Source: Amycolatopsis sp. FDAARGOS 1241
GTDB taxonomy: Bacteria > Actinomycetota > Actinomycetes > Mycobacteriales > Pseudonocardiaceae
Direction: 5' to 3'
Assembly (NCBI RefSeq): GCF_016889705.1
Contig: NZ_CP069526.1
Location: 5,022,001 to 5,086,000, forward strand
DNA length: 64,000 bases
In this document: piece after piece, positions 1 through 64,000 of the stretch
Position numbering within the stretch: the first letter of the stretch is position 1
Layout: the number at the start of each line of letters is the position of its first letter
Notes under the pieces: model-generated
What the model was told of the DNA's origin: nothing
What the model saw: only the letters and a program-made list of their open reading frames with translations
Database searches by the model: none
Translations under genes and position numbers: made by a program

Positions 1-610
1 GGTCGGGACCGAAGACTTCGGCCGCCAGCTCCGCCATTCTCAAGGCTGACAGAGGCGTTTGGTCAGGAGCCTTGAGCACGACCGCGTTGCCTGCAACCAG
101 CGGCGCCGCAACCTTGGAGGCAGCGAAGAACAGCGGGTGGTTGAACGGCACGATCCGGGCGACGACCCCATACGGCTCCTGCACGCTGTAGTGCAGATTA
201 CCCGACAACGGGTATGTCGATCCGCCAAGTTGCAGAGCGTGGTCGGCCATGATGTCCACGATCGTCGCCGCGGCGCCGACGTCGGCCCGCATGACGGGCA
301 GTGGAAAGCCGGCATCGATCGTGTCGATCGTCGCCAGCTCTTCCTCGTGCGCACGCAAAACCTCGGCGAAGGCACGAACCTTCGCGGCCCGGGCCCGCAC
401 GGGCAGTTGTGCCCACGGTCGCTGAGCTTCGGCTGCCGCGCGGATGATCTCGTCGACTTCATCGGCCGAGCAGTCGGGTGCGTCGGTCAGGCGACGGCCG
501 GTCGTGGGGTCTTCGATCTGGCACCGGTTCCGGGTCGGCATCGGACGGCCGTGAAGTTGCATCTCCCAAGACCGGTCAACGATCACGGAGAGCTGGTCTT
601 GCGCGGTCAT
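1..610 (-). CDS. Aldehyde dehydrogenase family protein, N-terminal part (runs off window)
   Basis: The first 203 residues are visible; the gene continues beyond base 1. The protein would oxidise an aldehyde to the acid with NAD(P)+. The N-terminal half of the ALDH fold is present: after about 45 residues comes the helical region (AAAEAQRPWAQLP), then VAR-IVPFNHP at about residues 150-160 (the conserved PWNFP-like segment, here PFNHP) and GNAVVLKAPDQTPLSA with the cofactor-binding Lys. The catalytic Cys and Glu lie outside the window. The start is the ATG at 608-610, 28 bases after the SDR stop on the same strand, so it is probably the last visible gene of the operon that begins at the IclR gene. 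The exact substrate cannot be told. Confidence 0.85.
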   Translation of the reverse strand, partial: MTAQDQLSVIVDRSWEMQLHGRPMPTRNRCQIEDPTTGRRLTDAPDCSADEVDEIIRAAAEAQRPWAQLPVRARAAKVRAFAEVLRAHEEELATIDTIDAGFPLPVMRADVGAAATIVDIMADHALQLGGSTYPLSGNLHYSVQEPYGVVARIVPFNHPLFFAASKVAAPLVAGNAVVLKAPDQTPLSALRMAELAAEVFGPD

Positions 611-638
611 GCGGTGAGTCCTTCACTGGTCGGAGAGG

Positions 639-1400
639 TCATCGGTGGAGCAGCCCGCCGCTGACCGACAGAACCTGTCCGGTCATGAAACGGCTGTCGT
701 CCGAGAGCAGGAACGCGACCACACCGACCATGTCCTCAGGTCCGGCATCCCGGTGGAGTGCTTGTGCGGCGTGCATCGCTTCCTTTTGAGCTGCGGAGAC
801 GGTGCCCCGAGGTATCTCGGTGTAAGTGGGACCAGGTGAGATCGCGTTCACGCGGATTCCGTCGCCGCCCAGTTCGCGCGACATCGAATACGTCATTCCG
901 GTCACGCCGGCCTTGCTTGCGGTGTAGTGCAGGTATCCCGCACGGCCCAGCCAGACCGCGTCGGAGGCGACGTTGACGATGCTCGAATCGCTGCCCTGTC
1001 GTAGGGCCGGCAGCAATGCGCCGGTCAGCAGGAACGGTCCGCGGAGGTTGACGGCCATGAGGCGGTCCCACTCCTCGAGCGGGATTTCCCAGAACGGGCG
1101 CATCACGATCGTGGAGAAGATGGCGGCGTTGTTGACCAACCCGTGCAGGCTGCCGAACTCGGTGTTGACGAACTGAGCGAAGGCCGAACACGAGGCCGGA
1201 TCAGCGACGTCGAGGTAGTGGAAGCAGGCCTTGCCGCCGGCGTCTGTGATCTCCGTAGCGACTCGTTCCCCGGGCTCGGTGTTGATGTCGGCGACGACGA
1301 CGGTTCCTCCATCGGCCGCGACCCGTTGGGCATAGGCCCGACCAAGGCCCTGACCTCCGCCGGTGATGACGATGGTGCGGCCCGCCAGTCGTGTGTTCAT
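639..1400 (-). CDS. SDR family NAD(P)-dependent oxidoreductase
   Basis: Classical short-chain dehydrogenase of 253 residues with a complete active site: nucleotide-binding TGGGQGLG at residues 13-20, NNAA at 90-93, Ser146 and the YxxxK pair Tyr159/Lys163. It probably oxidises a secondary alcohol or reduces a ketone. The ATG at 1400 overlaps the stop of the upstream zinc-ribbon gene by four bases (ATGA), which indicates translational coupling. The open frame runs far upstream of this ATG but that extension is only the shadow of the neighbouring genes. It lies between a carboxylase/hydantoinase-type gene set and an aldehyde dehydrogenase, so it may process the ketone or alcohol intermediate of that pathway (inference). 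Confidence 0.9.
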   Translation of the reverse strand: MNTRLAGRTIVITGGGQGLGRAYAQRVAADGGTVVVADINTEPGERVATEITDAGGKACFHYLDVADPASCSAFAQFVNTEFGSLHGLVNNAAIFSTIVMRPFWEIPLEEWDRLMAVNLRGPFLLTGALLPALRQGSDSSIVNVASDAVWLGRAGYLHYTASKAGVTGMTYSMSRELGGDGIRVNAISPGPTYTEIPRGTVSAAQKEAMHAAQALHRDAGPEDMVGVVAFLLSDDSRFMTGQVLSVSGGLLHR

Positions 1401-1690
1401 GCGCGCACCGCCAGCGAGCGGTGCCGTGACGACGGTTCGTCGCCGGGCACGATCTCGGCCTGGAGCTGGGTCAGGCAGGTCGGGCAGAAGGTTTGCCGGA
1501 AGATCACAGGACGGTCGGTGAACCGGCTCGCGTTCTCGCGGACGGACGGTCCGGCGGTGGCCGGTGTTGTTTCCCGGACCAGGGCTTCGCGCAGTGGCTG
1601 TGCCGCATCGCCGAGGACGTGCCCGCAATGCCGGCAAACGACGCGCCCGTCGGGCTGCTGTTCGAGATTGTCGTCGATGAAGACGGTCAC
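1397..1690 (-). CDS. Zinc-ribbon small subunit, acetone/acetophenone carboxylase gamma type
   Basis: A 97-residue protein with two CxxC pairs: CRHCGHVLG near residue 19 and FCPTCLTQ near residue 69, with an early VFIDDNLE segment. Small zinc-ribbon proteins of this kind accompany hydantoinase-A/B-like ATP-dependent carboxylases (acetone and acetophenone carboxylase families). The assignment rests on size, Cys spacing and position directly after hyuB-like sequence. Both ends overlap neighbours by four bases (1687-1690 with hyuB, 1397-1400 with the SDR), a tightly coupled operon. It looks intact, but its large partner subunits are deleted or broken upstream, so it is probably non-functional in its original role. 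Confidence 0.65.
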   Translation of the reverse strand: MTVFIDDNLEQQPDGRVVCRHCGHVLGDAAQPLREALVRETTPATAGPSVRENASRFTDRPVIFRQTFCPTCLTQLQAEIVPGDEPSSRHRSLAVRA

Positions 1691-2625
1691 GCGGTGGCCT
1701 CCGTGCGGTCGTCGTCCAGTCCGGCGCGGATGCGTCGGAGTGCGTTGCGGCGGGTACGGGTGCCCTCGTCGTCGACGGTGCCGTCTGTCCCGAGGACGAC
1801 GCCGTAGACATCGGTGGCACCCCTTGGGGAGACTTTGTGCGCGAGAACGTCGGCCGCGACAGCCGATGGGTCGCGTAACAGCGGATCTCCGTATCCACCG
1901 CCGCCTTGCCAGTGGGTGAAGTAGACGTCCGCCTCCCCCAGTTCGGTCTCGTGGTGCGTCGGCAGCACATCGGGCGTGCCGCCGAGTTCGGCAAGTGACG
2001 ACGGGATGTGTCCGCCGGCCAAGTCGGCGCGCACGGTGGTGGACCGCAGCAGCACGTCGTGCTGGGTTCCGGCCGGCAGCCCACCGGAGAGACCGCCCGC
2101 AAGGGGAAGGGCCTTGCCAGGCGCGGAGACTACGAGATGGACACCGCCGAGTGGGCTGTCATACGGAATGAAGCAGCTCGAAGCGCCGACCCCACCGCGG
2201 TAACGACCCGGGCCACCTGAGTCCGCTTCTTCGCGGCGCCACAAGTAGAGCATCGGAAAGCTGAACTCGTTCATCTCGACGTCGGCGACGCGCCCATGGG
2301 GATGCACGCCATGCCACCGGTGTCGACGCCATCGGCGTGAGTCCGTGCACCGAGACCGCCGGCCATCGAATCGCAGAGCATGGTGACGAAGCCGCCGCCG
2401 CGTTGGTCGACTCCTGCGAGCAGGGCGAAGTCCCAGGTGCCGCAGCAGACGCTCATCAGCCGCTCACGGTGCTCCGGGTGCGCGTCGAGTAGGCTGGCGA
2501 GACATTCGGTGACGACGTTCGTCGTAGCCCACGCGGATGCAACCGATGCTTTGCCGATTCCCGCTGGGAAGGTGCAGTTGTTGATGGTGCCGGGTTCGCT
2601 GACGATCTTCGTCGGCAGTGCGGCG
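1687..2625 (-). pseudogene. hyuB-like (hydantoinase B/oxoprolinase family) 3' half, frameshifted
   Basis: C-terminal half of a hydantoinase B-type subunit. The conserved order GTINNCTFPAG, VTECLASLLDAHP, CGTWDFALLAGVDQRG, AMAGGLGARTHADGVDTGG, then VEMNEFSFPMLYLWRREE, GGPGRYRGG and a late GGGGYGDPL is visible. The reading is broken near 2293: the upstream frame gives CIPMGASPTSR and stops at 2271, whereas one base out the family sequence GRVADVEMNEF continues to 1687, so one base is missing or was lost. The first half of hyuB and the whole expected hyuA are absent; at about 2610-2650 the sequence switches in frame to an IclR regulator. Intact homologues are 500-650 residues; about 310 remain. 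Confidence 0.75.
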
Positions 2626-3275
2626 GCCACGGAGGCGACCCCGTCGGTCCCCTCGACGCCGCTGATCGCATAACCGTGCCGGCGGACGTTCTCGATCTCA
2701 AGTTCCAGGTCAGACCAGGTTCTGTCCTGCCCGACCGCCAACGTGCCCGACTCAATGCCGGAGTACATTCGGTGCAGCTCGGCGACTTGCGCTGTGGCCA
2801 GCATTGCCTTCCCCGCCGAGCTGCAACTGGCGGGCATCGCCAGGCCCAGCCGGGACGCGACCCTAACCGGTCGGGTGCTCTCCACGGCGTCGACGAAGCG
2901 CACAGTGCCGCCGTCGAGGATCACCAAGTGAACCGTTTCAGAGAGCTCGGTATTCAGCTTCTCCAAAAACGGACGGAGAATCTCTCGCACATCGAACCGG
3001 TGCAGGATCGCGAACGCCACGGCCGTCAGCGAAGTGCCGGGCCGGTAGAGCTTGGTCCTCACGTCCTTCTGGATGAACCCGCGGTACTGCAACATCGCCA
3101 GCAGTCGGTGTGCGGTCGACAACGCCACATCGAGGTACTCGGCCGCGTCAGTCACTCGCAGTTCGCTACGCTCTCCCAGTAGCAATAAGAGGCGAAGAGC
3201 CCTGTCGACCGACTCGATCGGGTAGCGTGACCGGCCCGACGAGGCTACCGCATTCTCCAGAGTCGGCTTCTTCAT
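2626..3275 (-). pseudogene. IclR family regulator, C-terminally truncated and fused to hyuB
   Basis: About 217 residues of an IclR-type transcription factor: N-terminal winged helix-turn-helix (residues 20-80, with LRVTDAAEYLDVALSTAHRLL) and most of the effector domain (VHLVILDGGTVRFVDAVES, CSSAGKAMLA, GYAISGVEG). IclR proteins are normally about 250 residues; here the last 30-40 are replaced in frame by hydantoinase B sequence, giving one 334-residue open frame (2271-3275). The DNA-binding domain is intact, so a chimeric repressor could still bind DNA, but loss of the C-terminal effector helix probably damages ligand response or dimerisation. The start ATG at 3275 faces a 130-base upstream region. 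Confidence 0.75.
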
Positions 3276-3405
3276 AGCAGAACTCTACGGGATTCAGGTG
3301 AGCCGTGCTGGCACTTCACCCCGCCGAACGGTTCGAAACCGGATTGAGTTCATACCCGCGAACAGGTCAGGCGAGCTACCGACTAGAAGAGGACCGCATA
3401 GTCCA

Positions 3406-4023
3406 TTATTTCGCATGTAAGCGGACCTGGCCGAGGGCCATGTCGAGCGCGGCGCGCAATTGCTCGGCGTCCTGGGCGGTGTGCGCAAGCAAGTAACCTC
3501 CCTGCAGCGCAGCGATGACGCCGACAGCAAGAACCTCGGGCACCGCGTCGGAATCGAGGTCACCGGCAGCCTGGATGCGGGACAGCGCCGAGGTCAGCAG
3601 TCCCTGCCACCGGGAAAACGCTGCAGCGAGAGCAAGCCTGCCACGGTCGTGCCGGCGAGCGAGGTGGTAGACCAGCGAGCCGAGGGGGCAACCGCGTTCG
3701 GCCGTGCGCGAATCGAGCAGTCGCGCCTGCCACCGTTCCAGGTCTGCCAGCCGATGGACCGCGTCCAGGCTGGGGCGCTGCGCCCCTAGCACGACCTCGA
3801 GTTGAGTCGTGACAATCGCCTCTACGATGCCGTCGGGGTCGGGAAACAGCTGCGCGAGGTCAGCCAGCGTCACGTGCGCGGCGGCACGAATACGCGCAGT
3901 GGTGAGCGAGCCGACGCCTTCACGCAGCAGCAGTGCGGTCGACGCTGCCACAACGCGCGCTCGAGGTCCCGGCTCCGAAGGGTCGCGACGCGAGCGGGGC
4001 CTGTCATACCAGTCGGCCGTCAT
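3406..4023 (-). CDS. TetR family transcriptional regulator
   Basis: 205 residues from the ATG at 4023. The N-terminal helix-turn-helix shows ARVVAASTALLLREGVGSLTTARIRAAAHVTLADLAQLFPDPDGIVEAIV, the usual TetR three-helix domain; the rest is a helical ligand domain (RGCPLGSLVYHLARR, LAVGVIAALQGGYLLA) of the type seen in regulators of oxidoreductase or efflux genes, where CPLG follows a conserved position. The frame stays open to 4674, but that part has no family similarity and weak coding character, so the start at 4023 is preferred for the normal TetR length. No obvious target gene is adjacent. Confidence 0.85.
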   Translation of the reverse strand: MTADWYDRPRSRRDPSEPGPRARVVAASTALLLREGVGSLTTARIRAAAHVTLADLAQLFPDPDGIVEAIVTTQLEVVLGAQRPSLDAVHRLADLERWQARLLDSRTAERGCPLGSLVYHLARRHDRGRLALAAAFSRWQGLLTSALSRIQAAGDLDSDAVPEVLAVGVIAALQGGYLLAHTAQDAEQLRAALDMALGQVRLHAK

Positions 4024-5118
4024 GGTGGCAACAGTAACCGCACGAGATCCGGCAGGGGATGTCCCCTGAGCAAGTAGGGCCCAAATGGTCCACTTCTTAT
4101 CCGCTGAGGGCAAAGCTGCAGATACGAACTCGACCTTTGCGGACGCGAGCCCCCCGGCGTGCAGTGGTCCCGCTGAGCTCGCGACACCTGGCGCCGGCAC
4201 CTCGACCTCATTGCCATCCCCGCTCCCCGTGATGGCGAGCGGCCGCCAATGGCCAGACGCGATAGCACTCGTGGACGCGGCTGGCAGACTTATCTGCGGG
4301 TTGACCATGGTGGACGATGTGGTCCGCGGCAGGTGAGTCCCGGACAGGCCAGACAGGGAAGAGGTGCCCGAACGAAGGCGATTTTGCTGGGAGGCAAGGC
4401 TGCGGGCACGACCGGGGATGACACTGATGGACCCGACCCGGGCTTGACGAGGCTCGCCGACCTCCCGGGGGCGAACTACGGCGATGGTGCTGGGATGAGG
4501 TTGCGTGGCCGTCGACTTGGATCGACCGCCGCGGCCGACAGCGGACGCTGTCGCGGTGGTGGAACCCGGAGAGCACAGCCAAGCCTGTGCGGCTGACGGG
4601 AAGTGGTGAGCCGAACGGGCTCGGATTCTGCACACTGCACTGGAGTTGATGATGGTCAACGGGGTGGCCGCCACCGCGCTTCGACGATGTCCGCGCGGCG
4701 ATCAGCACCACCAAGTCACTGCTCTACTGGGTTCGTAGTGACTCGACCAACGAAGCAAGTCCATATGAGCGTTGCAAGGCCGTCAGCTTCGATGAGATTG
4801 TGCGACAGACTGTCCAGCTGTACGGGATATACAACCGCCACCAGCGGTCGCGGCGAACCACCGCGAGCCCTTCTTTCGTGTCACCTTGGCGACGGGCTCT
4901 ACTGGACCATATGGTCCCCGTCAAGTCCGGCGGGCGAGGGAGTACAGCCAGGTACCTCGAGCCGAGCCGCGGCCGAGCGATTCCACCCAGTTGCCAACGG
5001 GTGACTGCGCCACCATCCGAACCGCCACGGACACTTCGGCCGGCCGTGCGAGAACCCGGGTCGGCGGGGCGATTCCCGCAGGCCCGGGTTCTCGCACGGC
5101 CGGACGGCGCGTGCTCGG
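4024..5118. other. Gene-poor stretch, no recognised gene
   Basis: About 1.1 kb between the TetR gene and trxA. Several open frames cross each other but none has a family signature, a convincing ribosome binding site and consistent codon bias together. A plus-strand segment at about 4680-4880 reads as a plausible but unidentified peptide (RAAISTTKSLLYWVRS) without a start. Probably decayed coding DNA. Confidence 0.4.
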
Positions 5119-5442
5119 TCAGAGCACGTCGGCCAGGTCGGACAGCAGCGCGGCCTTGGGCTTGGCACCGACGATCTGCTTCACCGGCTTGCCGCCCTGG
5201 AACAGGATCAGCGTCGGGATCGACATCACCTGGTAGTCACGCGCCGTGTTCGGGTTCTCGTCGATGTCGAGCTTCGCGACGGTCAGCTTCTCGCCGTTCT
5301 CGGCCGCGATCTCCTCGAGCACCGGCGCGACCATCTTGCACGGCCCGCACCAGGTCGCCCAGAAATCGACCAGAACCGGCTTCTCACTGGTGAGCACGTC
5401 ATCCACGAAACTCTTGTCGGTCACCTTCACGGTGTTGGCCAT
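5119..5442 (-). CDS. trxA: Thioredoxin
   Basis: A 107-residue thioredoxin with the active site WCGPC at residues 31-35 inside [12 protein letters not shown], the buried Asp of VDFWA and the cis-proline loop SIPTL at Pro76. It reduces protein disulfides in the cytoplasm using electrons from thioredoxin reductase. The ATG at 5442 follows GAAGGAG at good spacing. It lies 46 bases downstream of a trxB remnant in the usual actinobacterial trxB-trxA order. The surrounding genes are not those of the oriC-linked trxB-trxA locus, so this is probably an additional copy that would need the reductase encoded elsewhere. Confidence 0.95.
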
Positions 5443-5488
5443 CGGTTTCTCCTTCAGGTGGTCGGAAACTCGGGAAGACTCGGAAAGA

Positions 5489-5822
5489 TCAACGGGCGCC
5501 GGCGCCGTAGCCGCCGCCGACCAGCTCGGCCGCCTCGTGGGCATCCGGGTCGCCGTGCTCGGCCAGCCATCGTTCCGCGTCGATGGCCGCGCTGCACCCC
5601 GAACCCGCCGCCGTGATCGCCTGCCGATAGGTGCGATCCACCAGATCACCGGCCGCGAACACCCCCGGCACGTTCGTGTACGACGTACGACCCCGCGTCA
5701 CCACGTAACCGTCCTCGTCCAGCTCGACCTGGCCCCGCACCAGCTCGCTGCGCGGGTCGTGCCCGATCGCGACGAAGAACCCGGTCACGTCCAGCTGCTT
5801 CTCCTCCGTGCGAAGTTCAGCG
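5489..5822 (-). pseudogene. trxB: Thioredoxin reductase, C-terminal fragment
   Basis: Only the last about 110 residues of thioredoxin reductase are present: [48 protein letters not shown] (the second FAD-contacting GD motif) and [21 protein letters not shown]. The N-terminal FAD-binding GxGxxG, the redox-active CxxC and the NADPH-binding domain (about 200 residues) are missing. Similarity stops abruptly near 5822, where unrelated sequence begins, and the open frame upstream of it has no family similarity. It cannot be a working reductase. Probably a deletion junction. Confidence 0.8.
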
Positions 5823-6297
5823 CCGCACCATGGACCGGCGGCAGGAGCAGGGCTTGCGCTCTTGCCACAGCGAGATCCCGACGTTGACACGTGCGATCCG
5901 GTGTCTCGTCGCTGCGCACGATGTCGACGACCGCGGCCGAGGCCGAGCCTGCACCACGTGGCGTCAGCGCCGCGCCTGCCGAGCTTGGTTACCGCTCACC
6001 CAAAGCCTGCTCGGGGACGACGCGCACCTGATTCACGCCGCGCGGCAGATCACCAAGCCCGTCACAAATTGACCGGCGCCCACTGACTGCCCGCCGGAGC
6101 CGCGTGAACGGGGTTGAACAATGCGGCCTTCCTCGCGCGGCGACCGGCTCGCACCTGTCTACCTCGAGACCACCACCGATGATGCCAGCTGACTCTCATC
6201 AGCGCGAACACGACTGTTACGGGTTGTGCGTTCGTGCCGGCGTCAAGCGGCGCGGGTTTCGCCATCGGCAATCTTTTCCGGAAGCAGAGGCACCCCT
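5823..6297. other. Intergenic stretch upstream of the trxB remnant
   Basis: No recognisable gene. This is sequence on the far side of the trxB break; it has many crossing short frames but no family motif. Confidence 0.4.
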
Positions 6298-7593
6298 TCA
6301 TTCCCTGCGAGCGAGCGTCACGAACCGCATCGCCACCGCTGCGAGGACGGCGGAGGCCAGAATGACGAAGCCGGCCGTGAGGAACACCGTCGGTAAGCTC
6401 GTCGACGTAACCAGGACCGCACCGAGACCAGACCCGGCTGCCAGGGCTATCTGAAGGTTGGTCACGTTGACCGCCGACGCGGCTTCCGGGGTTTCCGCCG
6501 CCGCATCGAGTATCCAGACCAGCGTTCCCGGGTTCACGATCCCCCAGAACAAACCCCACAGCACGAACAACAGACCGGCCAGCCAGGGTAAAGTCCCCAC
6601 ACTCGCGAGCCCGATGACCAAGGCGGCCACCACCGTCGCAGCCCCGGCGAAGGTTCCGATCACATTGCGCTTGAACAGGGATCCGGCGACGAGCGAGCCG
6701 ACGATGCCACCGCAGCCGTAGATGACGTACAGCAAGGAAATCACGCCGCTCGACAGATGCGTGTGCTCCATCAGGAACGGGGTGATGTACGTCCACGCGG
6801 TGAACTGTCCGATGAACACCACCGCGCCCGCCGCCATCCCCAGCTGTGCCGGCCGCCGTGAAACGACTCCGACGAGATCACGCAGACGCGTACGCCCGTC
6901 CGGCGGAATACTAGGCAGCACGACCGCCTGCGCGACCACGACAAGCAGTGTCGCCGCCGCCGCGGCGGCGAAGGTGAGACGCCAGCCCACGAGGTTGCCC
7001 AGGAACTGTCCCGCGGGCAGCCCCACCACCGTCCCACCCGAAATACCCGCCGCGACGATAGTGATGGCACGAGTGCCACCGGTCGGGCCCACCAGCTTGG
7101 GCCCGACCGGTGAGACCACGGTCCAGAAGGCGCCGAGGGTGGCGCCGAAGAGCATCCGGGCGATCAGCACCAAGGCGAAGTTCGGCGCCACTGCGACGAC
7201 CGCGTTCGACACCAGCACAGTCACACCCAGGACGAGGATGACCGAGCGCCGGTTGAATCGGCCGGAGCCGAGGAAGAACAGCGGCGCCGACACCGCGGCG
7301 CTGAACCCCGGCACGAGCACCATCAACCCCGCAAGGCCCAGCGAAACATGCAAGCCATCGGCGATCCGCGGCAGCAGTCCCACCGGCATCGTCTCCGTCA
7401 TCACGACGATGAACGCGCCGAGTGCGATGGCACCGACTGCCACCCAGCCTCGTCTGCTCCCTGGCTCTACCGCAGCGACGGCAGCGCGAGCGGACCCAGA
7501 ATGGACCGGGACGCCCGCAGCGCACGACGATGTCGAGACCACGCGCACCTGTGTTGCGCGACGCGTCGGCGTCTCCCCCTCGGTTTCGGTCAT
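6298..7593 (-). CDS. MFS transporter, DHA1 (AraJ/SotB-like) drug or sugar efflux family
   Basis: 431 residues with 12 predicted membrane segments after a long (about 45-residue) soluble N terminus; the first helix begins at GWVAVGAIALGAFIVV. Motifs of the DHA1 group are visible: TETMPVGLLPRIADGL after helix 1, the RFNRRSVILVLG loop 2-3 (motif A-like), RMLFGATLGAFWTVV and GLPAGQFLGNLVGWRLTFA. It would export small molecules by proton antiport at the cytoplasmic membrane. The ATG at 7593 has a strong GAGGAGGG site at correct spacing. It stands alone on the minus strand, so the substrate cannot be inferred. Confidence 0.9.
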   Translation of the reverse strand: MTETEGETPTRRATQVRVVSTSSCAAGVPVHSGSARAAVAAVEPGSRRGWVAVGAIALGAFIVVMTETMPVGLLPRIADGLHVSLGLAGLMVLVPGFSAAVSAPLFFLGSGRFNRRSVILVLGVTVLVSNAVVAVAPNFALVLIARMLFGATLGAFWTVVSPVGPKLVGPTGGTRAITIVAAGISGGTVVGLPAGQFLGNLVGWRLTFAAAAAATLLVVVAQAVVLPSIPPDGRTRLRDLVGVVSRRPAQLGMAAGAVVFIGQFTAWTYITPFLMEHTHLSSGVISLLYVIYGCGGIVGSLVAGSLFKRNVIGTFAGAATVVAALVIGLASVGTLPWLAGLLFVLWGLFWGIVNPGTLVWILDAAAETPEAASAVNVTNLQIALAAGSGLGAVLVTSTSLPTVFLTAGFVILASAVLAAVAMRFVTLARRE

Positions 7594-8308
7594 GATGCTT
7601 TCCCTCCTCGTGACGTACTCCTCACCAGCTCAGCGCAGCCCGACGCTCCGTCGGCAATCCCAAAGCGCCAAGACAACTCGGGGTCGCACCCGCTCCGCGA
7701 TGCCGGATCGCAGCACGGCATGGAAAACGCGGCTGGCGGCCCCGTGGCCGCCTTCCGCGCCCGGACGTGACTTGCGCGGAAGCCGTCGTCCTGGCTCGAT
7801 GCCGGACTGCGGGTAACGTTGCCGGGCTTGCGGAGTGCCGGGGAGTGTGCCTCGGCGGCGTTCGTGGCCCCAGGACTGTGGGATCGCCGAGACCGCCCTG
7901 GTCCAGACATGTCAATGCCGTTCGTTGTCGACGTTGCTGCACAGGCGGTCAGCGTCGAACCCCAGCCGGGTCTTACCACATCGAGGGAGAGTTTCCGTCG
8001 CGGGCGTTGAACAGCCTCGGCTCCTTCGCGAGCGAGATCATCAAGACGGACTTGACGTTCACGAGGACCTCGCGGGCACGTTCGCTCCGTGGAGGGACAA
8101 TTTCCGTGATGGCCTCCTGTGGAGGCAGCGGCTCGGACGCGTCAGGAGGGCAGGGACCCACGCAGCTAGCCCACTGCCGCTTTCCCGCTGCCGACGTTAC
8201 GAGCTTCCTCGCTTGCGATGGCGTGGCCCTCAAGCAGCAGAAGGAACCGAGCGACTCCCCCTCCCCCAGGGGAAGCCCGCCCGGTTCACAGACCGCAGTC
8301 GACGGGGC
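7594..8308. other. Intergenic stretch, no recognised gene
   Basis: About 700 bases upstream of the MFS gene and downstream of the aldo/keto reductase. The first 100 bases should hold the MFS promoter. Otherwise only overlapping frames without family signatures are seen. Confidence 0.4.
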
Positions 8309-9142
8309 TCACACCAGGTCGAACGTGTCCGGGTCCGGGCCCGTGCGGAGGCCGCGGTCGAGGGCCGACAGCGCGGCCATGTCGTCGTCGGTGAGGGTGA
8401 AGCCGAAGACGTCGAGGTTTTCCGCGACGCGCGAGGGGGTGACGGATTTCGGGATCACGACGTTGCCCAGCTGCAGGTGCCAGCGCAGCACCACCTGGGC
8501 GGGCGTGCGCCCGTGCTTTGTGGCCACGTCGGCGACGATCGACTCGCCGAGCAGGTCGCCGCCCTTGGCGAGGGGGCTCCAGGCCTCGGTGGCGATGCCG
8601 TGCTCGGCGTCGAAGGCACGGACCTCGGACTGGACGAGGTAGGGGTGCAGCTCGATCTGGTTCACGGCCGGGACCACGGTGCCCTCGTCGAACACGCGGC
8701 GCAGGTGGGCCGGCTGGAAGTTGGACACGCCGATGGCGCGGACGCGGCCGTCGGCGTACAGCTTCTCCAGCGCCTTCCACGACGCGACGTACTTGTCGCG
8801 TGCGGGCAGTGGCCAGTGGATGAGGTAGAGGTCGAGCTGCTCGAGCCCGAGGGCGGCGACGCTCGCGTCGAAGGCGCGCAGGGCCTGGTCGTAGCCCTGA
8901 TCACTGTTCCACAGCTTGGTCGTGATGAACAGCTCGTCGCGGGCGATACCGGAGTCGGCGAGGGCCTCGCCGACCGCGGCTTCGTTGCCGTAGGCGGTCG
9001 CGGTGTCGATGCTGCGGTAGCCGGCGTCCAGCGCGGTCTTCACGGCCGCCTTGGTCTCGGCCGGCGGCACCTGGAACACGCCGAAGCCGAGTTGCGGCAT
9101 CTCGACACCGTTGTTCAACTTCAGTACGGGAACGCTGGTCAA
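8309..9142 (-). CDS. Aldo/keto reductase (AKR5, 2,5-diketogluconate reductase-like)
   Basis: 277-residue TIM-barrel oxidoreductase with the full catalytic tetrad: Asp46 and Tyr51 (GYRSIDTATAYGNE), Lys76 (TTKLW) and His109 (LIHWP). The NADPH site is shown by IPKSVTPSRVAENLDVF near the C terminus and WSPLAKGG. It reduces aldehydes or ketones to alcohols with NADPH. Full length for the family. Monocistronic on the minus strand, with about 220 bases before the next gene upstream, so it probably has its own promoter. Confidence 0.95.
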   Translation of the reverse strand: MTSVPVLKLNNGVEMPQLGFGVFQVPPAETKAAVKTALDAGYRSIDTATAYGNEAAVGEALADSGIARDELFITTKLWNSDQGYDQALRAFDASVAALGLEQLDLYLIHWPLPARDKYVASWKALEKLYADGRVRAIGVSNFQPAHLRRVFDEGTVVPAVNQIELHPYLVQSEVRAFDAEHGIATEAWSPLAKGGDLLGESIVADVATKHGRTPAQVVLRWHLQLGNVVIPKSVTPSRVAENLDVFGFTLTDDDMAALSALDRGLRTGPDPDTFDLV

Positions 9143-9364
9143 CTCACAAACCCTTCTGTACGAACGAAAAACTCACGCAGCGATCATGCACGATGCTGCG
9201 TATTCGTTCGTCGAGCCATTTCGTACCACGTACCTACCGAGCGCGGCGGGCGCGACCCGGTGGTTCGTGCTGGTGGCGCTGCAGTCGCCACCAGCACGAG
9301 CCTGCCCACGTGGACGATTCTCCCAAGCCGCCGGGATCGCCGTGGTTCTCCTTGGCGGCGAAAG

Positions 9365-10396
9365 TTACTTCTGGAGGAAGGACTGCAGCAAGGCCGTCAC
9401 TTCCTCCGGCCTCTCCTGCGTCACGAAGTGGCCCGAACCCTTCAGGACATGTCCCTCGACGTTCGAAGCGTACGCGCTCCACTGGTCGGCGATGAGTGAA
9501 CCGAAGGAACGCTCACCACCGATCGCGAGGATGGGCATCTTCAGCTTGCCCTGAGCCAGGAATTCCTTGTTCTGCTGAACATCTGTGCGGAATCCACGGT
9601 AGATACTCAAATTGGCCGTCAGGCGGCCGGGCTGCTTCAGGAAGTGGGCGTAGTAGTTGAAGTCCGACTCCGTGAACGGCGACTTGTCGCCCGCCACGTA
9701 CTCCAGCATCAAGTCGTGGACGAGGTCGCGCTCGTGACCGGCGATCAGCTTTTCCGCGAGGGGCAACTGGAAAAAGCCGAAGTGCCACGCCGTGGGCTGG
9801 GCTGGGTCGGCGTTGAGCACGGGGAAGTGGTAAAAGCTCTCATCCGGAATGGGGGCTTCCATCACGGCCATGCTCCGCACTTCCGACCGGAATTGCGCCC
9901 CGTAGGCGTAGGCGACCACCTCACCGAGATCGTGGGCGATGACCTGGACGCCGTTGTTGAGCTTGAGCTGCGTCAGCAGCTGATGCACGTCCCTCGCCAA
10001 CTGCGCTGCATCGTAACCACTCTTGGTGATCCCGGACTCCCCGGCACCACGCATGTCGACGGCGATCACGGTGTGGTTCTTGGCGAGCGGAACCATCTGC
10101 TGCCGCCACTCGGACCAATCCTCGGGGAACCCGTGGATCATTACCAAAGGCGAACCTTTGCCACCCACCACGTAGTGCATGCGGAAGCCGTTCACTTCCT
10201 CATACTTGGACTGAAAACCAGCAGGCGGTTGAGATTGCGGGTAAGGCGATAGTGACTGTGCCGCCACGGTGGCATGCTCGTCGTTGCCACCTCGTGCTGC
10301 GGAGCTCGAAGTAGCGGAAATCACGAGGAGGATGGCTGCCAAAGCCGCAATGAACGCGAAAGGTCTGTTGACCTTTCCTATTTTGATGCCCATCAT
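9365..10396 (-). CDS. Exported alpha/beta hydrolase, epoxide hydrolase/dehalogenase type
   Basis: 343 residues. An N-terminal signal peptide or anchor is visible: basic start, then FAFIAALAAILLVISATSSSAA at about residues 13-34, followed by a linker to residue 60. The mature domain has the HGFPEDW oxyanion motif at 88-94, Asp156 in HDLGE as nucleophile (the HDxG form typical of epoxide hydrolases and haloalkane dehalogenases rather than Ser) and the catalytic His323 in GSGHFV. The cap contains the Tyr-rich FNYYAHF. It probably acts outside the cell on an epoxide or halide. Two consecutive ATG codons lie just after GCAGGAG; either may be used. Confidence 0.88.
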   Translation of the reverse strand: MMGIKIGKVNRPFAFIAALAAILLVISATSSSAARGGNDEHATVAAQSLSPYPQSQPPAGFQSKYEEVNGFRMHYVVGGKGSPLVMIHGFPEDWSEWRQQMVPLAKNHTVIAVDMRGAGESGITKSGYDAAQLARDVHQLLTQLKLNNGVQVIAHDLGEVVAYAYGAQFRSEVRSMAVMEAPIPDESFYHFPVLNADPAQPTAWHFGFFQLPLAEKLIAGHERDLVHDLMLEYVAGDKSPFTESDFNYYAHFLKQPGRLTANLSIYRGFRTDVQQNKEFLAQGKLKMPILAIGGERSFGSLIADQWSAYASNVEGHVLKGSGHFVTQERPEEVTALLQSFLQK

Positions 10397-11237
10397 TCTC
10401 CTGCTTGGAGTCGGTACTCGTTACGCGTCACCAGACGCACAGGACAGTGAAGCGACCCAGCCGGCCATGCACTGTCGCGCAAGGGATCGGCCGGATGGAG
10501 GACCTGCAGTCGGAGCATGCTCCCCTCTCCCGTTGGTTCACCTGAAGGCTGGAGCCGGTCGCCAGCCGATACCCCACTTCAACCCGATCGAGCTACGAGA
10601 CTTCAACCCGATCGAGTTCTGACCCGGTGGATCGCTTCAGAGAGTGAGCGCCTGGCGCGCGCAACTTCTTACCCTCCAAACCTCTGGGTGGCCGAACCGG
10701 CCCGCCTCGGCCACCGCGCGTGGCCCAGACCGTCACCCCGGGGCCCCGACAGTCGTACGTGACGTTCGGGCCCGGTGCCGGCGTACCGCGCCCCGCTGGA
10801 GACAAGCGGACGATCATCTGCGCGAGCCCATCATGACCAAGCCGTCCGCCACGCCGCCACGCCGCCACTGTGGAGTTGCGCCCCACGACTACGACCTCGC
10901 GTCCTGCCGAGGCCGAATGGGTAAGCCGCGAGCTAACTGAATGACAATCATCTGCCAGCCTGGGCAACGGCCGTCCAGAGCGGTGAGTTGTCACAACCCG
11001 CGCGAAACACCCAATGGCGGACGCGGCATATGCGACATTCGCGATCTAGAGATTGGTTCCACCTGACCGCGCCAACGGTATGCAGCGGGAAGCTCTGACA
11101 CACCCGCAGGCCTTGCGGTAGCCGCTCGCACACACCGAGCCTGCGCGACTCGTCGACCAGGCCGGGCACATGACCGAGCTGCCTGCCGAGCCTTTCGATG
11201 TCCTGCTCAAGGCTGCGTGATTCGCGACCCGGAGACC
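10397..11237. other. Degraded or non-coding stretch
   Basis: No complete gene. It holds a 17-base direct repeat (10576 and 10600). At 10948-11220 the minus strand has a coherent reading (QDIERLGRQLGHVPGLVDES... then RECRICRVRHWVF) ending in TGA at 10948 with fair codon bias; it may be the 3' end of an unidentified gene cut at about 11230, where the reading becomes the antisense of a quinone-oxidoreductase fragment. Confidence 0.35.
10576..10616. repeat. 17-bp direct repeat, 24-bp period
   Basis: ACTTCAACCCGATCGAG occurs at 10576-10592 and again at 10600-10616 with seven bases between. It lies in non-coding sequence upstream of the hydrolase gene. It could be a regulator site or a small duplication; nothing else supports either. 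Confidence 0.6.
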
Positions 11238-11445
11238 TACCGCCGCCAGGCCCGCCGGCGGTGTCGGGTCGATCGCCGTGCAGCTGGCCCGACAAGCCGG
11301 CGCACACGTGATAGGCACGGGCCGCAACGCGGACCGGGATCGGGCGCTGAAGCTCGGCGCCGACACGTTTCTCGAGCTGCGTTCCGAACGGCTCGAACGC
11401 GTCGGTGAGGTCGACGTGATCGGCGACGAGGTCCTCGCCAAGTGA
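11238..11445 (+). pseudogene. MDR-family quinone oxidoreductase, internal fragment
   Basis: About 65 residues of the NADP-binding domain of a zinc-independent medium-chain dehydrogenase/reductase: AGGVGSIAVQLARQAGAHVIGT, then ADRDRALKLGADTFLELRSERLE and EVDVIGDEVLAK before TGA at 11443-11445. Family members continue for another 100 residues and start about 140 residues earlier; neither end is present. A relic flanked by unrelated sequence. Confidence 0.7.
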
Positions 11446-12109
11446 GTGCGCAGCGGACGCCTTCGACCGATCATCGGCACTGTAGTCACTTGATGAGACA
11501 CGCGCCGCGTTCGCCTCGGGCGTGCGCACCTCCCGGCGAGACGATTATCCGAGTCACCGAAGACCCGGCGCCCGCCGGTTCGGGGAAGTCGTCGCCGAAG
11601 CGCGCCGCCGACCACTCACCGCGCTTGGCGGTGTGCGGTGGAGACGGTGACCTCGGCGATGAGCCGCGACAGGGGCTCTCCAGCACGACGTCGACACCCT
11701 CGGCGGAGCGACGGCCCGTACGCGCGCCGAGATCACGGCACATCACTGACCTACGCCACATCGTAAAAGTCGCTTTTTTAGACCGAGCACGTATGCGCAG
11801 AGGAACGCCTGACGGTGCCGGTGCGGCGCCACGACCGCGCCGGGCGGGAAGTCGACGATCGCCGAGGTGAACGTCCGGCCCTGGACATCCGGCAGCGGCT
11901 GTCGGATCAGGTGTTCGGCGGGAGGCCGTGGCTCCTACCGGCACCGAGAACGCCAGGCACTTGCGGTGATCCGCGATCAGACCGTGCGTACAGGCCGCCC
12001 ACCGGCGACGCACCGCATCGCCCGCCTGGGCGGAACCGTTCACGAACTTGCGCGAGCAGGTTGACAAGCGTAGGCAACAGGGGAATCCGACCGTAAGTGG
12101 AGGTGTCGG
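11446..12109. other. Upstream region of the hybrid kinase
   Basis: No gene recognised. The last 50 bases are conserved with the leader of the decayed kinase copy (the GTAGGCAA block, then GTGGAGGTGTCGGATGGGG), including the ribosome binding site, so the promoter or leader of the kinase lies here. Confidence 0.5.
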
Positions 12110-15100
12110 ATGGGGTTGGGCCAAGGCCCGCCAGTCGGGGCCGAAGTTCTGCATGAGAGCGCGCGCACGCGGGTGACGCGGGTGTACCTGCCAGGGGGCA
12201 CCGTCGTGCGCAAGGAGCCGCTCGGACCCGACCGGCAGCAGCGGTTGCGGCACGAGGTGACGATCCTGGAGCGGCTGCGCGGTGCCGACGGAGTCGCGCA
12301 GCTGGTGGACGCGCCAGGCGAGCCGGGTTCGATCATGGTTGCCGACGCCGGTGGGGCCACCCTGGCCGAGTCGGCCAAACCGCTGGCCGTGGACGAACTC
12401 ATCCGGCTGGGCATCAAGCTGGCTGAGGCGGTGGCGGGTATGCACCGCCGCGGAGTACTGCATCGGGACATCACTCCGGCCAACATCGTGGTGTCCCGCG
12501 ACGGTGTTCCTTGCCTGGTGGACTTTGCGTTGGCGATGTCGTTGGCCGAGATCCGTCCCGAGTTCACCCATCACAGCGAGATCGTCGGGTCGCTGGCCTA
12601 TCTCGCCCCGGAGCAGACCGGGCGCACCGGCCGGTCGGTGGATCAGCGGGCTGACCTGTACTCCTTGGGCGCGACGCTGTACGAGCTGGGGACGGGCGCG
12701 CCCCCGTTCGGCTCCGGCGACCCGCTGCGCCTCACTCATGATCACCTGGCCCGGGTGCCGGTGGCGCCTGCCGAGGTGAACCCGGCCGTGCCGGGAGCGC
12801 TGTCCGAGATCGTCATGCACCTGCTGGAGAAGGAACCCGACCACCGCTACCAGACCGCGGAGGGTCTCGCCCACGACCTGGCACAGGTGCGTGACGCCCA
12901 GGCAGGTCGGGTGCCGGCCCGGGTCCACGTCGGCGAGCACGATTTTCCGCCGCGACTGCTGCCGCCTTCGCACCTGGTGGGCCGTGAGGCCGAGGTGGCG
13001 GCGCTGGAGGCGGCGTTCGAGGAGGCGCTGACGGGCCGGTGCCGGGGGGTGCTGGTCAGTGGCGCGCCCGGGGTGGGAAAGACGGTGCTGGTGGACCAGC
13101 TGCGGCCGGCGGTGACGAGCCGGGACGGCTGGTTCGTGGCCGGCAAGTTCGACCAGTACCGGCAGGATCTGGAGTTCAGCGCGGCTGTCCAGGCGTTCCG
13201 CGCGCTGGGCCGGTTGTTGCTGGCCGAGCCGGAGGACCAGTTGGCCGAGGTCCGCGAACGGATCGTCGAGACGGTCGGGCCGAACGCAGGCCTGTTGACC
13301 GCTGTGGTGCCGGAGTTCGCCGCGCTGCTGGGTGCGCCACCGGACGCGGGGGATCCGCTGACCGCGCAGGCGCGGACGCAGCAAACCGGTGTGCAGGTGC
13401 TGCGGGCAGTGGCCTCGCGGAAACGGCCGGTGGTGGTGTTCCTCGACGATCTCCAGTGGGGTGGGCGCACGCCACTCGGCTTCGTCGATCTCCTGCTGTC
13501 CGAGGATCCGGTCGAGGGCCTGTTACTGGTGGGCGCCTACCGCAACGGAGAAGTGGATGCGGCCCATCCGCTGACCGGGCTGCTGTCCCGATGGCGCGAG
13601 CAGGCCGGCGTGCGCCGGGTGGGGCTGGACAACTTGACGGTCCCGAGTCTGGTCACCATGGTGGCGGAGATGCTGCACGCGGAGCGGCCGGCGGCGGCCG
13701 GCCTGGTCGACGTGATCAACGAACGCACGTCCGGCAATCCGTACGAGACGGTCGAGTTGCTCAACGCGCTACGCCACGACGGGATGCTGACCGCGACAGC
13801 CACCGGGTGGCAGTGGAACAACACGGTCGCGCGGGATCACCTGGGTCAGTCCGACGTCGCCCGCCTCTTGTCGGCCCGCGTCGGCGCGATGCCGGCGCCG
13901 TCCCGCGCGCTGGTCGAGGCTATGGCGTGTTTGGGCGGGCGTGCCGAGACAAGCCTGCTGCAGACCGCCACCGCCGCATCGGCAGGTCTGGTGGAGCAGC
14001 GACTGACCCACGCCCTCGACGACGGCCTCCTCGTGGTCGAGCCCGGGTCGCCTGAGCGCGTGCGGTTTCGCCACGACCGCATCCGTGAGGTCATCCTGGA
14101 CGGGCTGGCGCCGCGGCAGCGACGCACCGTGCAACTGGCCATGGCACGGCGCCTGTCCGGAGTGCCGGAGCTGTTCGCGGTGGCCGCCGAGCAGTACCTG
14201 CCGGTAATCGACGCCGTCACTGACGCGGCCGAGCGACAGCGCGTGGTGGGACTGCTGCGGCGCGCCACCGACCAAACATTGCTGACCGGCGACCACGCGC
14301 TGGCGAACGCGCTGCTTGCCGCCGCACTACGGCTGATCGATCCGGGCGAGATCACCACGCTGGTCGAGTTACACACCGCCCGCCACACCGCCCTCTTCAG
14401 CCTCGGGCGGCTGGAGGAGGCAGACGAGGAGTACCGCACGATCGAGCGGCTGTGCACCACCGCGTTGGACCGCGCGGACGCGAGAGCGGTCCAGCTTCGC
14501 AGCCTCGCCCACCGCAACCGATACGCGGAGGCGATCAGCCTCGGGCTGGACTCGCTGCGCGAACTCGGGGTCACCGTGCCGGCAGCGGACAAGCTCCCGG
14601 CCGAACTGGACCGGCAGTTCACCTATCTGCACCGGTGGCTGGAGCACACCGAGGCCGCCGACGACCTGTCCCGATCGGAGCTCACCGACCCAGCACTCCT
14701 CGCCGCGGCCCGCGTGATCACGGCGCTGCTACCAGCGGCCTACCACGCTGCTGACCTCGCGTCGTACGGCTGGCTGAGCCTCGAGGCGGTGCGGATCTGG
14801 CTTGAGCACGGCCCCGCCACGATCCTGCTCGGCCCGGCCGGCACCGGCGCCTTCGCCGCGGCGGTGCTGCGCTCCGACAACGCCACCGGGTACCGGGCAG
14901 TGCGGCGAGTCCTCACACTCGCCGAGGCCAGCGGCCGCGAGCCCGACACCTCGCAGGTGCGCCACCGGTTCGCTCTCGTGGCCTGCTGGTTCGAGCCGAT
15001 CGAGAATGGTGTCCAAGCAGCTCAGCAGGCTCGCGATGGTTTGATCGCCGGGGGCGATCTGACGCTCGCCGGCCAAACCTACGGCCCGACCGGGTACTAC

Positions 15101-17038
15101 CTGCTGGACTGCGCGCCGACACTCGACGCCTACGCCGAGGACGTGGAGGCGGGGCTGGCCTTTGCGCATCGAACCGGCAACGAACAGGCCGTCCAGTGGC
15201 TCGACAGCTACCAACGGCTGGCACGTGTGCTGCGCGGCGAGGTGTCCGGCGCGGCCGGTTCGTTGATCCCCGACCGGTACGCCGACCCTCCCCAGGCGCT
15301 TCTCCACGCACACCTCAACGGCACGATCGCCGCCGCCATCCTGGGCGACCAGGCCGATCTGGAGCGGCACACCGCGGCGGCGATGCCGCTGCTGCCGTCC
15401 GCCCACGGCATCTATCCGATCGCCGTGGCCCGTCTCCTGCGCGGGCTTGCCCTCGCCGCACGGGTGCGCGCCGTCGACGGTACCGAGCGCGATGGACTGC
15501 TGTCCGAATTGGACGAGGTGACGCGGTGGCTGGCCGCCCGCGCCGCGGACGCACCGGACAACTTTCTTCACCTGCTGCGGCTGCTCGAGGCCGAGCGGGC
15601 CTGGGCGCAGGCCGACTTCCGCGCCGCCGTCGGGGCCTTCGACGCCGCCTGCCTCGAAGCCGCACGGCGTCAGCGCCCCTGGCACCGGGCCCTCATCGCC
15701 GAACGCGCGGCCCGCTTCCACCTCCACCACGGCGACGAACATGCCGGCTACGGGCTGCTCGCCCAGGCCCGGCTGCAGTACGCCGCGTGGGGGGCGACCG
15801 CCAAGGTCGCCCAGCTGGACTGGGCCTACCCCACCCTGCGGCCGCCTGCCGACGCGACAGAGGGGCCCGCTGATCTTCTGAGCCAGCCGGCCACGGTCAC
15901 GACGGGAACACTCGACCTTCTCGGCATTCTGTCCGCGTCGCAGGCGCTGAGCTCCGAGACCACCATCGAACGCCTGCACGCCCGTGTGGTCGAGGTGCTC
16001 AGCGCGATGACCGGCGCCACCGCCGTAAACTTGCTGCTGCGGAGCGAGATCCACCAGGAATGGCGGCTACCGACTCCAGGGCGCGACTCCGGCACCGCTC
16101 CGATCACCGGCACCGGGCACGAACAGCCGGTTCCCATGTCGGTGCTGCGCTACGTCCGGCGCACCGTCGAACCGCTGGTCGTGGACGACGCCACCCGTGA
16201 CGATCGCTTCGCCCGCGACCCCTACTTCGCCGACGTCGGCTGCTGCTCGCTGCTCGCTCTCCCAGTCGTCAGCCGCGGCAACCTGCGGGCGGTGTTGCTG
16301 CTGGAGAACCGGCTCATCCGGTCCGCGTTCACCGCCGCCCGGCTGGATGCCGTGAAGCTCATCGCCGGCCAGCTGGCCGTCTCCCTGGACAACGCCCAGC
16401 TCTACTCCGAGCTGACCTCCTCGCGCGCACGGATCGTCGCCACCGCCGACCAAACCCGCCGACGCATCGAGCGGGACCTGCATGACGGCGCCCAGCAGCG
16501 ATTGGTCTTCCTGGCCCTCCGGGCCCAAGAGGCCAAGGCAGTGGCGCCGCCCGAGGCCGGCAACCTGGCCGCGCAGCTGGACGACCTCACCGCCGAGGCG
16601 AACAGCGCACTCGACGAGCTGCGCGAACTCTCCCACGGCATCCACCCCGCGATCCTCACCGACGGCGGAATACACCCCGCACTCAAATCACTGGCCCGCC
16701 GCTGCACCGTCCCGGTCGAGCTCACCGTGCAGGCCGGCCAGCGGCTCCCTGAGCAGACTGAGATCACCGCCTACTACATCGTGGCCGAAGCACTGACCAA
16801 TTCAGCCAAACACGCCCAGGCATCGGTCGTCACCGTCGACGTCGAAGCCGACGACGCGATCCTGCGAGTCCGCGTCCGCGACGACGGCCGCGGCGGCGCC
16901 GACCTCGCCGGCGGATCCGGCCTGGTCGGGCTGAAGGACCGGGCCGAGGCGCTCGGCGGCCGCCTCTCCGTGCAGACCTCCCCCGGCGCAGGCACCACCG
17001 TGCAAGCCGAACTCCCGCTGAACCGCGACCCTTGCTAA
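12110..17038 (+). CDS. Hybrid Ser/Thr protein kinase - STAND ATPase - GAF - histidine kinase
   Basis: 1642 residues, intact. Domains in order: Ser/Thr kinase at about 10-260 (Lys35; HRDITPAN with Asp120 and Asn125; DFA instead of DFG at 138-140; YLAPEQ near 164); AAA/STAND-type ATPase with Walker A GAPGVGKT at 318-325 and Walker B VVVFLDDLQW; a long helical TPR-like region to about 1255; GAF domain about 1265-1440; NarL-type HisKA_3 dimerisation domain with His1458 in RDLHDGAQQR; HATPase with Asn1564 (EALTNSAKHAQ) and DDGRGG, GSGLVGLKDR. The architecture resembles the HstK-type trifunctional kinases of cyanobacteria. No membrane segment is seen, so it is cytoplasmic. No response regulator is adjacent. 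The ATG at 12110 follows GGAGG by six bases. Confidence 0.9.
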   Translation: MGLGQGPPVGAEVLHESARTRVTRVYLPGGTVVRKEPLGPDRQQRLRHEVTILERLRGADGVAQLVDAPGEPGSIMVADAGGATLAESAKPLAVDELIRLGIKLAEAVAGMHRRGVLHRDITPANIVVSRDGVPCLVDFALAMSLAEIRPEFTHHSEIVGSLAYLAPEQTGRTGRSVDQRADLYSLGATLYELGTGAPPFGSGDPLRLTHDHLARVPVAPAEVNPAVPGALSEIVMHLLEKEPDHRYQTAEGLAHDLAQVRDAQAGRVPARVHVGEHDFPPRLLPPSHLVGREAEVAALEAAFEEALTGRCRGVLVSGAPGVGKTVLVDQLRPAVTSRDGWFVAGKFDQYRQDLEFSAAVQAFRALGRLLLAEPEDQLAEVRERIVETVGPNAGLLTAVVPEFAALLGAPPDAGDPLTAQARTQQTGVQVLRAVASRKRPVVVFLDDLQWGGRTPLGFVDLLLSEDPVEGLLLVGAYRNGEVDAAHPLTGLLSRWREQAGVRRVGLDNLTVPSLVTMVAEMLHAERPAAAGLVDVINERTSGNPYETVELLNALRHDGMLTATATGWQWNNTVARDHLGQSDVARLLSARVGAMPAPSRALVEAMACLGGRAETSLLQTATAASAGLVEQRLTHALDDGLLVVEPGSPERVRFRHDRIREVILDGLAPRQRRTVQLAMARRLSGVPELFAVAAEQYLPVIDAVTDAAERQRVVGLLRRATDQTLLTGDHALANALLAAALRLIDPGEITTLVELHTARHTALFSLGRLEEADEEYRTIERLCTTALDRADARAVQLRSLAHRNRYAEAISLGLDSLRELGVTVPAADKLPAELDRQFTYLHRWLEHTEAADDLSRSELTDPALLAAARVITALLPAAYHAADLASYGWLSLEAVRIWLEHGPATILLGPAGTGAFAAAVLRSDNATGYRAVRRVLTLAEASGREPDTSQVRHRFALVACWFEPIENGVQAAQQARDGLIAGGDLTLAGQTYGPTGYYLLDCAPTLDAYAEDVEAGLAFAHRTGNEQAVQWLDSYQRLARVLRGEVSGAAGSLIPDRYADPPQALLHAHLNGTIAAAILGDQADLERHTAAAMPLLPSAHGIYPIAVARLLRGLALAARVRAVDGTERDGLLSELDEVTRWLAARAADAPDNFLHLLRLLEAERAWAQADFRAAVGAFDAACLEAARRQRPWHRALIAERAARFHLHHGDEHAGYGLLAQARLQYAAWGATAKVAQLDWAYPTLRPPADATEGPADLLSQPATVTTGTLDLLGILSASQALSSETTIERLHARVVEVLSAMTGATAVNLLLRSEIHQEWRLPTPGRDSGTAPITGTGHEQPVPMSVLRYVRRTVEPLVVDDATRDDRFARDPYFADVGCCSLLALPVVSRGNLRAVLLLENRLIRSAFTAARLDAVKLIAGQLAVSLDNAQLYSELTSSRARIVATADQTRRRIERDLHDGAQQRLVFLALRAQEAKAVAPPEAGNLAAQLDDLTAEANSALDELRELSHGIHPAILTDGGIHPALKSLARRCTVPVELTVQAGQRLPEQTEITAYYIVAEALTNSAKHAQASVVTVDVEADDAILRVRVRDDGRGGADLAGGSGLVGLKDRAEALGGRLSVQTSPGAGTTVQAELPLNRDPC

Positions 17039-17559
17039 CAGGTCGAGCGGTCGCCGCAGCAGACCGCGTTGCCGCTGTTCCTCAGCGCGGCGACGCCGCC
17101 CGGGCAACCGTGTGAGCTGCAGATCTATTTGATCACACTCGAGATCGGCATTCCATGGGTGTGGGGGCGGCTGCAACTGAGGGCGGCCACGGACTCGCAG
17201 CGGCGGCTGGTGGCCAGTGTTGCGCGTCGGGCGCGATGGTGCCGATCGAGGACCGGCCGGTGCGCGCTCTGCCGCCCTGGACCGAACCCCTCGCCCGCGC
17301 TGGCGCGAGATCAAGGACACCCGTCGACAAGCAGGCGCCTGGACCGCGAGAATCAAAGGGACTACAAGGACCACAAATTCACAGGGTCGAACTGGGCACG
17401 TTCATGCGTAATCGAGGGCAGTGCAGCCCCTGAACTGGACGTTGTAGTCCGGACATATGGCTAGAGTTCCTGGTGAGCCTTCGGCTACGGCCGAATTGCC
17501 ATCCGATGTCACCGCCACCGACATGGACATCAGATGATCAAGAACCCACAGGAGTTTGA
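17039..17559 (+). other. Intergenic region with candidate operator before the LLM oxidoreductase
   Basis: About 520 bases without a gene. It contains a GTGCAG-N5-GAACTGGAC element at 17421-17440, shared with the promoters of the GlxA-type regulator and the HD hydrolase. At 17541-17549 AACCCACAG, just before the start codon, also recurs in those promoters. Confidence 0.5.
17421..17440 (+). promoter_or_regulatory. Candidate operator, site A of three
   Basis: GTGCAG, five bases, GAACTGGAC. Related sites lie at 20128-20147 and, on the minus strand, 23131-23153. This one is about 120 bases upstream of the LLM oxidoreductase start. It is a sequence match only; binding is inferred. Confidence 0.4.
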
Positions 17560-18411
17560 ATGAAGATCGGTATCGGCCTGCCCAACCAGGTGCGGAATGT
17601 CAATCCCGCCGTGATTCCCGCCTGGGCTGCTCGGGCCGAGCAGGCCGGTTTCTCGACGCTGGGCACCTTCGGCCGGATCGCCTACCCGGGTGTCATGGAC
17701 ACGGTCGCCTTGGCAACGGCTGCGGGGGCGACGAGGACCGTCGGTCTGCTCAGTGCGGTACTGCTCGGCCCGGTATGGCCCGCGACCCTGCTGGCCAAGG
17801 AGATCGCGAGCATCGACGGTGTGTCCGGCGGTCGCCTTACCGTCGGCGTCGGCGTCGGCTTGCGCGAGGACGACTTTGTCGCGGATGGCTTCGGCGCGCG
17901 GGGACGCGGTAGGCGGTTCGATCGGGATCTGGAGATCTACCGCGACGTGTGGCGCGGGGCGAACGTGGGCGGCGACCTCAACCCGGCCGTTCCGCAGGGC
18001 ACCCGCGAAGTGCCGCTGATGTTCGGTGCCGCTTCGCCGGTCGCCCTCGAGCGAATGGCACGCTGGGGCGAGGGTTACATCGGTCCGGCCGTGCCTGCGT
18101 CGATGGTCGCGCAGCCGTTCGAGGCCGCCCGCGCTGCCTGGCGGGATGCGGGCCGCGAGGGCTCGCCGCGACTGGTCGGCCTCGCGTATTTCACGCTTGG
18201 CGACACCGAACTGGGCCGCGCGAACATCGACGACTACTACTCGGTCACACCCGAGTACGCAGGCCTCGTGGTGAGCGGGACCGCCACCACCGCTGACACA
18301 GTGCGGGAAGCCGCCAAGCAGTACGACGAGCTGGGCGCCGACGAGGTGATCTTCATCCCGGGCACGGACGAGTTGGCCGAGCTGGCCCGGCTCGCCGACA
18401 TCGTCTTCTGA
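17560..18411 (+). CDS. LLM class F420-dependent oxidoreductase
   Basis: 283-residue luciferase-like TIM barrel. It starts MKIGIGLPNQ and shows SGGRLTVGVGVGLREDDFVADGF, the family's conserved glycine-rich strand and loop, then GRGRRFDRDLEIYRDVW and a late AKQYDELGADEVIFIPGTDELAELARLADI. Such proteins transfer hydride from reduced F420 (or FMNH2) to small organic substrates. The ATG at 17560 has AGGAG at five bases. It is followed by a hairpin and a convergent membrane protein gene. A shared promoter motif suggests co-regulation with the GlxA-type regulator gene. Confidence 0.9.
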   Translation: MKIGIGLPNQVRNVNPAVIPAWAARAEQAGFSTLGTFGRIAYPGVMDTVALATAAGATRTVGLLSAVLLGPVWPATLLAKEIASIDGVSGGRLTVGVGVGLREDDFVADGFGARGRGRRFDRDLEIYRDVWRGANVGGDLNPAVPQGTREVPLMFGAASPVALERMARWGEGYIGPAVPASMVAQPFEAARAAWRDAGREGSPRLVGLAYFTLGDTELGRANIDDYYSVTPEYAGLVVSGTATTADTVREAAKQYDELGADEVIFIPGTDELAELARLADIVF

Positions 18412-18450
18412 TCCGCACTACCTCGAGGTCAACGGAGTTCGGCATCTCGT

Positions 18451-18490
18451 GGTTCCCTGGTCGTTGACCTACAACGAAATTCAGGGAACC
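18451..18490. terminator. Bipartite hairpin between convergent genes
   Basis: GGTTCCCTG pairs with CAGGGAACC (18451-18459 with 18482-18490); inside it TCGTTG pairs with CAACGA (18461-18466 with 18472-18477) around a five-base loop. Fifteen base pairs with a small internal asymmetry, 40 bases after the LLM gene stop and before the convergent membrane gene. Probably a bidirectional terminator; no U-tract is evident. Confidence 0.6.
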
Positions 18491-18642
18491 CGTTCACCGA
18501 GCCTCACCAGGCGGGCTGAAGGCCGATGGACATCATCTTGGGACGGCCCGGTGAGCCCTCTGGCCACAGTTCGTCGAACCGGAGCTTCAGGTCGTCGAGA
18601 AACAGTTCGATCCAGCAGGGGGCGACGCTGGGCCAGGTGGAC

Positions 18643-19827
18643 TCAGTTCCAGCGGGTGAATCCGGGGAGCAACCCGAGGGCCGGGACTACCGCTGTCGTG
18701 CACACCGTCATGGAAACGACGTTGCCCACGAACGGGTGGACCCCATCCGGCAGCTTTCGTGATACATACGCAGCGAGGGGCGGGGCGAGGATCGCACCTG
18801 GGACTGCGCCGCCCACGATCGCCTGCACGGTGGGGCCGTAGGCGAGCACCACGGCCGGCGCGACGGAGACCAGGGGAACGAAAGTCGGGTACCAGCCGTG
18901 GCGTACCCACTGCCGACGGTGGATCAGGACGCCGAGCGTGGAGGTCAGGACCTGCGCGGTGAGCAGTGCCGGGAGCAGCGGGTCGCCGTGCACCGGGGTC
19001 AGCGGGTTCAGCAAGTACGTCACAAGCGTACCGATGAGCAGCCCGGCCGAGGCGATTTCGTTGCCGTGGAACGGTGCTTCGGTGAAGTCGGCCAGCACGC
19101 GGCGCACGACCCACGCGGGTTCCTGGCACGGCGAATCGACAGGAGCGGGAGTGGCTGCCCGCGGCCGGGGGAACCACGGGAGCACCCGGCAAAGGGCGAA
19201 CGCGGGCAGTGCACTGAGCCACATTGCGCCGGCGGTGCCGATCGATGTCGGCAGCCCCAGTGGGTAGCACCCGAACTGCACCAGTCCGATCGCGATCGGC
19301 GTCGTCAGCATGGCGCCGAGGACCGCACCGGTGAGGGCCACCTGCCAGTGTGGCCCGTAGGTCAGCACGACCGCAGGCGGGACCGACACGAACGCGACGA
19401 ACGTCGGCTGCCACACGCCCGTCGCTGGGATCGTCCAGCCCCACGCGAGGTTCGACAGCAGCAGCCCGAGCAGTGCCGATCCGGTGAGCCACGGCCACAG
19501 CCCGGTGCCGGCGGCGATCGGGAATCCGGCCCAGCGGCGGCGCCGGTTTGCCGCCACGTGGGCGATCCAGCCGCCGGCGAGCAGACCGAACCCACCGAGA
19601 TCGGTTTTGAAGGACTGCGCCTCGGTCGTGTCGCCGAGGCACCAGCGCAGGAATTGCGGAATCCCAGCGTACGCCCGCTCCTGCCACGTGTCGTAGCCCG
19701 GCAGCACGTGCGGCAGCGAACCGCTGGCCTCGGCGAGCACGAAGGCGAGGCCGGCGGTGACGGCCACGAGGGCACCACCGGCGAGCCAGCGGCCGAGAGC
19801 GCGCCTCGCGGCGAGCTGCGTGGTCAT
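18643..19827 (-). CDS. Integral membrane protein with internal duplication
   Basis: 394 residues from the ATG at 19827, which follows GAGGGG. About ten hydrophobic segments are visible, starting WLAGGALVAVTAGLAFVL. The protein has two related halves: QPTFVAFVSVPPAVVLTYGP with GAVLGAMLTTPIA in the first, and YPTFVPLVSVAPAVVLAYGP with GAVPGAILAPPLA in the second, indicating an ancient gene duplication. I do not recognise the family. A pair of repeated VxxPAVVLxYGP re-entrant-like segments could line a transport path (inference). It ends convergently with the LLM oxidoreductase. Confidence 0.75.
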   Translation of the reverse strand: MTTQLAARRALGRWLAGGALVAVTAGLAFVLAEASGSLPHVLPGYDTWQERAYAGIPQFLRWCLGDTTEAQSFKTDLGGFGLLAGGWIAHVAANRRRRWAGFPIAAGTGLWPWLTGSALLGLLLSNLAWGWTIPATGVWQPTFVAFVSVPPAVVLTYGPHWQVALTGAVLGAMLTTPIAIGLVQFGCYPLGLPTSIGTAGAMWLSALPAFALCRVLPWFPRPRAATPAPVDSPCQEPAWVVRRVLADFTEAPFHGNEIASAGLLIGTLVTYLLNPLTPVHGDPLLPALLTAQVLTSTLGVLIHRRQWVRHGWYPTFVPLVSVAPAVVLAYGPTVQAIVGGAVPGAILAPPLAAYVSRKLPDGVHPFVGNVVSMTVCTTAVVPALGLLPGFTRWN

Positions 19828-20099
19828 GTCGGCGCCCCTCAGCACGGGTAGACCTGGCCGCCGCGAGCTGATCGTAAAGGTCGAAACGGCTGGTGCCGCC
19901 GAACGGCCGCCGTGGGCTGCCGAACCGAGAAACTGTTGGTCCACCTCACCGATCGGTCCGACTCGAGATCCGAAGTGGACACCTTCTCCTGCCTCTGAAC
20001 AACGGGTGGACGCCGCGGCAGATGGTGATCTCCGCGGCCGGAGGCAACCCTGCCTCGAACCAGACCGACCCGGGTGAGGTCAGCCGAACGCACTGGGGT

Positions 20100-20123
20100 G
20101 TTCAGCTTGCCGGAGTGCTGAAC
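20100..20123 (+). promoter_or_regulatory. Inverted repeat upstream of the GlxA-type regulator
   Basis: GTTCAGC and GCTGAAC separated by ten bases, next to candidate operator site B (20128-20147). It lies about 140 bases before the preferred start of the regulator gene. A plausible autoregulatory site. Confidence 0.35.
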
Positions 20124-20127
20124 TGTG

Positions 20128-20147
20128 GTGCAGATCAAGAACTGACC
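20128..20147 (+). promoter_or_regulatory. Candidate operator, site B of three
   Basis: GTGCAG, five bases, GAACTGACC, followed by AAGAACCCACAGATCCTGAC. The block including the downstream AACCCACAGATC resembles site C near the HD hydrolase over about 55 bases. Confidence 0.45.
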
Positions 20148-20261
20148 AAGAACCCACAGATCCTGACATCAGGTCGGCACCGGGAGCCAAGGATGAAACG
20201 CTTCAGGACGACCCGGCGCTTCGGAACTGGGCGTAGGTTCGACGATTGCGAGGTCACGACA

Positions 20262-21233
20262 GTGCCCAGCTCGAGGAAAGTGGTGTTCGTCGTCTTCGAA
20301 GGGGTGAAAAGCCTGGACGTGGCGGGGCCGGCCGAGGTCTTCGCCGAAGCGAACCTCTTCGGAGCGCACTACTCGTTGTGCTATGTGTCGCCCTCCGGTG
20401 AAGCCGTTGCCACCTCGACCGGTTTGACCATGCCTGTCAATGGTCCCGCGGCGAGCGTGTCGCGCGCGGACACAGTCGTGGTCTGCGGCGGCGATGTCCT
20501 CGTCGGCGCCCCCATTGAGCCTGATCTCGTGGCTGCCATCCGGTTGCTTCGCGAGCGCACGCGCCGTCTCGTTTCCATCTGCACGGGCTCATTCGCACTG
20601 GCGACCGCGGGCGCGTTGTCCGGGCATCGGGCAACTACCCATTGGCGACATGCGGAGCTTTTTGCTCGCGCTTTCCCGGAAGTCGACGTCCTGCCGGACG
20701 CTCTCTTCGTCGAAGACCGGGACGTGTTCACGTCGGCGGGCGTGTCGGCCGGTATCGACCTTGCACTGGCGTTGGTCGAGGCCGACAACGGCCCCGACAT
20801 CGCGCGCGCCGTTGCCCGGAGTCTCGTCGTGTTCATGCAACGCCCGGGCGGCCAGTCGCAGTTCTCCGCCCCCCTGGAAATCAGGCCCGCACGGACGCCG
20901 ACGCTGCGAGAGGTTGTCGATCTCATTTCCGCAGAGCCTGGTTTGGATCACAGTGCCAGCCGTCTCGCCGGGCGGGTCGGGGTGAGTCAGCGTCACCTCA
21001 TACGGCTCTTCCAGACGGAGTTCGGCCTGACGCCTGCACGGTACGTCGAGAAGGTGCGAATTGACCACGCCAAGTCGCTGCTGGACTCAGGACATAACGT
21101 CGAAGAGGCGGCAGCGGGCGCGGGTTTCGGGAGTCCGGAATCAATGCGCCGAACCTTTGTGGCCCGGTTAGGGGTATCGCCGAGTCAGTATCGCGACCGG
21201 TTCAAGAGTGCTACACCGCGTACCAGGTCGTAG
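20262..21233 (+). CDS. GlxA-family AraC-type regulator with DJ-1/PfpI domain
   Basis: 323 residues from GTG at 20262. The N-terminal DJ-1/PfpI-like domain (FVVFEGVKSLDVAGPAEVFAEA; Cys107 in SICTGSFALATAGAL at the nucleophile elbow) probably senses a metabolite; the C-terminal AraC domain has both helix-turn-helices (SRLAGRVGVSQRHLIRLFQ and VEEAAAGAGFGSPESMRRTF). An in-frame ATG at 20193 with GGGAG six bases upstream would add 23 residues; the family usually begins close to KVVFVVFEG, so the GTG is preferred but the choice is open. Its promoter carries a motif shared with two other genes nearby, so it may control itself, the LLM oxidoreductase and the HD/M24 genes. Confidence 0.88.
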   Translation: MPSSRKVVFVVFEGVKSLDVAGPAEVFAEANLFGAHYSLCYVSPSGEAVATSTGLTMPVNGPAASVSRADTVVVCGGDVLVGAPIEPDLVAAIRLLRERTRRLVSICTGSFALATAGALSGHRATTHWRHAELFARAFPEVDVLPDALFVEDRDVFTSAGVSAGIDLALALVEADNGPDIARAVARSLVVFMQRPGGQSQFSAPLEIRPARTPTLREVVDLISAEPGLDHSASRLAGRVGVSQRHLIRLFQTEFGLTPARYVEKVRIDHAKSLLDSGHNVEEAAAGAGFGSPESMRRTFVARLGVSPSQYRDRFKSATPRTRS

Positions 21234-21350
21234 AAGCCTGGCTCGCCTGCCCCTATCTGCGGGAAGAAAGTCCAGGTTTCTCGCTTCAGCGGGTCGGTAT
21301 CCTTCGAAAGACTGGGGAAAGTTCAGCCGAGGCGACCATTCGGAGACGCG

Positions 21351-21983
21351 ATGTCCGAAGTAATCGCAGGAATTACCATCCCCGACACCGTCATGGTGCG
21401 GGAAGCAACCACCCTTGTGCGGGACGCCACCGACGAAAACCTCTACAACCACTCACGCCGGGCCTTTCCGTGGGGATCACTCAAAGCCGCCGCGCGGGGA
21501 ATCGAGGCCGACCCTGAGCTGGCCTACTTCGGTGGAATGTTTCACGACCCACGTCCGCATACCGAAATAGGGACCAGCGGTTCGAAATCGATGGCGCCGA
21601 CGTGGCCAAGCGCTTTCTTCTGGACCACGGGGGTGCCTGAAAGGACAGCAGAACAGGTATGACTCGGCATCGCTCTGCACACGACGCCGGAAATTCCCGC
21701 GAGGCTGAGTCCTGAGGTAGCGGTCGTCACGCTCCGCGTCGAGACTGATGTGCTCGGCTTGGATCTTCGCGAGATCACTGAAACCCAGCGTGCTGATGTC
21801 GTCGGAGCGCATCCCCGACCTGGCTTCAAGAACAAGATCCTGAAGGCCTTCTACCACGGGATGGCCGACCGGCCTGACACCACATTCGGCACCATGAATG
21901 ACGATGTCTTGGCGCATTTCGACTCATCCTTCAAGCGGGGCGACTTCGTCGATATCATGAAGAACAACGCCTGGCCCGAGTGA
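21351..21983 (+). pseudogene. HD-domain hydrolase, broken by frame changes and a stop
   Basis: Remains of a 210-residue HD phosphohydrolase-type protein: TIPDTVMVREATTLVRDATDENLYNHSRR, then FGGMFHD (the HD pair), and after the breaks LGIALHTTPEIPARLSPE, TDVLGLDLREITE, HPRPGFKNKILKAFYHG and FDSSFKRGDFVDIMKNNAWPE. Between about 21550 and 21633 the family reading (QRFEIDGADVAKRFLLDHG) lies in another frame, so two compensating indels flank it. TGA at 21660-21662 replaces the Trp expected in EQVWLGIALH. The total span matches the family length. A different HD protein lies convergently 190 bases downstream. Confidence 0.8.
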
Positions 21984-22176
21984 GTGGTGCACACCTCACC
22001 GGTTCCGACAAAGGAAGCTTGATCCCCCTCGGCGCGATGAGGCGCGCGCCACACTGTAAGTCTGACACCCCTCGCGCCGGAGAGCAGGACGGTCCCATAG
22101 ATGCCCGACGGTTCCCCGACGAAACGGCATACTGAGCAGCTGATCGGGTTCCTCGGAACGTTGACCCGAGCCGGGA

Positions 22177-22911
22177 TTATGCCGTTGAGAAGTTCAGAGC
22201 CAATCGAATAACGTTGCTCAGTGGTTTCGGAACGAGCACCGACAGTCGGCTGTCGAGTACTTCTTCGGCGTTTCGACGCGCCAGTGCCGAAAGAGTTCGG
22301 TGGATGTCGTGCGACGGGTAAAGGGCATAGGCTTGATTAATCGCGCCGGGCGGCAGGTGCCACCTGCGGATGCCGGCAAGATCAGCCATGGCACCGCATT
22401 GGACGTAGTAGCCGATCGTGTCCGTGGACACCTCCAGGCCAGGTGTCGCGTGCGCGACCACGGCATCCGCGGCTTGGAGGGCTCTACGGCGCGGCGCGCC
22501 GGCGCGGTCGAAAACATCAAGGACGTTGTCCGCGGATCGACGGGTGAAATCCTCCCCCGGCACGCTGACCAGCATTCCCGAGTCGTGCAGAAGTGACGTC
22601 ACGAACAGCAGTTCGGAGTCGACGCTGGTTTGGTCAACCTGGGACAATGCTGTTCCGAGCAGCCAAGTTCGATAGCCGTGGAAGAGCAGCGTGACGCCTT
22701 GGTTTTTGGCCATTTCGATGGCAGTACTCGCAACTTCCGTGTCTGGAACCGACGGAAACAAAGTTGTTGTCGATCGTGTCCCGTTCTTCGAACGGGTGAC
22801 GATACCGCGGATCGTCTCCAGAATGAATCTTCTCATGCCAGTTCGGACGATTGAACGCTCGGCGCGGGTCAAGACGCCGTTCGTTTCGCAGACCCATTCG
22901 TAGCTGACCAT
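22177..22911 (-). CDS. HD-domain hydrolase (cyanamide hydratase-like fold)
   Basis: 244 residues. The N terminus SYEWVCETNGVLTRAERS and PDTEVASTAIEMA match HD hydrolases that start about 40 residues before the domain. Metal-binding residues: His78 (LFHGYRTWLLG) and the HD pair His109-Asp110 (LLHDSGM); a later VVAHAT supplies another His. The same family as the broken gene at 21351, but more diverged. Probably a metal-dependent hydrolase or hydratase of a small amide, nitrile or phosphoester; the substrate is unknown. The ATG at 22911 lacks a clear ribosome binding site, and 22836 is an alternative. The open frame continues to 23454 only as antisense of the M24 gene. Confidence 0.75.
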   Translation of the reverse strand: MVSYEWVCETNGVLTRAERSIVRTGMRRFILETIRGIVTRSKNGTRSTTTLFPSVPDTEVASTAIEMAKNQGVTLLFHGYRTWLLGTALSQVDQTSVDSELLFVTSLLHDSGMLVSVPGEDFTRRSADNVLDVFDRAGAPRRRALQAADAVVAHATPGLEVSTDTIGYYVQCGAMADLAGIRRWHLPPGAINQAYALYPSHDIHRTLSALARRNAEEVLDSRLSVLVPKPLSNVIRLALNFSTA

Positions 22912-23130
22912 CGCCGGCGACGGGGGCGCCGAGGTCGATCCACTTGCTGCGTCGCCGCTTGCGCACACGATGGCTCCAGAAGATGGAAGTGGGACAGGGA
23001 TTGGCTGCTTCCAGTGTTGGTGATCATGAAGGTGTCGCCAAGGCCGTGAGTGACGAGTAGCCCACGGATTCGGACTTGCCCACCCAGGGTTGAAAATGCG
23101 GACAGCCGCTGTCCAGATCTGTGGGTTTGT

Positions 23131-23153
23131 CGTCCAGTTCTGTACTTCTGCAC
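23131..23153 (-). promoter_or_regulatory. Candidate operator, site C of three
   Basis: On the minus strand GTGCAG, seven bases, GAACTGGACG, followed by AACCCACAGATCTGGAC. The divergent region between the HD hydrolase (start 22911, minus) and the M24 peptidase (start 23218, plus) is served by it. It resembles site B over about 55 bases. Confidence 0.45.
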
Positions 23154-23217
23154 CGCACAGGGCACGAAGACGCTGGAGCTCGATCCACCTCGACGCCACC
23201 ACTGGAGGCATTGCATC

Positions 23218-24114
23218 TTGACCCGCGAACTGTTCACCGACGAAGAACTCGCAGCGTTCAAGGCGGCTCAACGCCTCGCCTTCGACGCGACTCTCTCGAT
23301 CGAAGCCCAATTGCACGAAGGAATCACCGAGCAGCAAGCGGCCGCGATGCTCGAGCACTGGCTGCGTGCGCGCGGCGTTTCTCACTTCTTCCACTACGGC
23401 TTCGTTTGGTTCGGTGATCGAACTCGGTTCCAGGACTTTCCGCCGCTTCCACATCGATTACGAGACCTGTTCGACAGCAAAATGGCTCATTTCAGTGGAC
23501 ATTACCGGCCGAGCGGCCGTCGGTTGAAGCGTGGTGATGCGGTAATCCTCGACATCGGCCCCATCTACCGGCGTGCAGCTGCGGATATCGGATATTCTTG
23601 CGCGTTCGGCGAGCCCACGGAAGAACATCATGAAACGAGAATGGCTCTTGCCCCCTATCGCCGAATGATTCTGGACATGGTTCGACATGGCGATGCTCAG
23701 GGCAGGATCGACAAGGAGATAGACGACTACACCAAAGATCACGGTTACCTCAACATTCACTCGATGTACCCCGGGTCTGCAATCGCCCATCGCGTTGGCC
23801 GAGTGCCCGGCCTGCGGTTGCCTACGTTCAACGTAAAGGGGTTCAGCCCGCAAACTGTCAGCTACCTGGCGAGCGATGTCGTCGGGTCGGCCCTGCGACT
23901 GGACGTTCGCTCCGCGCCCTTCTGGAAGCCCAGGTCCGACCGGCCGTGCGAGCCGGGACTGTGGGCGTTCGAGCCGCACATCGGCCGAGGCGACGCCGGC
24001 GCGAAATGGGGCGAGGTGCTCGTGGTGACCGAGGACACCGCCTACTGGCTCGACGACGACCTGCCGCATATCCGCTATTGGGCCGACCACGGCGTTGTTC
24101 AGGATGCGTCCTGA
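23218..24114 (+). CDS. M24 family metallopeptidase (Xaa-Pro aminopeptidase/creatinase type)
   Basis: 298 residues from TTG at 23218, which has GGAGG nine bases upstream. The pita-bread domain shows all five metal ligands: Asp112 (VILDIGP), Asp123 (AADIGYS), His191 (IAHRVGR), and the Glu residues of WAFEPHIG and KWGEVLVV. The usual N-terminal creatinase domain is missing or very short (family members with it are about 400 residues), so this is a short stand-alone catalytic form. It probably hydrolyses a dipeptide-like or amide bond in the cytoplasm. It is divergent from the HD hydrolase and probably shares its regulation. Confidence 0.88.
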   Translation: MTRELFTDEELAAFKAAQRLAFDATLSIEAQLHEGITEQQAAAMLEHWLRARGVSHFFHYGFVWFGDRTRFQDFPPLPHRLRDLFDSKMAHFSGHYRPSGRRLKRGDAVILDIGPIYRRAAADIGYSCAFGEPTEEHHETRMALAPYRRMILDMVRHGDAQGRIDKEIDDYTKDHGYLNIHSMYPGSAIAHRVGRVPGLRLPTFNVKGFSPQTVSYLASDVVGSALRLDVRSAPFWKPRSDRPCEPGLWAFEPHIGRGDAGAKWGEVLVVTEDTAYWLDDDLPHIRYWADHGVVQDAS

Positions 24115-24149
24115 ATGGTGACAGCTCACGGTCGATCAGCGCCTGCCCC

Positions 24150-24735
24150 GGGATGAGCCGTCACACCCGGAACGTCTGCCTCGTCTCCCTGGCGAGAAGG
24201 ACGCGGGACGACGCGCGCAGGTGCGGTGGGCCGTGGGTAGGGCGTCCACCCGCGCCGGCACCTGTTGGCGATCGCCGTGGCCGAGCGGCTCTCGGCACGG
24301 GGCGTCGTCAACATCACCCGGATCGCCGGCCGGCTCCCGGTGCACGCCTCCTCATCCGGCCTGGTGCTGCTCGCGTTCGCGCTGGTCGATCAAACAGCAC
24401 CTCGGTGCCGTCGCGCACACCGAGCCGCACGTGGTGCCCGACGATGTCGTGCAGGTCTTCGAGGAACGGCATCGCGGCTTCTCGGAGCGACAGCGTGGGT
24501 GATGCCCGGTGGCCAGTTCCCACATCCTGATGCCGATCTGCACGCGGCCGTCGGGAGTCCGGACCAGCAGGCCGTGCTCGACCAGCTCGGCGACCAGCCG
24601 TGACGTCGTGGCGACGTGCCGGCCGGCGCGGCGCGAAACGTCCGTGATCGTCAGCGCGCGATGCGCCACGGTGACGACGTCGACGATCCGCACGGTCCGC
24701 ACAAGAACCGACTCACCCGTGCTGACACCAGGCAT
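24150..24735 (-). pseudogene. IclR family regulator, frameshifted and degraded
   Basis: The N-terminal winged helix is clear from the ATG at 24735: VRTVRIVDVVTVAHRALTITDVSRRAGRHVATTSRLVAELVEHGLLVRTPDGRVQIGIRMWELA. After that the family sequence jumps frame (LSLREAAMPFLEDLHDIVGHHVRLGVRDGTEVL), then again (ACTGSRPAIRVMLTTPRAESRSATAIANRC), and ends without a proper C terminus. At least two single-base changes are needed to read through about 195 residues. Not related by position to another gene: the RclA-like gene is divergent, 550 bases away. Confidence 0.7.
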
Positions 24736-25216
24736 TGCTCCGGTCTCGCACGGAGAGAACGGCAGCAAGAACCACCGCCAGCACCCACGACACCGTGATC
24801 ACCATGACCGGCACCCGATCGACGACCGTGCGCAGCGCCAGGGCTAACCGACGGAGGTTGTTCGACGGCCCGGACCCCGCGGGATTGTCCACCGGTATCG
24901 GTGCCGGATCGCGTGGCGGGATGCGCTGGAGTTGTTCGGTCCGTCGTGGACGACCCGGACCTGGCGCCGGCGGATGACGGGGACGGCAGGTGGGACACCG
25001 TGCCACAGCGGTCGCTCAAGTGGGCGGGTGTTGGTGGGCTCCCCCATCCCGAGCGGCCCCGCCTCGTGCGGCATCCGGGCGGGCAGTCGCGCGTTCGCGG
25101 TGTCGCTGCCGTGACCCCTGAAACCGCCGGCCGAGTCGGGCACCGCACACGCCGCGGCGGATGCTCCTGGCTGTCGCGCCCAACACATTCGGGGCCACTG
25201 CGCGGAAATCGTCCTA
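24736..25216. other. Intergenic region before the RclA-like gene
   Basis: No recognised gene. A minus-strand reading at 24750-24850 gives a hydrophobic segment (VMVITVSWVLAVVLAAVLS) without a supported start, perhaps the end of a lost membrane protein. The rest is GC-rich sequence without motifs. Confidence 0.35.
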
Positions 25217-25234
25217 CATTAATGTACGTACATT
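25217..25234. promoter_or_regulatory. Overlapping palindromes, candidate operator of the RclA-like gene
   Basis: ACATTAATGT (25217-25226) and AATGTACGTACATT (25221-25234) are both perfect palindromes and overlap, in an AT-rich island 53 bases before the start codon. This is the classic form of a homodimeric repressor site (TetR, MarR or PadR type). Confidence 0.6.
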
Positions 25235-25286
25235 TGATCGGTCCCCGGTCGGGACCTCGACGCACAGCGCAGCCCGGAGGAGAGCT

Positions 25287-26651
25287 ATGCCCAACGTGGA
25301 CTCCACGCACTTCGATCTCGTGGTGATCGGATTCGGCAGAGGTGGCAAGACGCTGGCCGCCGCCATGGGGCGGCGCGGCAAGCGCGTCGCCTTGATCGAG
25401 CGGTCGGCGCAGATGTACGGCGGGACTTGCCCCAACGTCGGGTGCGTGCCCACCAAGTCGCTGATCCACCACGCCGAGACCGGTGCCGGTCACGGCGATG
25501 CCGTCGAAAAGACCCGGTACCTGACCACGAAGCTGCGCGGCCTCAATTTCTCCACCCTCGACGCGATCGACTCGGTCACGGTCCTCACCGGCTGGGCCGC
25601 TTTCGTAGACCCGAAGACGGTGCAGGTCGGCGCCGGCGAGGATAGCGTGACCGTGACCGGCGACACGATCGTCATCAACACCGGGGCCGAGCCCGTCCTG
25701 CCCGCCATCCCCGGGTTCGCCGCGAGCACCCGCGTCCACACGAGCACCGACCTCATCGGGAGAGACAACCTCCCGCGGAGGTTGGCCGTGCTCGGCGGTG
25801 GCCACGTCGGCATCGAGTTCGCCTCCATGTTCGCGCAGTTCGGCAGCGAGGTCACGGTGCTCGACCAGGCACCACGCATCCTCCCCCGCGAGGACGACGA
25901 CGTCGCGGCGGCTGCGGAACAGCTGCTGGCCGACACCGGAATCCGGTTCGTCCTCGGTGCTCAAGTCACCCGGCTCTCCGAGACAGCCGAGGGTGCCGAG
26001 CTCGACTACCGGCGGGGTGGCGAAAGCGGCGCGGTGGTCGTGGATGCAGTGCTGGTCGCGGCCGGGCGCAAGCCCGCCACGGAAGGACTCCGATTGGACC
26101 GCGCGGGTGTGGCGTGCGCGGCCGGCGGTGCGGTGGAAGTGGACGATCACCTGCGCACCAGCCAGCCCCACATCTTCGCGGTCGGCGACGTCAAAGGCGG
26201 ACCACAGTTCACCTACGTTTCCCTCGACGACAGCAGGATCGTCGCCGACCAGCTCACCGGCCTCGGCACCCGATCCACCGCCGACCGCGCACCCGTCCCT
26301 TACACGCTGTTCCTGACGCCACCGTTGGCGCGGGTCGGGCTCACCGAACGAGACGCGCGAGAGCAAGGGTATGCGGTGAAGGTGGCGGAAAAGGCGGTCG
26401 CCGACATCGTCGCGATGCCCAAGGCGAAGATCCTCGGAGAGACCCGAGGGCTGATGAAATTCGTCATCGACGCGAAGACCGACCTGATCCTCGGCGCCGC
26501 CCTGCTGAGCGTCGACGCGCAGGAGCTGATCAACCTCGTCACGCTGGCGATGCGGCACGGCGTGACCGCCGGAGATTTGCGTGACGGGATCTACACGCAC
26601 CCGTCGTCGACTGAAGCCTTGAACGAAGTGCTGGCCGCTTCGCGAAGGTGA
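25287..26651 (+). CDS. rclA: RclA-like pyridine nucleotide-disulfide oxidoreductase
   Basis: 454 residues. N-terminal FAD site VVIGFGRGGKTLAAAMG, the redox disulfide Cys48/Cys53 in MYGGTCPNVGCVPTKSL, an NAD(P)H-binding AVLGGGHVGIEFASMFAQFGSEVT, the FAVGDVKGG FAD motif, and a C-terminal YTHPSSTEALNEVL. The GFGxGGKTLA start and the THPSSTE end match RclA, the flavoprotein that reduces hypothiocyanous acid and protects against reactive chlorine or copper stress, better than mercuric reductase, which has an extra C-terminal Cys pair. The ATG at 25287 follows GGAGGAG. Overlapping palindromes upstream suggest repressor control. Cytoplasmic, complete. Confidence 0.87.
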   Translation: MPNVDSTHFDLVVIGFGRGGKTLAAAMGRRGKRVALIERSAQMYGGTCPNVGCVPTKSLIHHAETGAGHGDAVEKTRYLTTKLRGLNFSTLDAIDSVTVLTGWAAFVDPKTVQVGAGEDSVTVTGDTIVINTGAEPVLPAIPGFAASTRVHTSTDLIGRDNLPRRLAVLGGGHVGIEFASMFAQFGSEVTVLDQAPRILPREDDDVAAAAEQLLADTGIRFVLGAQVTRLSETAEGAELDYRRGGESGAVVVDAVLVAAGRKPATEGLRLDRAGVACAAGGAVEVDDHLRTSQPHIFAVGDVKGGPQFTYVSLDDSRIVADQLTGLGTRSTADRAPVPYTLFLTPPLARVGLTERDAREQGYAVKVAEKAVADIVAMPKAKILGETRGLMKFVIDAKTDLILGAALLSVDAQELINLVTLAMRHGVTAGDLRDGIYTHPSSTEALNEVLAASRR

Positions 26652-26833
26652 CCGGGCCGCCGGGGTTCGTGGCCCGCGGCTTCATTGGGCTGGATGTGCT
26701 GAGCTTCGGCGTCCAGGTGAGGAACGAGGGTTGGGAAGACGCCGTCTTCGACCTGATCGATGTCACGGGAATGGGCCGCCAGTTTCTGGAAGCGCAGCAG
26801 AACCAATGCCCATCGATCTACTGCGTGGCCTGA
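26648..26833 (+). CDS. Possible small protein overlapping the RclA-like gene end
   Basis: A GTG-started 61-codon frame overlapping the RclA-like stop by four bases. The reading (FVARGFIGLDVLSFGVQVRNEGWEDAVFDLIDVTG) is coherent with good third-position GC, but no family is recognised and no ribosome binding site stands out. Translational coupling is possible; a shadow frame is also possible. Confidence 0.25.
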   Translation: MTGPPGFVARGFIGLDVLSFGVQVRNEGWEDAVFDLIDVTGMGRQFLEAQQNQCPSIYCVA

Positions 26834-26865
26834 CCATGCTCGACCGATCTCGATAGGATGCCCTG

Positions 26866-27367
26866 ATGAGGAGTGACTGGCGACGTGTCGAACTGCCCGG
26901 GCGCTCCTTCCAGGCCCGCCCGGGCAGTCCGGTGGACGCAGCGTTCCCCGAACGCGGTGACGTCACTGATGTGCCGATGTCGTGGAGCCTGGGCGTGCTC
27001 GGTGACCTCATGTGGATGCGCCTGCCCGAAGCCCGCCCAATTCTGGCCGAGGGCATCGCCGACGAGGTCGAAAACGCGATGGACGCCGGCCGCGTGCTGA
27101 TCCTCCTCGTCGGTGACCTCGTTACGGACCTGTGGCACCGGGTCATGGAACCGACCCTGAACAACTTTCCGCGCACGAAGGAGCGGGTCGCGGCCCAGCT
27201 GCGGGTTGTCTTGGAGGTCTACCGAGCGGAGCACCCTGACCAGGACACAACACGGTACATGATCGAGCAGAGCGTGTTCATTTACCTGCAGGAACCCCCT
27301 ATCGGGCCATCGTGGAAGAAGTCGGTCCTGAGCTGGCGTCCGTGGTCGCCTCACGAGTGTGGATGTG
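26866..27367 (+). pseudogene. Hypothetical protein, one frameshift near the 3' end
   Basis: From the ATG at 26866 about 140 residues read well (MSWSLGVLGDLMWMRLPEARPILAEGIADEVENAMDAG, VAAQLRVVLEVYRAEHPDQDTTRYMIEQSVFIYL). At about 27290 the good reading moves frame and ends PYRAIVEEVGPELASVVASRVWM with TGA at 27365-27367, so one base has been gained or lost. Mostly helical with a hydrophobic VLILLVGDLV segment. I do not recognise the family. The unshifted frame runs on to 27537 with poor composition. Confidence 0.5.
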
Positions 27368-27601
27368 AACGACGCCAGCCACTTCCGACCCCGACCGCGT
27401 CGAGCCTGAGTGATGAGGCGGAAGGCTCGACGTGGCCGCTCTGGTCCACGGGCGCGACAGAAGCGCGGCCGCGTCAGGCAGCGGCAGGACGTCTCTCGGC
27501 TCGGCCGCTGTTCTTCCAACAACGGCCCACCGGGTAGTCGGCCACCATCTGCTCGTCGCGGACCGCGGCTCGTTCTTCGCCCCATCTAATTTATTCCTGA
27601 A

Positions 27602-28069
27602 GTGCCTGAATCGATGTGGAACGTCCCCGTCGAACTTGCCCGAGAGTATTCGAGGCAGGCTGAACACGTAGAACCCGGCGAAGCCTGGACGCCGCAGGAG
27701 TGGCGCCGTGCTGCCGATGCGCTTCTCATGCTTGTGCAAGCTGAAGCCTCCGCATCCCGGGTGGGTGAGGTATTGCGTTACGACGACGGGCTCAGCCTCC
27801 CAGTGGCCGTGGTCAAGGCGACATACGAAAGACTCTTCGCGATCGAGATCAACGATGTGCGCTCCAGGCTGTGCTATGCGCGGTACCTCCTTGTGCATGG
27901 TCTCGATTGGGACCAAGAGGCCGGGGAAATCCTTCGTCAGGTCGAAGAGCCGGCGCGACAAGCTGATGTCTGGATGCCGACCTGGCCATCATCCGGTCTT
28001 CTACATAAACCCGCGCCAGTGAGGGTGGCCTTGGAGTCCTACCGCGCGGAGCGATGGCCATCGTGGTGA
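27602..28069 (+). CDS. Hypothetical helical protein
   Basis: 155 codons from GTG at 27602 (an in-frame ATG follows at 27614). Helical, acidic sequence: ELAREYSRQAEHVEPGEAWTPQEWRRAADALLMLVQAEASASRV, then VKATYERLFAIEINDVRSRLCYARYLLVHGLDWDQEAGEILRQVEEPARQA. The last 35 residues look less protein-like and a frame change near 27970 cannot be excluded. No family recognised. Together with the preceding hypothetical gene it is an orphan pair. Confidence 0.5.
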   Translation: MPESMWNVPVELAREYSRQAEHVEPGEAWTPQEWRRAADALLMLVQAEASASRVGEVLRYDDGLSLPVAVVKATYERLFAIEINDVRSRLCYARYLLVHGLDWDQEAGEILRQVEEPARQADVWMPTWPSSGLLHKPAPVRVALESYRAERWPSW

Positions 28070-29118
28070 GAACGCCGGCGTCGTGGCGGGCCGCCATCCA
28101 CTGTTCCGTGCCGTGTGCCCTGGTGGTTGCGGGCTGGTCGTAGCAGAGCGTGGTCGCGGCCCAGTCGCGTCGGCAACTTGCGCGGTCACGATTCGCTACT
28201 TCCCGGCGCCGTCCTCGAGGGCGACACGGGCGCGGGCAGCGTCATGGCGGCCGGGCAGAAGTCGCTCCCGGTCATGCCGCCATCCTGCCCACCCCTGGTC
28301 GAACGGTGGGTATGCTCGGCGGGTTCGCTTCTTCATGACAACCGCCCCGCTGATTGCCACGACCGGGACCATCGACGGGTTGCCGACAGTACCGGGTCCG
28401 GTGTCTGCGCCGGGGCGCAGGCTCTTCGAGATGCAGCGCGGGGCAGTTCGGCGTCACGGCACTGCGTGGGTCGTAGATCCCGATCCGTGGCCGGGGAGCA
28501 CCTCCTGCTCGATCCCGTCGGCGTTCAGCGCGCCGAGAGGGTCATCGGCTCTGCGGCGCGGCGGGCCTGCCGTTCTGTCTCGTGCACGGCGAACAGGACT
28601 TGCTGATCCGGAGCGGCGTGCCTGGTCTCGCGGCGAGGGTCAGTGGCTTCTCGAACTCGAGCACACCTTGATCCGGTCACTGATCTCCCCCGAGAACCAC
28701 CCGCGTGCTCTTGGCGGCCGCGAGCGCATCGAGCTGGCCAGCCGGCTCCCGGGCCACGGTGCTGCAGCGGGCGTGCCGATCCGGATTTGGTGCGGCGGTG
28801 GCCTCCACGAGACCGCGCAGATCGGCGAACCCGGCTTCACCCGGTCGGGCCGCCGTCGGGCGACACGGCGACGTCGAGCTCGTCCCCCCGCAGCGCGGGC
28901 ACAAAACAAACGCCGAGCACGTCGACGCTGACGTAGGCACGTGTTGCGTCGGCTACCGGTTCGCCGGGGCGCCTACCGGCTGGCTCGTGCCCAGGTGGTG
29001 CATAACCGATCGTTCGCGAAACACCCGTGCCCGATCACCGTTTCCGCAGGACCGATCTGTAAAGGATGCCGGGTCCGCGCCAATGTCACGTTCTCGGGAT
29101 CGCCATGTTGTCTGGACC
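28070..29118. other. Mosaic of unidentified coding fragments
   Basis: About 1 kb with no intact gene. On the minus strand 28970-28660 a broken reading is coherent in two frames (ADATRAYVSVDVLGVCFVPA, then AGFADLRGLVEATAAPNPDRHA), good codon bias, no family recognised. Probably remains of one or more lost genes beside the recombinase fragment. Confidence 0.35.
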
Positions 29119-29205
29119 ATGCGGATCTGCTACGGGCAGGTCTCCACCCGCGATCAGCACCCTGAGGCTCAGCGCGACGTGCTCACGGCGGCCGGGTGCG
29201 ACGGG
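29119..29205 (+). pseudogene. Serine recombinase (resolvase/invertase), N-terminal fragment
   Basis: MRICYGQVSTRDQHPEAQRDVLTAAGCD matches the start of the resolvase catalytic domain, where the nucleophilic Ser is the one in the VST segment. The similarity stops after about 30 residues. A mobile-element relic. Confidence 0.65.
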
Positions 29206-29738
29206 CGACCGGACCGACGATCAGCTCACCGTCGGCCGGCATGGGGCGTATTCCGAGTCGGTGTGCTGAGCAGGTCGACGCTTCCGGGACCGCGAAAGTG
29301 GACTGGACCGCGGTCAGGGTCCGTTCGGGTGAGTCTGCGGCGGCGATCAGCCGGTCCGCTGCGACCTGACGGAGATCGAAGTCCTGAGTGTCGACCACGG
29401 TGCGGACCAGACCGGCCGGTGCGCGAGCCGCAAGAGCGGGCACGGCGACGGCTCGACCGGGACACGCACGCCGAGCGACGCGCCCAGAGCGGACACGGCC
29501 GCACCGGCCGCCAGCACCACAGTCGTACCGGAGCAGCCGGCTCACGCCACGGATCGCGGGCGGCGAGGCGCCCGGCGCGGGCAGTTGCGTTGAGCGGATG
29601 GGCGCCCGTTGGGGAACTTCAGGGCAAGTTTTCGCCGACCCCCCCCGGAAAGATTCCGCCCTCGGGTTACGCCAATCGACGTGACAACGGCGGCCAACGG
29701 ACACAAGCCGCAGCCCCCCGAGCTGATGGGAGCCAGCC
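29206..29738. other. Stretch without recognisable gene
   Basis: Follows the recombinase fragment. A minus-strand reading at 29250-29450 (TVVDTQDFDLRQVAADRLIAAADSPERTLTAV) is coherent but unidentified and lacks both ends. Confidence 0.3.
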
Positions 29739-29888
29739 ATGCCGGTGGAGTCCACCGAACGGCATTTCGACCCGGACGACCCTGAATACTTCATCGCCCA
29801 GCTCGCTCGCGACCGCGAAGCCCCGCCCGCTGACCCGGCCTCGCCACCTGTCGAGCCGGACGACGCCGGCAGCACGTCACATCAATGA
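29739..29888 (+). CDS. Small hypothetical protein upstream of the cupin
   Basis: 49 residues from the ATG at 29739 with GGGAG six bases upstream; it begins MPVESTERHFDPDDPEYF and is rich in Pro, Asp and Glu. Its stop overlaps an upstream in-frame ATG of the cupin gene (29885). Unrecognised; the good ribosome binding site and operon position are the only support. Confidence 0.4.
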   Translation: MPVESTERHFDPDDPEYFIAQLARDREAPPADPASPPVEPDDAGSTSHQ

Positions 29889-29902
29889 CACAGGGAGTCA
29901 CC

Positions 29903-30406
29903 ATGAGCGACCTAACACCTCCCCCACTGACGATCGTGCAACCAGGAGCGGGAAAGCAGGGGGACCTCGGAAGCGTCGGCGTGGCCTTCAAGCTCTGGAG
30001 CCACGAGACAGGAGGTGCTGTGTCGATCGTGGAGCACCCCTTCCCCGTCGGGGCACTGGTCATTCCGCACCGGCACACCCGTGAGGACGAGTACTCGATC
30101 GTGACCGAGGGGGAGATCGGTTTCCGATCCGGCGACCGCGAGGTCGTGCTCGGCGCGGGCTGATACATCACCAAGCCACGCGGAGAAGTCCACACGATGT
30201 GGAACGCCGGCACGACGCCCGCGCGGATGATCGAGGTCATTGCCCCGGGCGGCTTCGAAGGGTTCTTCCACAACCTGTCCGACCTGATCGCGGGCGGCCC
30301 GCCCGCCGAAGGGGAGATGGCACGCCTCGCGGCCGAGTACGGAGTGGAGTTCGCCACCCCCGATTGGCTACCGGACCTCATCACCCGGTACGGGCTCAAG
30401 CCTTAG
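29903..30406 (+). pseudogene. Cupin domain protein interrupted by in-frame TGA
   Basis: A single reading frame gives a complete cupin of 167 codons: HPFPVGALVIPHRHTREDEYSIVTEGEIGFRSGDREVVLGAG, with the metal-binding PHRHTxxDE of motif 1, then TGA at 30161-30163, then YITKPRGEVHTMWNAGTTPARMIEVIAPGGFEGFF with the motif 2 region and a helical C-terminal tail to 30406. Only the one stop separates the two halves; no frameshift. The ATG at 29903 has GGGAG five bases upstream. The enzyme would probably be a small dioxygenase- or isomerase-type cupin. It lies in an apparent operon with the SDR and SnoaL-like genes downstream. Confidence 0.8.
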
Positions 30407-30544
30407 CCACGTCGCGGTGGGCGCGCCGCCGCCGCGTGCGGCCCACCCGTCGAGGAGTCGACTGGCGGCGGCAGCCGAGGTCGAGCAACCCCATCCCGTC
30501 ACCGAGCCCGGGCACGCGCTCGATCGAACAACCGAAGGAATGTC

Positions 30545-31258
30545 ATGACCATGCAGAATCAGAAGGTTGCCGTCATCACCGGGGCCTCGCAGGGCTTCGG
30601 CGCCGGCCTGGTCGAGGCCTACCGCAAGCTCGGCCACGCGGTCGTCGCCACCTCGCGCACCATCACCCCCACCGCCGACACGGGCGTCCTCGCCGTCCAG
30701 GGCGACATCACCGACCCGGCCACTGCCGAACGGGTGATCTCCGCTGCCGTCGAGCGGTTCGGCCGCGTCGACACCCTGGTCAACAACGCGGGCGTCTACG
30801 TCTCCAAGCCGTTCACCGACTACACCGCCGAGGACTACACCACCATCACCGAGATCAACCTGGCCGGGTTCTTCCGTCTCACCCAGCTCGCCGTCGGGCA
30901 GATGCTGGCCCAGGGCGGCGGGCACGTCGTCACCATCACCGCCAGCATCGTCGACAACGCCGATTCCCGAGTCCCGTCCGTCCTCGCCGCACTGACCAAG
31001 GGCGGTCTGCAGGCCGCCACCAAGTCCCTCGCCATCGAGTACGCCACTCGCGGCATCCGGGCCAACGCCGTCGCTCCGGGCACCATGCGCACCCCGATGC
31101 ACGACCCGCAGATCCACGGGTTCCTCGCCGGCCTGCAGCCCGTCGGCCGCATGGGCGAGATCGCCGACGTCGTCGAGGCGGTCGTCTACCTGGAGAACGC
31201 GCCGTTCGTCACCGGCGAGATCCTCCACGTGGACGGCGGCATGAGCGCCGGCCACTGA
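30545..31258 (+). CDS. SDR family protein lacking the catalytic tyrosine
   Basis: 237 residues with a normal Rossmann start (TGASQGFG at 13-20), NNAG at 80-83 and Ser134 (TITAS). The YxxxK element is changed: Lys152 is kept (LAALTKGGL) but the position of Tyr, residue 148, is Ala. The C-terminal VTGEILHVDGGMSAG is complete. It may bind NAD(P) without classical catalysis or use another proton donor. The ATG at 30545 follows GAAGGAA. It stands between the cupin pseudogene and the SnoaL-like gene, 34 bases from the latter, suggesting an operon. Confidence 0.88.
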   Translation: MTMQNQKVAVITGASQGFGAGLVEAYRKLGHAVVATSRTITPTADTGVLAVQGDITDPATAERVISAAVERFGRVDTLVNNAGVYVSKPFTDYTAEDYTTITEINLAGFFRLTQLAVGQMLAQGGGHVVTITASIVDNADSRVPSVLAALTKGGLQAATKSLAIEYATRGIRANAVAPGTMRTPMHDPQIHGFLAGLQPVGRMGEIADVVEAVVYLENAPFVTGEILHVDGGMSAGH

Positions 31259-31292
31259 CCACCCCCACCCACTCCTTCCAGGGAGCAGCACC

Positions 31293-31700
31293 GTGAACCA
31301 CAACACCGAGGACACCGAGACGCTCCTGCGCGGCGTCCTCGACGGCTGGAAGGCCGCCGTCGACAAGCACCAGCCCGACCAGGTGGCCGCCCACTTCACC
31401 CACGACGCCATTTTCCAAGGCTTGCACCCCTACAGCGTCGGACGTCCCGGCATCGCCGCCTACTACGATTCCCAACCTCCCGGCCTGAGCGCCGACTACC
31501 GGGTCTTGGCGACCAGGCGCCTCTCCGACGACCTCATCCTCGGATACCTGAACGTCGACTTCTCCTTCACCGACCGCCCCACGGTCAACGTCTACCTCAG
31601 CATCCTGCTGAAACGGGCCGGAACCGGCTGGGCCATCGCGTTTTACCAGGTCTCCAAGCTCGACCAGGACACCACCGGCGAAGACCCCGCCGGCCCATAG
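31293..31700 (+). CDS. SnoaL-like/NTF2-fold protein (SgcJ/EcaC-type)
   Basis: 135 residues from GTG at 31293. The NTF2-like cone fold is indicated by LLRGVLDGWKAAVDKHQPDQVAAHFTHDAIFQG, a GRPGIAAYYDS segment and the strands VLATRRLSDDLILGYLNVDFSF and VYLSILLKRAGTGWAIAFYQVSKL. Such proteins act as small isomerases, hydrolases or ligand-binding proteins. GGGAG lies seven bases before the start. Operon partner of the SDR upstream; function unknown beyond the fold. Confidence 0.8.
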   Translation: MNHNTEDTETLLRGVLDGWKAAVDKHQPDQVAAHFTHDAIFQGLHPYSVGRPGIAAYYDSQPPGLSADYRVLATRRLSDDLILGYLNVDFSFTDRPTVNVYLSILLKRAGTGWAIAFYQVSKLDQDTTGEDPAGP

Positions 31701-32497
31701 CGGCCGCGACCGGACTTCGACCGAGCGGCTGTTCGGGCCCGGTTAAAGACTCCCTCAACGGTCCTGCCGACCCTCACACCCACCGCGGCGCGTTGCGCAC
31801 TGACCTGGTGCGGACGTAGCCCTGCAACGGGCACGAAGGGGCCGGCTACGGCGGCGGCCCTGCTGACCTACGACGCGATCCTGCGCGGCGCCACCGTCCT
31901 GAGCGTCGGGCAGCGGATATCCGGGACGACACCAAGCACACCTCAGCGCTTCACACGAAGCGGCCGGCCACGCGCAGAGCTGTTGTTGCCGTACCAGTCG
32001 GCGTGCCTGTCGTTCGGCGCGGGCCAAGCAGTGCCACGAGTTCATCAGCGAGCTCTCGGACACGTCCACGTCCGGGCCCTGCGGTGACCTGACGCGTCCG
32101 CGGGGGAGGCGCCGGCCGTCGGCGTTCCCCGCCGATGTGACCGTCGTCGACGCGGGACTTTGATCACTTCGCGGGGATGGAAACCGGCCATGGTCATGAT
32201 GCTCCCTCCAGGTGCGCAGGAGTTCTCCTCGCTGCGGCGACGACCGGCAGTCTCTACCGGTCGCTGATGTGCGCGAAGACCGCGATGCCGGCGCGGAGGG
32301 ACTTGTACCTCCGCGCCCGAGGACAGCGAGTGGGAAGTCACGCACATGCACCGGGCGGAACTGGGTGAAGCAGACACCTTGGCCTTATCCGTATCGCGCT
32401 TTTGCCGTAATACGACGCCGCGAACCAACGCTAACCAGGTGCACGGCGAGGACCCAGGCGCGCATCGACACCGGCAAACCGCAGAAAGAGCATCACC
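31701..32497. other. Intergenic region before the PEP-mutase-family gene
   Basis: About 800 bases; no gene with a recognisable signature on either strand. Overlapping frames are Arg/Pro-rich shadows. The promoter of the downstream gene should lie in the last 100 bases. Confidence 0.4.
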
Positions 32498-33319
32498 ATG
32501 CCCGACACGACACAACACGTCCGCTACGAACAGTTCCTCGAACTCCATCGTGGCCCCGAGGCGTTCATCATGCCCAACGCCTGGGACGCCCCGTCGGCCC
32601 TGCTGTTCAAGGAAGCCGGATTCGCCTCGATCGCAACCTCCTCGGCGGCCTTCGCGGCGACACTCGGTCGGCTCGATGGCATCCACGCCGTCAGCCGCGA
32701 CGAGCACCTGGATCATGCCGCGCTCCTCACGTCGGTGAGCGGACTGCCGATCAACGGCGACTTCGAGGACGGCTACGGCGAGACTCCCGAGGAGGTCCGG
32801 GCCACCGTCGATGCCGCTATCGCCCGTGGCCTGGCCGGTATCGGAATCGAAGACACCACCGGCGACCCCTCCCAGCCGATTCGCGGATTCGACGACGCGG
32901 TTCGCCGCATCGAGGCCGCCGCCAAGGCGGCACGCGGACGGATCGTGCTGACCGGCCGCACGGACAACTTCCTGTGGGGGATCTCCGATCTCGACGACAC
33001 CATCCGCCGCCTCTCGGCGTTCGCGGAGGCGGGAGCAGACGTCCTCTACGCACCGAACCTTCCCGATCTCGCCGCCGTGCGCGCGGTCGTCGAGGCCGTC
33101 GCGCCCAAGCCGGTCAACCTCCTCGTCGCCCCGTCAGACGGGGTGCGCCTCAAGGAGCTGCAGAAGATCGGTGTCCGCCGGATCAGCCTCGGAGTCGACC
33201 CCTACACACACGCCCTCGGAGCCATCCGCACGGCTGCAGCGAATCTCGTGACCGGCGACCTGACGGCACTCGCATCAGAGCTCACCTTCGGCCACGTCAT
33301 CGACCTCATCAAGGGCTGA
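32498..33319 (+). CDS. Isocitrate lyase/PEP mutase superfamily protein
   Basis: 273-residue TIM barrel. It shows IMPNAWDAPSALLFKEAGF, ATSSAAFAATLGRLDG, the metal-site segment INGDFEDGYGETPEEV and IEDTTG, plus VLTGRTDNF. This is the short branch annotated as 2-methylisocitrate lyase or PEP mutase-like, which cleaves or rearranges C-C or C-P bonds of 2-oxo acids with Mg2+. The KKCGH lyase loop is not evident, so the precise reaction is uncertain. ATG at 32498 with AAAGAG seven bases upstream. Its 3' end exists a second time, degraded, at 44213-44370. Confidence 0.88.
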   Translation: MPDTTQHVRYEQFLELHRGPEAFIMPNAWDAPSALLFKEAGFASIATSSAAFAATLGRLDGIHAVSRDEHLDHAALLTSVSGLPINGDFEDGYGETPEEVRATVDAAIARGLAGIGIEDTTGDPSQPIRGFDDAVRRIEAAAKAARGRIVLTGRTDNFLWGISDLDDTIRRLSAFAEAGADVLYAPNLPDLAAVRAVVEAVAPKPVNLLVAPSDGVRLKELQKIGVRRISLGVDPYTHALGAIRTAAANLVTGDLTALASELTFGHVIDLIKG

Positions 33320-33519
33320 CACGGCCACGCAACCGGGCACCTGCGCATTGACCTCATGTAGCTAGATCGCGACGTGACCTGATCTGACTGCCCGCGTGAC
33401 TCGCGCGGATACCTCCGCGTGCTCGGACGACAGAGCCGGGTCAGGAGCGTTGCGTTGCAGACCGTCCACTGGCACACCTTCGCTGAACAGTGCCGTTAAC
33501 CCTTTGATGAGAGACAGTT

Positions 33520-35817
33520 TTGGCACCTGAACGAATGTCGCACACGCTGCCCGGGCTGACGGCGCCGGCCGAGATCGTGGTCGACCGCTGGGGCGTGCCC
33601 CACATCTACGCGGCGAGCACGTACGACGCCTTCCGCGTGCAGGGCTTCAACGCCGCTCGCGACCGGTTGTGGCAGATCGATTTCTGGCGCCGGCGCGGGC
33701 TCGGGCGGCTGGCCGAGGTCTTCGGCGCCGAACACGCCGAGCGCGACCGCGCGGCGCGGTTGTTCCTCTACCGCGGCGACATGCACCGCGAGTGGCTGGC
33801 GTACGGTTCGGACACGAAACGCGCGACGACGGCGTTCGTCGAAGGCGTCAACGCGTTCGTGGAGCTCACGCGCGGCAACCCCGAGCTGCTGCCCGCGGAG
33901 TTCCGGGAGCTGGGCTACGCGCCGGCGTTGTGGGACCCCGAAGACGTGGCGCGCATCCGCAGCCACGGCCTGTTCTACAACCTCCGCGAGGAGGTCGCCC
34001 GCGCCCGGACGCTGCGCGACCTGCCCGGGGACGTCGAAGAGCTGCGGCGCCGGCGTGAGCCGTGGCGGCCGGTCGAGGTCCCGGACGGCCTCGACCTCGC
34101 CGCGATCCCCGACGACGTGCTGCGCGTGTACGACCTGGCCACGACCGCGCCGGTGTTCGCGCCGGCGGCGCCGGACGATCCGCAGGGCGACGTGCTGCCC
34201 GAAGGCAGCAACAACTGGGTCCTCGCCGGTTCGCGCACCCGCTCGGGCCGGCCGCTGCTGGCCAACGACCCGCACCGCGCGGCCGCCGCGTTGCCCGGCC
34301 TGCGCTACATCGCGCACCTCAACGCGCCGGGCCTCGACGTGATCGGCGGCGGTGAGCCGGCGTTGCCGGGCATCTCCATCGGCCACAACGGGCAGATCGC
34401 GTTCGGGCTCACGATCTTCGCGATCGACCAGGAAGACCTCTACGTCTACGAAACCGCTCCCGGCGATCCCACGAGCTACCGCTACGACGGCCGCTGGGAG
34501 CCGATGCGGCGCGTCACGGAGACGATCGCGGTGCGCGAGGGCGACCCGGTCGAGGTCGAGCTGCTCTTCACCCGCCACGGCCCGGTCGTGTACCAGGATC
34601 CGGACAAGCACACGGCGTACGCGGTGCGCGCGGCCTGGCTCGAGGCCGGCATGGCGCCCTACCTCGGCAGCATGGACTACATGCGCGCCCGCAACTGGGA
34701 CGAGTTCTCGGCCGCGATGAACCGCTGGGGCGCGCCGCCGGAGAACCAGGTCTACGCCGACCCCTCGGGCCGCATCGCCTGGCAGACCGGTGGCCTCACC
34801 CCGATCCGGCCCAACTGGGACGGCACCCTGCCCGTCCCCGGCGACGGCCGCTACGAATGGGCCGGCTTCTACGACACCGACCAGCTGCCCGGCGCCCTCG
34901 ACCCGGAAGCGGGATTCCTGGCCACGGCCAACGAGATGAACCTGCCGCCGGACTACCCGCCCGACCGGCACATCACCTACGACTGGTACGCGCCCTACCG
35001 CAAGCACCGCATCGACGAGATCCTCGCGCAAACCACCGACGCCACCCCGGCGAGCATGCTCGCCCTGCAGAGCGACTTCCTGTCCCTGCCCGCGCGCCGG
35101 ATCGTCGCGCGGCTGCGCGAGCTGAGCGTGACCGTGGACGGGCTCGACCTGCTGACCGGCTGGGACGCCGTGCTCGCCCCCGACAGCGCGGCCGCCGCGC
35201 TGTTCGAGGTCTGGTACCGCCGGCACCTGCGGCCCGAGCTGCTGGCCCGGGCGCTGGAACCGCTGGTCGGCGGGGAGGCCGCCGCGACGGCCGCCCGTAT
35301 CTCACCGGCCGAGGACCTCCTGGCCGACGCGCGCATCGACGTCGAACTGGTGGAGAACTCCGACGCCTTGGCCGAGATCGTCGCCAAGACCCTGCCCGCC
35401 GCCGTCGCCGAGCTGGAAGAGCTGCTGGGCGCCGACCGGCGCGCGTGGGAGTGGGGCCGGCTGCACGTGGCCCGCGCGCAGCACCCGCTCAAGGCGCTGC
35501 TGGGCAATCTCCCCGCGGACCGCCTCGCGACGGAACCGCTTCCGCGCGGCGGCAGCGGCGACACCGTCGGGAACACCGCCTACGGCCCGAACTTCGTGCA
35601 GACGGCCGGCGCGACGTTCCGGATCGTCGTCGACGTCGGCGAGTGGGACTCATCACTCGCCATGAACGCACCAGGCCAGTCCGGCCGGCTCGACGACCCG
35701 CACCTGACCGACCTGTTCGCCCCCTGGACCCGCGGCGAAGCCTTCCCCCTGCTCTACAGCCGCGAGCGGATCGACGCCGAGGCCGAAACCGTCATCGAGC
35801 TCAACCCATCCGTCTGA
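33520..35817 (+). CDS. Penicillin acylase family (Ntn-hydrolase) amidase, no signal peptide
   Basis: 765 residues. The autocatalytic Ser nucleophile is Ser230 in LPEGSNNWVLAGSRT; after cleavage it would be the N terminus of the beta chain. The alpha chain carries IVVDRWGVPHIYA and FVQGF-like QGFNAARDRLWQID; the beta chain has LLANDPH, FTRHGPVVY, the AANEMN-like ATANEMNLP and a late GGSGDTVGNTAY. Homologues hydrolyse beta-lactam side chains or acyl-homoserine lactones and are normally exported; here no signal sequence is present, so it is cytoplasmic. TTG at 33520 (GAGAG upstream) or ATG at 33535 may be the start. Monocistronic. Confidence 0.9.
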   Translation: MAPERMSHTLPGLTAPAEIVVDRWGVPHIYAASTYDAFRVQGFNAARDRLWQIDFWRRRGLGRLAEVFGAEHAERDRAARLFLYRGDMHREWLAYGSDTKRATTAFVEGVNAFVELTRGNPELLPAEFRELGYAPALWDPEDVARIRSHGLFYNLREEVARARTLRDLPGDVEELRRRREPWRPVEVPDGLDLAAIPDDVLRVYDLATTAPVFAPAAPDDPQGDVLPEGSNNWVLAGSRTRSGRPLLANDPHRAAAALPGLRYIAHLNAPGLDVIGGGEPALPGISIGHNGQIAFGLTIFAIDQEDLYVYETAPGDPTSYRYDGRWEPMRRVTETIAVREGDPVEVELLFTRHGPVVYQDPDKHTAYAVRAAWLEAGMAPYLGSMDYMRARNWDEFSAAMNRWGAPPENQVYADPSGRIAWQTGGLTPIRPNWDGTLPVPGDGRYEWAGFYDTDQLPGALDPEAGFLATANEMNLPPDYPPDRHITYDWYAPYRKHRIDEILAQTTDATPASMLALQSDFLSLPARRIVARLRELSVTVDGLDLLTGWDAVLAPDSAAAALFEVWYRRHLRPELLARALEPLVGGEAAATAARISPAEDLLADARIDVELVENSDALAEIVAKTLPAAVAELEELLGADRRAWEWGRLHVARAQHPLKALLGNLPADRLATEPLPRGGSGDTVGNTAYGPNFVQTAGATFRIVVDVGEWDSSLAMNAPGQSGRLDDPHLTDLFAPWTRGEAFPLLYSRERIDAEAETVIELNPSV

Positions 35818-36310
35818 CATCCCTACGCGAGGTGCGCGACCGGGCCGCCTCGCAGGCGCTCAGGATGAGGTCACCCGGCAACTTTTGGACGGGGTTTGGA
35901 ACGGAGGTATGGCAATGACGCGTCGGGCTTTGCCAACCCCCTGGGCGGTTGGCCTCACACTCTCGCCGACCCGACGCGCTACTCATCAACGCCTCAAACG
36001 CCCGCATGCAAACGTCGAGGAAACGTTTCAGTAAATCTCGATCAGCGTCGGCAGAGATAAGGTTATCGACGAGAATTTCAATAATCGACGACCGCTTTCG
36101 CCCGATCTCAAGTATCACTCTTCCGAGCTCTGTGCAAAACCCACTGGCGACCCAGAAATCGGCTGGTCGTCCACCGCGCCACCCTCGCGCAAGCGTCGCA
36201 GGTGCAAGGACTCTTTTCAATGGCGTTGCCCCGGCTGAAACCTTCGGGAGCCGTGAGTCGCGTTCTAATCAACCTCAGTCGAACTCGACAGGTTCGAGCT
36301 CAAGCTGCAG
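35818..36310 (-). other. Lower-GC stretch with possible helical coding fragment
   Basis: GC content drops here. The minus strand from about 36150 to 35960 reads LGRVILEIGRKRSSIIEILVDNLISADADRDLLKRFLDVCMRAFEAL, a coherent helical segment in a frame open from 36220 to 35801, but no start with a ribosome binding site and no family is recognised. It may belong to the neighbouring toxin-immunity remnant. Confidence 0.35.
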
Positions 36311-37005
36311 TCATGGTAGCCCCGCAGCACCGTCGGAACCACCGCTGCCTCGACATGAAACACCGCCGCCGACTTCCGGGCCGTAGGCACGTAGTGCCGT
36401 ATCTGCAGGAACACTGCGTGGCCCTCTGGCAAGGAGATCCACCATCCCCGCACCCGCCGGAAACCGCGTCGCCGAGGTATCCTCCTCCGTAGTGCGCACA
36501 CACACCACGAATGAAGTCCTGCCGCTGAGATTGCCCGATGTTATGCCGCACAAGGCAGCCACCCATTTTTTCGCCGAATGCCTTACAAGTAACAATCCAA
36601 GAACTCTGCGAATTGCCACCAGGAGCGTACCAGCCGACCGGTCCTCCATCGGCAGCGCGATCAGCGCCCTGCGGCGGTCAGCCTCTGACAGCGCGACGAC
36701 GACAAGTTCCTGGTCGCCAAGGGACTCCCTATCACGATGTCGTCGGCCCAGTAGGCCCCAGAACGCTGAGCACGCACCTGCGCTGCGCGTGGCGGGGGTT
36801 CCTCGGACGACAGCAGCAGGCCCCCATTGCCCGTAGTCGACTTCCTCAAACAGTCGCGAGTGCCGGCTGTTTTTCCACACCTGCGCCAACTCGTTCGGGA
36901 CCCCAGCGTCCGGCCATACCGACGAAATCTCGGCATCGGTGGCCGGCTCATCGAATGAGCAAGCCAGCGTGAACAGGGCTCCGCGCAGGCCCGGAAGGCG
37001 TCCAT
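36311..37005 (-). pseudogene. SUKH (SMI1/KNR4) immunity protein, frameshifted
   Basis: Family segments appear in alternating frames: TDAEISSVWPDAGVPNELAQVWKNSRHSRLFEEVDYG, then GLLLSSEE and RSGAYWADDIVIG one frame over, then back to ESLGDQELVVVALSEADRRRALIALPMEDR. The order Exx-W-LLLS-E-ADDIVIG-GDQELV is that of SUKH superfamily proteins, which neutralise secreted nuclease toxins. At least two compensating indels (near 36830 and 36725) and probably a third near the start break it. The likely start is ATG at 37005, preceded by AAGGGAG. Directly downstream of a nuclease toxin remnant, the normal toxin-immunity order. Confidence 0.65.
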
Positions 37006-37019
37006 CGCGCTCCCTTACG

Positions 37020-37260
37020 TCACCCACCATAGTTCATCCACCACGGGTTGAGTTCCTGGTGGCGCACCGCGCGGAGCACCCGGACGAGGTTGACGAAAGT
37101 GTTGGCCACTGTTTCGCGCAGGATGATGTGGTGGATGTCGTACAGTGACCTTCCACCTCCCGGGGTCTGGTAGCCGCGGTCATACCAGTCCTCGACGTAC
37201 GCGCCGCGTTGCTGTGCGCCCGACGCCGCACGATCACCGAGCGGAACCTTCGACAGCCCG
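37020..37260 (-). pseudogene. HNH-type polymorphic toxin, C-terminal nuclease remnant
   Basis: The minus strand reads GAYVEDWYDRGYQTPGGGRS, LYDIHHIILRE, then TFVNLVRVLRAVRHQELNPWWMNYG before TGA at 37020. The DIHHI motif, an Asn and a His followed by a double Trp are the features of the HNH/endonuclease VII-like tips of Rhs/WXG-type toxins. Upstream the reading reaches only to about 37260 before an in-frame TGA; the large carrier part is absent. The segment is short, so the call is moderate. Confidence 0.55.
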
Positions 37261-37525
37261 ACGGCGGAGCCGGGAATGGCTCACCCGTCGGTGGACCACA
37301 CACCTTCGGCTACGGCTGGCCAGCGACCAGGGCATCTCGTGATCAGGCTAAACAAACCGGCAGCTTCGCGTTCCGCCGCGGCCGGGGCGGGCTGATCTGC
37401 GCGCCGAACACCTCGGCGAGCTCCATCGCGCTGCCGCCGGGTGAGCTGCTGCCGTCTAGCGGCCCGTTTAGTGAAGGGCCGGTTGCGAACCGACGTCGCT
37501 GCGTGGCTCGTCTGCTCGGGGCGCC

Positions 37526-37711
37526 TCAGCCGCGGGCCGCCTCCAGGCCGAGCATCGCGAGCAGGCCACGCAGGTCGTTCGCGTCGTGCGCGCGGCCGGC
37601 GACGGTTATGGCCGCCTGGTGCTGCTGGTGCCTTAGCCCGCGTTCCGCCGAGATCCGCGCACGGGCGAACTCACTGTTTTCCGGGGAGAGGGCACGTTGT
37701 TCCGAGCGCAT
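37526..37711 (-). CDS. Small conserved-looking hypothetical protein
   Basis: 61 residues from ATG at 37711 with AGGAG five bases upstream: a basic, helical sequence (ENSEFARARISAERGLRHQQHQAAITVAGRAHDANDLRGLLAMLGLE) with strong third-position GC. Similar short Gln/His-rich proteins are common in actinomycetes, but I cannot give a function. Confidence 0.55.
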   Translation of the reverse strand: MRSEQRALSPENSEFARARISAERGLRHQQHQAAITVAGRAHDANDLRGLLAMLGLEAARG

Positions 37712-37902
37712 GCGGCTCCTCGCCGAGATGTTGGGGGGACCACGGCCGCCGCGGGCATCCGGTTCGGACCTCGCGGTCGACCGAAGACGACGCCGGCGCT
37801 GCTGCCGGCGTGCGGAAATCTCTCGACGCGGACGAGGCTACACGAGGTGAGCCTGGGGGCAAAGCGCGCCACTCGTCCAGCACCCAGGCGTACGGTTTTC
37901 TC

Positions 37903-38130
37903 ATGTCCGAAGAAGCGGGCCGGCCCGCGCTCGAACCGACACTCACCCAATGGCCGAAAGCACGGGAGGAAACCCGGGGGCACCTGGCGGTCCGGACGGC
38001 GCCCAGCGACGAGACCTGGGCCCAGCGGCTCGCTGACCTGCTCGCCACCGAGCAGACGTGGCAGGCGCGGTACGCCGAGCTCGTCGGGCCGGATTCACCG
38101 CGACACGGGTTCCCGCTCTCTAACCGATGA
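37903..38130 (+). CDS. Hypothetical protein
   Basis: 75 residues from ATG at 37903, with good codon bias; acidic-basic helical pattern ending WAQRLADLLATEQTWQARYAELV. Its stop overlaps the next start by four bases (ATGA), which supports both. No ribosome binding site is obvious and the frame is open further upstream. Unrecognised. Confidence 0.45.
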   Translation: MSEEAGRPALEPTLTQWPKAREETRGHLAVRTAPSDETWAQRLADLLATEQTWQARYAELVGPDSPRHGFPLSNR

Positions 38131-38312
38131 GACCGCCGTTCGGTCCACAAGAGATGGACAGCGTGGGCGAAATTCTCATCGCCCGCATGGAGTGTGGGGC
38201 GCCCCTCGGGCTGGTGCGCGCGCACGCGGCATGGTTTACTGATCGCGGTCAGGTTTTGTGTTCGTGCGGTGGGTACGCCTGCAGTCACGCTCGCAAGATG
38301 CAGCGGGCGTAG
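38127..38312 (+). CDS. Small Cys-containing hypothetical protein
   Basis: 61 residues, coupled by ATGA overlap to the preceding gene. The second half reads [27 protein letters not shown] with three cysteines and a His, possibly a metal site. No family recognised. Followed by the cold-shock gene's leader. Confidence 0.45.
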
Positions 38313-38406
38313 TGGTTCTCCTCTACCGGAAGATCAAACCGTCGGTTCTCGACCCGGGGTGTCGAGGCGACACCTCGTTCTTTCGTTTCCATTGGTGGAG
38401 ATTTCT

Positions 38407-38610
38407 ATGACGCAAGGCACCGTGAAGTGGTTCAACGCCGAAAAGGGCTTCGGCTTCATCACCCCCGACAATGGCGGTGGTGACGTGTTCGTGCACTACT
38501 CCGAGATCCAGGGCAACGGTTTCCGCAGCCTGGAGGAGAACGCGCGCGTGGAGTTCGAGGTCGGCCAGGGCCAGAAGGGCCCGCAGGCCACTGCCGTCAC
38601 GATTCTCTGA
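38407..38610 (+). CDS. Cold-shock domain protein
   Basis: 67-residue OB-fold RNA/DNA chaperone with both RNA-binding motifs, KGFGFIT (RNP1) and DVFVHYS (RNP2), and the start [14 protein letters not shown]. It melts RNA secondary structure and acts as an antiterminator. The ATG at 38407 is preceded by GGAG. A 90-base leader without other genes precedes it, and a strong hairpin 17 bases after the stop ends the transcript, so it is monocistronic. Confidence 0.97.
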
Positions 38611-38627
38611 CGTCACGACGATTTTCC

Positions 38628-38657
38628 GAGGGCCGGCGCCATCAGGCGCCGGCCCTC
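38628..38657 (+). terminator. Hairpin terminator of the cold-shock gene
   Basis: GAGGGCCGGCGCC pairs perfectly with its complement over 13 bases around the tetraloop ATCA. No U-tract follows, as is common in high-GC actinomycetes. Confidence 0.85.
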
Positions 38658-39065
38658 CGGCGCGCCCGGGGAACCTTCACCCGATGCCCCAGTGGCGGAG
38701 GGGACTTGGGCGGTAACAGCCGCTCCTCAGCAGGCTGTCCGCGGGAGTGCGGCTTCATTCCGCTCCCGACGTAGCAGTGTCCGGGCCGGATTGCTGGAGA
38801 CGTGAAGGGCACCGCTCGGCGACACGCTGCGCAAAACTCGAACGTACCCCCAGCTCGATCGGCGCAAACATGGCCCGCTTGCTCGAACACTTCGGCATCG
38901 CGGTGCGGCGGTAGGTCGTGCAAGATCGTCAGGGTGCGTAGGAGATCACGACCGACGGGCTGTGGGCTCGGCTTGAGCCGCAGAGGGACGGTGGACTTGC
39001 TTGCCCAATGGATAACCACCGGCGGGCCCACCCGTGCTTCTCCCCCACCACAGCCCAGCGGCGGG
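38658..39065. other. Intergenic stretch after the cold-shock gene
   Basis: Nothing recognisable on either strand up to the recombinase relic. Confidence 0.4.
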
Positions 39066-39425
39066 GTGTGGTTCGCCTTCTACGGCCGCACCTCAACCGT
39101 GCGCCATCGAGACCGCGCCTCATCACAAGGCTGGCAACGCGACCTGGCCGACCACGTCATCACCGGCCACGGCCACGCCTCGTCGCCACCTACTTCGACG
39201 CCGACTTCCCGCCGCACCCATCGCCACAACGACGCCAGCCGCCAGCTCATGGCCGCGATCACCGGCCCGGAACGCGCGGTTGGTGCGATCGTGGTCGGCG
39301 AGCAGGAACGCGCCTTCACCGGAACCCAGTTGACCACCCTCTACACCTGGTGCACCCAACCCGGCATCCAGCTCTGGCTACCCGAAACCGCAGGCCCCGT
39401 TGACCTCAGCAATCGACTTCCACGC
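39066..39425 (+). pseudogene. Serine recombinase, N-terminal domain, frameshifted
   Basis: VWFAFYGRTSTVRHRD carries the resolvase start with its catalytic Ser; the middle shows RLVATYFDADF in a second frame, and the first frame resumes with SRQLMAAITGPERAVGAIVVGEQERAFTGTQLTTL and GIQLWLPETAGPVD. This is the actinobacterial large-serine-recombinase type found on integrative elements. The C-terminal zinc/coiled-coil half is missing and two frame changes are needed. A decayed integrase of a mobile element. Confidence 0.75.
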
Positions 39426-39514
39426 GTTGGCCCGACCGAGACGGGGGCCAACGAGTCCGCGCAGCTGCACGACGTCAGCGCGTCCCACCTCGCGCCCACA
39501 ACACGAGAGCCGCC

Positions 39515-39680
39515 ATGCGAAATCTGATCCTCACCGCCGCTCGCGATCTCCTGCTTACCGCAGGAAGGCCGACGGTGACGCTGGACGAAGTCGCTGCCGC
39601 GGTCGGGATCACTCTCCGCCGCCTGCACGCCTGGTACACGTCGATCACCGCGATCCAGCGCGACCTGCCAACCGACGACG
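39515..39680 (+). pseudogene. TetR-like helix-turn-helix fragment
   Basis: MRNLILTAARDLLLTAGRPTVTLDEVAAAVGITLRRLHAWYTSI resembles the N-terminal DNA-binding domain of TetR regulators with the HTH at DEVAAAVGITLRRLHAWY. The ligand domain is absent; the frame ends in unrelated sequence. Confidence 0.5.
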
Positions 39681-40203
39681 GGGGAGCGTGCCGTGCGGTG
39701 GGAAGAACTTCACGTTCGCGGGTTCGGTGCCGCGCCCTCGGTGACCTGGTTGCCGCTCCGCACGACGCAGATCTCAAGCGCCGGACCAGCCAGAGATCGA
39801 TGTCCGCACCAGGTGACACCACCGGCATGGACTTCGCGATCCGCACCGGCGTATGGCGCTGGGCACCTCGCACTGGTGGCAGACGCGCCGCTCCCTGTGC
39901 CGGACGCACATCTCCACGCAGCCATCCGGTGCCCAACCCAGGGCATCGACTTCTGGCTCCGCGCCGGCTACGTCCGGTCGCGGCTCAGCAGTTCTGACGG
40001 CACGCTCCGTAGCCTACGCACCTGGGCACGGCGGCTGGGCATGCTAGGCGGACAGCGCAACCGTGGCATCGAACGGGCGATCACCAGGTTGCGAAACCTG
40101 ACCCCGCATCCCGCCGGCCACCGCTTGACAACGCCGGTCGAGGCCGCCCGGACGCTGAGCAACCTCGCAAACCATCAACCTCGCCCGTTCCGTGTTCTGC
40201 AGG
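39681..40203. other. Degraded coding sequence
   Basis: A plus-strand reading at 39890-40200 (HLHAAIRCPTQGIDFWLRAG, RLRNLTPHPAGHRLTTPVEAARTLSNLANHQ) is coherent but unidentified and lacks a start. Probably part of the relics around the recombinase. Confidence 0.3.
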
Positions 40204-40956
40204 TCAGGCGATGAAGTCGTTCGCCACCAGGAAAGTGCGGATGTTGCGCCGGGCGTCGAACATGGACTTGTAGATGGCGTTGCGGTTGGTGCCCAGTCGC
40301 GCTGCGAGGGTGTCCATCGGGACTTTCTCGATCGCCACAGCGACAAAGACGCGTCGCTGGTGTTCGGTCAATACGTTCTCGATGGCACGAGTGAGCGCGG
40401 CTCGGAGCTCGACGGCTTGCACCTGGTGGGGTGGTTCGTCGCCGACGGCGGCGCGTGCGCGGTTCGCCTCGCCGTGGTCGGGACACACATGGTGATCCCG
40501 CCAGAAGTGCCGGCCGACTTTCGCTGAGACCTCGAGCATCACGAATTTGAAGGCCCACGTCGTGAACTGCGCATCGCCTCGGAATTCGCCGATCTTGCGG
40601 GTGATCCGCATGAGGGCGTCGGCTGCAGCCTGGTGAGCCAGGTCTTCGAGCTCGGGCCCGCCGATCCGCGAGCCTGAAGACCGGCGCGCGGTCTCTCTCC
40701 TGGCGACCTTGATGAGCATCGCGTACAGCCTGCGGCAGACATCTTCGAAGTTCGTGCTGCCAGGGCTCAATTCTTGGACCCAGGCGGCCGACTCGGGGTC
40801 GAAGCTGCGTCCACCGACCAGGACTCGTTCCCCGATCCCCGACGTGGTCATGTCGGCTGGGGTTCCCATCCGGCGCCAGCGGTGAATGCCGTCTGCATGC
40901 GAGACGCACCTGGCGTCATGCCCACTCACCTTCTCTCCGTTGACAGTCTTGTACAT
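40204..40956 (-). CDS. RNA polymerase sigma-70 family (ECF-like) sigma factor
   Basis: 250 residues from ATG at 40956. Region 2 reads LEDLAHQAAADALMRI and AQFTTWAFKFVMLEV; region 4 reads LTEHQRRVFVAVAIEKVPMDTLAARLGTNRNAIYKSMFDARRNIRTFL. It directs RNA polymerase to a dedicated promoter set. A paralogue begins at 63859. Internal ATG codons at codon 30 (40869) and codon 36 (40851, MTTSGIG) would give shorter forms; the first ATG is preferred because GGGGAGG lies five bases before it and the first 25 codons are conserved with the paralogue. No anti-sigma gene is adjacent. Confidence 0.85.
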   Translation of the reverse strand: MYKTVNGEKVSGHDARCVSHADGIHRWRRMGTPADMTTSGIGERVLVGGRSFDPESAAWVQELSPGSTNFEDVCRRLYAMLIKVARRETARRSSGSRIGGPELEDLAHQAAADALMRITRKIGEFRGDAQFTTWAFKFVMLEVSAKVGRHFWRDHHVCPDHGEANRARAAVGDEPPHQVQAVELRAALTRAIENVLTEHQRRVFVAVAIEKVPMDTLAARLGTNRNAIYKSMFDARRNIRTFLVANDFIA

Positions 40957-42513
40957 TGCAACCTCCCCGCTATGCCTTCACAGCTCCTTCGACAGCGCCT
41001 CAACGGACCTGTCCACCACCGCGTCGATGGCCATCAACGATCAGCCGAATCCATCAGGCGTCAGGCACGAAGAGAATCCGGGCGGCCTGAACGCGCACCT
41101 GCCGGAGAGACGTGCGAGATGAGGGCGGCTCAGCGGTCACGCAACGGTAAAACACCGCGCGTCCGGTAGTGGCCTGCCGAAGTTTCTCATCAGACTCCAC
41201 CTTCCGGTGCGGTGGTCGAGGGCGGACACCCCGAGACGGGGCCAGGCACCGCGTGTCCGCGGGTGACGAGGGCCCGTCCAGCATCGCGGTGGTGGGGGTC
41301 ACCTCGCATTCCTGCCACCTGGAGTTCGCTTCCCCCACCGTCGTCGCTGCTGCCGCAAGGAACCCCGGCGCCCCGAATGGGCACAATGACCATCCTCCCA
41401 GCCAAAAGCAAGTCCCCACGGGTCAGGAGCCAACCAGACGCTGCCAGTCCCCCACCATCTCGAGCGTGTCGGCAACGAGAACGCACATGCCCTTCGGCAC
41501 ACAGACTTCTCTGCGCAAGCAGGGTGGCCTCGGCCCTCCGAAGCCGATAAAGATCGCAACTCCAAAGTGGACGACACGACGAACGTACGACCCGTGCCTC
41601 ATCGGCTCGCCGGGGCCGACGATACGGCACGAGACCGTTTCTACGGCTGGGACTCATCGACGTCGGTCCCGCTGCCGAGAAAATATGGGCATCGCTACCG
41701 CCGCAGCGCAGAGTTGACGTTCTGCCGCTGCTACGCGCGCCCCCACCCGGCTGACCGCCTTGGTCCGTTTCGCCGAAACTTCGGTGGCGCGTTGAAAAAT
41801 TCCCAAGAGCCTGCCAGCGGATCAACACCGGGTCCGCCGTTGAGGCCCGTGGCATCGCCGGACCGTCCTGGCGGCGTTCAGGCACGGGTTCCTCACCATT
41901 GTCCTCACGGCCAGAAGCTCGCGTGGACGGCACTGCGCGAGGCAGACTTCGTTCACTGCAACGAAGTAAGAGACCTGCGCGCGACGCTCGTCAGCACACC
42001 GATCAAAAACAACGCAGTGGCTAAATTCCTTCGCTTGTCACAGAAAACAGCAATGCAGAGCCCGGCAAGCCACCAACAGCGACAAACATGCTGCACGTTC
42101 CACGACTTCAAGGGCGAGGGCTTGGGCAACGAGATCGGAGAGTTGACAACGATGCTGCGTGGCGGCCGCTGGCCGCCCACAACCAGGCGCCGCCGCCACG
42201 CGAACCCCGCAAGCCGTGACGGCGCGACGTGCGCGGATGGGCACCACCCTTGTCGACGAGAACCTGGCGCGCGGGCAGATTCGTCCGGCGAAGTCGGTCC
42301 ATGGGGTGATCACAAGCGACGTCGAGCGCGGTAAGCAGCGGTGAGCCCGTCGCGACGCCCTGGCTCTCGAGCATCTCCCACCTCCCGCGGGCCGGCGCAG
42401 CCGCTACTCGTTGCCGACGTCAGCGGGTGCGCTCGTCGCGCCATATGGCGCCGCGGAATCGGCCAGCGCTGGAGCATGCGGTGAGATCGCCGGCGCCCGA
42501 GGTCGTCGCGTGC
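40957..42513. other. Long intergenic region upstream of the sigma factor gene
   Basis: About 1.5 kb with no recognised gene. Sequence near 41900-42130 is lower in GC than its surroundings and holds an 8-bp hairpin at 41947-41968. The part next to the sigma gene should carry its promoter. Confidence 0.4.
41947..41968. repeat. Inverted repeat with six-base spacer
   Basis: ACTTCGTT and AACGAAGT around CACTGC, in a lower-GC island. The 8-6-8 geometry could be an operator or a recombinase site; it is too far from genes to be a terminator of one. Confidence 0.4.
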
Positions 42514-43476
42514 TCACCGGACTTGCGGTTCCGCGCAGCGGTGCTCGGGCCGGATGGTTTGCAGGAGGGTGTATGTCCGGGCGGCGTTCAGTCGTCGGTC
42601 CGGTTCCTTGGCCAGGAGACCCTCGATGACCGGGCGCAGCGGGCCGGCTCGCAAGAACGGAGCTGGTGGTTCCTCGGCCACGGCGGTGAGTGTGGCGGCA
42701 ACGTTGTCCCTGGTGAACGGTGACGTGCCTTCGACGGCGGTGAACAGCGTCGCGCCGAGAGAGAATAGGTCGGACGCTGGTCCGGCCTTGCCCCCGCGGA
42801 GCCGTTCGGGTGAGACAAAGCCCGGGCTGCCGGCCACCATGCAAAGCTGAGTTCGTGAATCACTACTACCGGGGGCGATCGCGATGCCGAAGTCGGTGAG
42901 GACCACCCGCGCACCATCGCAGAGCTGCACATTGGCCGGCTTGACGTCGCGATGCACGATGTTCGCCCGGTGTACGGCGCGCAGCGCATTGAGAAGACTC
43001 AGTCCGATGTGGATCACCTGCTCGACCCGCAGCGGCCCGTCCGCGTCGAGCGCTTCGGCCAGACTCCGCCCCCGCAGCAGTTCCATGACGATCCACGGCT
43101 CGTCGTCCTGCCTGACAACGTCGTAAACCGTGACGACGCCGGGGTGGCCCACCTGCGCAGCAGCCCGCGCCTCCCGGAGTGCCAGCACGCGAGCAGCCCT
43201 GCGCGATTGCTCAGCTGCGCGGTCGTTCACGTTGACTTGCTTCAGCGCGACCTGCCGTCGTAGGAACTCGTCCTCGGCGAGCCAGATCAGCGACATCGCG
43301 CCGCGGGCCAGTAGCGACTCGATTCGATACCGCCCGGCCACGAGTAGGCCGGCGCACTCGGTCCTGTGGTCCTCACCGTGGTCGCCGGCGTTGGCGGGGT
43401 GTGTCGGGGCAAAGTCCGAAAGCAGAGGCTTCGCGGGGCTTCGGCTCCGATCTGGTGGCGCCATAGGCTTCGTCAT
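42514..43476 (-). CDS. Ser/Thr protein kinase, kinase domain only
   Basis: 320 residues from ATG at 43476. Hanks-type kinase: Lys79 (VALKQVNV), the catalytic loop HRDVKPAN (174-181), DFG at 194-196 and SPERLRGG. The Gly loop is atypical (LLARGAMSLIW rather than GxGxxG). No transmembrane segment or extracellular PASTA domain follows; the protein ends about 25 residues after the domain. Cytoplasmic and probably involved in regulation. The frame stays open to 44343 without kinase-like sequence, so the start at 43476 is chosen for a normal N-terminal extension of about 45 residues. Confidence 0.85.
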   Translation of the reverse strand: MTKPMAPPDRSRSPAKPLLSDFAPTHPANAGDHGEDHRTECAGLLVAGRYRIESLLARGAMSLIWLAEDEFLRRQVALKQVNVNDRAAEQSRRAARVLALREARAAAQVGHPGVVTVYDVVRQDDEPWIVMELLRGRSLAEALDADGPLRVEQVIHIGLSLLNALRAVHRANIVHRDVKPANVQLCDGARVVLTDFGIAIAPGSSDSRTQLCMVAGSPGFVSPERLRGGKAGPASDLFSLGATLFTAVEGTSPFTRDNVAATLTAVAEEPPAPFLRAGPLRPVIEGLLAKEPDRRLNAARTYTLLQTIRPEHRCAEPQVR

Positions 43477-43827
43477 ACGAGTAACGATCGGGCTTGGTGA
43501 CCGGCGTGTCTTCACGGATGGCGCCAAACTCCGCTGCCCGTTAGCTGGAGTCCCGCGGTACCCGCAACCTCGAAACGCCGCGACCGTTGCCGATTTGAGG
43601 CAGGTGTCCGAGTACCCGACGAAAGCCCCGCGACGCCTACACCGGCAATCGACCGCTCGCGTCCGGCCCATACCCCCTACCGCTCGGCGTCCGCCGCGAG
43701 ACCACGCCCGCACCGCCGACCGAACCGCCGTCGCCGTCGACACCACCACCGGCCAATCCGTCAGCCGCCCGCGCGCCGAAGCGACGCGTCGGCACGCAGC
43801 GGCCACTGCCCCTCGGCCTGCCGGCGT
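43477..43827. other. Intergenic stretch before the PrgI remnant
   Basis: No recognisable gene on either strand. It holds the kinase's upstream region. Confidence 0.35.
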
Positions 43828-44212
43828 CGACCGTCCGAACACCGTACTCGGGCCGCTGACCGCCCGTCGGTTCATGATCCTCGGAGTCGTCGCCCTGCTG
43901 CTGTAGGACTTGTGAGCGCTGACCCAGCCGCTGGTGCCATTGCCGGTGTTCCTGACCGTCTCGGTCCCGCTCGCTGTCGCCACCACCGTGGTGGCGCTCG
44001 GCCAGCGCGACGGGTTACTGCTCGACGTGCTGGTGCTTGCCGCGGTCCGTGAGCGGCTCTCACCCCGGCATCGGGTCGCTGCCCCCAACGGCGTACGTCC
44101 GGCCCCGGCGCGGCTCACCGCCCACCAGCCGGCGGGCGGCAAGCGGGTATCCCCGGTGCCACTGGAGCTTCCCGCTGACGGCGTCGACGACACCGGCGCA
44201 CAGACCGGGAGA
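43828..44212 (+). pseudogene. PrgI family conjugation protein, two in-frame stops
   Basis: One frame gives VLGPLTARRFMILGVVALLL, then TAG (43904-43906) and TGA (43913-43915), then LTQPLVPLPVFLTVSVPLAVATTVVALGQRDGLLLDVLVLAAVRERLSPRHRVAAPNGVRPAPA and LELPADGVDD. This is the actinobacterial PrgI-like membrane protein of integrative conjugative elements: LTARQ-type helix 1, LPVFL helix 2, the GRRDG turn, then a Pro-rich tail. The neighbouring conjugation ATPase genes are absent. The similarity stops abruptly where the PEP-mutase copy begins. Confidence 0.75.
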
Positions 44213-44370
44213 TCAGCCTCGGAGTCGACCCCTGCACACAGCCCCCGGAGCAACACAGCCGGCTGCGGCGAAGCCAGCGTAGGGAATCCTGATGGCAGTC
44301 GCATCAAACCTCGACCTCGCGGCCACATCATCGACCCCATCAAGGGCTGACCCGGCCACGCAACCGGTCA
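44213..44370 (+). repeat. Degraded second copy of the PEP-mutase gene 3' end
   Basis: GATCAGCCTCGGAGTCGACC at 44213 and ATCAAGGGCTGACCCGGCCA at its end match 33181-33340 (end of the PEP-mutase-family gene and its downstream bases), with diverged sequence and indels between. It abuts the PrgI remnant directly, marking a recombination breakpoint. Confidence 0.75.
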
Positions 44371-44736
44371 ACCGACGCTGCCGCCCGAAGCGCGACATCG
44401 CACGTACGCGCAAGTTCACGGCCGCCACGTGTCCTCGTGCCCCACCCGCGACGGGTGCTGTGATAGCTGGGACGGGTGCATCGACTCCGAAGAACAGCCC
44501 CTGGCCGGCGGGCGACTGTCCGTGCCGTGACGCTGGGACGGGTACACGTGACCCCGTCGCAAGCGCCGTCGAGCACCTGACGGAAGGCCCGCGCGGGAGG
44601 GGCCGGGCTGTGACGGCAGGCCAGCTCAGCGCGTGCGCCGGTCCGAACGTCGTGGGTGCGCTGATCGCGCTCGTGCAATTCCAGTCCGGGAGCATTGGGC
44701 CCGCGACGTCGGAGGCGGCACACGAAGGTGCCTTGC
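44371..44736. other. Short gene-free stretch
   Basis: Nothing recognisable. Lies between the PEP-mutase fragment and the end of the decayed kinase. Confidence 0.35.
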
Positions 44737-47700
44737 TCAGCTCGGGCTCACGCCCACTCGCTGCAGGGAAAACTCAGCCAGAACGGCGGTCCCCGCGCCT
44801 GGCGCGGACTGCACCCCCAGCGGGCCGCCGAGCCCTTCCACCCGGTCCTTGAGCCCGACCAAGCCGGAGCCGCCGGCGAAGTCGGCGCCGCCACGGCCGT
44901 CGTCGCGGACCCGGACCTGCAGCACGCCGCTGTCGGCACCGCCACCGTCGACGATCTCGACCTCGACGTGGACGGTCGACGCTCCCGCGTGCTTGGCCAC
45001 GTTGGTCAGGGCCTCGGAGACGACGTAGTAGGCGGCGATCTCGACCGGCTCGGGCAGGCGCCGGTCGACCAGCACGGCGAGCTCGACCGGGACTGAGGAG
45101 CGGCGGGCGAGTCCCTTGAGCGCCGGGCGCAGGCCGCCCACGGCGAGGACCGACGGGTGGATGCCGCGGGCGAAGTCGCGCAGCTCGTCCAGGGCAGTGG
45201 CGGCTTCGGCCTCGAGAGCCTCCAGCTGTTCCCCCAGCTCGCCGGGCCCGGGCGGTACGGCCGCTCGGGCGATCCGAGCGTGCATGACGAGCGTGACCAG
45301 ACGTTGCTGGGCGCCATCATGCAGGTCCCGCTCGATCCGCCGACGGGCCTGGTCGGCGGCGACGGCGATTCGCGCGCGCGAGGCGGTGAGGTCGGAGTAG
45401 AGCTGGGCGTTGTCGAGGGAGACGGCGAGCTGCGCGGCGATGAGCCTGACGGCGTCGAGCCGTTCCGTGGCGAACGCGGCACGCATGAGGCGGTTCTCCA
45501 GCAACAGCACCGCCCGCAGTGCGCCGCGGCCAAGGATCGGCATGGCCGGCAACGAACAGGCGTCGAGGCCGGCGATGTACGGGTCGCGGGCGAAGCGGTC
45601 ATCGCGGGTGGCGTCGTCGACGATCAGGATCTCAGCCGTCCGCTGGATGTAGCGCACTGCCGACGTCGGCAGGTCACGTTCCTGCGGGCCGCCCGCCGTG
45701 GCGGTATCCGTGGTGTGGTTCGGTGTGGGCAGCAGCCAGTCGTGGCGGTCCTCGTCCCACAACAGCACGTGCACGTTGGTGGCGTCGGTCATCGCACTGA
45801 GCACGTCGACGACGCGGGTGCGCAAGCGTTCGATGTCGGTCTCCGAGCTGAGCGCCTGCGACGCGGCGAGGATGCCGAGCAGGTCGAGTGTGCCGGTCGT
45901 GACCGTCGAGGAGAACCGGAGATCATCGGCACGCCGGTCGACGCCGGGCTCGCTGGTCGTGAGCGCTCCCAGCCGCGAGGCCGGGTAGGCCCAGTCCAGC
46001 TGGGCGACCTTCGCCGTCGCGCCCCATGCGGCGTAGTACTGCCGGGCCTGGGCGAGCAGGTCGCGGCCGGTTTGCTCCAAGCCGTGGGCGAGGTGGAAGC
46101 GGGCGGCGCGTTCGGTGATGAGGGCCTGGTGCCACGGGCGCTGCCGACCGGCCGCCTCGCGCCGGGCGGTGTCGAAGGTGATCGCTCCGGCGCGGAAGTC
46201 GCCGACCGCCCAGGCCCGCTCCGCCTCCAAGAACCGCTGCAGGTGCCGGAAGTTCTCCGGCGCGTCTCCGGCACGGGTGGCCAGCCACCGCGCGGTCAGC
46301 AGCGCGGCACGCTCATCGCGGTCGGTGGCGCGGGCCCTGCCCGGCGACGGCCAGCCCGCGCAACAGGTGGGCCAGGGCGGTCTGGTAAAGGCCCAAGGTC
46401 GCCGGTAGCGGTGGCATCGCGGCCGCGGTGTACCGCGCCAGGCCGGCCGCATCGCCGAGGACGGCGGCGGCGACCGCGTGATTGATGTGCGCTTGGGCAA
46501 GTGCCATGGGGTTGTCGGCGTACCGGTTGATCGAGACCGCCTCACCGGCTGTGGCGGTGCGTTCGCCGCGCAGCACGCCGGCCAGCCACCGGTAGCTGTC
46601 GAATGCCTGGGCGGTCTGCTCGCTGCCGATCCGGCGCACGAAGGCCAGGCCGGCCTCCACCTCGGCGACGTAGGCATCCAGCGACGGGGCATACTCCAAC
46701 AGACCGGCCACGGCCAGCTGGTAGGTGTAGCCGGCGTACGCCTGCTCGCCCCCCGCGATCAGCCTTTCCCGAGCCCGCTGAGCCGCGTGGACGCCGTTCT
46801 CGATCGGCTCGAACCAACAGCTGAGGGCAGCGAGCTGGAAGTGCGCCCGCGAGGTGTCGGGCTCGTAGCCGCGGGCCTCGCCCAACGCCACAATCCGCCG
46901 CAACGCCCGGTACCCGGCGGCGTAGTCGCCGCGCTGCGCCATCACGGCGATGGCAGCGTGGCTCGCCGGGACGATCAGGGTCCGGCTCGGGCCGTGTTCG
47001 AGCCAGATCCGCAGTGCCTGCAGGCTCAGCCACGCATGCAGGGCAAGGTCGGAGACGATGTAGGCCGGCGGCAGAACCTCGTTGATCAGGCGGGTCGCGG
47101 CGAGCAGCGCCGGATCGGTGAGGTCCGGCGGGGCCAGGTCGTCGGCGGCTTCGCTGTGGTCCAGCCACCAGTACAGGCGGTCGAACCGGTGGTGGTCGAG
47201 CTCGGCGGGGAGCCGGTCCGCGGCCGGGACGGCGACGCCGAGCTCGCGGAGCCTCTCAATGCCCAGGACGACCGCGTCGGCGAAACGGTTCCGGTGGGTC
47301 AGGCTGCTCACCTGCACCGCCGTCGCGGCCGCGCGGTCCAACGCGGTGGGGCCCAGTCCTTCGATCGTGCGGTACTCCTCGTCCGCCTCCTCCAGGCGCC
47401 CCAGGCCGTAGAGGGCGGCGTGGCGGCCGGTGTGCACCGCGATCAGCGTGGCGGTCTCACCCGGGTCGATCAGCCGCAGCGCGGCGCTCAGCAGCACGTT
47501 CACCAGCGCGTGGTCCCCGATCAACGTGGCCCGGTCGGCGGCGCGCCGCAGCAGCGCGACTACCCGCTGTCGCTCCGCGGGGTCGTCGACCGTGTCGATC
47601 ACTGGCAGGTACTGCTCGGCGGCGACGGCGAACAGCTCGGTCACCTCGGCCAGCCGCCGGGCCGTGGCCAGCTGCAGGGTGCGCCGCCGCCCCGGGTCGA

Positions 47701-48708
47701 GCCCGCGCAGGATCGCCTCGCGGAGCCGGTCGTGGCGGAACCGCACCGCCTCGTGGGCGCCCGGTTCCATGACGAGAAGGCCTTCGGCGAGGGCGGGCGC
47801 CAGCATCGGTTGCACCTCGGCCGCCGGGTCGCCGGTCGCGGTTCGCAGCAGACTCAGCTCGGCGCGGCCGCCCAGACAGGCCATCGCCTCCACCAGCTGC
47901 CAGGACTGCAGCGGTACGGTCTCGATGCGTGCCGCCAGCAGCTCGTCGACCTTTGACCGGCCCAGATGGGCGCGCACCGCGGCCGTGTCCCACCGCCATC
48001 CGGTGGCGGCTGCGGTGAGCAGGCCGTCGCGACGCAGCGCGTTGAGCAGCTCCACAGTCTCGTACGGGTTGCCGGACGTGTGCGGCCTGATCACCTCGGC
48101 CAAACCGGCCGCCTCGGCCGGGGCCGCGTGCAGCATCTCCGCGACCATGGTGACGAGGCTCGGGACGGACAGGTTGTCCAGCCACAGGTGCCGCACTCCG
48201 GCCTGGTCACGCCATCGGGACAGCGGCGCCGCCAGGGGATGCGCGGCGTCCGGGGCCTCGGATCTCGGCGAACGAGGTCGCCAACGCGAAATCGACCAGG
48301 CACGGGACACCATCGCCGGAGATCACGATGTTGGCCGGGGTGATGTCACGGTGCATCACACTCCGCCGGTGCATCCCAGCCACCGCCTGCGCCAACCCCA
48401 CCGCCAGCGCGGTCAGGACATCAACCGGCAGCGGCTTGGCCAGCCCCGCCAGGCTGCTGCCACCGACATCCGCCAGCACGATGGACCGGGGTACGGGGGC
48501 GCCTCCAGCTGCGCCACCCCCGCGACACCGCGCAGCCGCTCCAGCATCGCCCGCTCGTGCCGCAGCCGGCGCTCGGCGTCCGGCCCCAGCAGCTCCTTCC
48601 GGATGACCGTGCGCCCGGCCAAGAACAGCCGGCTCACGCGCGTGCGATCGCTCTCGTGCAGTACCTCGGCCTGCGGATCTCGGCCCGGTAGCACCCCGTC
48701 TACCCCAT
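44737..48708 (-). pseudogene. Decayed paralogue of the hybrid Ser/Thr-His kinase
   Basis: Clearly homologous to the 12110-17038 protein over its whole remaining length, in pieces. The N-terminal kinase part (MHRRSVMHRDITPANIVISGDGVPCLVDFALA) is followed at about 48262 by a jump to AAHPLAAPLSRWRDQAGVRHLWLDN, deleting about 340 residues: the kinase C lobe and the whole Walker A/B core. Frame breaks lie near 48490 and 46338, and at the ancestral ATG (48706-48708) the frame meets TAG after two codons. The TPR-like, GAF and histidine kinase parts (RDLHDGAQQR, EALTNVAKHAG, DDGRGG) are complete in one 651-codon frame ending at 44737, which might still be made if a start is available. Confidence 0.85.
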
Positions 48709-48967
48709 CCGACACCTCCACGCACGGACGGATTTCGCTCACACCTTGCCTACACCCGTTCGAGGGCGAAGGCGACTATTCGCAACACGGCACATCCCGC
48801 TGCCCGCACCCAGAAGCGGCCGACCAACCTTCTTCAGTCGCGCCGCTCCACCGCGCCCGCGCAGACAACGGCCGGTCTGGGAATTTTTCGGGACAAATCG
48901 GCCGGATATGGCTGGGTAGGCCGTTGACCAGGGGATCTTTGAGGAGCTCTGGAATTCTGGTGGGAGG

Positions 48968-49110
48968 ATGCCGGTGGGCGCTCCGGTGTTCACGGACGAG
49001 GAGCTCGAGTGCTGCGGCGGCTCCCGGAAATCGGCTGGGAGGACTTGCTCCGGTTCTTCACCCTGGCCGCGGCGGACGGCGCGTTCGTCGATCCCGGCCG
49101 TGTCGCGCAC
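48968..49110 (+). pseudogene. Tn3-family transposase, N-terminal (DUF4158) fragment
   Basis: APVFTDEELE, then one frame over LRRLPEIGWEDLLRFFTLAAADGAFVDPGR, matches the start of actinobacterial Tn3-type transposases. One base is missing between the two blocks (near 49010). About 45 of about 1000 residues remain; no terminal inverted repeats were found. Confidence 0.65.
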
Positions 49111-49529
49111 GCTGACGTGGCCGCGCCAGGCCTACCAGCGCGACCGCGCCGCCGCGCAGCACGTCGCGAAGGATCCCTGCCGTTGGTGATCAACAGTTGA
49201 ACCACGGCAGCGGCTTGCCGATCAACGCCAAGGGCACGAAGAAGGTGAGCTGACCGATCGCCATCGCCTGCGTGGCTGTGCACGACCCCGCAGGATTCTC
49301 GGGCTCCAGCCCGGTGACCAGGCCTGGCAGGCGGACCGCAGCTCAGCGGGACAAGGCGCCGGTGATGTCGAACTCGGCGCAGCTGGCCGAGGAGACGACT
49401 CGGTCGCCCAACTACTTGCAGAACCGCGCGAGCAAGGCAGCGGTGAAAGCGTCGGCCAGGCTCTCGTCTCAGCTCGACATCGTGATCAGCCCGAGAGTCT
49501 CGTCATGGAGAACATCGACGGCGGAGCCG
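49111..49529 (-). other. Unassigned degraded reading frame
   Basis: The minus strand from about 49560 to 49190 reads as one frame with three internal stops (SAVDVLHDETLGLITMSS, DESLADAFTAALLARFCK, LGDRVVSSASCAEFDITGALS, AMAIGQLTFFVPLALIGKPLPWF). It could be decayed coding sequence, but no family is recognised. Confidence 0.3.
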
Positions 49530-50040
49530 ACGCCGTCCAGCTCCGCATACGCGCAACGGCGCGACTGCGAGGTGGAAGTGCCGCTGGGGCGAGTTCGGCG
49601 GCCGTCGCCGCGCACGCCTCCGGGTCGCAGTCGCCGTGCAGCTACAGCCCCATCGCCACGAGGACCACCGTGTGAACCGGCATCGCCATGTCTTCATCCC
49701 CGACGGCTGAATCTCGTGGGGTGTCGCCGCCGACCAGAGCGGTCGCGCCGGCCTCGTGCCGGATGCGGCCATGGCCGGTCCGCAGGAGCACCGCATCGCC
49801 GGACCGATCGCACTCGCACACGCCGGCGACGCTCGGCCTCCTCGAGATCCCCGGGGAGACGCCCCTCACCCGCTTCCAGCCACGGCACATCGCGAACCCT
49901 CGTGATGTCGAGCAGGACACCCCGCCGTGCCCACGCCGATCCCGTTGCGGCGTCGACCCACGAGAGCGCCCGCCCGCCGCACATGGTGCCGTCCCAGAAA
50001 ATGGGGCACGGCCAGTCGACGTGCGTGGACGGTGTTGCCG
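49530..50040 (-). pseudogene. Cyclase/kynurenine formamidase-like protein, degraded
   Basis: Family segments in order: PIFWDGTMCGGRALSWVDAAT, RRGVLLDITRVRDVPWLEAGEG, then in other frames SGDAVLLRTGHGR, MPVHTVVLVAMGL and FHLAVAPLRV. These correspond to the metal-dependent cyclase family (the WD-HxxxDGTM region, the GxGxxLD strand, DxVLLRTG). The N-terminal about 80 residues with the metal-binding HxGTHxD motif are missing. At least three frame changes and an in-frame TAG break it. Confidence 0.65.
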
Positions 50041-50149
50041 TGGAACCGTGTCTTCAGGATTGCGCACCTCCCCTTTGTACGAACGCTCCCGCCAAGGCGC
50101 ACCGTCCTGACACCGGGGCATCCAGAAGAAGGGAACCGAACCACCACGG

Positions 50150-50422
50150 TCAGAGGAGTTCATCGCCCCCGAATTCGCGCACCGCGCGCAATAGGGCCTC
50201 GTGATCCCCCGCGCAGGCGAGACACGACTGCAAATGCACCGCCAGCCCTGCGAAAAGCTCCTCGGGGTTCTCACCGGCGGCCGTCATCTCCGCGTAGGAG
50301 TGGAGTGCATCCATGGTCAGGTCGCATCCGACATCCTGCGGAGGGGTGCGAAGGAACTCGTCCACTAGCGCACGACTGCCCAGGTCTTGCCTCGAGATCG
50401 TCGTCCTCTGGTTGATCGCCAC
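50150..50422 (-). CDS. Small zinc-finger anti-sigma-like protein (ZAS type), copy 1
   Basis: 90 residues from GTG at 50422. The second half carries Cys33 and the motif His63-x3-Cys67-x2-Cys70 (VHLQSCLAC), the Cys...Hx3Cx2C arrangement of zinc-associated anti-sigma factors such as RsrA. No membrane segment follows, so it would be a soluble, possibly redox-sensitive sigma inhibitor (inference). A paralogue lies at 52044 on the other strand: the two share GCDL...DALH.YAEMTA.G.NP and the C-terminal DHEALLRA.REF. No sigma gene is adjacent; two orphan sigma paralogues exist in the window. Confidence 0.7.
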   Translation of the reverse strand: MAINQRTTISRQDLGSRALVDEFLRTPPQDVGCDLTMDALHSYAEMTAAGENPEELFAGLAVHLQSCLACAGDHEALLRAVREFGGDELL

Positions 50423-50952
50423 GAACCCCGGGTGCCCGGTGAAGCGGGTTGTAAACCGTGAACCTGGACGATTGGCGTCCGCTCGTCGGTGATGCTCACC
50501 AGTAAGAAAAGCTGGATCCGGGTCACCGTCATGGCATGAACACCGACAAGTACACGAATCTCGACATCCACGTGGTCAAGGGTGAGAAGGCCGAGACCTG
50601 CACCGCGTGGCTTGGGCGCGATGGCGCCCGCACGATGGGTTTACCCATTACGGCCGGTAAGGTCTCGATGATCCGGTCGCGGTGGACCCTGAATGTCAGC
50701 ACCGTGGCGTGGCCACGGAACCGATCGCCCGTGCGCTCGACAACAAACACCCCGGCATCCGGTCGCGCTGACAGCGGAGTGCCTCGAGCCACTCCGAACA
50801 GCTCCGCGATCGGACCGGCCTCGGATCGCGGAGTAGCGAACGGGCAGTACTTGAAGAATAGAAGATTGGCATCAACGGCCAGGGCGCGGTCTCAGACGCC
50901 GAGCCCGCGGCCGCCGCGTGCGCGAAGACGTGTCTGGGTTTGGTACACGGGC
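50423..50952 (-). other. Region between ZAS copy 1 and the thiolase remnant
   Basis: A minus-strand frame from about 50850 to 50529 reads FATPRSEAGPIAELFGVARG, then AGVFVVERTGDRFRGHATVLTFRVHRDRIIE, weakly reminiscent of the strand-turn-strand end of NTF2/limonene-epoxide-hydrolase-like proteins. No start is supported; probably a fragment of a gene that followed the thiolase. Confidence 0.3.
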
Positions 50953-51910
50953 TCAGCTCAGGCGCCCGAGCACCATCGCCACGCGTACCGCCGCCCCTGC
51001 TCATGGTCTCGACGCCGAACTGATTGTCGTGGGGCTCGAGCGAGTTGATGAGCCTCGAGGTGATCCGCGCGCCGGTCATGCCGAACGGGTGACCGACCGC
51101 GACCGCCCCGCCGTTGACGTTGAGCCTGTCGAGGTCAATGCCGACGTCGCGATAGGGCGGAATAACCTGCGCCGCGAAGGACTCGTTGATCTCGACGAGG
51201 CCGACGTCCCCGATGGACATCCCGGCCCGGTGCAGCGCCTGTCCCGAAGCCTCGACCGGCCCGTAGCCCATGATCTCCGGAGAGCCCGGTGATACCGGTC
51301 GAGACGATGCGGGCCAGCGGCGTGATGCCGAGGTCCTTTGCCCTGGTATCGCTCATGATCACGAGCGCGGCGGCACGGTCGTTCAACGGAGGGCAATTGC
51401 CCGCGGTGACGCGGACGTCCGACCGGAACGCCGGCTTGAGAGCGGCGACGCCCTCCATCGTGACGCCGCGGCGCGGGCCATCGTCCTTGGTCACGACGGT
51501 GCCGTCCGGCAGGGTTACCGGTGTGCTGTCCTCGGCGCAGAAACCGCAGGCGATCGCCTTCTCCGCCAGGTGCTGCGAGCGGACGGCGAACTCGTCCATC
51601 TCCACCCATCTGGTGCCCTTGAGCTGCGCAGGGTGTCGGCTGTCTGGCCCATCGCGAGGAAGACATCAGCAACGAAGCCGTCCTCCCGGGGTTGTGCCGG
51701 CTGTCGCGGTACCGGACTGCGCAGTCTCGACGGTGCGCTTCTCGGTGTCGGCGAAGAACGGGTTGGGGGTGTCCGGCCACGAATCCGAGCTGCCCTTGAC
51801 GACGTGCGAGACGGTCTCCACGCCGACGGAGATGAATACGTCGCCCTCACCGGCCTTGATCGCGTGCAGCGCCATGCGGGTGGTCTGCAGGCTCGACCCG
51901 CAGCACCAAG
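50953..51910 (-). pseudogene. Thiolase (acetyl-CoA acetyltransferase), 5'-truncated and frameshifted
   Basis: Starts abruptly at the nucleophilic Cys region CGSSLQTTRMALHAIKAGEGDVFISVGVETVSHVVKG, continues DEFAVRSQHLAEKAI in another frame, then DGPRRGVTMEGVAALKPAFR, GNCPPLNDRAAALVIMS, VGLVEINESFAAQVI (the catalytic NEAFA-like motif), LNVNGGAVAVGHPFGMTGAR (GGAxAxGHP) and ends AMVLGRLS with TGA at 50953. At least three frame changes are needed and the first about 85 residues are gone. A thiolase of the fatty-acid or steroid degradation type, not functional. Confidence 0.8.
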
Positions 51911-52043
51911 CACTTGGTTCCCTCCTCGTAAGAATCACCGACGAACCCGCGCTAATGGTCCAAGCCCCTCTGTCCAAAACCGCCGTACCGGACACCTCCG
52001 GTTCGTGACGATCATACGGGACATCGCGACTCAGAGGCAGGGC

Positions 52044-52277
52044 ATGAACAACTGGCACGCACTGAATGAGCTCCTTCGAACCGACCCGCGCGACATCGGT
52101 TGCGACCTCGCCCTCGACGCGCTCCACACCTATGCCGAGATGACCGCCAGTGGCGACAACCCCGCCGATATCTTCCTGGGACTGATGGCGCATCTGCAAT
52201 CATGCAGCGCGTGCTGGGCGGATCACGAGGCGTTGTTGCGAGCGCTGCGCGAATTCGACGAAGCTGAACTCCTCTGA
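52044..52277 (+). CDS. Small zinc-finger anti-sigma-like protein (ZAS type), copy 2
   Basis: 77 residues from ATG at 52044, with GAGG six bases upstream. Cys20 and His50-x3-Cys54-x2-Cys57 (AHLQSCSAC) give the same Cys-x29-Hx3Cx2C pattern as the protein at 50150. About 60 percent of aligned positions match: DIGCDLALDALHTYAEMTASGDNP, DHEALLRALREFDEAELL. Soluble, no membrane segment. Both copies sit among pseudogenes yet are intact, which argues for selection. A partner could be one of the two ECF-like sigma factors of the window (inference). Confidence 0.7.
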   Translation: MNNWHALNELLRTDPRDIGCDLALDALHTYAEMTASGDNPADIFLGLMAHLQSCSACWADHEALLRALREFDEAELL

Positions 52278-52539
52278 CCCACGTACCCCACTTTGCCGAC
52301 ACACACCACCGTCAGCATTCCACGATCTCGGACGCCACCTTCGGCACACCGTTCGAGCAGCATGACATCGCGCGGTGCCACGATCACCGAATGACAGCCG
52401 TCGTACTCGTATCGGTTTGACACAGTTCATTGTCCTGTTCAGTGCTTTTCCTGCTCTTGCCAAATCCATGGCCGGCAGGTTCCGCCTTCGTCCGGGAAGA
52501 AGATGACGACGGCGATCTGGTTCTGTGCCTTGGTGGCGA

Positions 52540-53315
52540 CACACCGGACCCGCGGCCGGCGATGACACCGCCGTCGCCACCGACGATGGCGCCGGTCAGC
52601 CAACTCGACTTGTCGGCGAGGAGGAACGACACCGCGTTCGTGATGTCCTCCATGGTGCCAACCCGCTCCAGCGGGGATCGCAGCGAAGCTGTCGACGGCT
52701 TCGTCGAGCTGTTCCGCCCGTACGATGTTCAGGTACAGGGCTGTCTTGACGACCGCGGGAGCGACCGCGTTGAACTCGATTCCATGGGGCGCCGACTCGA
52801 TCGCGAGGGCCTTGGTGAACGAGTGCACGCCACCCTTCTGCACGGAGTAGCCGGTGTGCGGCGACGCGGCGATGCCCTGGCGAGCCCACATCGAGCCGAT
52901 GTTCACAATGGCGCCACCCCGGCCCCGGTGACCATGCCCGCGACGACCGTCTGCGTGATCAAGAACAACCCGCGGTCCAGGTCGTTGGAGGAGTCGTAGA
53001 AGGCTTCGTCGTGCTCGCTGAACGGTTTCGGGACGACGAATCCCGCCGCGTTGACGAGCAAGGTCGGGCCGGCGTGGTCGGCGGCGAGCTGCTTGCGGAT
53101 CTCAGGGACCTGACCACGATCAGTCAGGGCCCCATGGATGCCCCAGGCTCTCCCGTCTCGCAACAGCGCTTCGACCGCTTTCCGGAGCTTGTCCTTGTCC
53201 CGGCCGGTGATCACGGCCGCACCACCCGCGGCAACCACCTGGTCGGCCGCAGCCACCCCATGCCACCGCTGCCACCCACCACGACGACCTTCCTGCCTTC
53301 AAAAGGCTCGCTCAT
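52540..53315 (-). pseudogene. SDR family oxidoreductase, frameshifted
   Basis: Starts MSEPFEGRKVVVVGGSGGMG at 53315; then, one frame over, VVAAGGAAVITGRDKDKLRKAVEALL and LLVNAAGFVVPKPFSEHDEAFYD; then IVNIGSMWARQGIAASPHTGYSVQKGGVHSFTKALAIE (Ser, Tyr, Lys of the active site all present) and finally, in a third frame, DITNAVSFLLADKSSWLTGAIVGGDGGVIAGR. Three single-base changes over a normal 255-residue length and no deletion: either recent decay or sequence errors. Confidence 0.8.
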
Positions 53316-53802
53316 GACAGTCGGCCCCTCCCTCACTGCATCGCGACGCCAGGCACTTCCCGCAACGGCAATCACAACCTTCGTGACGAGCGGACGGCGG
53401 TTCTTACCGACTGCCGAGCCGCCTCCGCTGCGACCCCGACGACAGTGACGCTGGGACATGCAGATGACAGGGCTCAGGGAAGTCGGCTCGCCGGCGAGTT
53501 TGTCCGGCTCACCGGGCCGGTGACCCGTCTCGTCTCCACGACGGAGACGACATCAGGATGACTTCCGTCGCAATCCGACGAATAATTGCGGCCGAACCAA
53601 CCGAAGCAGGTGAGGTGATGGCCGAAACAACCAGCCACCGAGTTGATCCGGCCCCGGCCGGCTCTCCGGTCGTCGGCCGGCGCCGAATCACTCGGCACAG
53701 CCGCTGCCGGCGCTCTGCCAGGCGACACACGCGGCGGGGGTGCGGCCTCCTGGGGCCCCGAAGCGGTGTCCTGATCTCCGACCGGGGCAAGGGCGGACAA
53801 GC
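53316..53802. other. Divergent intergenic region
   Basis: About 490 bases between the SDR remnant (minus) and the RraA-like gene (plus). No gene recognised; it should carry the promoters of both. Confidence 0.4.
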
Positions 53803-54450
53803 GTGAACGAGAAGCAGCAGCCTGACCTGCCGTCCGTCGCCGGACTCGCCTCGGCTTCGCTCGTCGATGCCGTCGGCCGCCTCTACAGCCACCGCGCGCA
53901 CATCATGGGCCTGGTCAGTCCCCGCCCGGACCTGGTCCTGTTCGGCCCTGCGGTGACGATCTCGTTCCTGCCTTACCGTCAGGACCTGGAGGACGTCAAC
54001 GGGCCTGCGTTCGCGGACTGGTTCTACCGGGCCGTCGGCTCGAATCCCCAGGGCAAGGTCCTGGTCATGACCCACGGCGGCTACCCCGACGCCTCTCACG
54101 GGGGCGGCACGAAGCTCTCCCGGGTACGAAACAACGAGCTGGCCGGGGTGCTCACCGACGGCCGGTTGCGCGACTTCGACCAGCTCGCCGAGTGGGGCTT
54201 TGCCACATTCTGCGGCGGCGAGGCAACCCGGTGGGGTGGGGACACCGTCACTCCGGCTGCTGCGAACGTCCCGGTGGAAATCGGCGGCGTGCGCATCGTC
54301 CCAGAGGACTACGTGTTCGCCGACCGGGCCGGCGCGGTCGTAATTCCTGGCGGGAGCGTGAACGAAGCGATCGCGATCGCCCGCGAGATCGAGCGCGAAG
54401 AAAACGCCGCGCTGGTTTCGATACGCGAGGAGGACCGGCCATCGCGCTGA
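53803..54450 (+). CDS. RraA-like protein (HMG/CHA aldolase family)
   Basis: 215 residues from GTG at 53803. The fold is that of RraA and 4-hydroxy-4-methyl-2-oxoglutarate aldolases: LASASLVDAVGRL, FGPAVTISFLP, GKVLVMTHGGYPDASHGGGTKLSRVRNNELAGVLTDGRLRD (the conserved GGxxx...GxxxDGxxRD Mg/oxoacid site) and VEIGGVRIVPEDYVFADRAGAVVIP. TDGRLRD retains the Arg and Asp that bind substrate and metal, so aldolase or decarboxylase activity on a 2-oxo acid is possible. Monocistronic; downstream genes are convergent. Confidence 0.88.
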   Translation: MNEKQQPDLPSVAGLASASLVDAVGRLYSHRAHIMGLVSPRPDLVLFGPAVTISFLPYRQDLEDVNGPAFADWFYRAVGSNPQGKVLVMTHGGYPDASHGGGTKLSRVRNNELAGVLTDGRLRDFDQLAEWGFATFCGGEATRWGGDTVTPAAANVPVEIGGVRIVPEDYVFADRAGAVVIPGGSVNEAIAIAREIEREENAALVSIREEDRPSR

Positions 54451-54507
54451 TGTCCCACGACGCACTCGCTTACCCCGGCCCGGACGCCGCACACACCGGC
54501 CGGAGCG

Positions 54508-55320
54508 TTACGAGGAACTCCCCGCTCCCTCGGCGACGAGCTTCTTCGCCACGGCGATCAGCTCTGCGGGAGACGTGAGAGACACGATCTGCGAACGACT
54601 CCGTGCCCCCGCTGCCGGCGCGAACCGGATGACGACACCTTCAGCTCGCGATTCCAGGCCGGCCAGATCGTGCCACGGCGTGCGTAGCCACGCCCCCGGT
54701 CGGTCGCCGGCCGGACGGTACAGAGCCGCCGACGTCGCGACAACCGCGACGGGGGCAGAGGGCCCGTCCGCCACGAGAAGAACGTGTTCTCCCTTCTCGA
54801 ACATGGCTCGGACTGTTGCCGGCACAGCAGGCACCGTAATACCGCTGACGTACAACCGGATCGCGTATGCCACCGCGCTGACTGCGAATATCGCCGCGAC
54901 CACCAGAAGCCAACGGGCAAGGTAGGGCTCCTGAGTTTGACCGGTGGCCGCCTGGTACGCGATCGCGCCCTGCTCGATGATGCCCGGCAGGAACAACAAG
55001 AACGTGAGCGCGGTGCCGAGGACGGGAATGCGGATGTAGTTCAGCACGGGCACCCGTGGCGGCGCACAACTGCGCCGGTGCCCGCGCAACGCCCTCAGCA
55101 CGGACGCCGACGAGATGTCCAGCAGCGCGTACACCGGGAACAAGACGAGGTCGTGGGCCAGGACGGCCGCGAGGAACCAGGTCAGCGCCAACGGCCAGAG
55201 GCGGTCGGTCACCTCGTGCGTTGCGGCGAAGCCGGCCAGCGCGAAGCAGACGACAAGTACCAGCAGGTGCAGGGGGTTCTCGCCGTAGAACCCACGGACG
55301 CGGGAAAGGACTGTACGCAT
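54508..55320 (-). CDS. Membrane protein coupled to the molybdopterin oxidoreductase
   Basis: 270 residues from ATG at 55320, two bases after the oxidoreductase stop. About four membrane helices are visible (LLVLVVCFALAGFAA, LWPLALTWFLAAVLAHDLVLFPVYALL, IPVLGTALTFLLFLPGII, WLLVVAAIFAVSAVAYAI), followed by a soluble C-terminal part (VPATVRAMFEKGEHVLLVADGP...). The family is not recognised. The tight coupling suggests it works with, or helps assemble, the membrane oxidoreductase upstream. It ends convergently with the RraA-like gene. Confidence 0.75.
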   Translation of the reverse strand: MRTVLSRVRGFYGENPLHLLVLVVCFALAGFAATHEVTDRLWPLALTWFLAAVLAHDLVLFPVYALLDISSASVLRALRGHRRSCAPPRVPVLNYIRIPVLGTALTFLLFLPGIIEQGAIAYQAATGQTQEPYLARWLLVVAAIFAVSAVAYAIRLYVSGITVPAVPATVRAMFEKGEHVLLVADGPSAPVAVVATSAALYRPAGDRPGAWLRTPWHDLAGLESRAEGVVIRFAPAAGARSRSQIVSLTSPAELIAVAKKLVAEGAGSSS

Positions 55321-55322
55321 CG

Positions 55323-56693
55323 TCAGCGGCTCCGGAACTCGATGGACCTGACCCACTTGGTGCAGTGCACCCCCGGCAGGGCCGGCACGATGACCCTGGC
55401 CGGGAAGCCGTGGTCCAGTGACAAGTCGGTGCCGTTGACCCGCAAGGCCAGCAAGGCATCGGGGTCCAGCACCTGGTTGCCCTGCAGGGTGGCACGGCCG
55501 AACGAGCCGGCGTCGAAGGACACGACCATCGCCCGCTCCGGATCCGGCACGCCGGCCGCCGAAGCAAGGTCGCGGAGGCGGACCCCCGACCAGTCCTGCG
55601 TTGCGGACCACCCTTCCACGCAGGCGATCGGCAGCGTGGCGGCGTGCTGGGGCATCGCGAGGAGCTGGGCGCGGTCGAAGTGAACGGGACGTGGACCGCC
55701 CAGCAGCGACAACCGCCACGCCGGACCGGTGTCCCTGGCCGTGATCTGCGCGGCGACGGCGGTCTTGTTGACCTGGAAGTCGTTGGGCCCGTCACCGTAG
55801 GACCGCCCGCGCGGCAACAGCAACGCCCAGCTGCGGGTGAACCCGCCGATGGTCTGCCCGGCGGTGAGTACACCGACCAGCAGCGCCCCGCCACCGACGA
55901 GCCCCAGCGCGCCCCGACGGCTGATGGTCGCTGCTTTAGGCGCGACGGCGACCAGATCGCTGTCAACGGGTTCAGGCCGGGTCTCGGCGCGAGACGTGCG
56001 CAGTTCCGCCCGCAGCGACCTCGAACGCAGCGCCCTGACCATCTTCGGCAGCTTGATCACGACATGGGAGACGAATGCCCCGATGAACACCCACGCCCCG
56101 ACGTAGTGCGCGCGGTAGAAGCTGAACCCGAAGATGTAATCGTACTGGATGTTCAACACACCCGTGGCGATCTCGAACAGGATGCCACCGACCAGCAGCA
56201 CCAGCGACAGCCGCTCCAGCAGCTGGGCGATCGACCGCGACAGTGGCCACGCGAACAGCTTCGGCACCACCGACCAAAGCTTCGCCAGCACCACCGGGAT
56301 CATCACGAGACCGAGGCCGACGTGCAGACCCTCGGTCAGCCGGAACAACCACGACGGCCGGGTCGGCCAGTCGAAGAACGGCAAGTGCAGCCAGCCGACG
56401 TCGACGGGGAAGGCTTGCCGGAACTGCGGGCCGTACGCGATGTAGTCCAGCAGCCCCGTAAGGATCACCACCGGCAGCATCACCAGCAGCACCGCGCCGA
56501 AGACCGACGTCAGCCACGGCCCACGCAAGGGACTGCGCCAAGCGCGTGTCCGGCCGAGACCAGGCGGCCGGTGCCTCCCCACGGCCCGCCACAGGGCCGC
56601 CGGAAACCCGTAATCGGCGTCCTGCCCGGGCGGCTCGGTCGCGGCCGGGTCGGCTTCAGGAAGATCGGGAGGCGGAGACGCGCTGGGTACCAT
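55323..56693 (-). CDS. Membrane cytochrome b561-type/molybdopterin oxidoreductase fusion
   Basis: 456 residues. The N-terminal half has four or more membrane helices (LTSVFGAVLLVMLPVVILTGLLDYIA, LHVGLGLVMIPVVLAKLW, LVLLVGGILFEIATGVLNIQ, YVGAWVFIGAFVSHVVIKL) with several His at heme-ligand positions. After a RRGALGLVGGGALL segment (a twin-Arg-like anchor) comes a molybdopterin domain of the sulfite oxidase/MsrP type with the Mo-ligating Cys in LPIACVEGWSATQDWSGVRL and VPALPGVHCTKWV. It probably transfers electrons between quinones and an extracytoplasmic substrate. ATG at 56693 lacks a good ribosome binding site. Confidence 0.85.
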   Translation of the reverse strand: MVPSASPPPDLPEADPAATEPPGQDADYGFPAALWRAVGRHRPPGLGRTRAWRSPLRGPWLTSVFGAVLLVMLPVVILTGLLDYIAYGPQFRQAFPVDVGWLHLPFFDWPTRPSWLFRLTEGLHVGLGLVMIPVVLAKLWSVVPKLFAWPLSRSIAQLLERLSLVLLVGGILFEIATGVLNIQYDYIFGFSFYRAHYVGAWVFIGAFVSHVVIKLPKMVRALRSRSLRAELRTSRAETRPEPVDSDLVAVAPKAATISRRGALGLVGGGALLVGVLTAGQTIGGFTRSWALLLPRGRSYGDGPNDFQVNKTAVAAQITARDTGPAWRLSLLGGPRPVHFDRAQLLAMPQHAATLPIACVEGWSATQDWSGVRLRDLASAAGVPDPERAMVVSFDAGSFGRATLQGNQVLDPDALLALRVNGTDLSLDHGFPARVIVPALPGVHCTKWVRSIEFRSR

Positions 56694-57025
56694 AGACGAC
56701 AGGCAGGGCGTGCACCGCCGCAGCCTGCACCTCCTTCGTCGGATTGAGCTGATCACTGTCGTCCGGCATCGACCGCCGGATGCGGGTATTATGGCCCGCC
56801 AGAGGGAAAGTCGGTTGTCGCGAAGCATAGCGATCCTCGCCGCTCCCGTCCCGTCGCCCCGCGCCTTCGGGAGCGTCCCGCAACGAAATCCTTTCGAGAG
56901 AACCTATTCGGGTGACGAGAACCTCCACTGTGGAGGGCTCGTCGTGAAGGTTGTCCGGCTCGGCGGGACACGATTGCCTCGACGTTCACGGTGAGGTTGC
57001 GCGAGCACGAGTTGCGGGACAGTCA
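56694..57025. other. Upstream region of the oxidoreductase
   Basis: About 330 bases. No gene recognised; the minus-strand frame continues open to 56828 without family similarity. Confidence 0.35.
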
Positions 57026-57256
57026 TCAGCCCAGCCACCGCCATGCCGCATCCCTGAGATTCCACACGTGGCACATGCGGCATTTCGTCGCGAACCGGCC
57101 GGGGACGTCGTCACGAAAAGCCACCATCTGTGGGGTGACCTTCCGGCATGTGCAGCATGCGACGTTGTCCAGCCACTGCGCCTGCACGGGAACAGCCATC
57201 TCCTGACGCTCGAGGGCGGCCAGATTGCCGTACAGTGCACCGGGGCAGCGGTCCAT
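57026..57256 (-). CDS. Small zinc-ribbon hypothetical protein
   Basis: 76 residues from ATG at 57256 (frame open to 57337). Two CxxC pairs, CCTC and CRMC, 22 residues apart, form a zinc-ribbon pattern: WLDNVACCTCRKVTP, then FATKCRMCHVWN. No family recognised. The start is uncertain; no strong ribosome binding site. Eighty bases downstream of the SsgA-like remnant on the same strand, perhaps one unit. Confidence 0.4.
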   Translation of the reverse strand: MDRCPGALYGNLAALERQEMAVPVQAQWLDNVACCTCRKVTPQMVAFRDDVPGRFATKCRMCHVWNLRDAAWRWLG

Positions 57257-57346
57257 ACCAGGGCGTTCGTTGTTCCGCCCATGCTTGCGTTCCTCGCTGG
57301 AAAAGACGTGTTTCGCCGATCCGGTCTGGAAGTTCACGCCAGGAGG

Positions 57347-57804
57347 TCACCAGCTGAGCAGGTCTGCCGCATGAGCGTCCCAGTCCACGTATCTGCACTC
57401 CTCAGCCGATGGCACCACCTCGTAGGTTTCCTCGAGCCATGCGGCCAGTTGGTCAAGATCGAGCTCGAACACCGCCACGACTTGCCGGCACGCCAGGCGC
57501 AGGTGCAGCTCAGGCCGTCCGGCGACGACGATGGGCCACGCCTGCACGTCGCCGGCCCCGCTCTTGTCGTGCAGACCGGATCGGAGAAGGTCGCGGGAGA
57601 GGTACCACGTGACCCTGGGCTCCCCGTTCGGTTCCAGGGTCGCCGCGACGGTGAAGGATCGGCAAAGCTGTACTCGAACTCCGCGTTCAAGGGGATCCTC
57701 AGCGGGCGCTCCACCAGCCGGTAGACGTGGGGTGATCGAGGGTTCGCCTGGTCCGGAGTCGGTGGAATGCGCAACGAGATGCGCAGAACGCGATGGATAC
57801 GCAT
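57347..57804 (-). pseudogene. SsgA-like sporulation/cell-division protein, frameshifted
   Basis: From ATG at 57804: HRVLRISLRIPPTP and LVERPLRIPLNAEFEYSFADP in one frame, then FTVAATLEPNGEPRVTWYLSRDLLRSGLHDKSGAGDVQAWPIV, ELHLRLACRQVVAVFELDLDQLAAWLEETYEVVPS in the next. The pattern (strand-rich N half, V-W-FARELL-like VTWYLSRDLL, GDVQAWP, LxAWLxxTYEVVP) is that of SsgA-like proteins, found only in sporulating or morphologically complex actinobacteria. One base is out near 57665; total length fits the family. Either decayed or a sequence error. Confidence 0.75.
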
Positions 57805-58288
57805 TGCCCAGTGGAGCGAAGCAACCCACCGAATGCTCGCCGCATCTGTTGGACGATTCACCGGCCACGTTTGATTCCTTCCTGGAGTAGGCATTTCAGC
57901 CGGACGGGCATCGCCAGGACCGGCTGCCGGTCACCGGTCGAAGGACGGCTCCGGCGCACCCCATCCTCCCGAGGATCCTGGTGACTCACATCGGTCACGC
58001 GACTCGAAGTCATTTGCCACTGACCGCCTGGACCCCCCCCTGGTCACCAGACCTGACCATCACTGAGCGTGGTACGTGACGGATGACCTAGACCCTGACG
58101 GTGGTCGCATACGTACTCCCCTACGCAAGCAGAAGCGTGATCACAGGTGTCGCGCACGGTACAGAAATCGGACCAGATGGTCCAGTCTATGGTCAGCGCC
58201 CGTCGGGTACGGCTACGATACCTACCGGCGCGGTGCCAGGACAGTGTCCGGCATCGGTAACCGGGGCCGGGAGTTGAGGGGTTGAGGG
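57805..58288. other. Divergent promoter region with C-tract
   Basis: About 480 bases between the SsgA-like and LuxR genes. No gene. It includes a run of C residues near 58033 and somewhat AT-richer blocks around 58080-58230 that may hold promoters. No clear operator was identified. Confidence 0.4.
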
Positions 58289-61110
58289 ATGCAGTGCGGG
58301 CAAGGACAGCATGGTCCCGTGACTCAGGTCCCCGCGCCTCGGTCCGACGGTGGGACTCCGGTCGGTCGCAGTGGCGACCTCGACCGGATCCGTCGTTTGC
58401 TCCGCACCGGAGACGGTGGTGGATCACTGCTGTTGCTGGGTGAAGCCGGGGTCGGCAAGTCGCTCGTCCTGGACTCCGTAGCAGCGGCCGTCGCGGCGGA
58501 GGGTGGTCTGGTCTTGCGTGCCGCCGGGGCGGAGTTCGAGGCGGATGTGAGTTACTCCGGCCTCAACCAGGTCCTCTTCCCGCTCCGGGACGCCTTCGAC
58601 ACGCTGGACGACGCGTATCGCGACGCCCTGCGCGTGGCGCTGGGCTTCGGTACCGGGACGCCACCGGAGCGGCTGGTCGTGTCCAATGCGGCGCTCGTCC
58701 TGCTGACCGCGGTCGCCGGAGACCGGCCGCTGCTCCTGGTCATCGACGACCTGCCGTGGATCGACCGGGCGAGCGCCGTAGTGCTCGGTTTCATCGCGCG
58801 CCGGCTCTCCGGCACCCGAATCAGTTTCCTGGCAGCGATGCGGCTCAATTCCGAGGGATTCTTCGAGCGCGGACGCCTGCCCGAGTACGTACTTCCGCCC
58901 CTTGGTCGCGACACCGCGTCCCAGCTGGTCAGCGCGCGGTTCCCGGGGCTCGTCGGCGCCGCACGCGAACGGATCCTCGACAGCGCCGAGGGCAACCCTC
59001 TGGCACTGCGCGAGCTTCCGGCAGCGTTGAACGGTGCTCAGCGCGCGGCGTCCGAGGAGCTATCGGAAGTGCTGCCGCTCACGCAGCGTTTGCAGGCGCT
59101 GTTCGGATCACGCCTCGCCGAACTGCCTCCACAGACGCAGCGCCTGCTGTTGCTGGCCACCCTCATCGGCAGCAGTGATCTCGGGCCGCTTCAGGCGGCA
59201 GCGCGACGCCTGCCCGACGACGCGGACCTGGATGACCTCGCCGCGGCGGAACGAGCCCGACTGGTCCGCGTGGACCAGGCTTCCCACCACCTCAGCTTCC
59301 GCCACCCGTTGATCTGCTCAGCCCTGTTCGAGCTGTCGACGAGCAGCCAGCGCCGCGCCGCTCACCGGGCCGCGGCTGAGGTCCTGGTCGGCCGACCAGA
59401 GCGCCGGGCCTGGCATCTGAGCGAGGCGACGCTGGAACCGGACGACCAGGTCGCGAGCCTCCTCGAAGAAGCGGCGCGGAGAATCTTGCGACGCGGAGAC
59501 GCGGTGGGGGCGGTGCGCGCGCTGACCCGTGCCGGGGAGCTCAGCCCGTCCGCCCCCGCCCGTAGCCGCCGGCTCGCGGAAGCGGCGTACATCAGTGCGG
59601 AAGTCGCCGGGCTCTCGACCGCGCGTCGGAACTGCTGGAGGGGGCGCGGCGCGCCGATCCCCAGCTGACGGGGACCCTCCACTCGGCCGCCGCGGCGGCC
59701 CAGCTGATCCTGAACCGGGACGGCGATGTCGCCACGGCACACCGGTTGCTGGCCGGCGCCATCGATTCCGGCACGCACAGCTACGACGCCACGGACGAAG
59801 CGCTCATCGAGGCTCTGTACCTGCCGGTCCTGCTGTCGCATTACAGCGGCCGCCCCGAGTTCTGGAGGCCGGTCTCCTCCGCAATCGCTCATTTGAAGCC
59901 CACCGTCCCACCGCTGCTGTCGGCGTTGTACAAGACGGTCGCGGACCCGGCCCGGCTGGGCCGCTCCGGAGTCGCTGAGCTCCAGCCACTTCTCGCGGAC
60001 ATGGCGGACGAGACCGATCCGGGTCGGATCATCAGGAGCGGTACGGCCTGCCTGTACGTCGACCGGCTCGGTGACCTGCGTGAGCCGTCCTGGCGGGTCG
60101 TCCGGCTCGGCCGGGACGGCGGATCGGTCCGTCGGCACCTCGGCGGCTTGTTCCATCTGAACATGGACGACTACGTGAACGGCAAGTGGGACGAGGCACT
60201 CGAGCTGGCCGATGAAGGCACCATGCTCTGCGCGACCTACGGTTACGCGTTTTTCGCCTGGTATTTCTGGGCCGTGCAGGCATTGATCGCGGGCGTACGC
60301 GGAGAGGGGGAACTCTGCGGCGAGCTGACGGGTCGGATCACCAGCTGGGCCGCGCCGCGGGGGGGGTGCGTGTCGCCGCCTGCTATGCCAATCACGCACG
60401 AACCCTGGCGGCGCTGGGCAACGCCGATTTCGAAGCCGCGTACCGGTATGCCAGCACGATCAGTACGGCCGGCACCCTGGCCCCGCATGTGCCGCACGCC
60501 TTGTGGTTGGCCATGGATCTGGTGGAGGCCGCCGTTCACACCGGCCGGCACGACGAAGCGACCAGTTATCTGGCGGCTGTCAACGAATCCGACATGGCTG
60601 AATTGTCGCCCCGCTTCGCCCTCCTGGCGGCGGATTCGGCCGCGATGTGCGCCAGGGGCGATGACGAGACCGTGCGGCTATTCGAGAAGGCACTGGTGAT
60701 TCCCGGCACCGATCGGTGCGTTTTCGAGCTGGCCCGCGTACGCCTCGTCCATGGCGAGCGGCTGAGGCGAAACCGTTCGCGAGCGAGCGCGCGAACCGCT
60801 GAGGGCCGCGCTGGCGACATTCGAAGAGCTTGGAGCTCGGCCGTGGGCAGAGCGCGCCGCCAAGGAGCTGCGAGCCACTGGCATCGACGTGCCACGGCAC
60901 GGTGGGCCGGCAGTCAAGCGGCTGCTCACGCCCCAGGAACTGGAAATCGCCGAACTCGCCGCATCGGGTCTGACCAACAAACAGATCGCACAGCGGCTCC
61001 ATATCTCTCACCGGACCGTTGGCGCGCACCTGTACCAGCTGTACCCGAAACTGAGCATCACCTCGCGGGCAATGCTGCGTGAAGCGCTCGAGGCGCTGTC
61101 CGATTCGTGA
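58289..61110 (+). pseudogene. LuxR family (LAL) regulator with ATPase domain, three frame changes
   Basis: A large ATP-binding LuxR regulator of about 940 codons. The N-terminal ATPase has Walker A LLLGEAGVGKS (about residues 47-57) and Walker B LLLVIDDLPWID, then helical repeats, and ends in a LuxR HTH: LTPQELEIAELAASGLTNKQIAQRLHISHRTVGAHLYQLYPKL, TGA at 61110. The frame changes near 59620 (to ELLEGARRADPQLTG), at 60359-60366 (a run of eight G) and near 60780 (to RAREPLRAALATFEELGARPW). No domain is lost. It could be a real pseudogene, a slippage-switched gene, or an assembly error. Confidence 0.82.
60359..60366. repeat. G8 homopolymer at a frame break in the LuxR gene
   Basis: Eight consecutive G lie exactly where the reading frame changes from TSWAAPRG to VRVAACYANHARTLAALG. 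Such runs are prone both to polymerase slippage in vivo and to sequencing length errors. Confidence 0.7.
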
Positions 61111-61262
61111 TTCCACCTGCGCCTGCCGGTCTGTCCACAGCGGATTCTCCATCAGAGAGACGAGGCCATGAAGCCCGCGGTGGCCATGACTTACTCCCGC
61201 ACCGCAGGTCGCGGTCATTTGACTGATGCGTAGCGCGCCATCGAAGGGCGACACTGATCAGC

Positions 61263-62117
61263 GTGCCCTGGTACACGCGCGGTAGGTCGCCCTCGGATCA
61301 GCATTCGGCTGCTCCGCAGAGCAAGGTCGTCTTCGTCCCGGGGGCGTCCGCCGGCGTCGGTAAGCTGGTCGTCCGGGCCATCGCCGACGCAGGCCACGTC
61401 GTCTACGCAGGGGTCGACAGTACTGGTGACACCGGTACGCGACTCATGAACGAGCTGGACGAATACGGCCGGAAGAACTCGGTCCGCCTGAGAGTAGTCA
61501 AGCTGTTGCCGCAGGACCGCCATTCCGTCGACGCTGCCGTACACACGGTGACAGTGGAATCGGGTCGCATCGACACGGTCGTGCACACGGTGGGTCCGGC
61601 AACACTGGGCCCCATCGAGTCGTTCACGCCGTACCAGCTTTCGCAGCTCTACGACTTCAACGTCGTGTTCCCCCAGCGGGTCAACCGCGCCGTGCTGCCA
61701 CAGATGCGGCAACGCCGCAGTGGCATGATGATCTGGCTCGGCCGGTCGCTCTCCGCTGTCGCGGCGCCCTACCTGGCCCCGTTCTCCGCAACCTGCGCAG
61801 CGCAGGAACTAATGGCCAAGAGCTACGCGATGGAGCTCACCGGGTTCGGCATCGACAGTCATCTGCTCGTGCCCGCGTCCTCAGTGCCGGACGAGGGCTC
61901 ACCAGAAGACCCAGGGTGGCCCGATGACATCGCCGCAGCCGCAGACTACTGCGGAGCTTCGAGTCAGCTACTACATCAAGCCCGTCGAGCACTGCGCCGC
62001 TCGCGCGCGACCGACGAAAAGCTGGTGCAGAAGATCATCGAGCTGGTCGGCCGGCCGTCGGACCGGCCGCTGCTCGAACCCGGCCGGCTCGATCGGCTTC
62101 CCCCCTCCTCGAACTGA
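61263..62117 (+). CDS. SDR-related protein without catalytic Tyr/Lys
   Basis: 284 codons from GTG at 61263. The Rossmann start is PGASAGVG at 26-33 (Thr of TGxxxGxG replaced by Pro) and HTVG replaces NNAG near 108-111. The YxxxK position reads Phe174-x3-Cys178 (PYLAPFSATCAAQEL), so both catalytic residues are lost. The helix pattern, length and late family-like ending are otherwise intact and the codon bias is normal. A non-catalytic SDR-fold protein or the start of decay. The C-terminal 60 residues are less family-like, so a late frame change cannot be excluded. Confidence 0.75.
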   Translation: MPWYTRGRSPSDQHSAAPQSKVVFVPGASAGVGKLVVRAIADAGHVVYAGVDSTGDTGTRLMNELDEYGRKNSVRLRVVKLLPQDRHSVDAAVHTVTVESGRIDTVVHTVGPATLGPIESFTPYQLSQLYDFNVVFPQRVNRAVLPQMRQRRSGMMIWLGRSLSAVAAPYLAPFSATCAAQELMAKSYAMELTGFGIDSHLLVPASSVPDEGSPEDPGWPDDIAAAADYCGASSQLLHQARRALRRSRATDEKLVQKIIELVGRPSDRPLLEPGRLDRLPPSSN

Positions 62118-62446
62118 ACCCATGCGCAAATCCGACCATCCCGGTCCGAGCCGCAACGGCGGGCCTTCACCGCGCACCACCACGGCGGCCGGTGGGCCGG
62201 TCTGCGATCCAGAGCCGGGGGGACGACGGCGAAAGCCACACCTGCTGGGTCAGGCCGCACACACCGCTCGAATCCGGCACCGGTCACGGCAATGGCCACC
62301 CCGACGCCACACACGCCCGAGCGTGCGCTTACCTCGCGGCTTCGGAACCGTGGCTCTGGTGATCCGGCCGGACACAATTCCGAGGCAGGGGCAAGAGACG
62401 ACCACCCGCAGCCGCCACCAGGCGATCACCCACAGGGAAGGATACC
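62118..62446. other. Gene-free stretch
   Basis: No recognisable coding sequence or motif on either strand. Confidence 0.4.
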
Positions 62447-62629
62447 GTGCTCGTGAGCTACCACAGCAGTCCCGACGGACCAGTTTCGCCCGGCTTTTCC
62501 ACGACGACGGCGGACGCGAACGCTGCTCACAATCCCGTTCCGAAGGACCCTCTGAGGACTGTGGTCTCCGATGGCTCGGTCACCATCTTCGTCGCCGGCC
62601 CCCCGCTTGAGCAACCGGCAGCCGGATGA
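62447..62629 (+). CDS. Possible small protein
   Basis: 60 codons from GTG at 62447, with GGAAGG five bases upstream. Ser/Pro-rich start (LVSYHSSPDGPVSPGFSTTT) and a more ordered LRTVVSDGSVTIFVAGPPLEQ end. No family recognised; supported only by the ribosome binding site. Confidence 0.35.
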   Translation: MLVSYHSSPDGPVSPGFSTTTADANAAHNPVPKDPLRTVVSDGSVTIFVAGPPLEQPAAG

Positions 62630-63753
62630 CGCTGCAACGAGCTCGACTTCGCGACGTCGGTGTGTCGCGGGCTCGTCACCGTCGATCCGACCGGCGGTAG
62701 CGAGCTTGGCCCAGCGGGGGGTCAAGCGCCAGTGCGGCATCACAACGCAGTGTCCGCGTCAGGATCCCGGTGCCGGTTCGATATCGTCGCGAGTCATTCG
62801 TCGATGATCCGCGCGCTCGCTGTCAGGGGCGTCCAGCTGGAGGACGGCGGCCAACGGCACCGGGCGAGCACGTCTCATCACCCCGGCACAGTGGCAGTTC
62901 GAGATCACTTCAGACGGCGAAGCCGGGGCTGACTGGGTGCTGTTTTCCACCCTGCCCAGCGTGTGCGGGACGAGGGTGGAGAGCGCACGCTTCTGGTGAG
63001 TCCGATCCGTTGCCGCGATCGGTCCAGTCGCCGCAACGGCCAGTAGCCGTTGGCCTCCATGCAACCCCGGATCGCCCGCCGCCTCCATGGGTGGCACCGC
63101 GGAGAGACATGCCACAGCGGTCATCGCACCACATGCAGCCACCGGGTTTCAGTTACCTGCCAGACAGGGCGAACAATGGCGCAGCCGCCCTCAGCGCAGG
63201 CCCGAACGGCAAGCTCGTCAGGGTCATCGAGCACCCGCATGACGTTGCTCTGGGCGATCCAGAGCCAAACCCGGATGGGTCAGCAGCTCGGCGGTCCGCG
63301 GCCCGTCGCTTCACCACCAGCCATCGGGCAAGCCGCAGATCCCATCCCCGTTGCCCTTTTGCACTACAAAGTGGCGCTCACCTGACACCTTCACCGGTCG
63401 TCTTCGGAGACCCATCTGGACTTTTTGGTCCCGTTTAGCTAGGAAGGTGGAGGAGTCTCAGCTGCTCGTCCGCGATCACTGCGCCCGCCTCCCAGCGTGG
63501 CTGTCATCATCCACCAAAACAGGAGCCAGGATGCCCGAGGAACGTCGGCGGTGGCCCCCGCTCAGCCTCGAAGCATCGGCTTCGTTCGAAGGCTCAAGCC
63601 GGATCCGGTTACGCGGCCTCGTAATCGCTTCGCAACCGGGGGGCGCGCGTGTGTCTGGCGAAGCAGGCATCGACGCCCACGTTCTCCGGGTGAATGCCAT
63701 CGAGACTTCCGGATCCGGATGGCTCACTCCTGGGGGGACCAAGGAGGTTGCGG
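62630..63753. other. Gene-free region upstream of the second sigma gene
   Basis: About 1.1 kb. Overlapping frames without family signature or ribosome binding sites. The promoter of the second sigma gene should lie in the last 200 bases. Confidence 0.4.
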
Positions 63754-63834
63754 GTGGAGAAGACGGACAACGGAGAGAAGGCGAGGCGGCATGACGGCAG
63801 ATGTGTCCCGCACTCAGACGGCACAAGTCACTGA
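63754..63834 (+). CDS. Leader peptide upstream of the second sigma factor
   Basis: 26 residues from GTG at 63754, with AAGGAGG six bases upstream, ending in TGA at 63832-63834. It is in the same frame as the sigma start at 63859. Codon by codon it matches the first part of the 40204-40956 sigma protein: KT.NGEK, HD.RCV.H.DG are shared, and the TGA is at codon 27, where the other copy has Trp (TGG). So it is either a translated leader that ends before the sigma gene or an N-terminal extension cut by a nonsense change. Confidence 0.6.
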   Translation: MEKTDNGEKARRHDGRCVPHSDGTSH

Positions 63835-63858
63835 CACCGGATGGAAAAGACAGTCCCC

Positions 63859-64000
63859 ATGACCACGACGGAAACCAGTGGACGGGTCCTGGCCGGCGGA
63901 CGGGGTTTTGACCCCGAGTCCGCCACGTGGGTCCGGGAATTGAGCCCTGGCAGTCCAAACTTCGAGGATGCCTGCCGTCGACTCTATGCGATGCTCATCA
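63859..64000 (+). CDS. Second ECF-like sigma factor, N-terminal part (runs off window)
   Basis: 47 residues are visible from ATG at 63859: MTTTETSGRVLAGGRGFDPE and then WVRELSPGSPNFEDACRRLYAML, matching residues 36-82 of the sigma factor at 40204-40956 (GERVLVGGRSFDPESAAWVQELSPGSTNFEDVCRRLYAMLI) at about three quarters of positions. The window ends before the promoter-recognition regions. An in-frame ATG at 63841 is another possible start. Both lie downstream of the conserved leader in the same frame. Confidence 0.8.
   Translation, partial: MTTTETSGRVLAGGRGFDPESATWVRELSPGSPNFEDACRRLYAMLI

Follow-up and report, generated by a model that had tools for sequence, protein, structure and literature searches.

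The window, the whole stretch of 64,000 nucleotides that was analysed, contains two closely similar sigma factor genes in opposite orientation, which we call copy 1 (L001) and copy 2 (L002). The long frame of copy 1 matches TIGR02937 with 50.2 bits (cut-off 42.9), which identifies an ECF-type sigma factor, and its Pfam Sigma70_r4_2 score is 19.5, under the cut-off of 25.7. In pairwise comparison of the core, dN/dS for copy 1 is 0.17 with L003 and 0.21 with L014. The features of both loci are collected in Table 1.

Table 1. Features of the two sigma loci, in positions of the window.
Feature	Position	Strand	Remarks
Copy 1, ORF A continuing into the sigma gene (long frame)	40204..40956	-	250 aa, as in P0002 and P0003; Trp27 TGG at 40878-40876
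Copy 1, sigma factor proper	40204..40851	-	215 aa, ECF type (TIGR02937, core dN/dS)
Copy 1, GGGGAGG preceding ORF A	40962..40968	-	anti-SD duplex -12.5 kcal/mol
Copy 1, ORF B (MTPGASRMQTAFTAGAGWEPQPT)	40848..40919	-	23 codons, ends in an ATGA overlap with the sigma gene
Copy 1, ORF B ribosome binding site	40925..40938	-	duplex -14.7 kcal/mol
Copy 2, AAGGAGG preceding ORF A	63741..63747	+	anti-SD duplex -12.5 kcal/mol
Copy 2, ORF A	63754..63834	+	GTG start at 63754; stop TGA at codon 27 (63832-63834)
Copy 2, ORF B ribosome binding site (GGAGAGAAGGCGAGG)	63772..63786	+	anti-SD duplex -12.3 kcal/mol
Copy 2, ORF B (MTADVSRTQTAQVTDTGWKRQSP)	63791..63862	+	23 codons; stop and sigma start overlap as ATGA
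Copy 2, ECF sigma factor gene	63859..64000	+	215 aa; ATG without ribosome site; 215-codon frame open beyond the window to G000:C1:5086506

The host genome comprises 9.8 Mb, and the closest named relatives of the sigma protein come from Amycolatopsis. Besides copies 1 and 2, this genome has close copies in L003 and L004 (78% identical to the long frame of copy 1, with a single TGA in each) and two distant ones, L005 and L006. A genus-wide search gave a match at E<=1e-30 in 6 of 80 genomes, the host genome counted, and a family-wide sample a match at E<=1e-60 in 2 of 297 genomes, one of which is the host genome. The leader described below was compared in nine loci from five genomes (L001-L004, L014, L015, L016, L018 and L019), which include two near-identical pairs. 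The names L007 and L008 refer to the loci L016 and L017, and each was counted a single time; the fragment L020 was excluded from the counts, and P0002, P0003, P0006, P0018 and P0024 were compared as proteins alone. Two of the sigma genes look damaged. That of L018 (genome G031) has a frameshift about 68 codons in, to be explained by breakage of the copy or by an error in sequencing. Genome G059 holds a third sigma fragment (L020/L033), degenerate and with an internal stop, which shows that the sigma family leaves remnants.

The initial annotation had described a leader of exactly 35 codons (105 bases) behind a strong ribosome site upstream of both sigma genes, and this leader is indeed present in both: the ORF A ATG of copy 1 at 40956 lies 35 codons from the sigma ATG at 40851, as does the GTG of copy 2 at 63754 from the sigma ATG at 63859. 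The KT.NGEK and HD.RCV.H.DG motifs, the internal ATGs at codons 30 and 36, and the difference at codon 27 (TGG in copy 1, TGA in copy 2) were likewise found as described. The leader also contains an overlapping frame, ORF B. It begins with ATG or GTG in all nine leader-bearing loci, behind a site with an anti-SD energy of -10.6 to -19.6 kcal/mol, a level reached by no more than 1.7% of 1000 positions drawn at random from the window (0.7% for the ORF B site of copy 2). In the eight unfused leaders it is open for exactly 23 codons and ends in an NTGA overlap with the sigma start; the ninth (L019) is fused to the sigma gene. At the same eight unfused loci the sigma start lacks an independent ribosome site, the energies of -3.3 to -4.2 kcal/mol comparing with a background median of -3.3.

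Sequence change within the leader is distributed in a similar way. In an alignment of six rows, the 20 adjoining columns with the least variation comprise the last part of the ORF B ribosome site together with the ORF B start. Changes per column were 0.50 for the ORF B ribosome site and start and 0.45 for the NTGA overlap, against 0.88 for the body of ORF B and 1.09 for the part that separates the ORF A start from the ORF B ribosome site.

We consider it probable, at roughly 60%, that the leader common to these loci serves to load ribosomes and that the sigma factor is translated by termination and reinitiation from ORF B. Ribosomes would bind the strong site ahead of ORF B and translate all 23 codons; having terminated at the TGA within the overlap with the sigma start codon, they would reinitiate there and produce the 215-residue ECF sigma factor. 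In copy 1 and two relatives, initiation at the upstream start of frame A would additionally give the 250-residue form. Both the use of ORF B by ribosomes and the dependence of sigma output on it are what we infer from the comparison of sequences.

The arrangement appears to be confined to close relatives as far as seen, because by eye we noticed no comparable ORF B with an NTGA overlap upstream of ten distant sigma loci (L005, L006, L009-L013 and L021-L023). When the genus was searched with the leader, the eight matches at E below 0.002 were all located at the sigma genes considered here, although this search missed the leader of L016. Weaker matches (L049, L050, L051 and L054; E 0.002-0.009) had no sigma-like ORF according to a motif check.

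The leader motifs had been read in frame A. This frame could be the meaningful one, with copy 1 making a functional, N-terminally extended sigma factor and copy 2 a leader peptide up to the TGA, followed by reinitiation; the extension might bind a metal. We regard this as unlikely. Codon 27 is TGA in L002, L003, L004, L014, L015 and L019 (six of the nine leader-bearing loci); copy 1 has TGG there, and L016 and L018 have CGG. On this comparison TGA is the more frequent state, with copy 1 as the exception. The proposal of a simple nonsense change in copy 2 does not fit with a TGA at six of nine loci, other genomes included, and the same observation rules out a sequencing error at this codon. The ribosome site of ORF A is strong in L001, L002 and L004, as the frame A explanation would have it, although L004 lacks the start codon; it is weaker in L003, L014, L015 and L019, and there is none in L016 and L018. 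An ORF A start codon is present in only six of the nine loci, being replaced by GCG in L004 and by CGG in L016 and L018.

A further point for frame A comes from P0002 and P0003 (80% and 78% identity), in which it is open with Trp27 as in copy 1, and which cluster with copy 1 in the tree with a support of 90/81 (bootstrap not settled). An in-frame upstream start that opens into the sigma gene was found for these three only; copy 2, L003, L004, L014 and L015 do not have this arrangement. In L016 and L018 frame A is open but has no start codon at the ORF A position, and in L019 it is closed, yet the leader is fused in frame B. Since frame A contains no TGA in copy 1 and its two relatives, these may also make a form that is longer by 35 residues (250 aa), hence two isoforms. 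Constraint on this extension seems weak at best, because only 19-25 of its 35 residues are identical among copy 1, P0002 and P0003, in contrast to 166-176 of 200 in the core.

Conservation of frame A as an amino acid sequence, as originally claimed, was not borne out: nowhere in the leader did its similarity exceed that of column-shuffled controls. Over ORF B, frame A had a lower mean BLOSUM score than 93% of the column shuffles in the alignment of six rows and than 99% in that of five rows, a deficit that owes a small part to the stop-Trp mismatch. The NGEK and HD motifs are what frame A makes of the ribosome site and the start codon of ORF B. His13, kept in eight of nine loci, corresponds to the ORF B start codon read in another frame. 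The other supposed metal ligands are mostly lost (Cys17 and His20 in four of nine loci each, and neither in P0002 or P0003), so that the idea of a metal-binding extension with His13, Cys17 and His20 was dropped. Of the suggestion that the two copies differ in translational control, the difference in arrangement stands, copy 1 being open into the sigma gene and copy 2 resembling a leader peptide with reinitiation; the choice of frame does not.

Over ORF B, amino acid conservation in the two frames other than A was not significantly above that of column shuffles, and for codon-level conservation of ORF B the shuffles gave p values of 0.43 (six rows), 0.19 (five rows) and 0.30 (four rows). Frame B is open in all rows in 15-25% of the shuffles. 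Sliding windows in frame A from -135 to +33 gave no signal (z between -0.9 and -0.3), while control windows in the sigma gene from +33 onward reached z >=2.0 in six of eight cases and 1.0-1.1 in two; in non-coding upstream windows z rose up to 1.8. A conserved peptide was rejected for every leader frame for lack of an excess over shuffles, and in no frame did we find the conserved peptide or regulatory codon run that characterizes nascent-chain arrest or attenuator leader peptides. The amino acid sequence of the ORF B peptide is probably not functional.

The leader is nevertheless similar between copies beyond chance, as judged from the alignments. Ungapped identity of both leader parts was 62-86% among L001-L004, L014 and L015 (95-100% between L014 and L015) and 46-68% in comparison with L016 and L018. 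By contrast, the bases from -205 to -126 were only 14-40% identical in ungapped comparison, the pairs L014-L015 and L016-L018 excepted. For most paralogue pairs, local alignments stopped at the leader or at most about 90 bases upstream of it; the exception was the pair L002-L004, for which a gapped alignment is good up to 322 bases upstream of the sigma start. Because neither the shuffles nor the sliding windows revealed a signal, we describe the leader as conserved as DNA and not measurably as peptide.

Conservation of DNA without a codon signature in any frame would also be expected if the leader were an RNA element, either a structure or a protein site, that governs how accessible the sigma start is and does not need ORF translation. 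At least one double change was found in 6 of 38 predicted pairs, which points in the same direction. Against this, the covariation term of RNAalifold was only 0.02 (seven rows), an Rfam search of eight loci at gathering scores gave no match, and individual folds of the leaders differed from one another. A conserved RNA structure or Rfam family thus found no support in the first two of these results. Predicted pairing near the starts showed no clear pattern of the sigma start being hidden. As an RNA element would also leave the lack of a ribosome site at the sigma start unexplained, we judge this explanation to be quite improbable.

The leader might alternatively be a remnant of duplication, the sigma factor being translated from a leaderless transcript that begins at the sigma ATG, with the frames ahead of it incidental. 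Common ancestry of the copies at the DNA level, which is partly recent, agrees with this, and leaderless genes are described as common in mycobacteria (PMC4633059). Yet for most paralogue pairs (not for L002-L004) the leader has been kept over a longer time than the DNA upstream of it, and a TANNNT element right before the sigma ATG was absent from all eight loci in a check confined to this type of promoter. Such a leaderless origin is the explanation that we find hardest to believe.

Natural variants bear on the coupling of ORF B to the sigma gene. In L019, a deletion of 26 bases puts ORF B in frame with an intact sigma gene, the core of which is under purifying selection (dN/dS 0.11 with L014). 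There is a stop right before the ORF B ATG, and inspection by eye revealed no other ATG, GTG or TTG ahead of the conserved sigma region. Given the purifying selection on the core, translation of this gene, if it is used, should start at the ORF B ATG. The protein P0006 has a join identical to that of L019, and P0018 and P0024 have what by eye appear to be two different joins, both beginning at the ORF B Met, with an N-terminal ORF B peptide that resembles the one in L016 and L018. L017 has lost ORF B, and its sigma ATG is preceded by a strong ribosome site (-12.8 kcal/mol). In the variants known as DNA, the sigma frame is thus still served by a strong site, which would be expected of a sigma start that is unable to function by itself. 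By chance, one indel in three would fuse ORF B to the sigma gene, so the fusions count as support and not as proof.

The N-terminus of P0016 differs and lacks the usual sigma Met; judged by eye only, it is perhaps a frame A extension. With this protein, the three apparent frame B indels (L019/P0006, P0018 and P0024) and the opening of frame A in the copy 1 lineage, ORF B could be seen as a recurrent source of new sigma N-termini, with copy 1-type genes making the coupled short form as well as an extended isoform of different activity or stability. We put this forward tentatively, as an idea that is more doubtful than not.

The kind of control proposed here, by an AUGA-coupled upstream ORF, is already known, and the sigma leader would be a new example of it. 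The closest likeness is to uPPE2-PPE2 of Mycobacterium tuberculosis (PMC11260477), in which a short uORF, out of frame with the gene that follows, has a ribosome site and overlaps by AUGA with this downstream gene, which has none; in that report, translation of uPPE2 was shown to be necessary and reinitiation was supported by tagging. In distinction from that system as reported, the sigma leaders have no Rfam riboswitch match, the downstream gene encodes a sigma factor, four paralogues are present in one genome, and the coupling is predicted from sequence. Termination and reinitiation at ATGA overlaps have been documented broadly for overlapping gene pairs (PMC6728339), which share this stop-start device with the sigma leader; the partners described there are genes, whereas the sigma genes are preceded by an ORF of 23 codons without conserved peptide. 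The Escherichia coli iraD uORF, by its description (PMC5574718), likewise couples a short upstream ORF to a gene that acts on a sigma factor pathway, but iraD is not a sigma gene and is subject to CsrA regulation.

Copy 1 further resembles the Streptomyces SigR/SigR' pair (PMC5472188), in which an in-frame upstream ATG of the sigma gene gives rise to a longer isoform. The SigR' extension is reported to comprise 58 residues, to be made from the transcript of a second promoter and to be a Clp substrate. Here, the extension has 35 residues and comes from the overlapping leader, and frame A is closed by TGA in six of nine loci. Among the matches listed by a keyword search of an open-access collection, no description of a coupled uORF ahead of an ECF sigma gene came to our notice. 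The record of leader-sigma fusions is unusual. Our reading predicts that a 23-codon ORF, which gene tables would miss, sets the output of four sigma paralogues in this genome. Coupled, fused and leader-deleted copies form a natural comparison series for reinitiation in high-GC actinobacteria and suggest a route by which upstream ORFs become N-terminal extensions.

The surroundings of the sigma genes also have features in common, with matching neighbourhoods at L003, L014 and L015. The gene ahead of the sigma gene (window ~62377-62871; L025 7691-8167) has similar DNA at copy 2, L003, L014 and L015. By eye it looks like a gene for a STAS-type anti-anti-sigma protein, but a Pfam search with the L025 copy found nothing. 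A molybdopterin oxidoreductase gene follows copy 2 and also belongs to the neighbourhoods of L003, L014 and L015 (assigned by PF00174 for the L029 copy and by similarity for the others). From these neighbours, a response to redox conditions or electrophiles is our guess.

A palindrome, GGACY-N4-RGTCC, occurs in the window at 3391-3404, 4904-4917, 58170-58183 and 63418-63431 (4 observed, 0.54 expected), and also in L002, L003, L014, L015, L016, L018 and L019. It is located 170-592 bases ahead of the sigma start in seven of ten loci and at most 75 bases past the gene in three. Ten loci of 18 kb contain 28 such palindromes, whereas two control palindromes occur there 3 times and once; these counts are not independent because several of the loci are homologous. 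The narrower form GGACT-N4-AGTCC showed no excess across the whole host genome (10 places versus 8 for the backwards control); five of the ten places are at 2.504-2.595 Mb near L003 and L006, and two at 5.087-5.097 Mb, at and past copy 2. A text search for one exact form of the palindrome gave no match. The palindrome looks like a shared operator, and a candidate for the regulator is the putative TetR-like protein encoded at window 3409-4674 (minus strand), an ORF with an LmrA/YxaF-like TetR C-terminal domain (PF21993, PF16925) and a palindrome on either side.

Parts of these neighbourhoods are more alike than the sigma genes themselves. The molybdopterin oxidoreductase stretches that follow copy 2 and L003 (L024 9688-10531 and L025 9527-10369) are 99.2% identical, compared with 88.9% for the sigma genes and leader of the same two loci. 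Among L002-L004, bases +150 to +600 of the sigma gene agree to 94-96%. These stretches were likely subject to gene conversion or copying in recent times.
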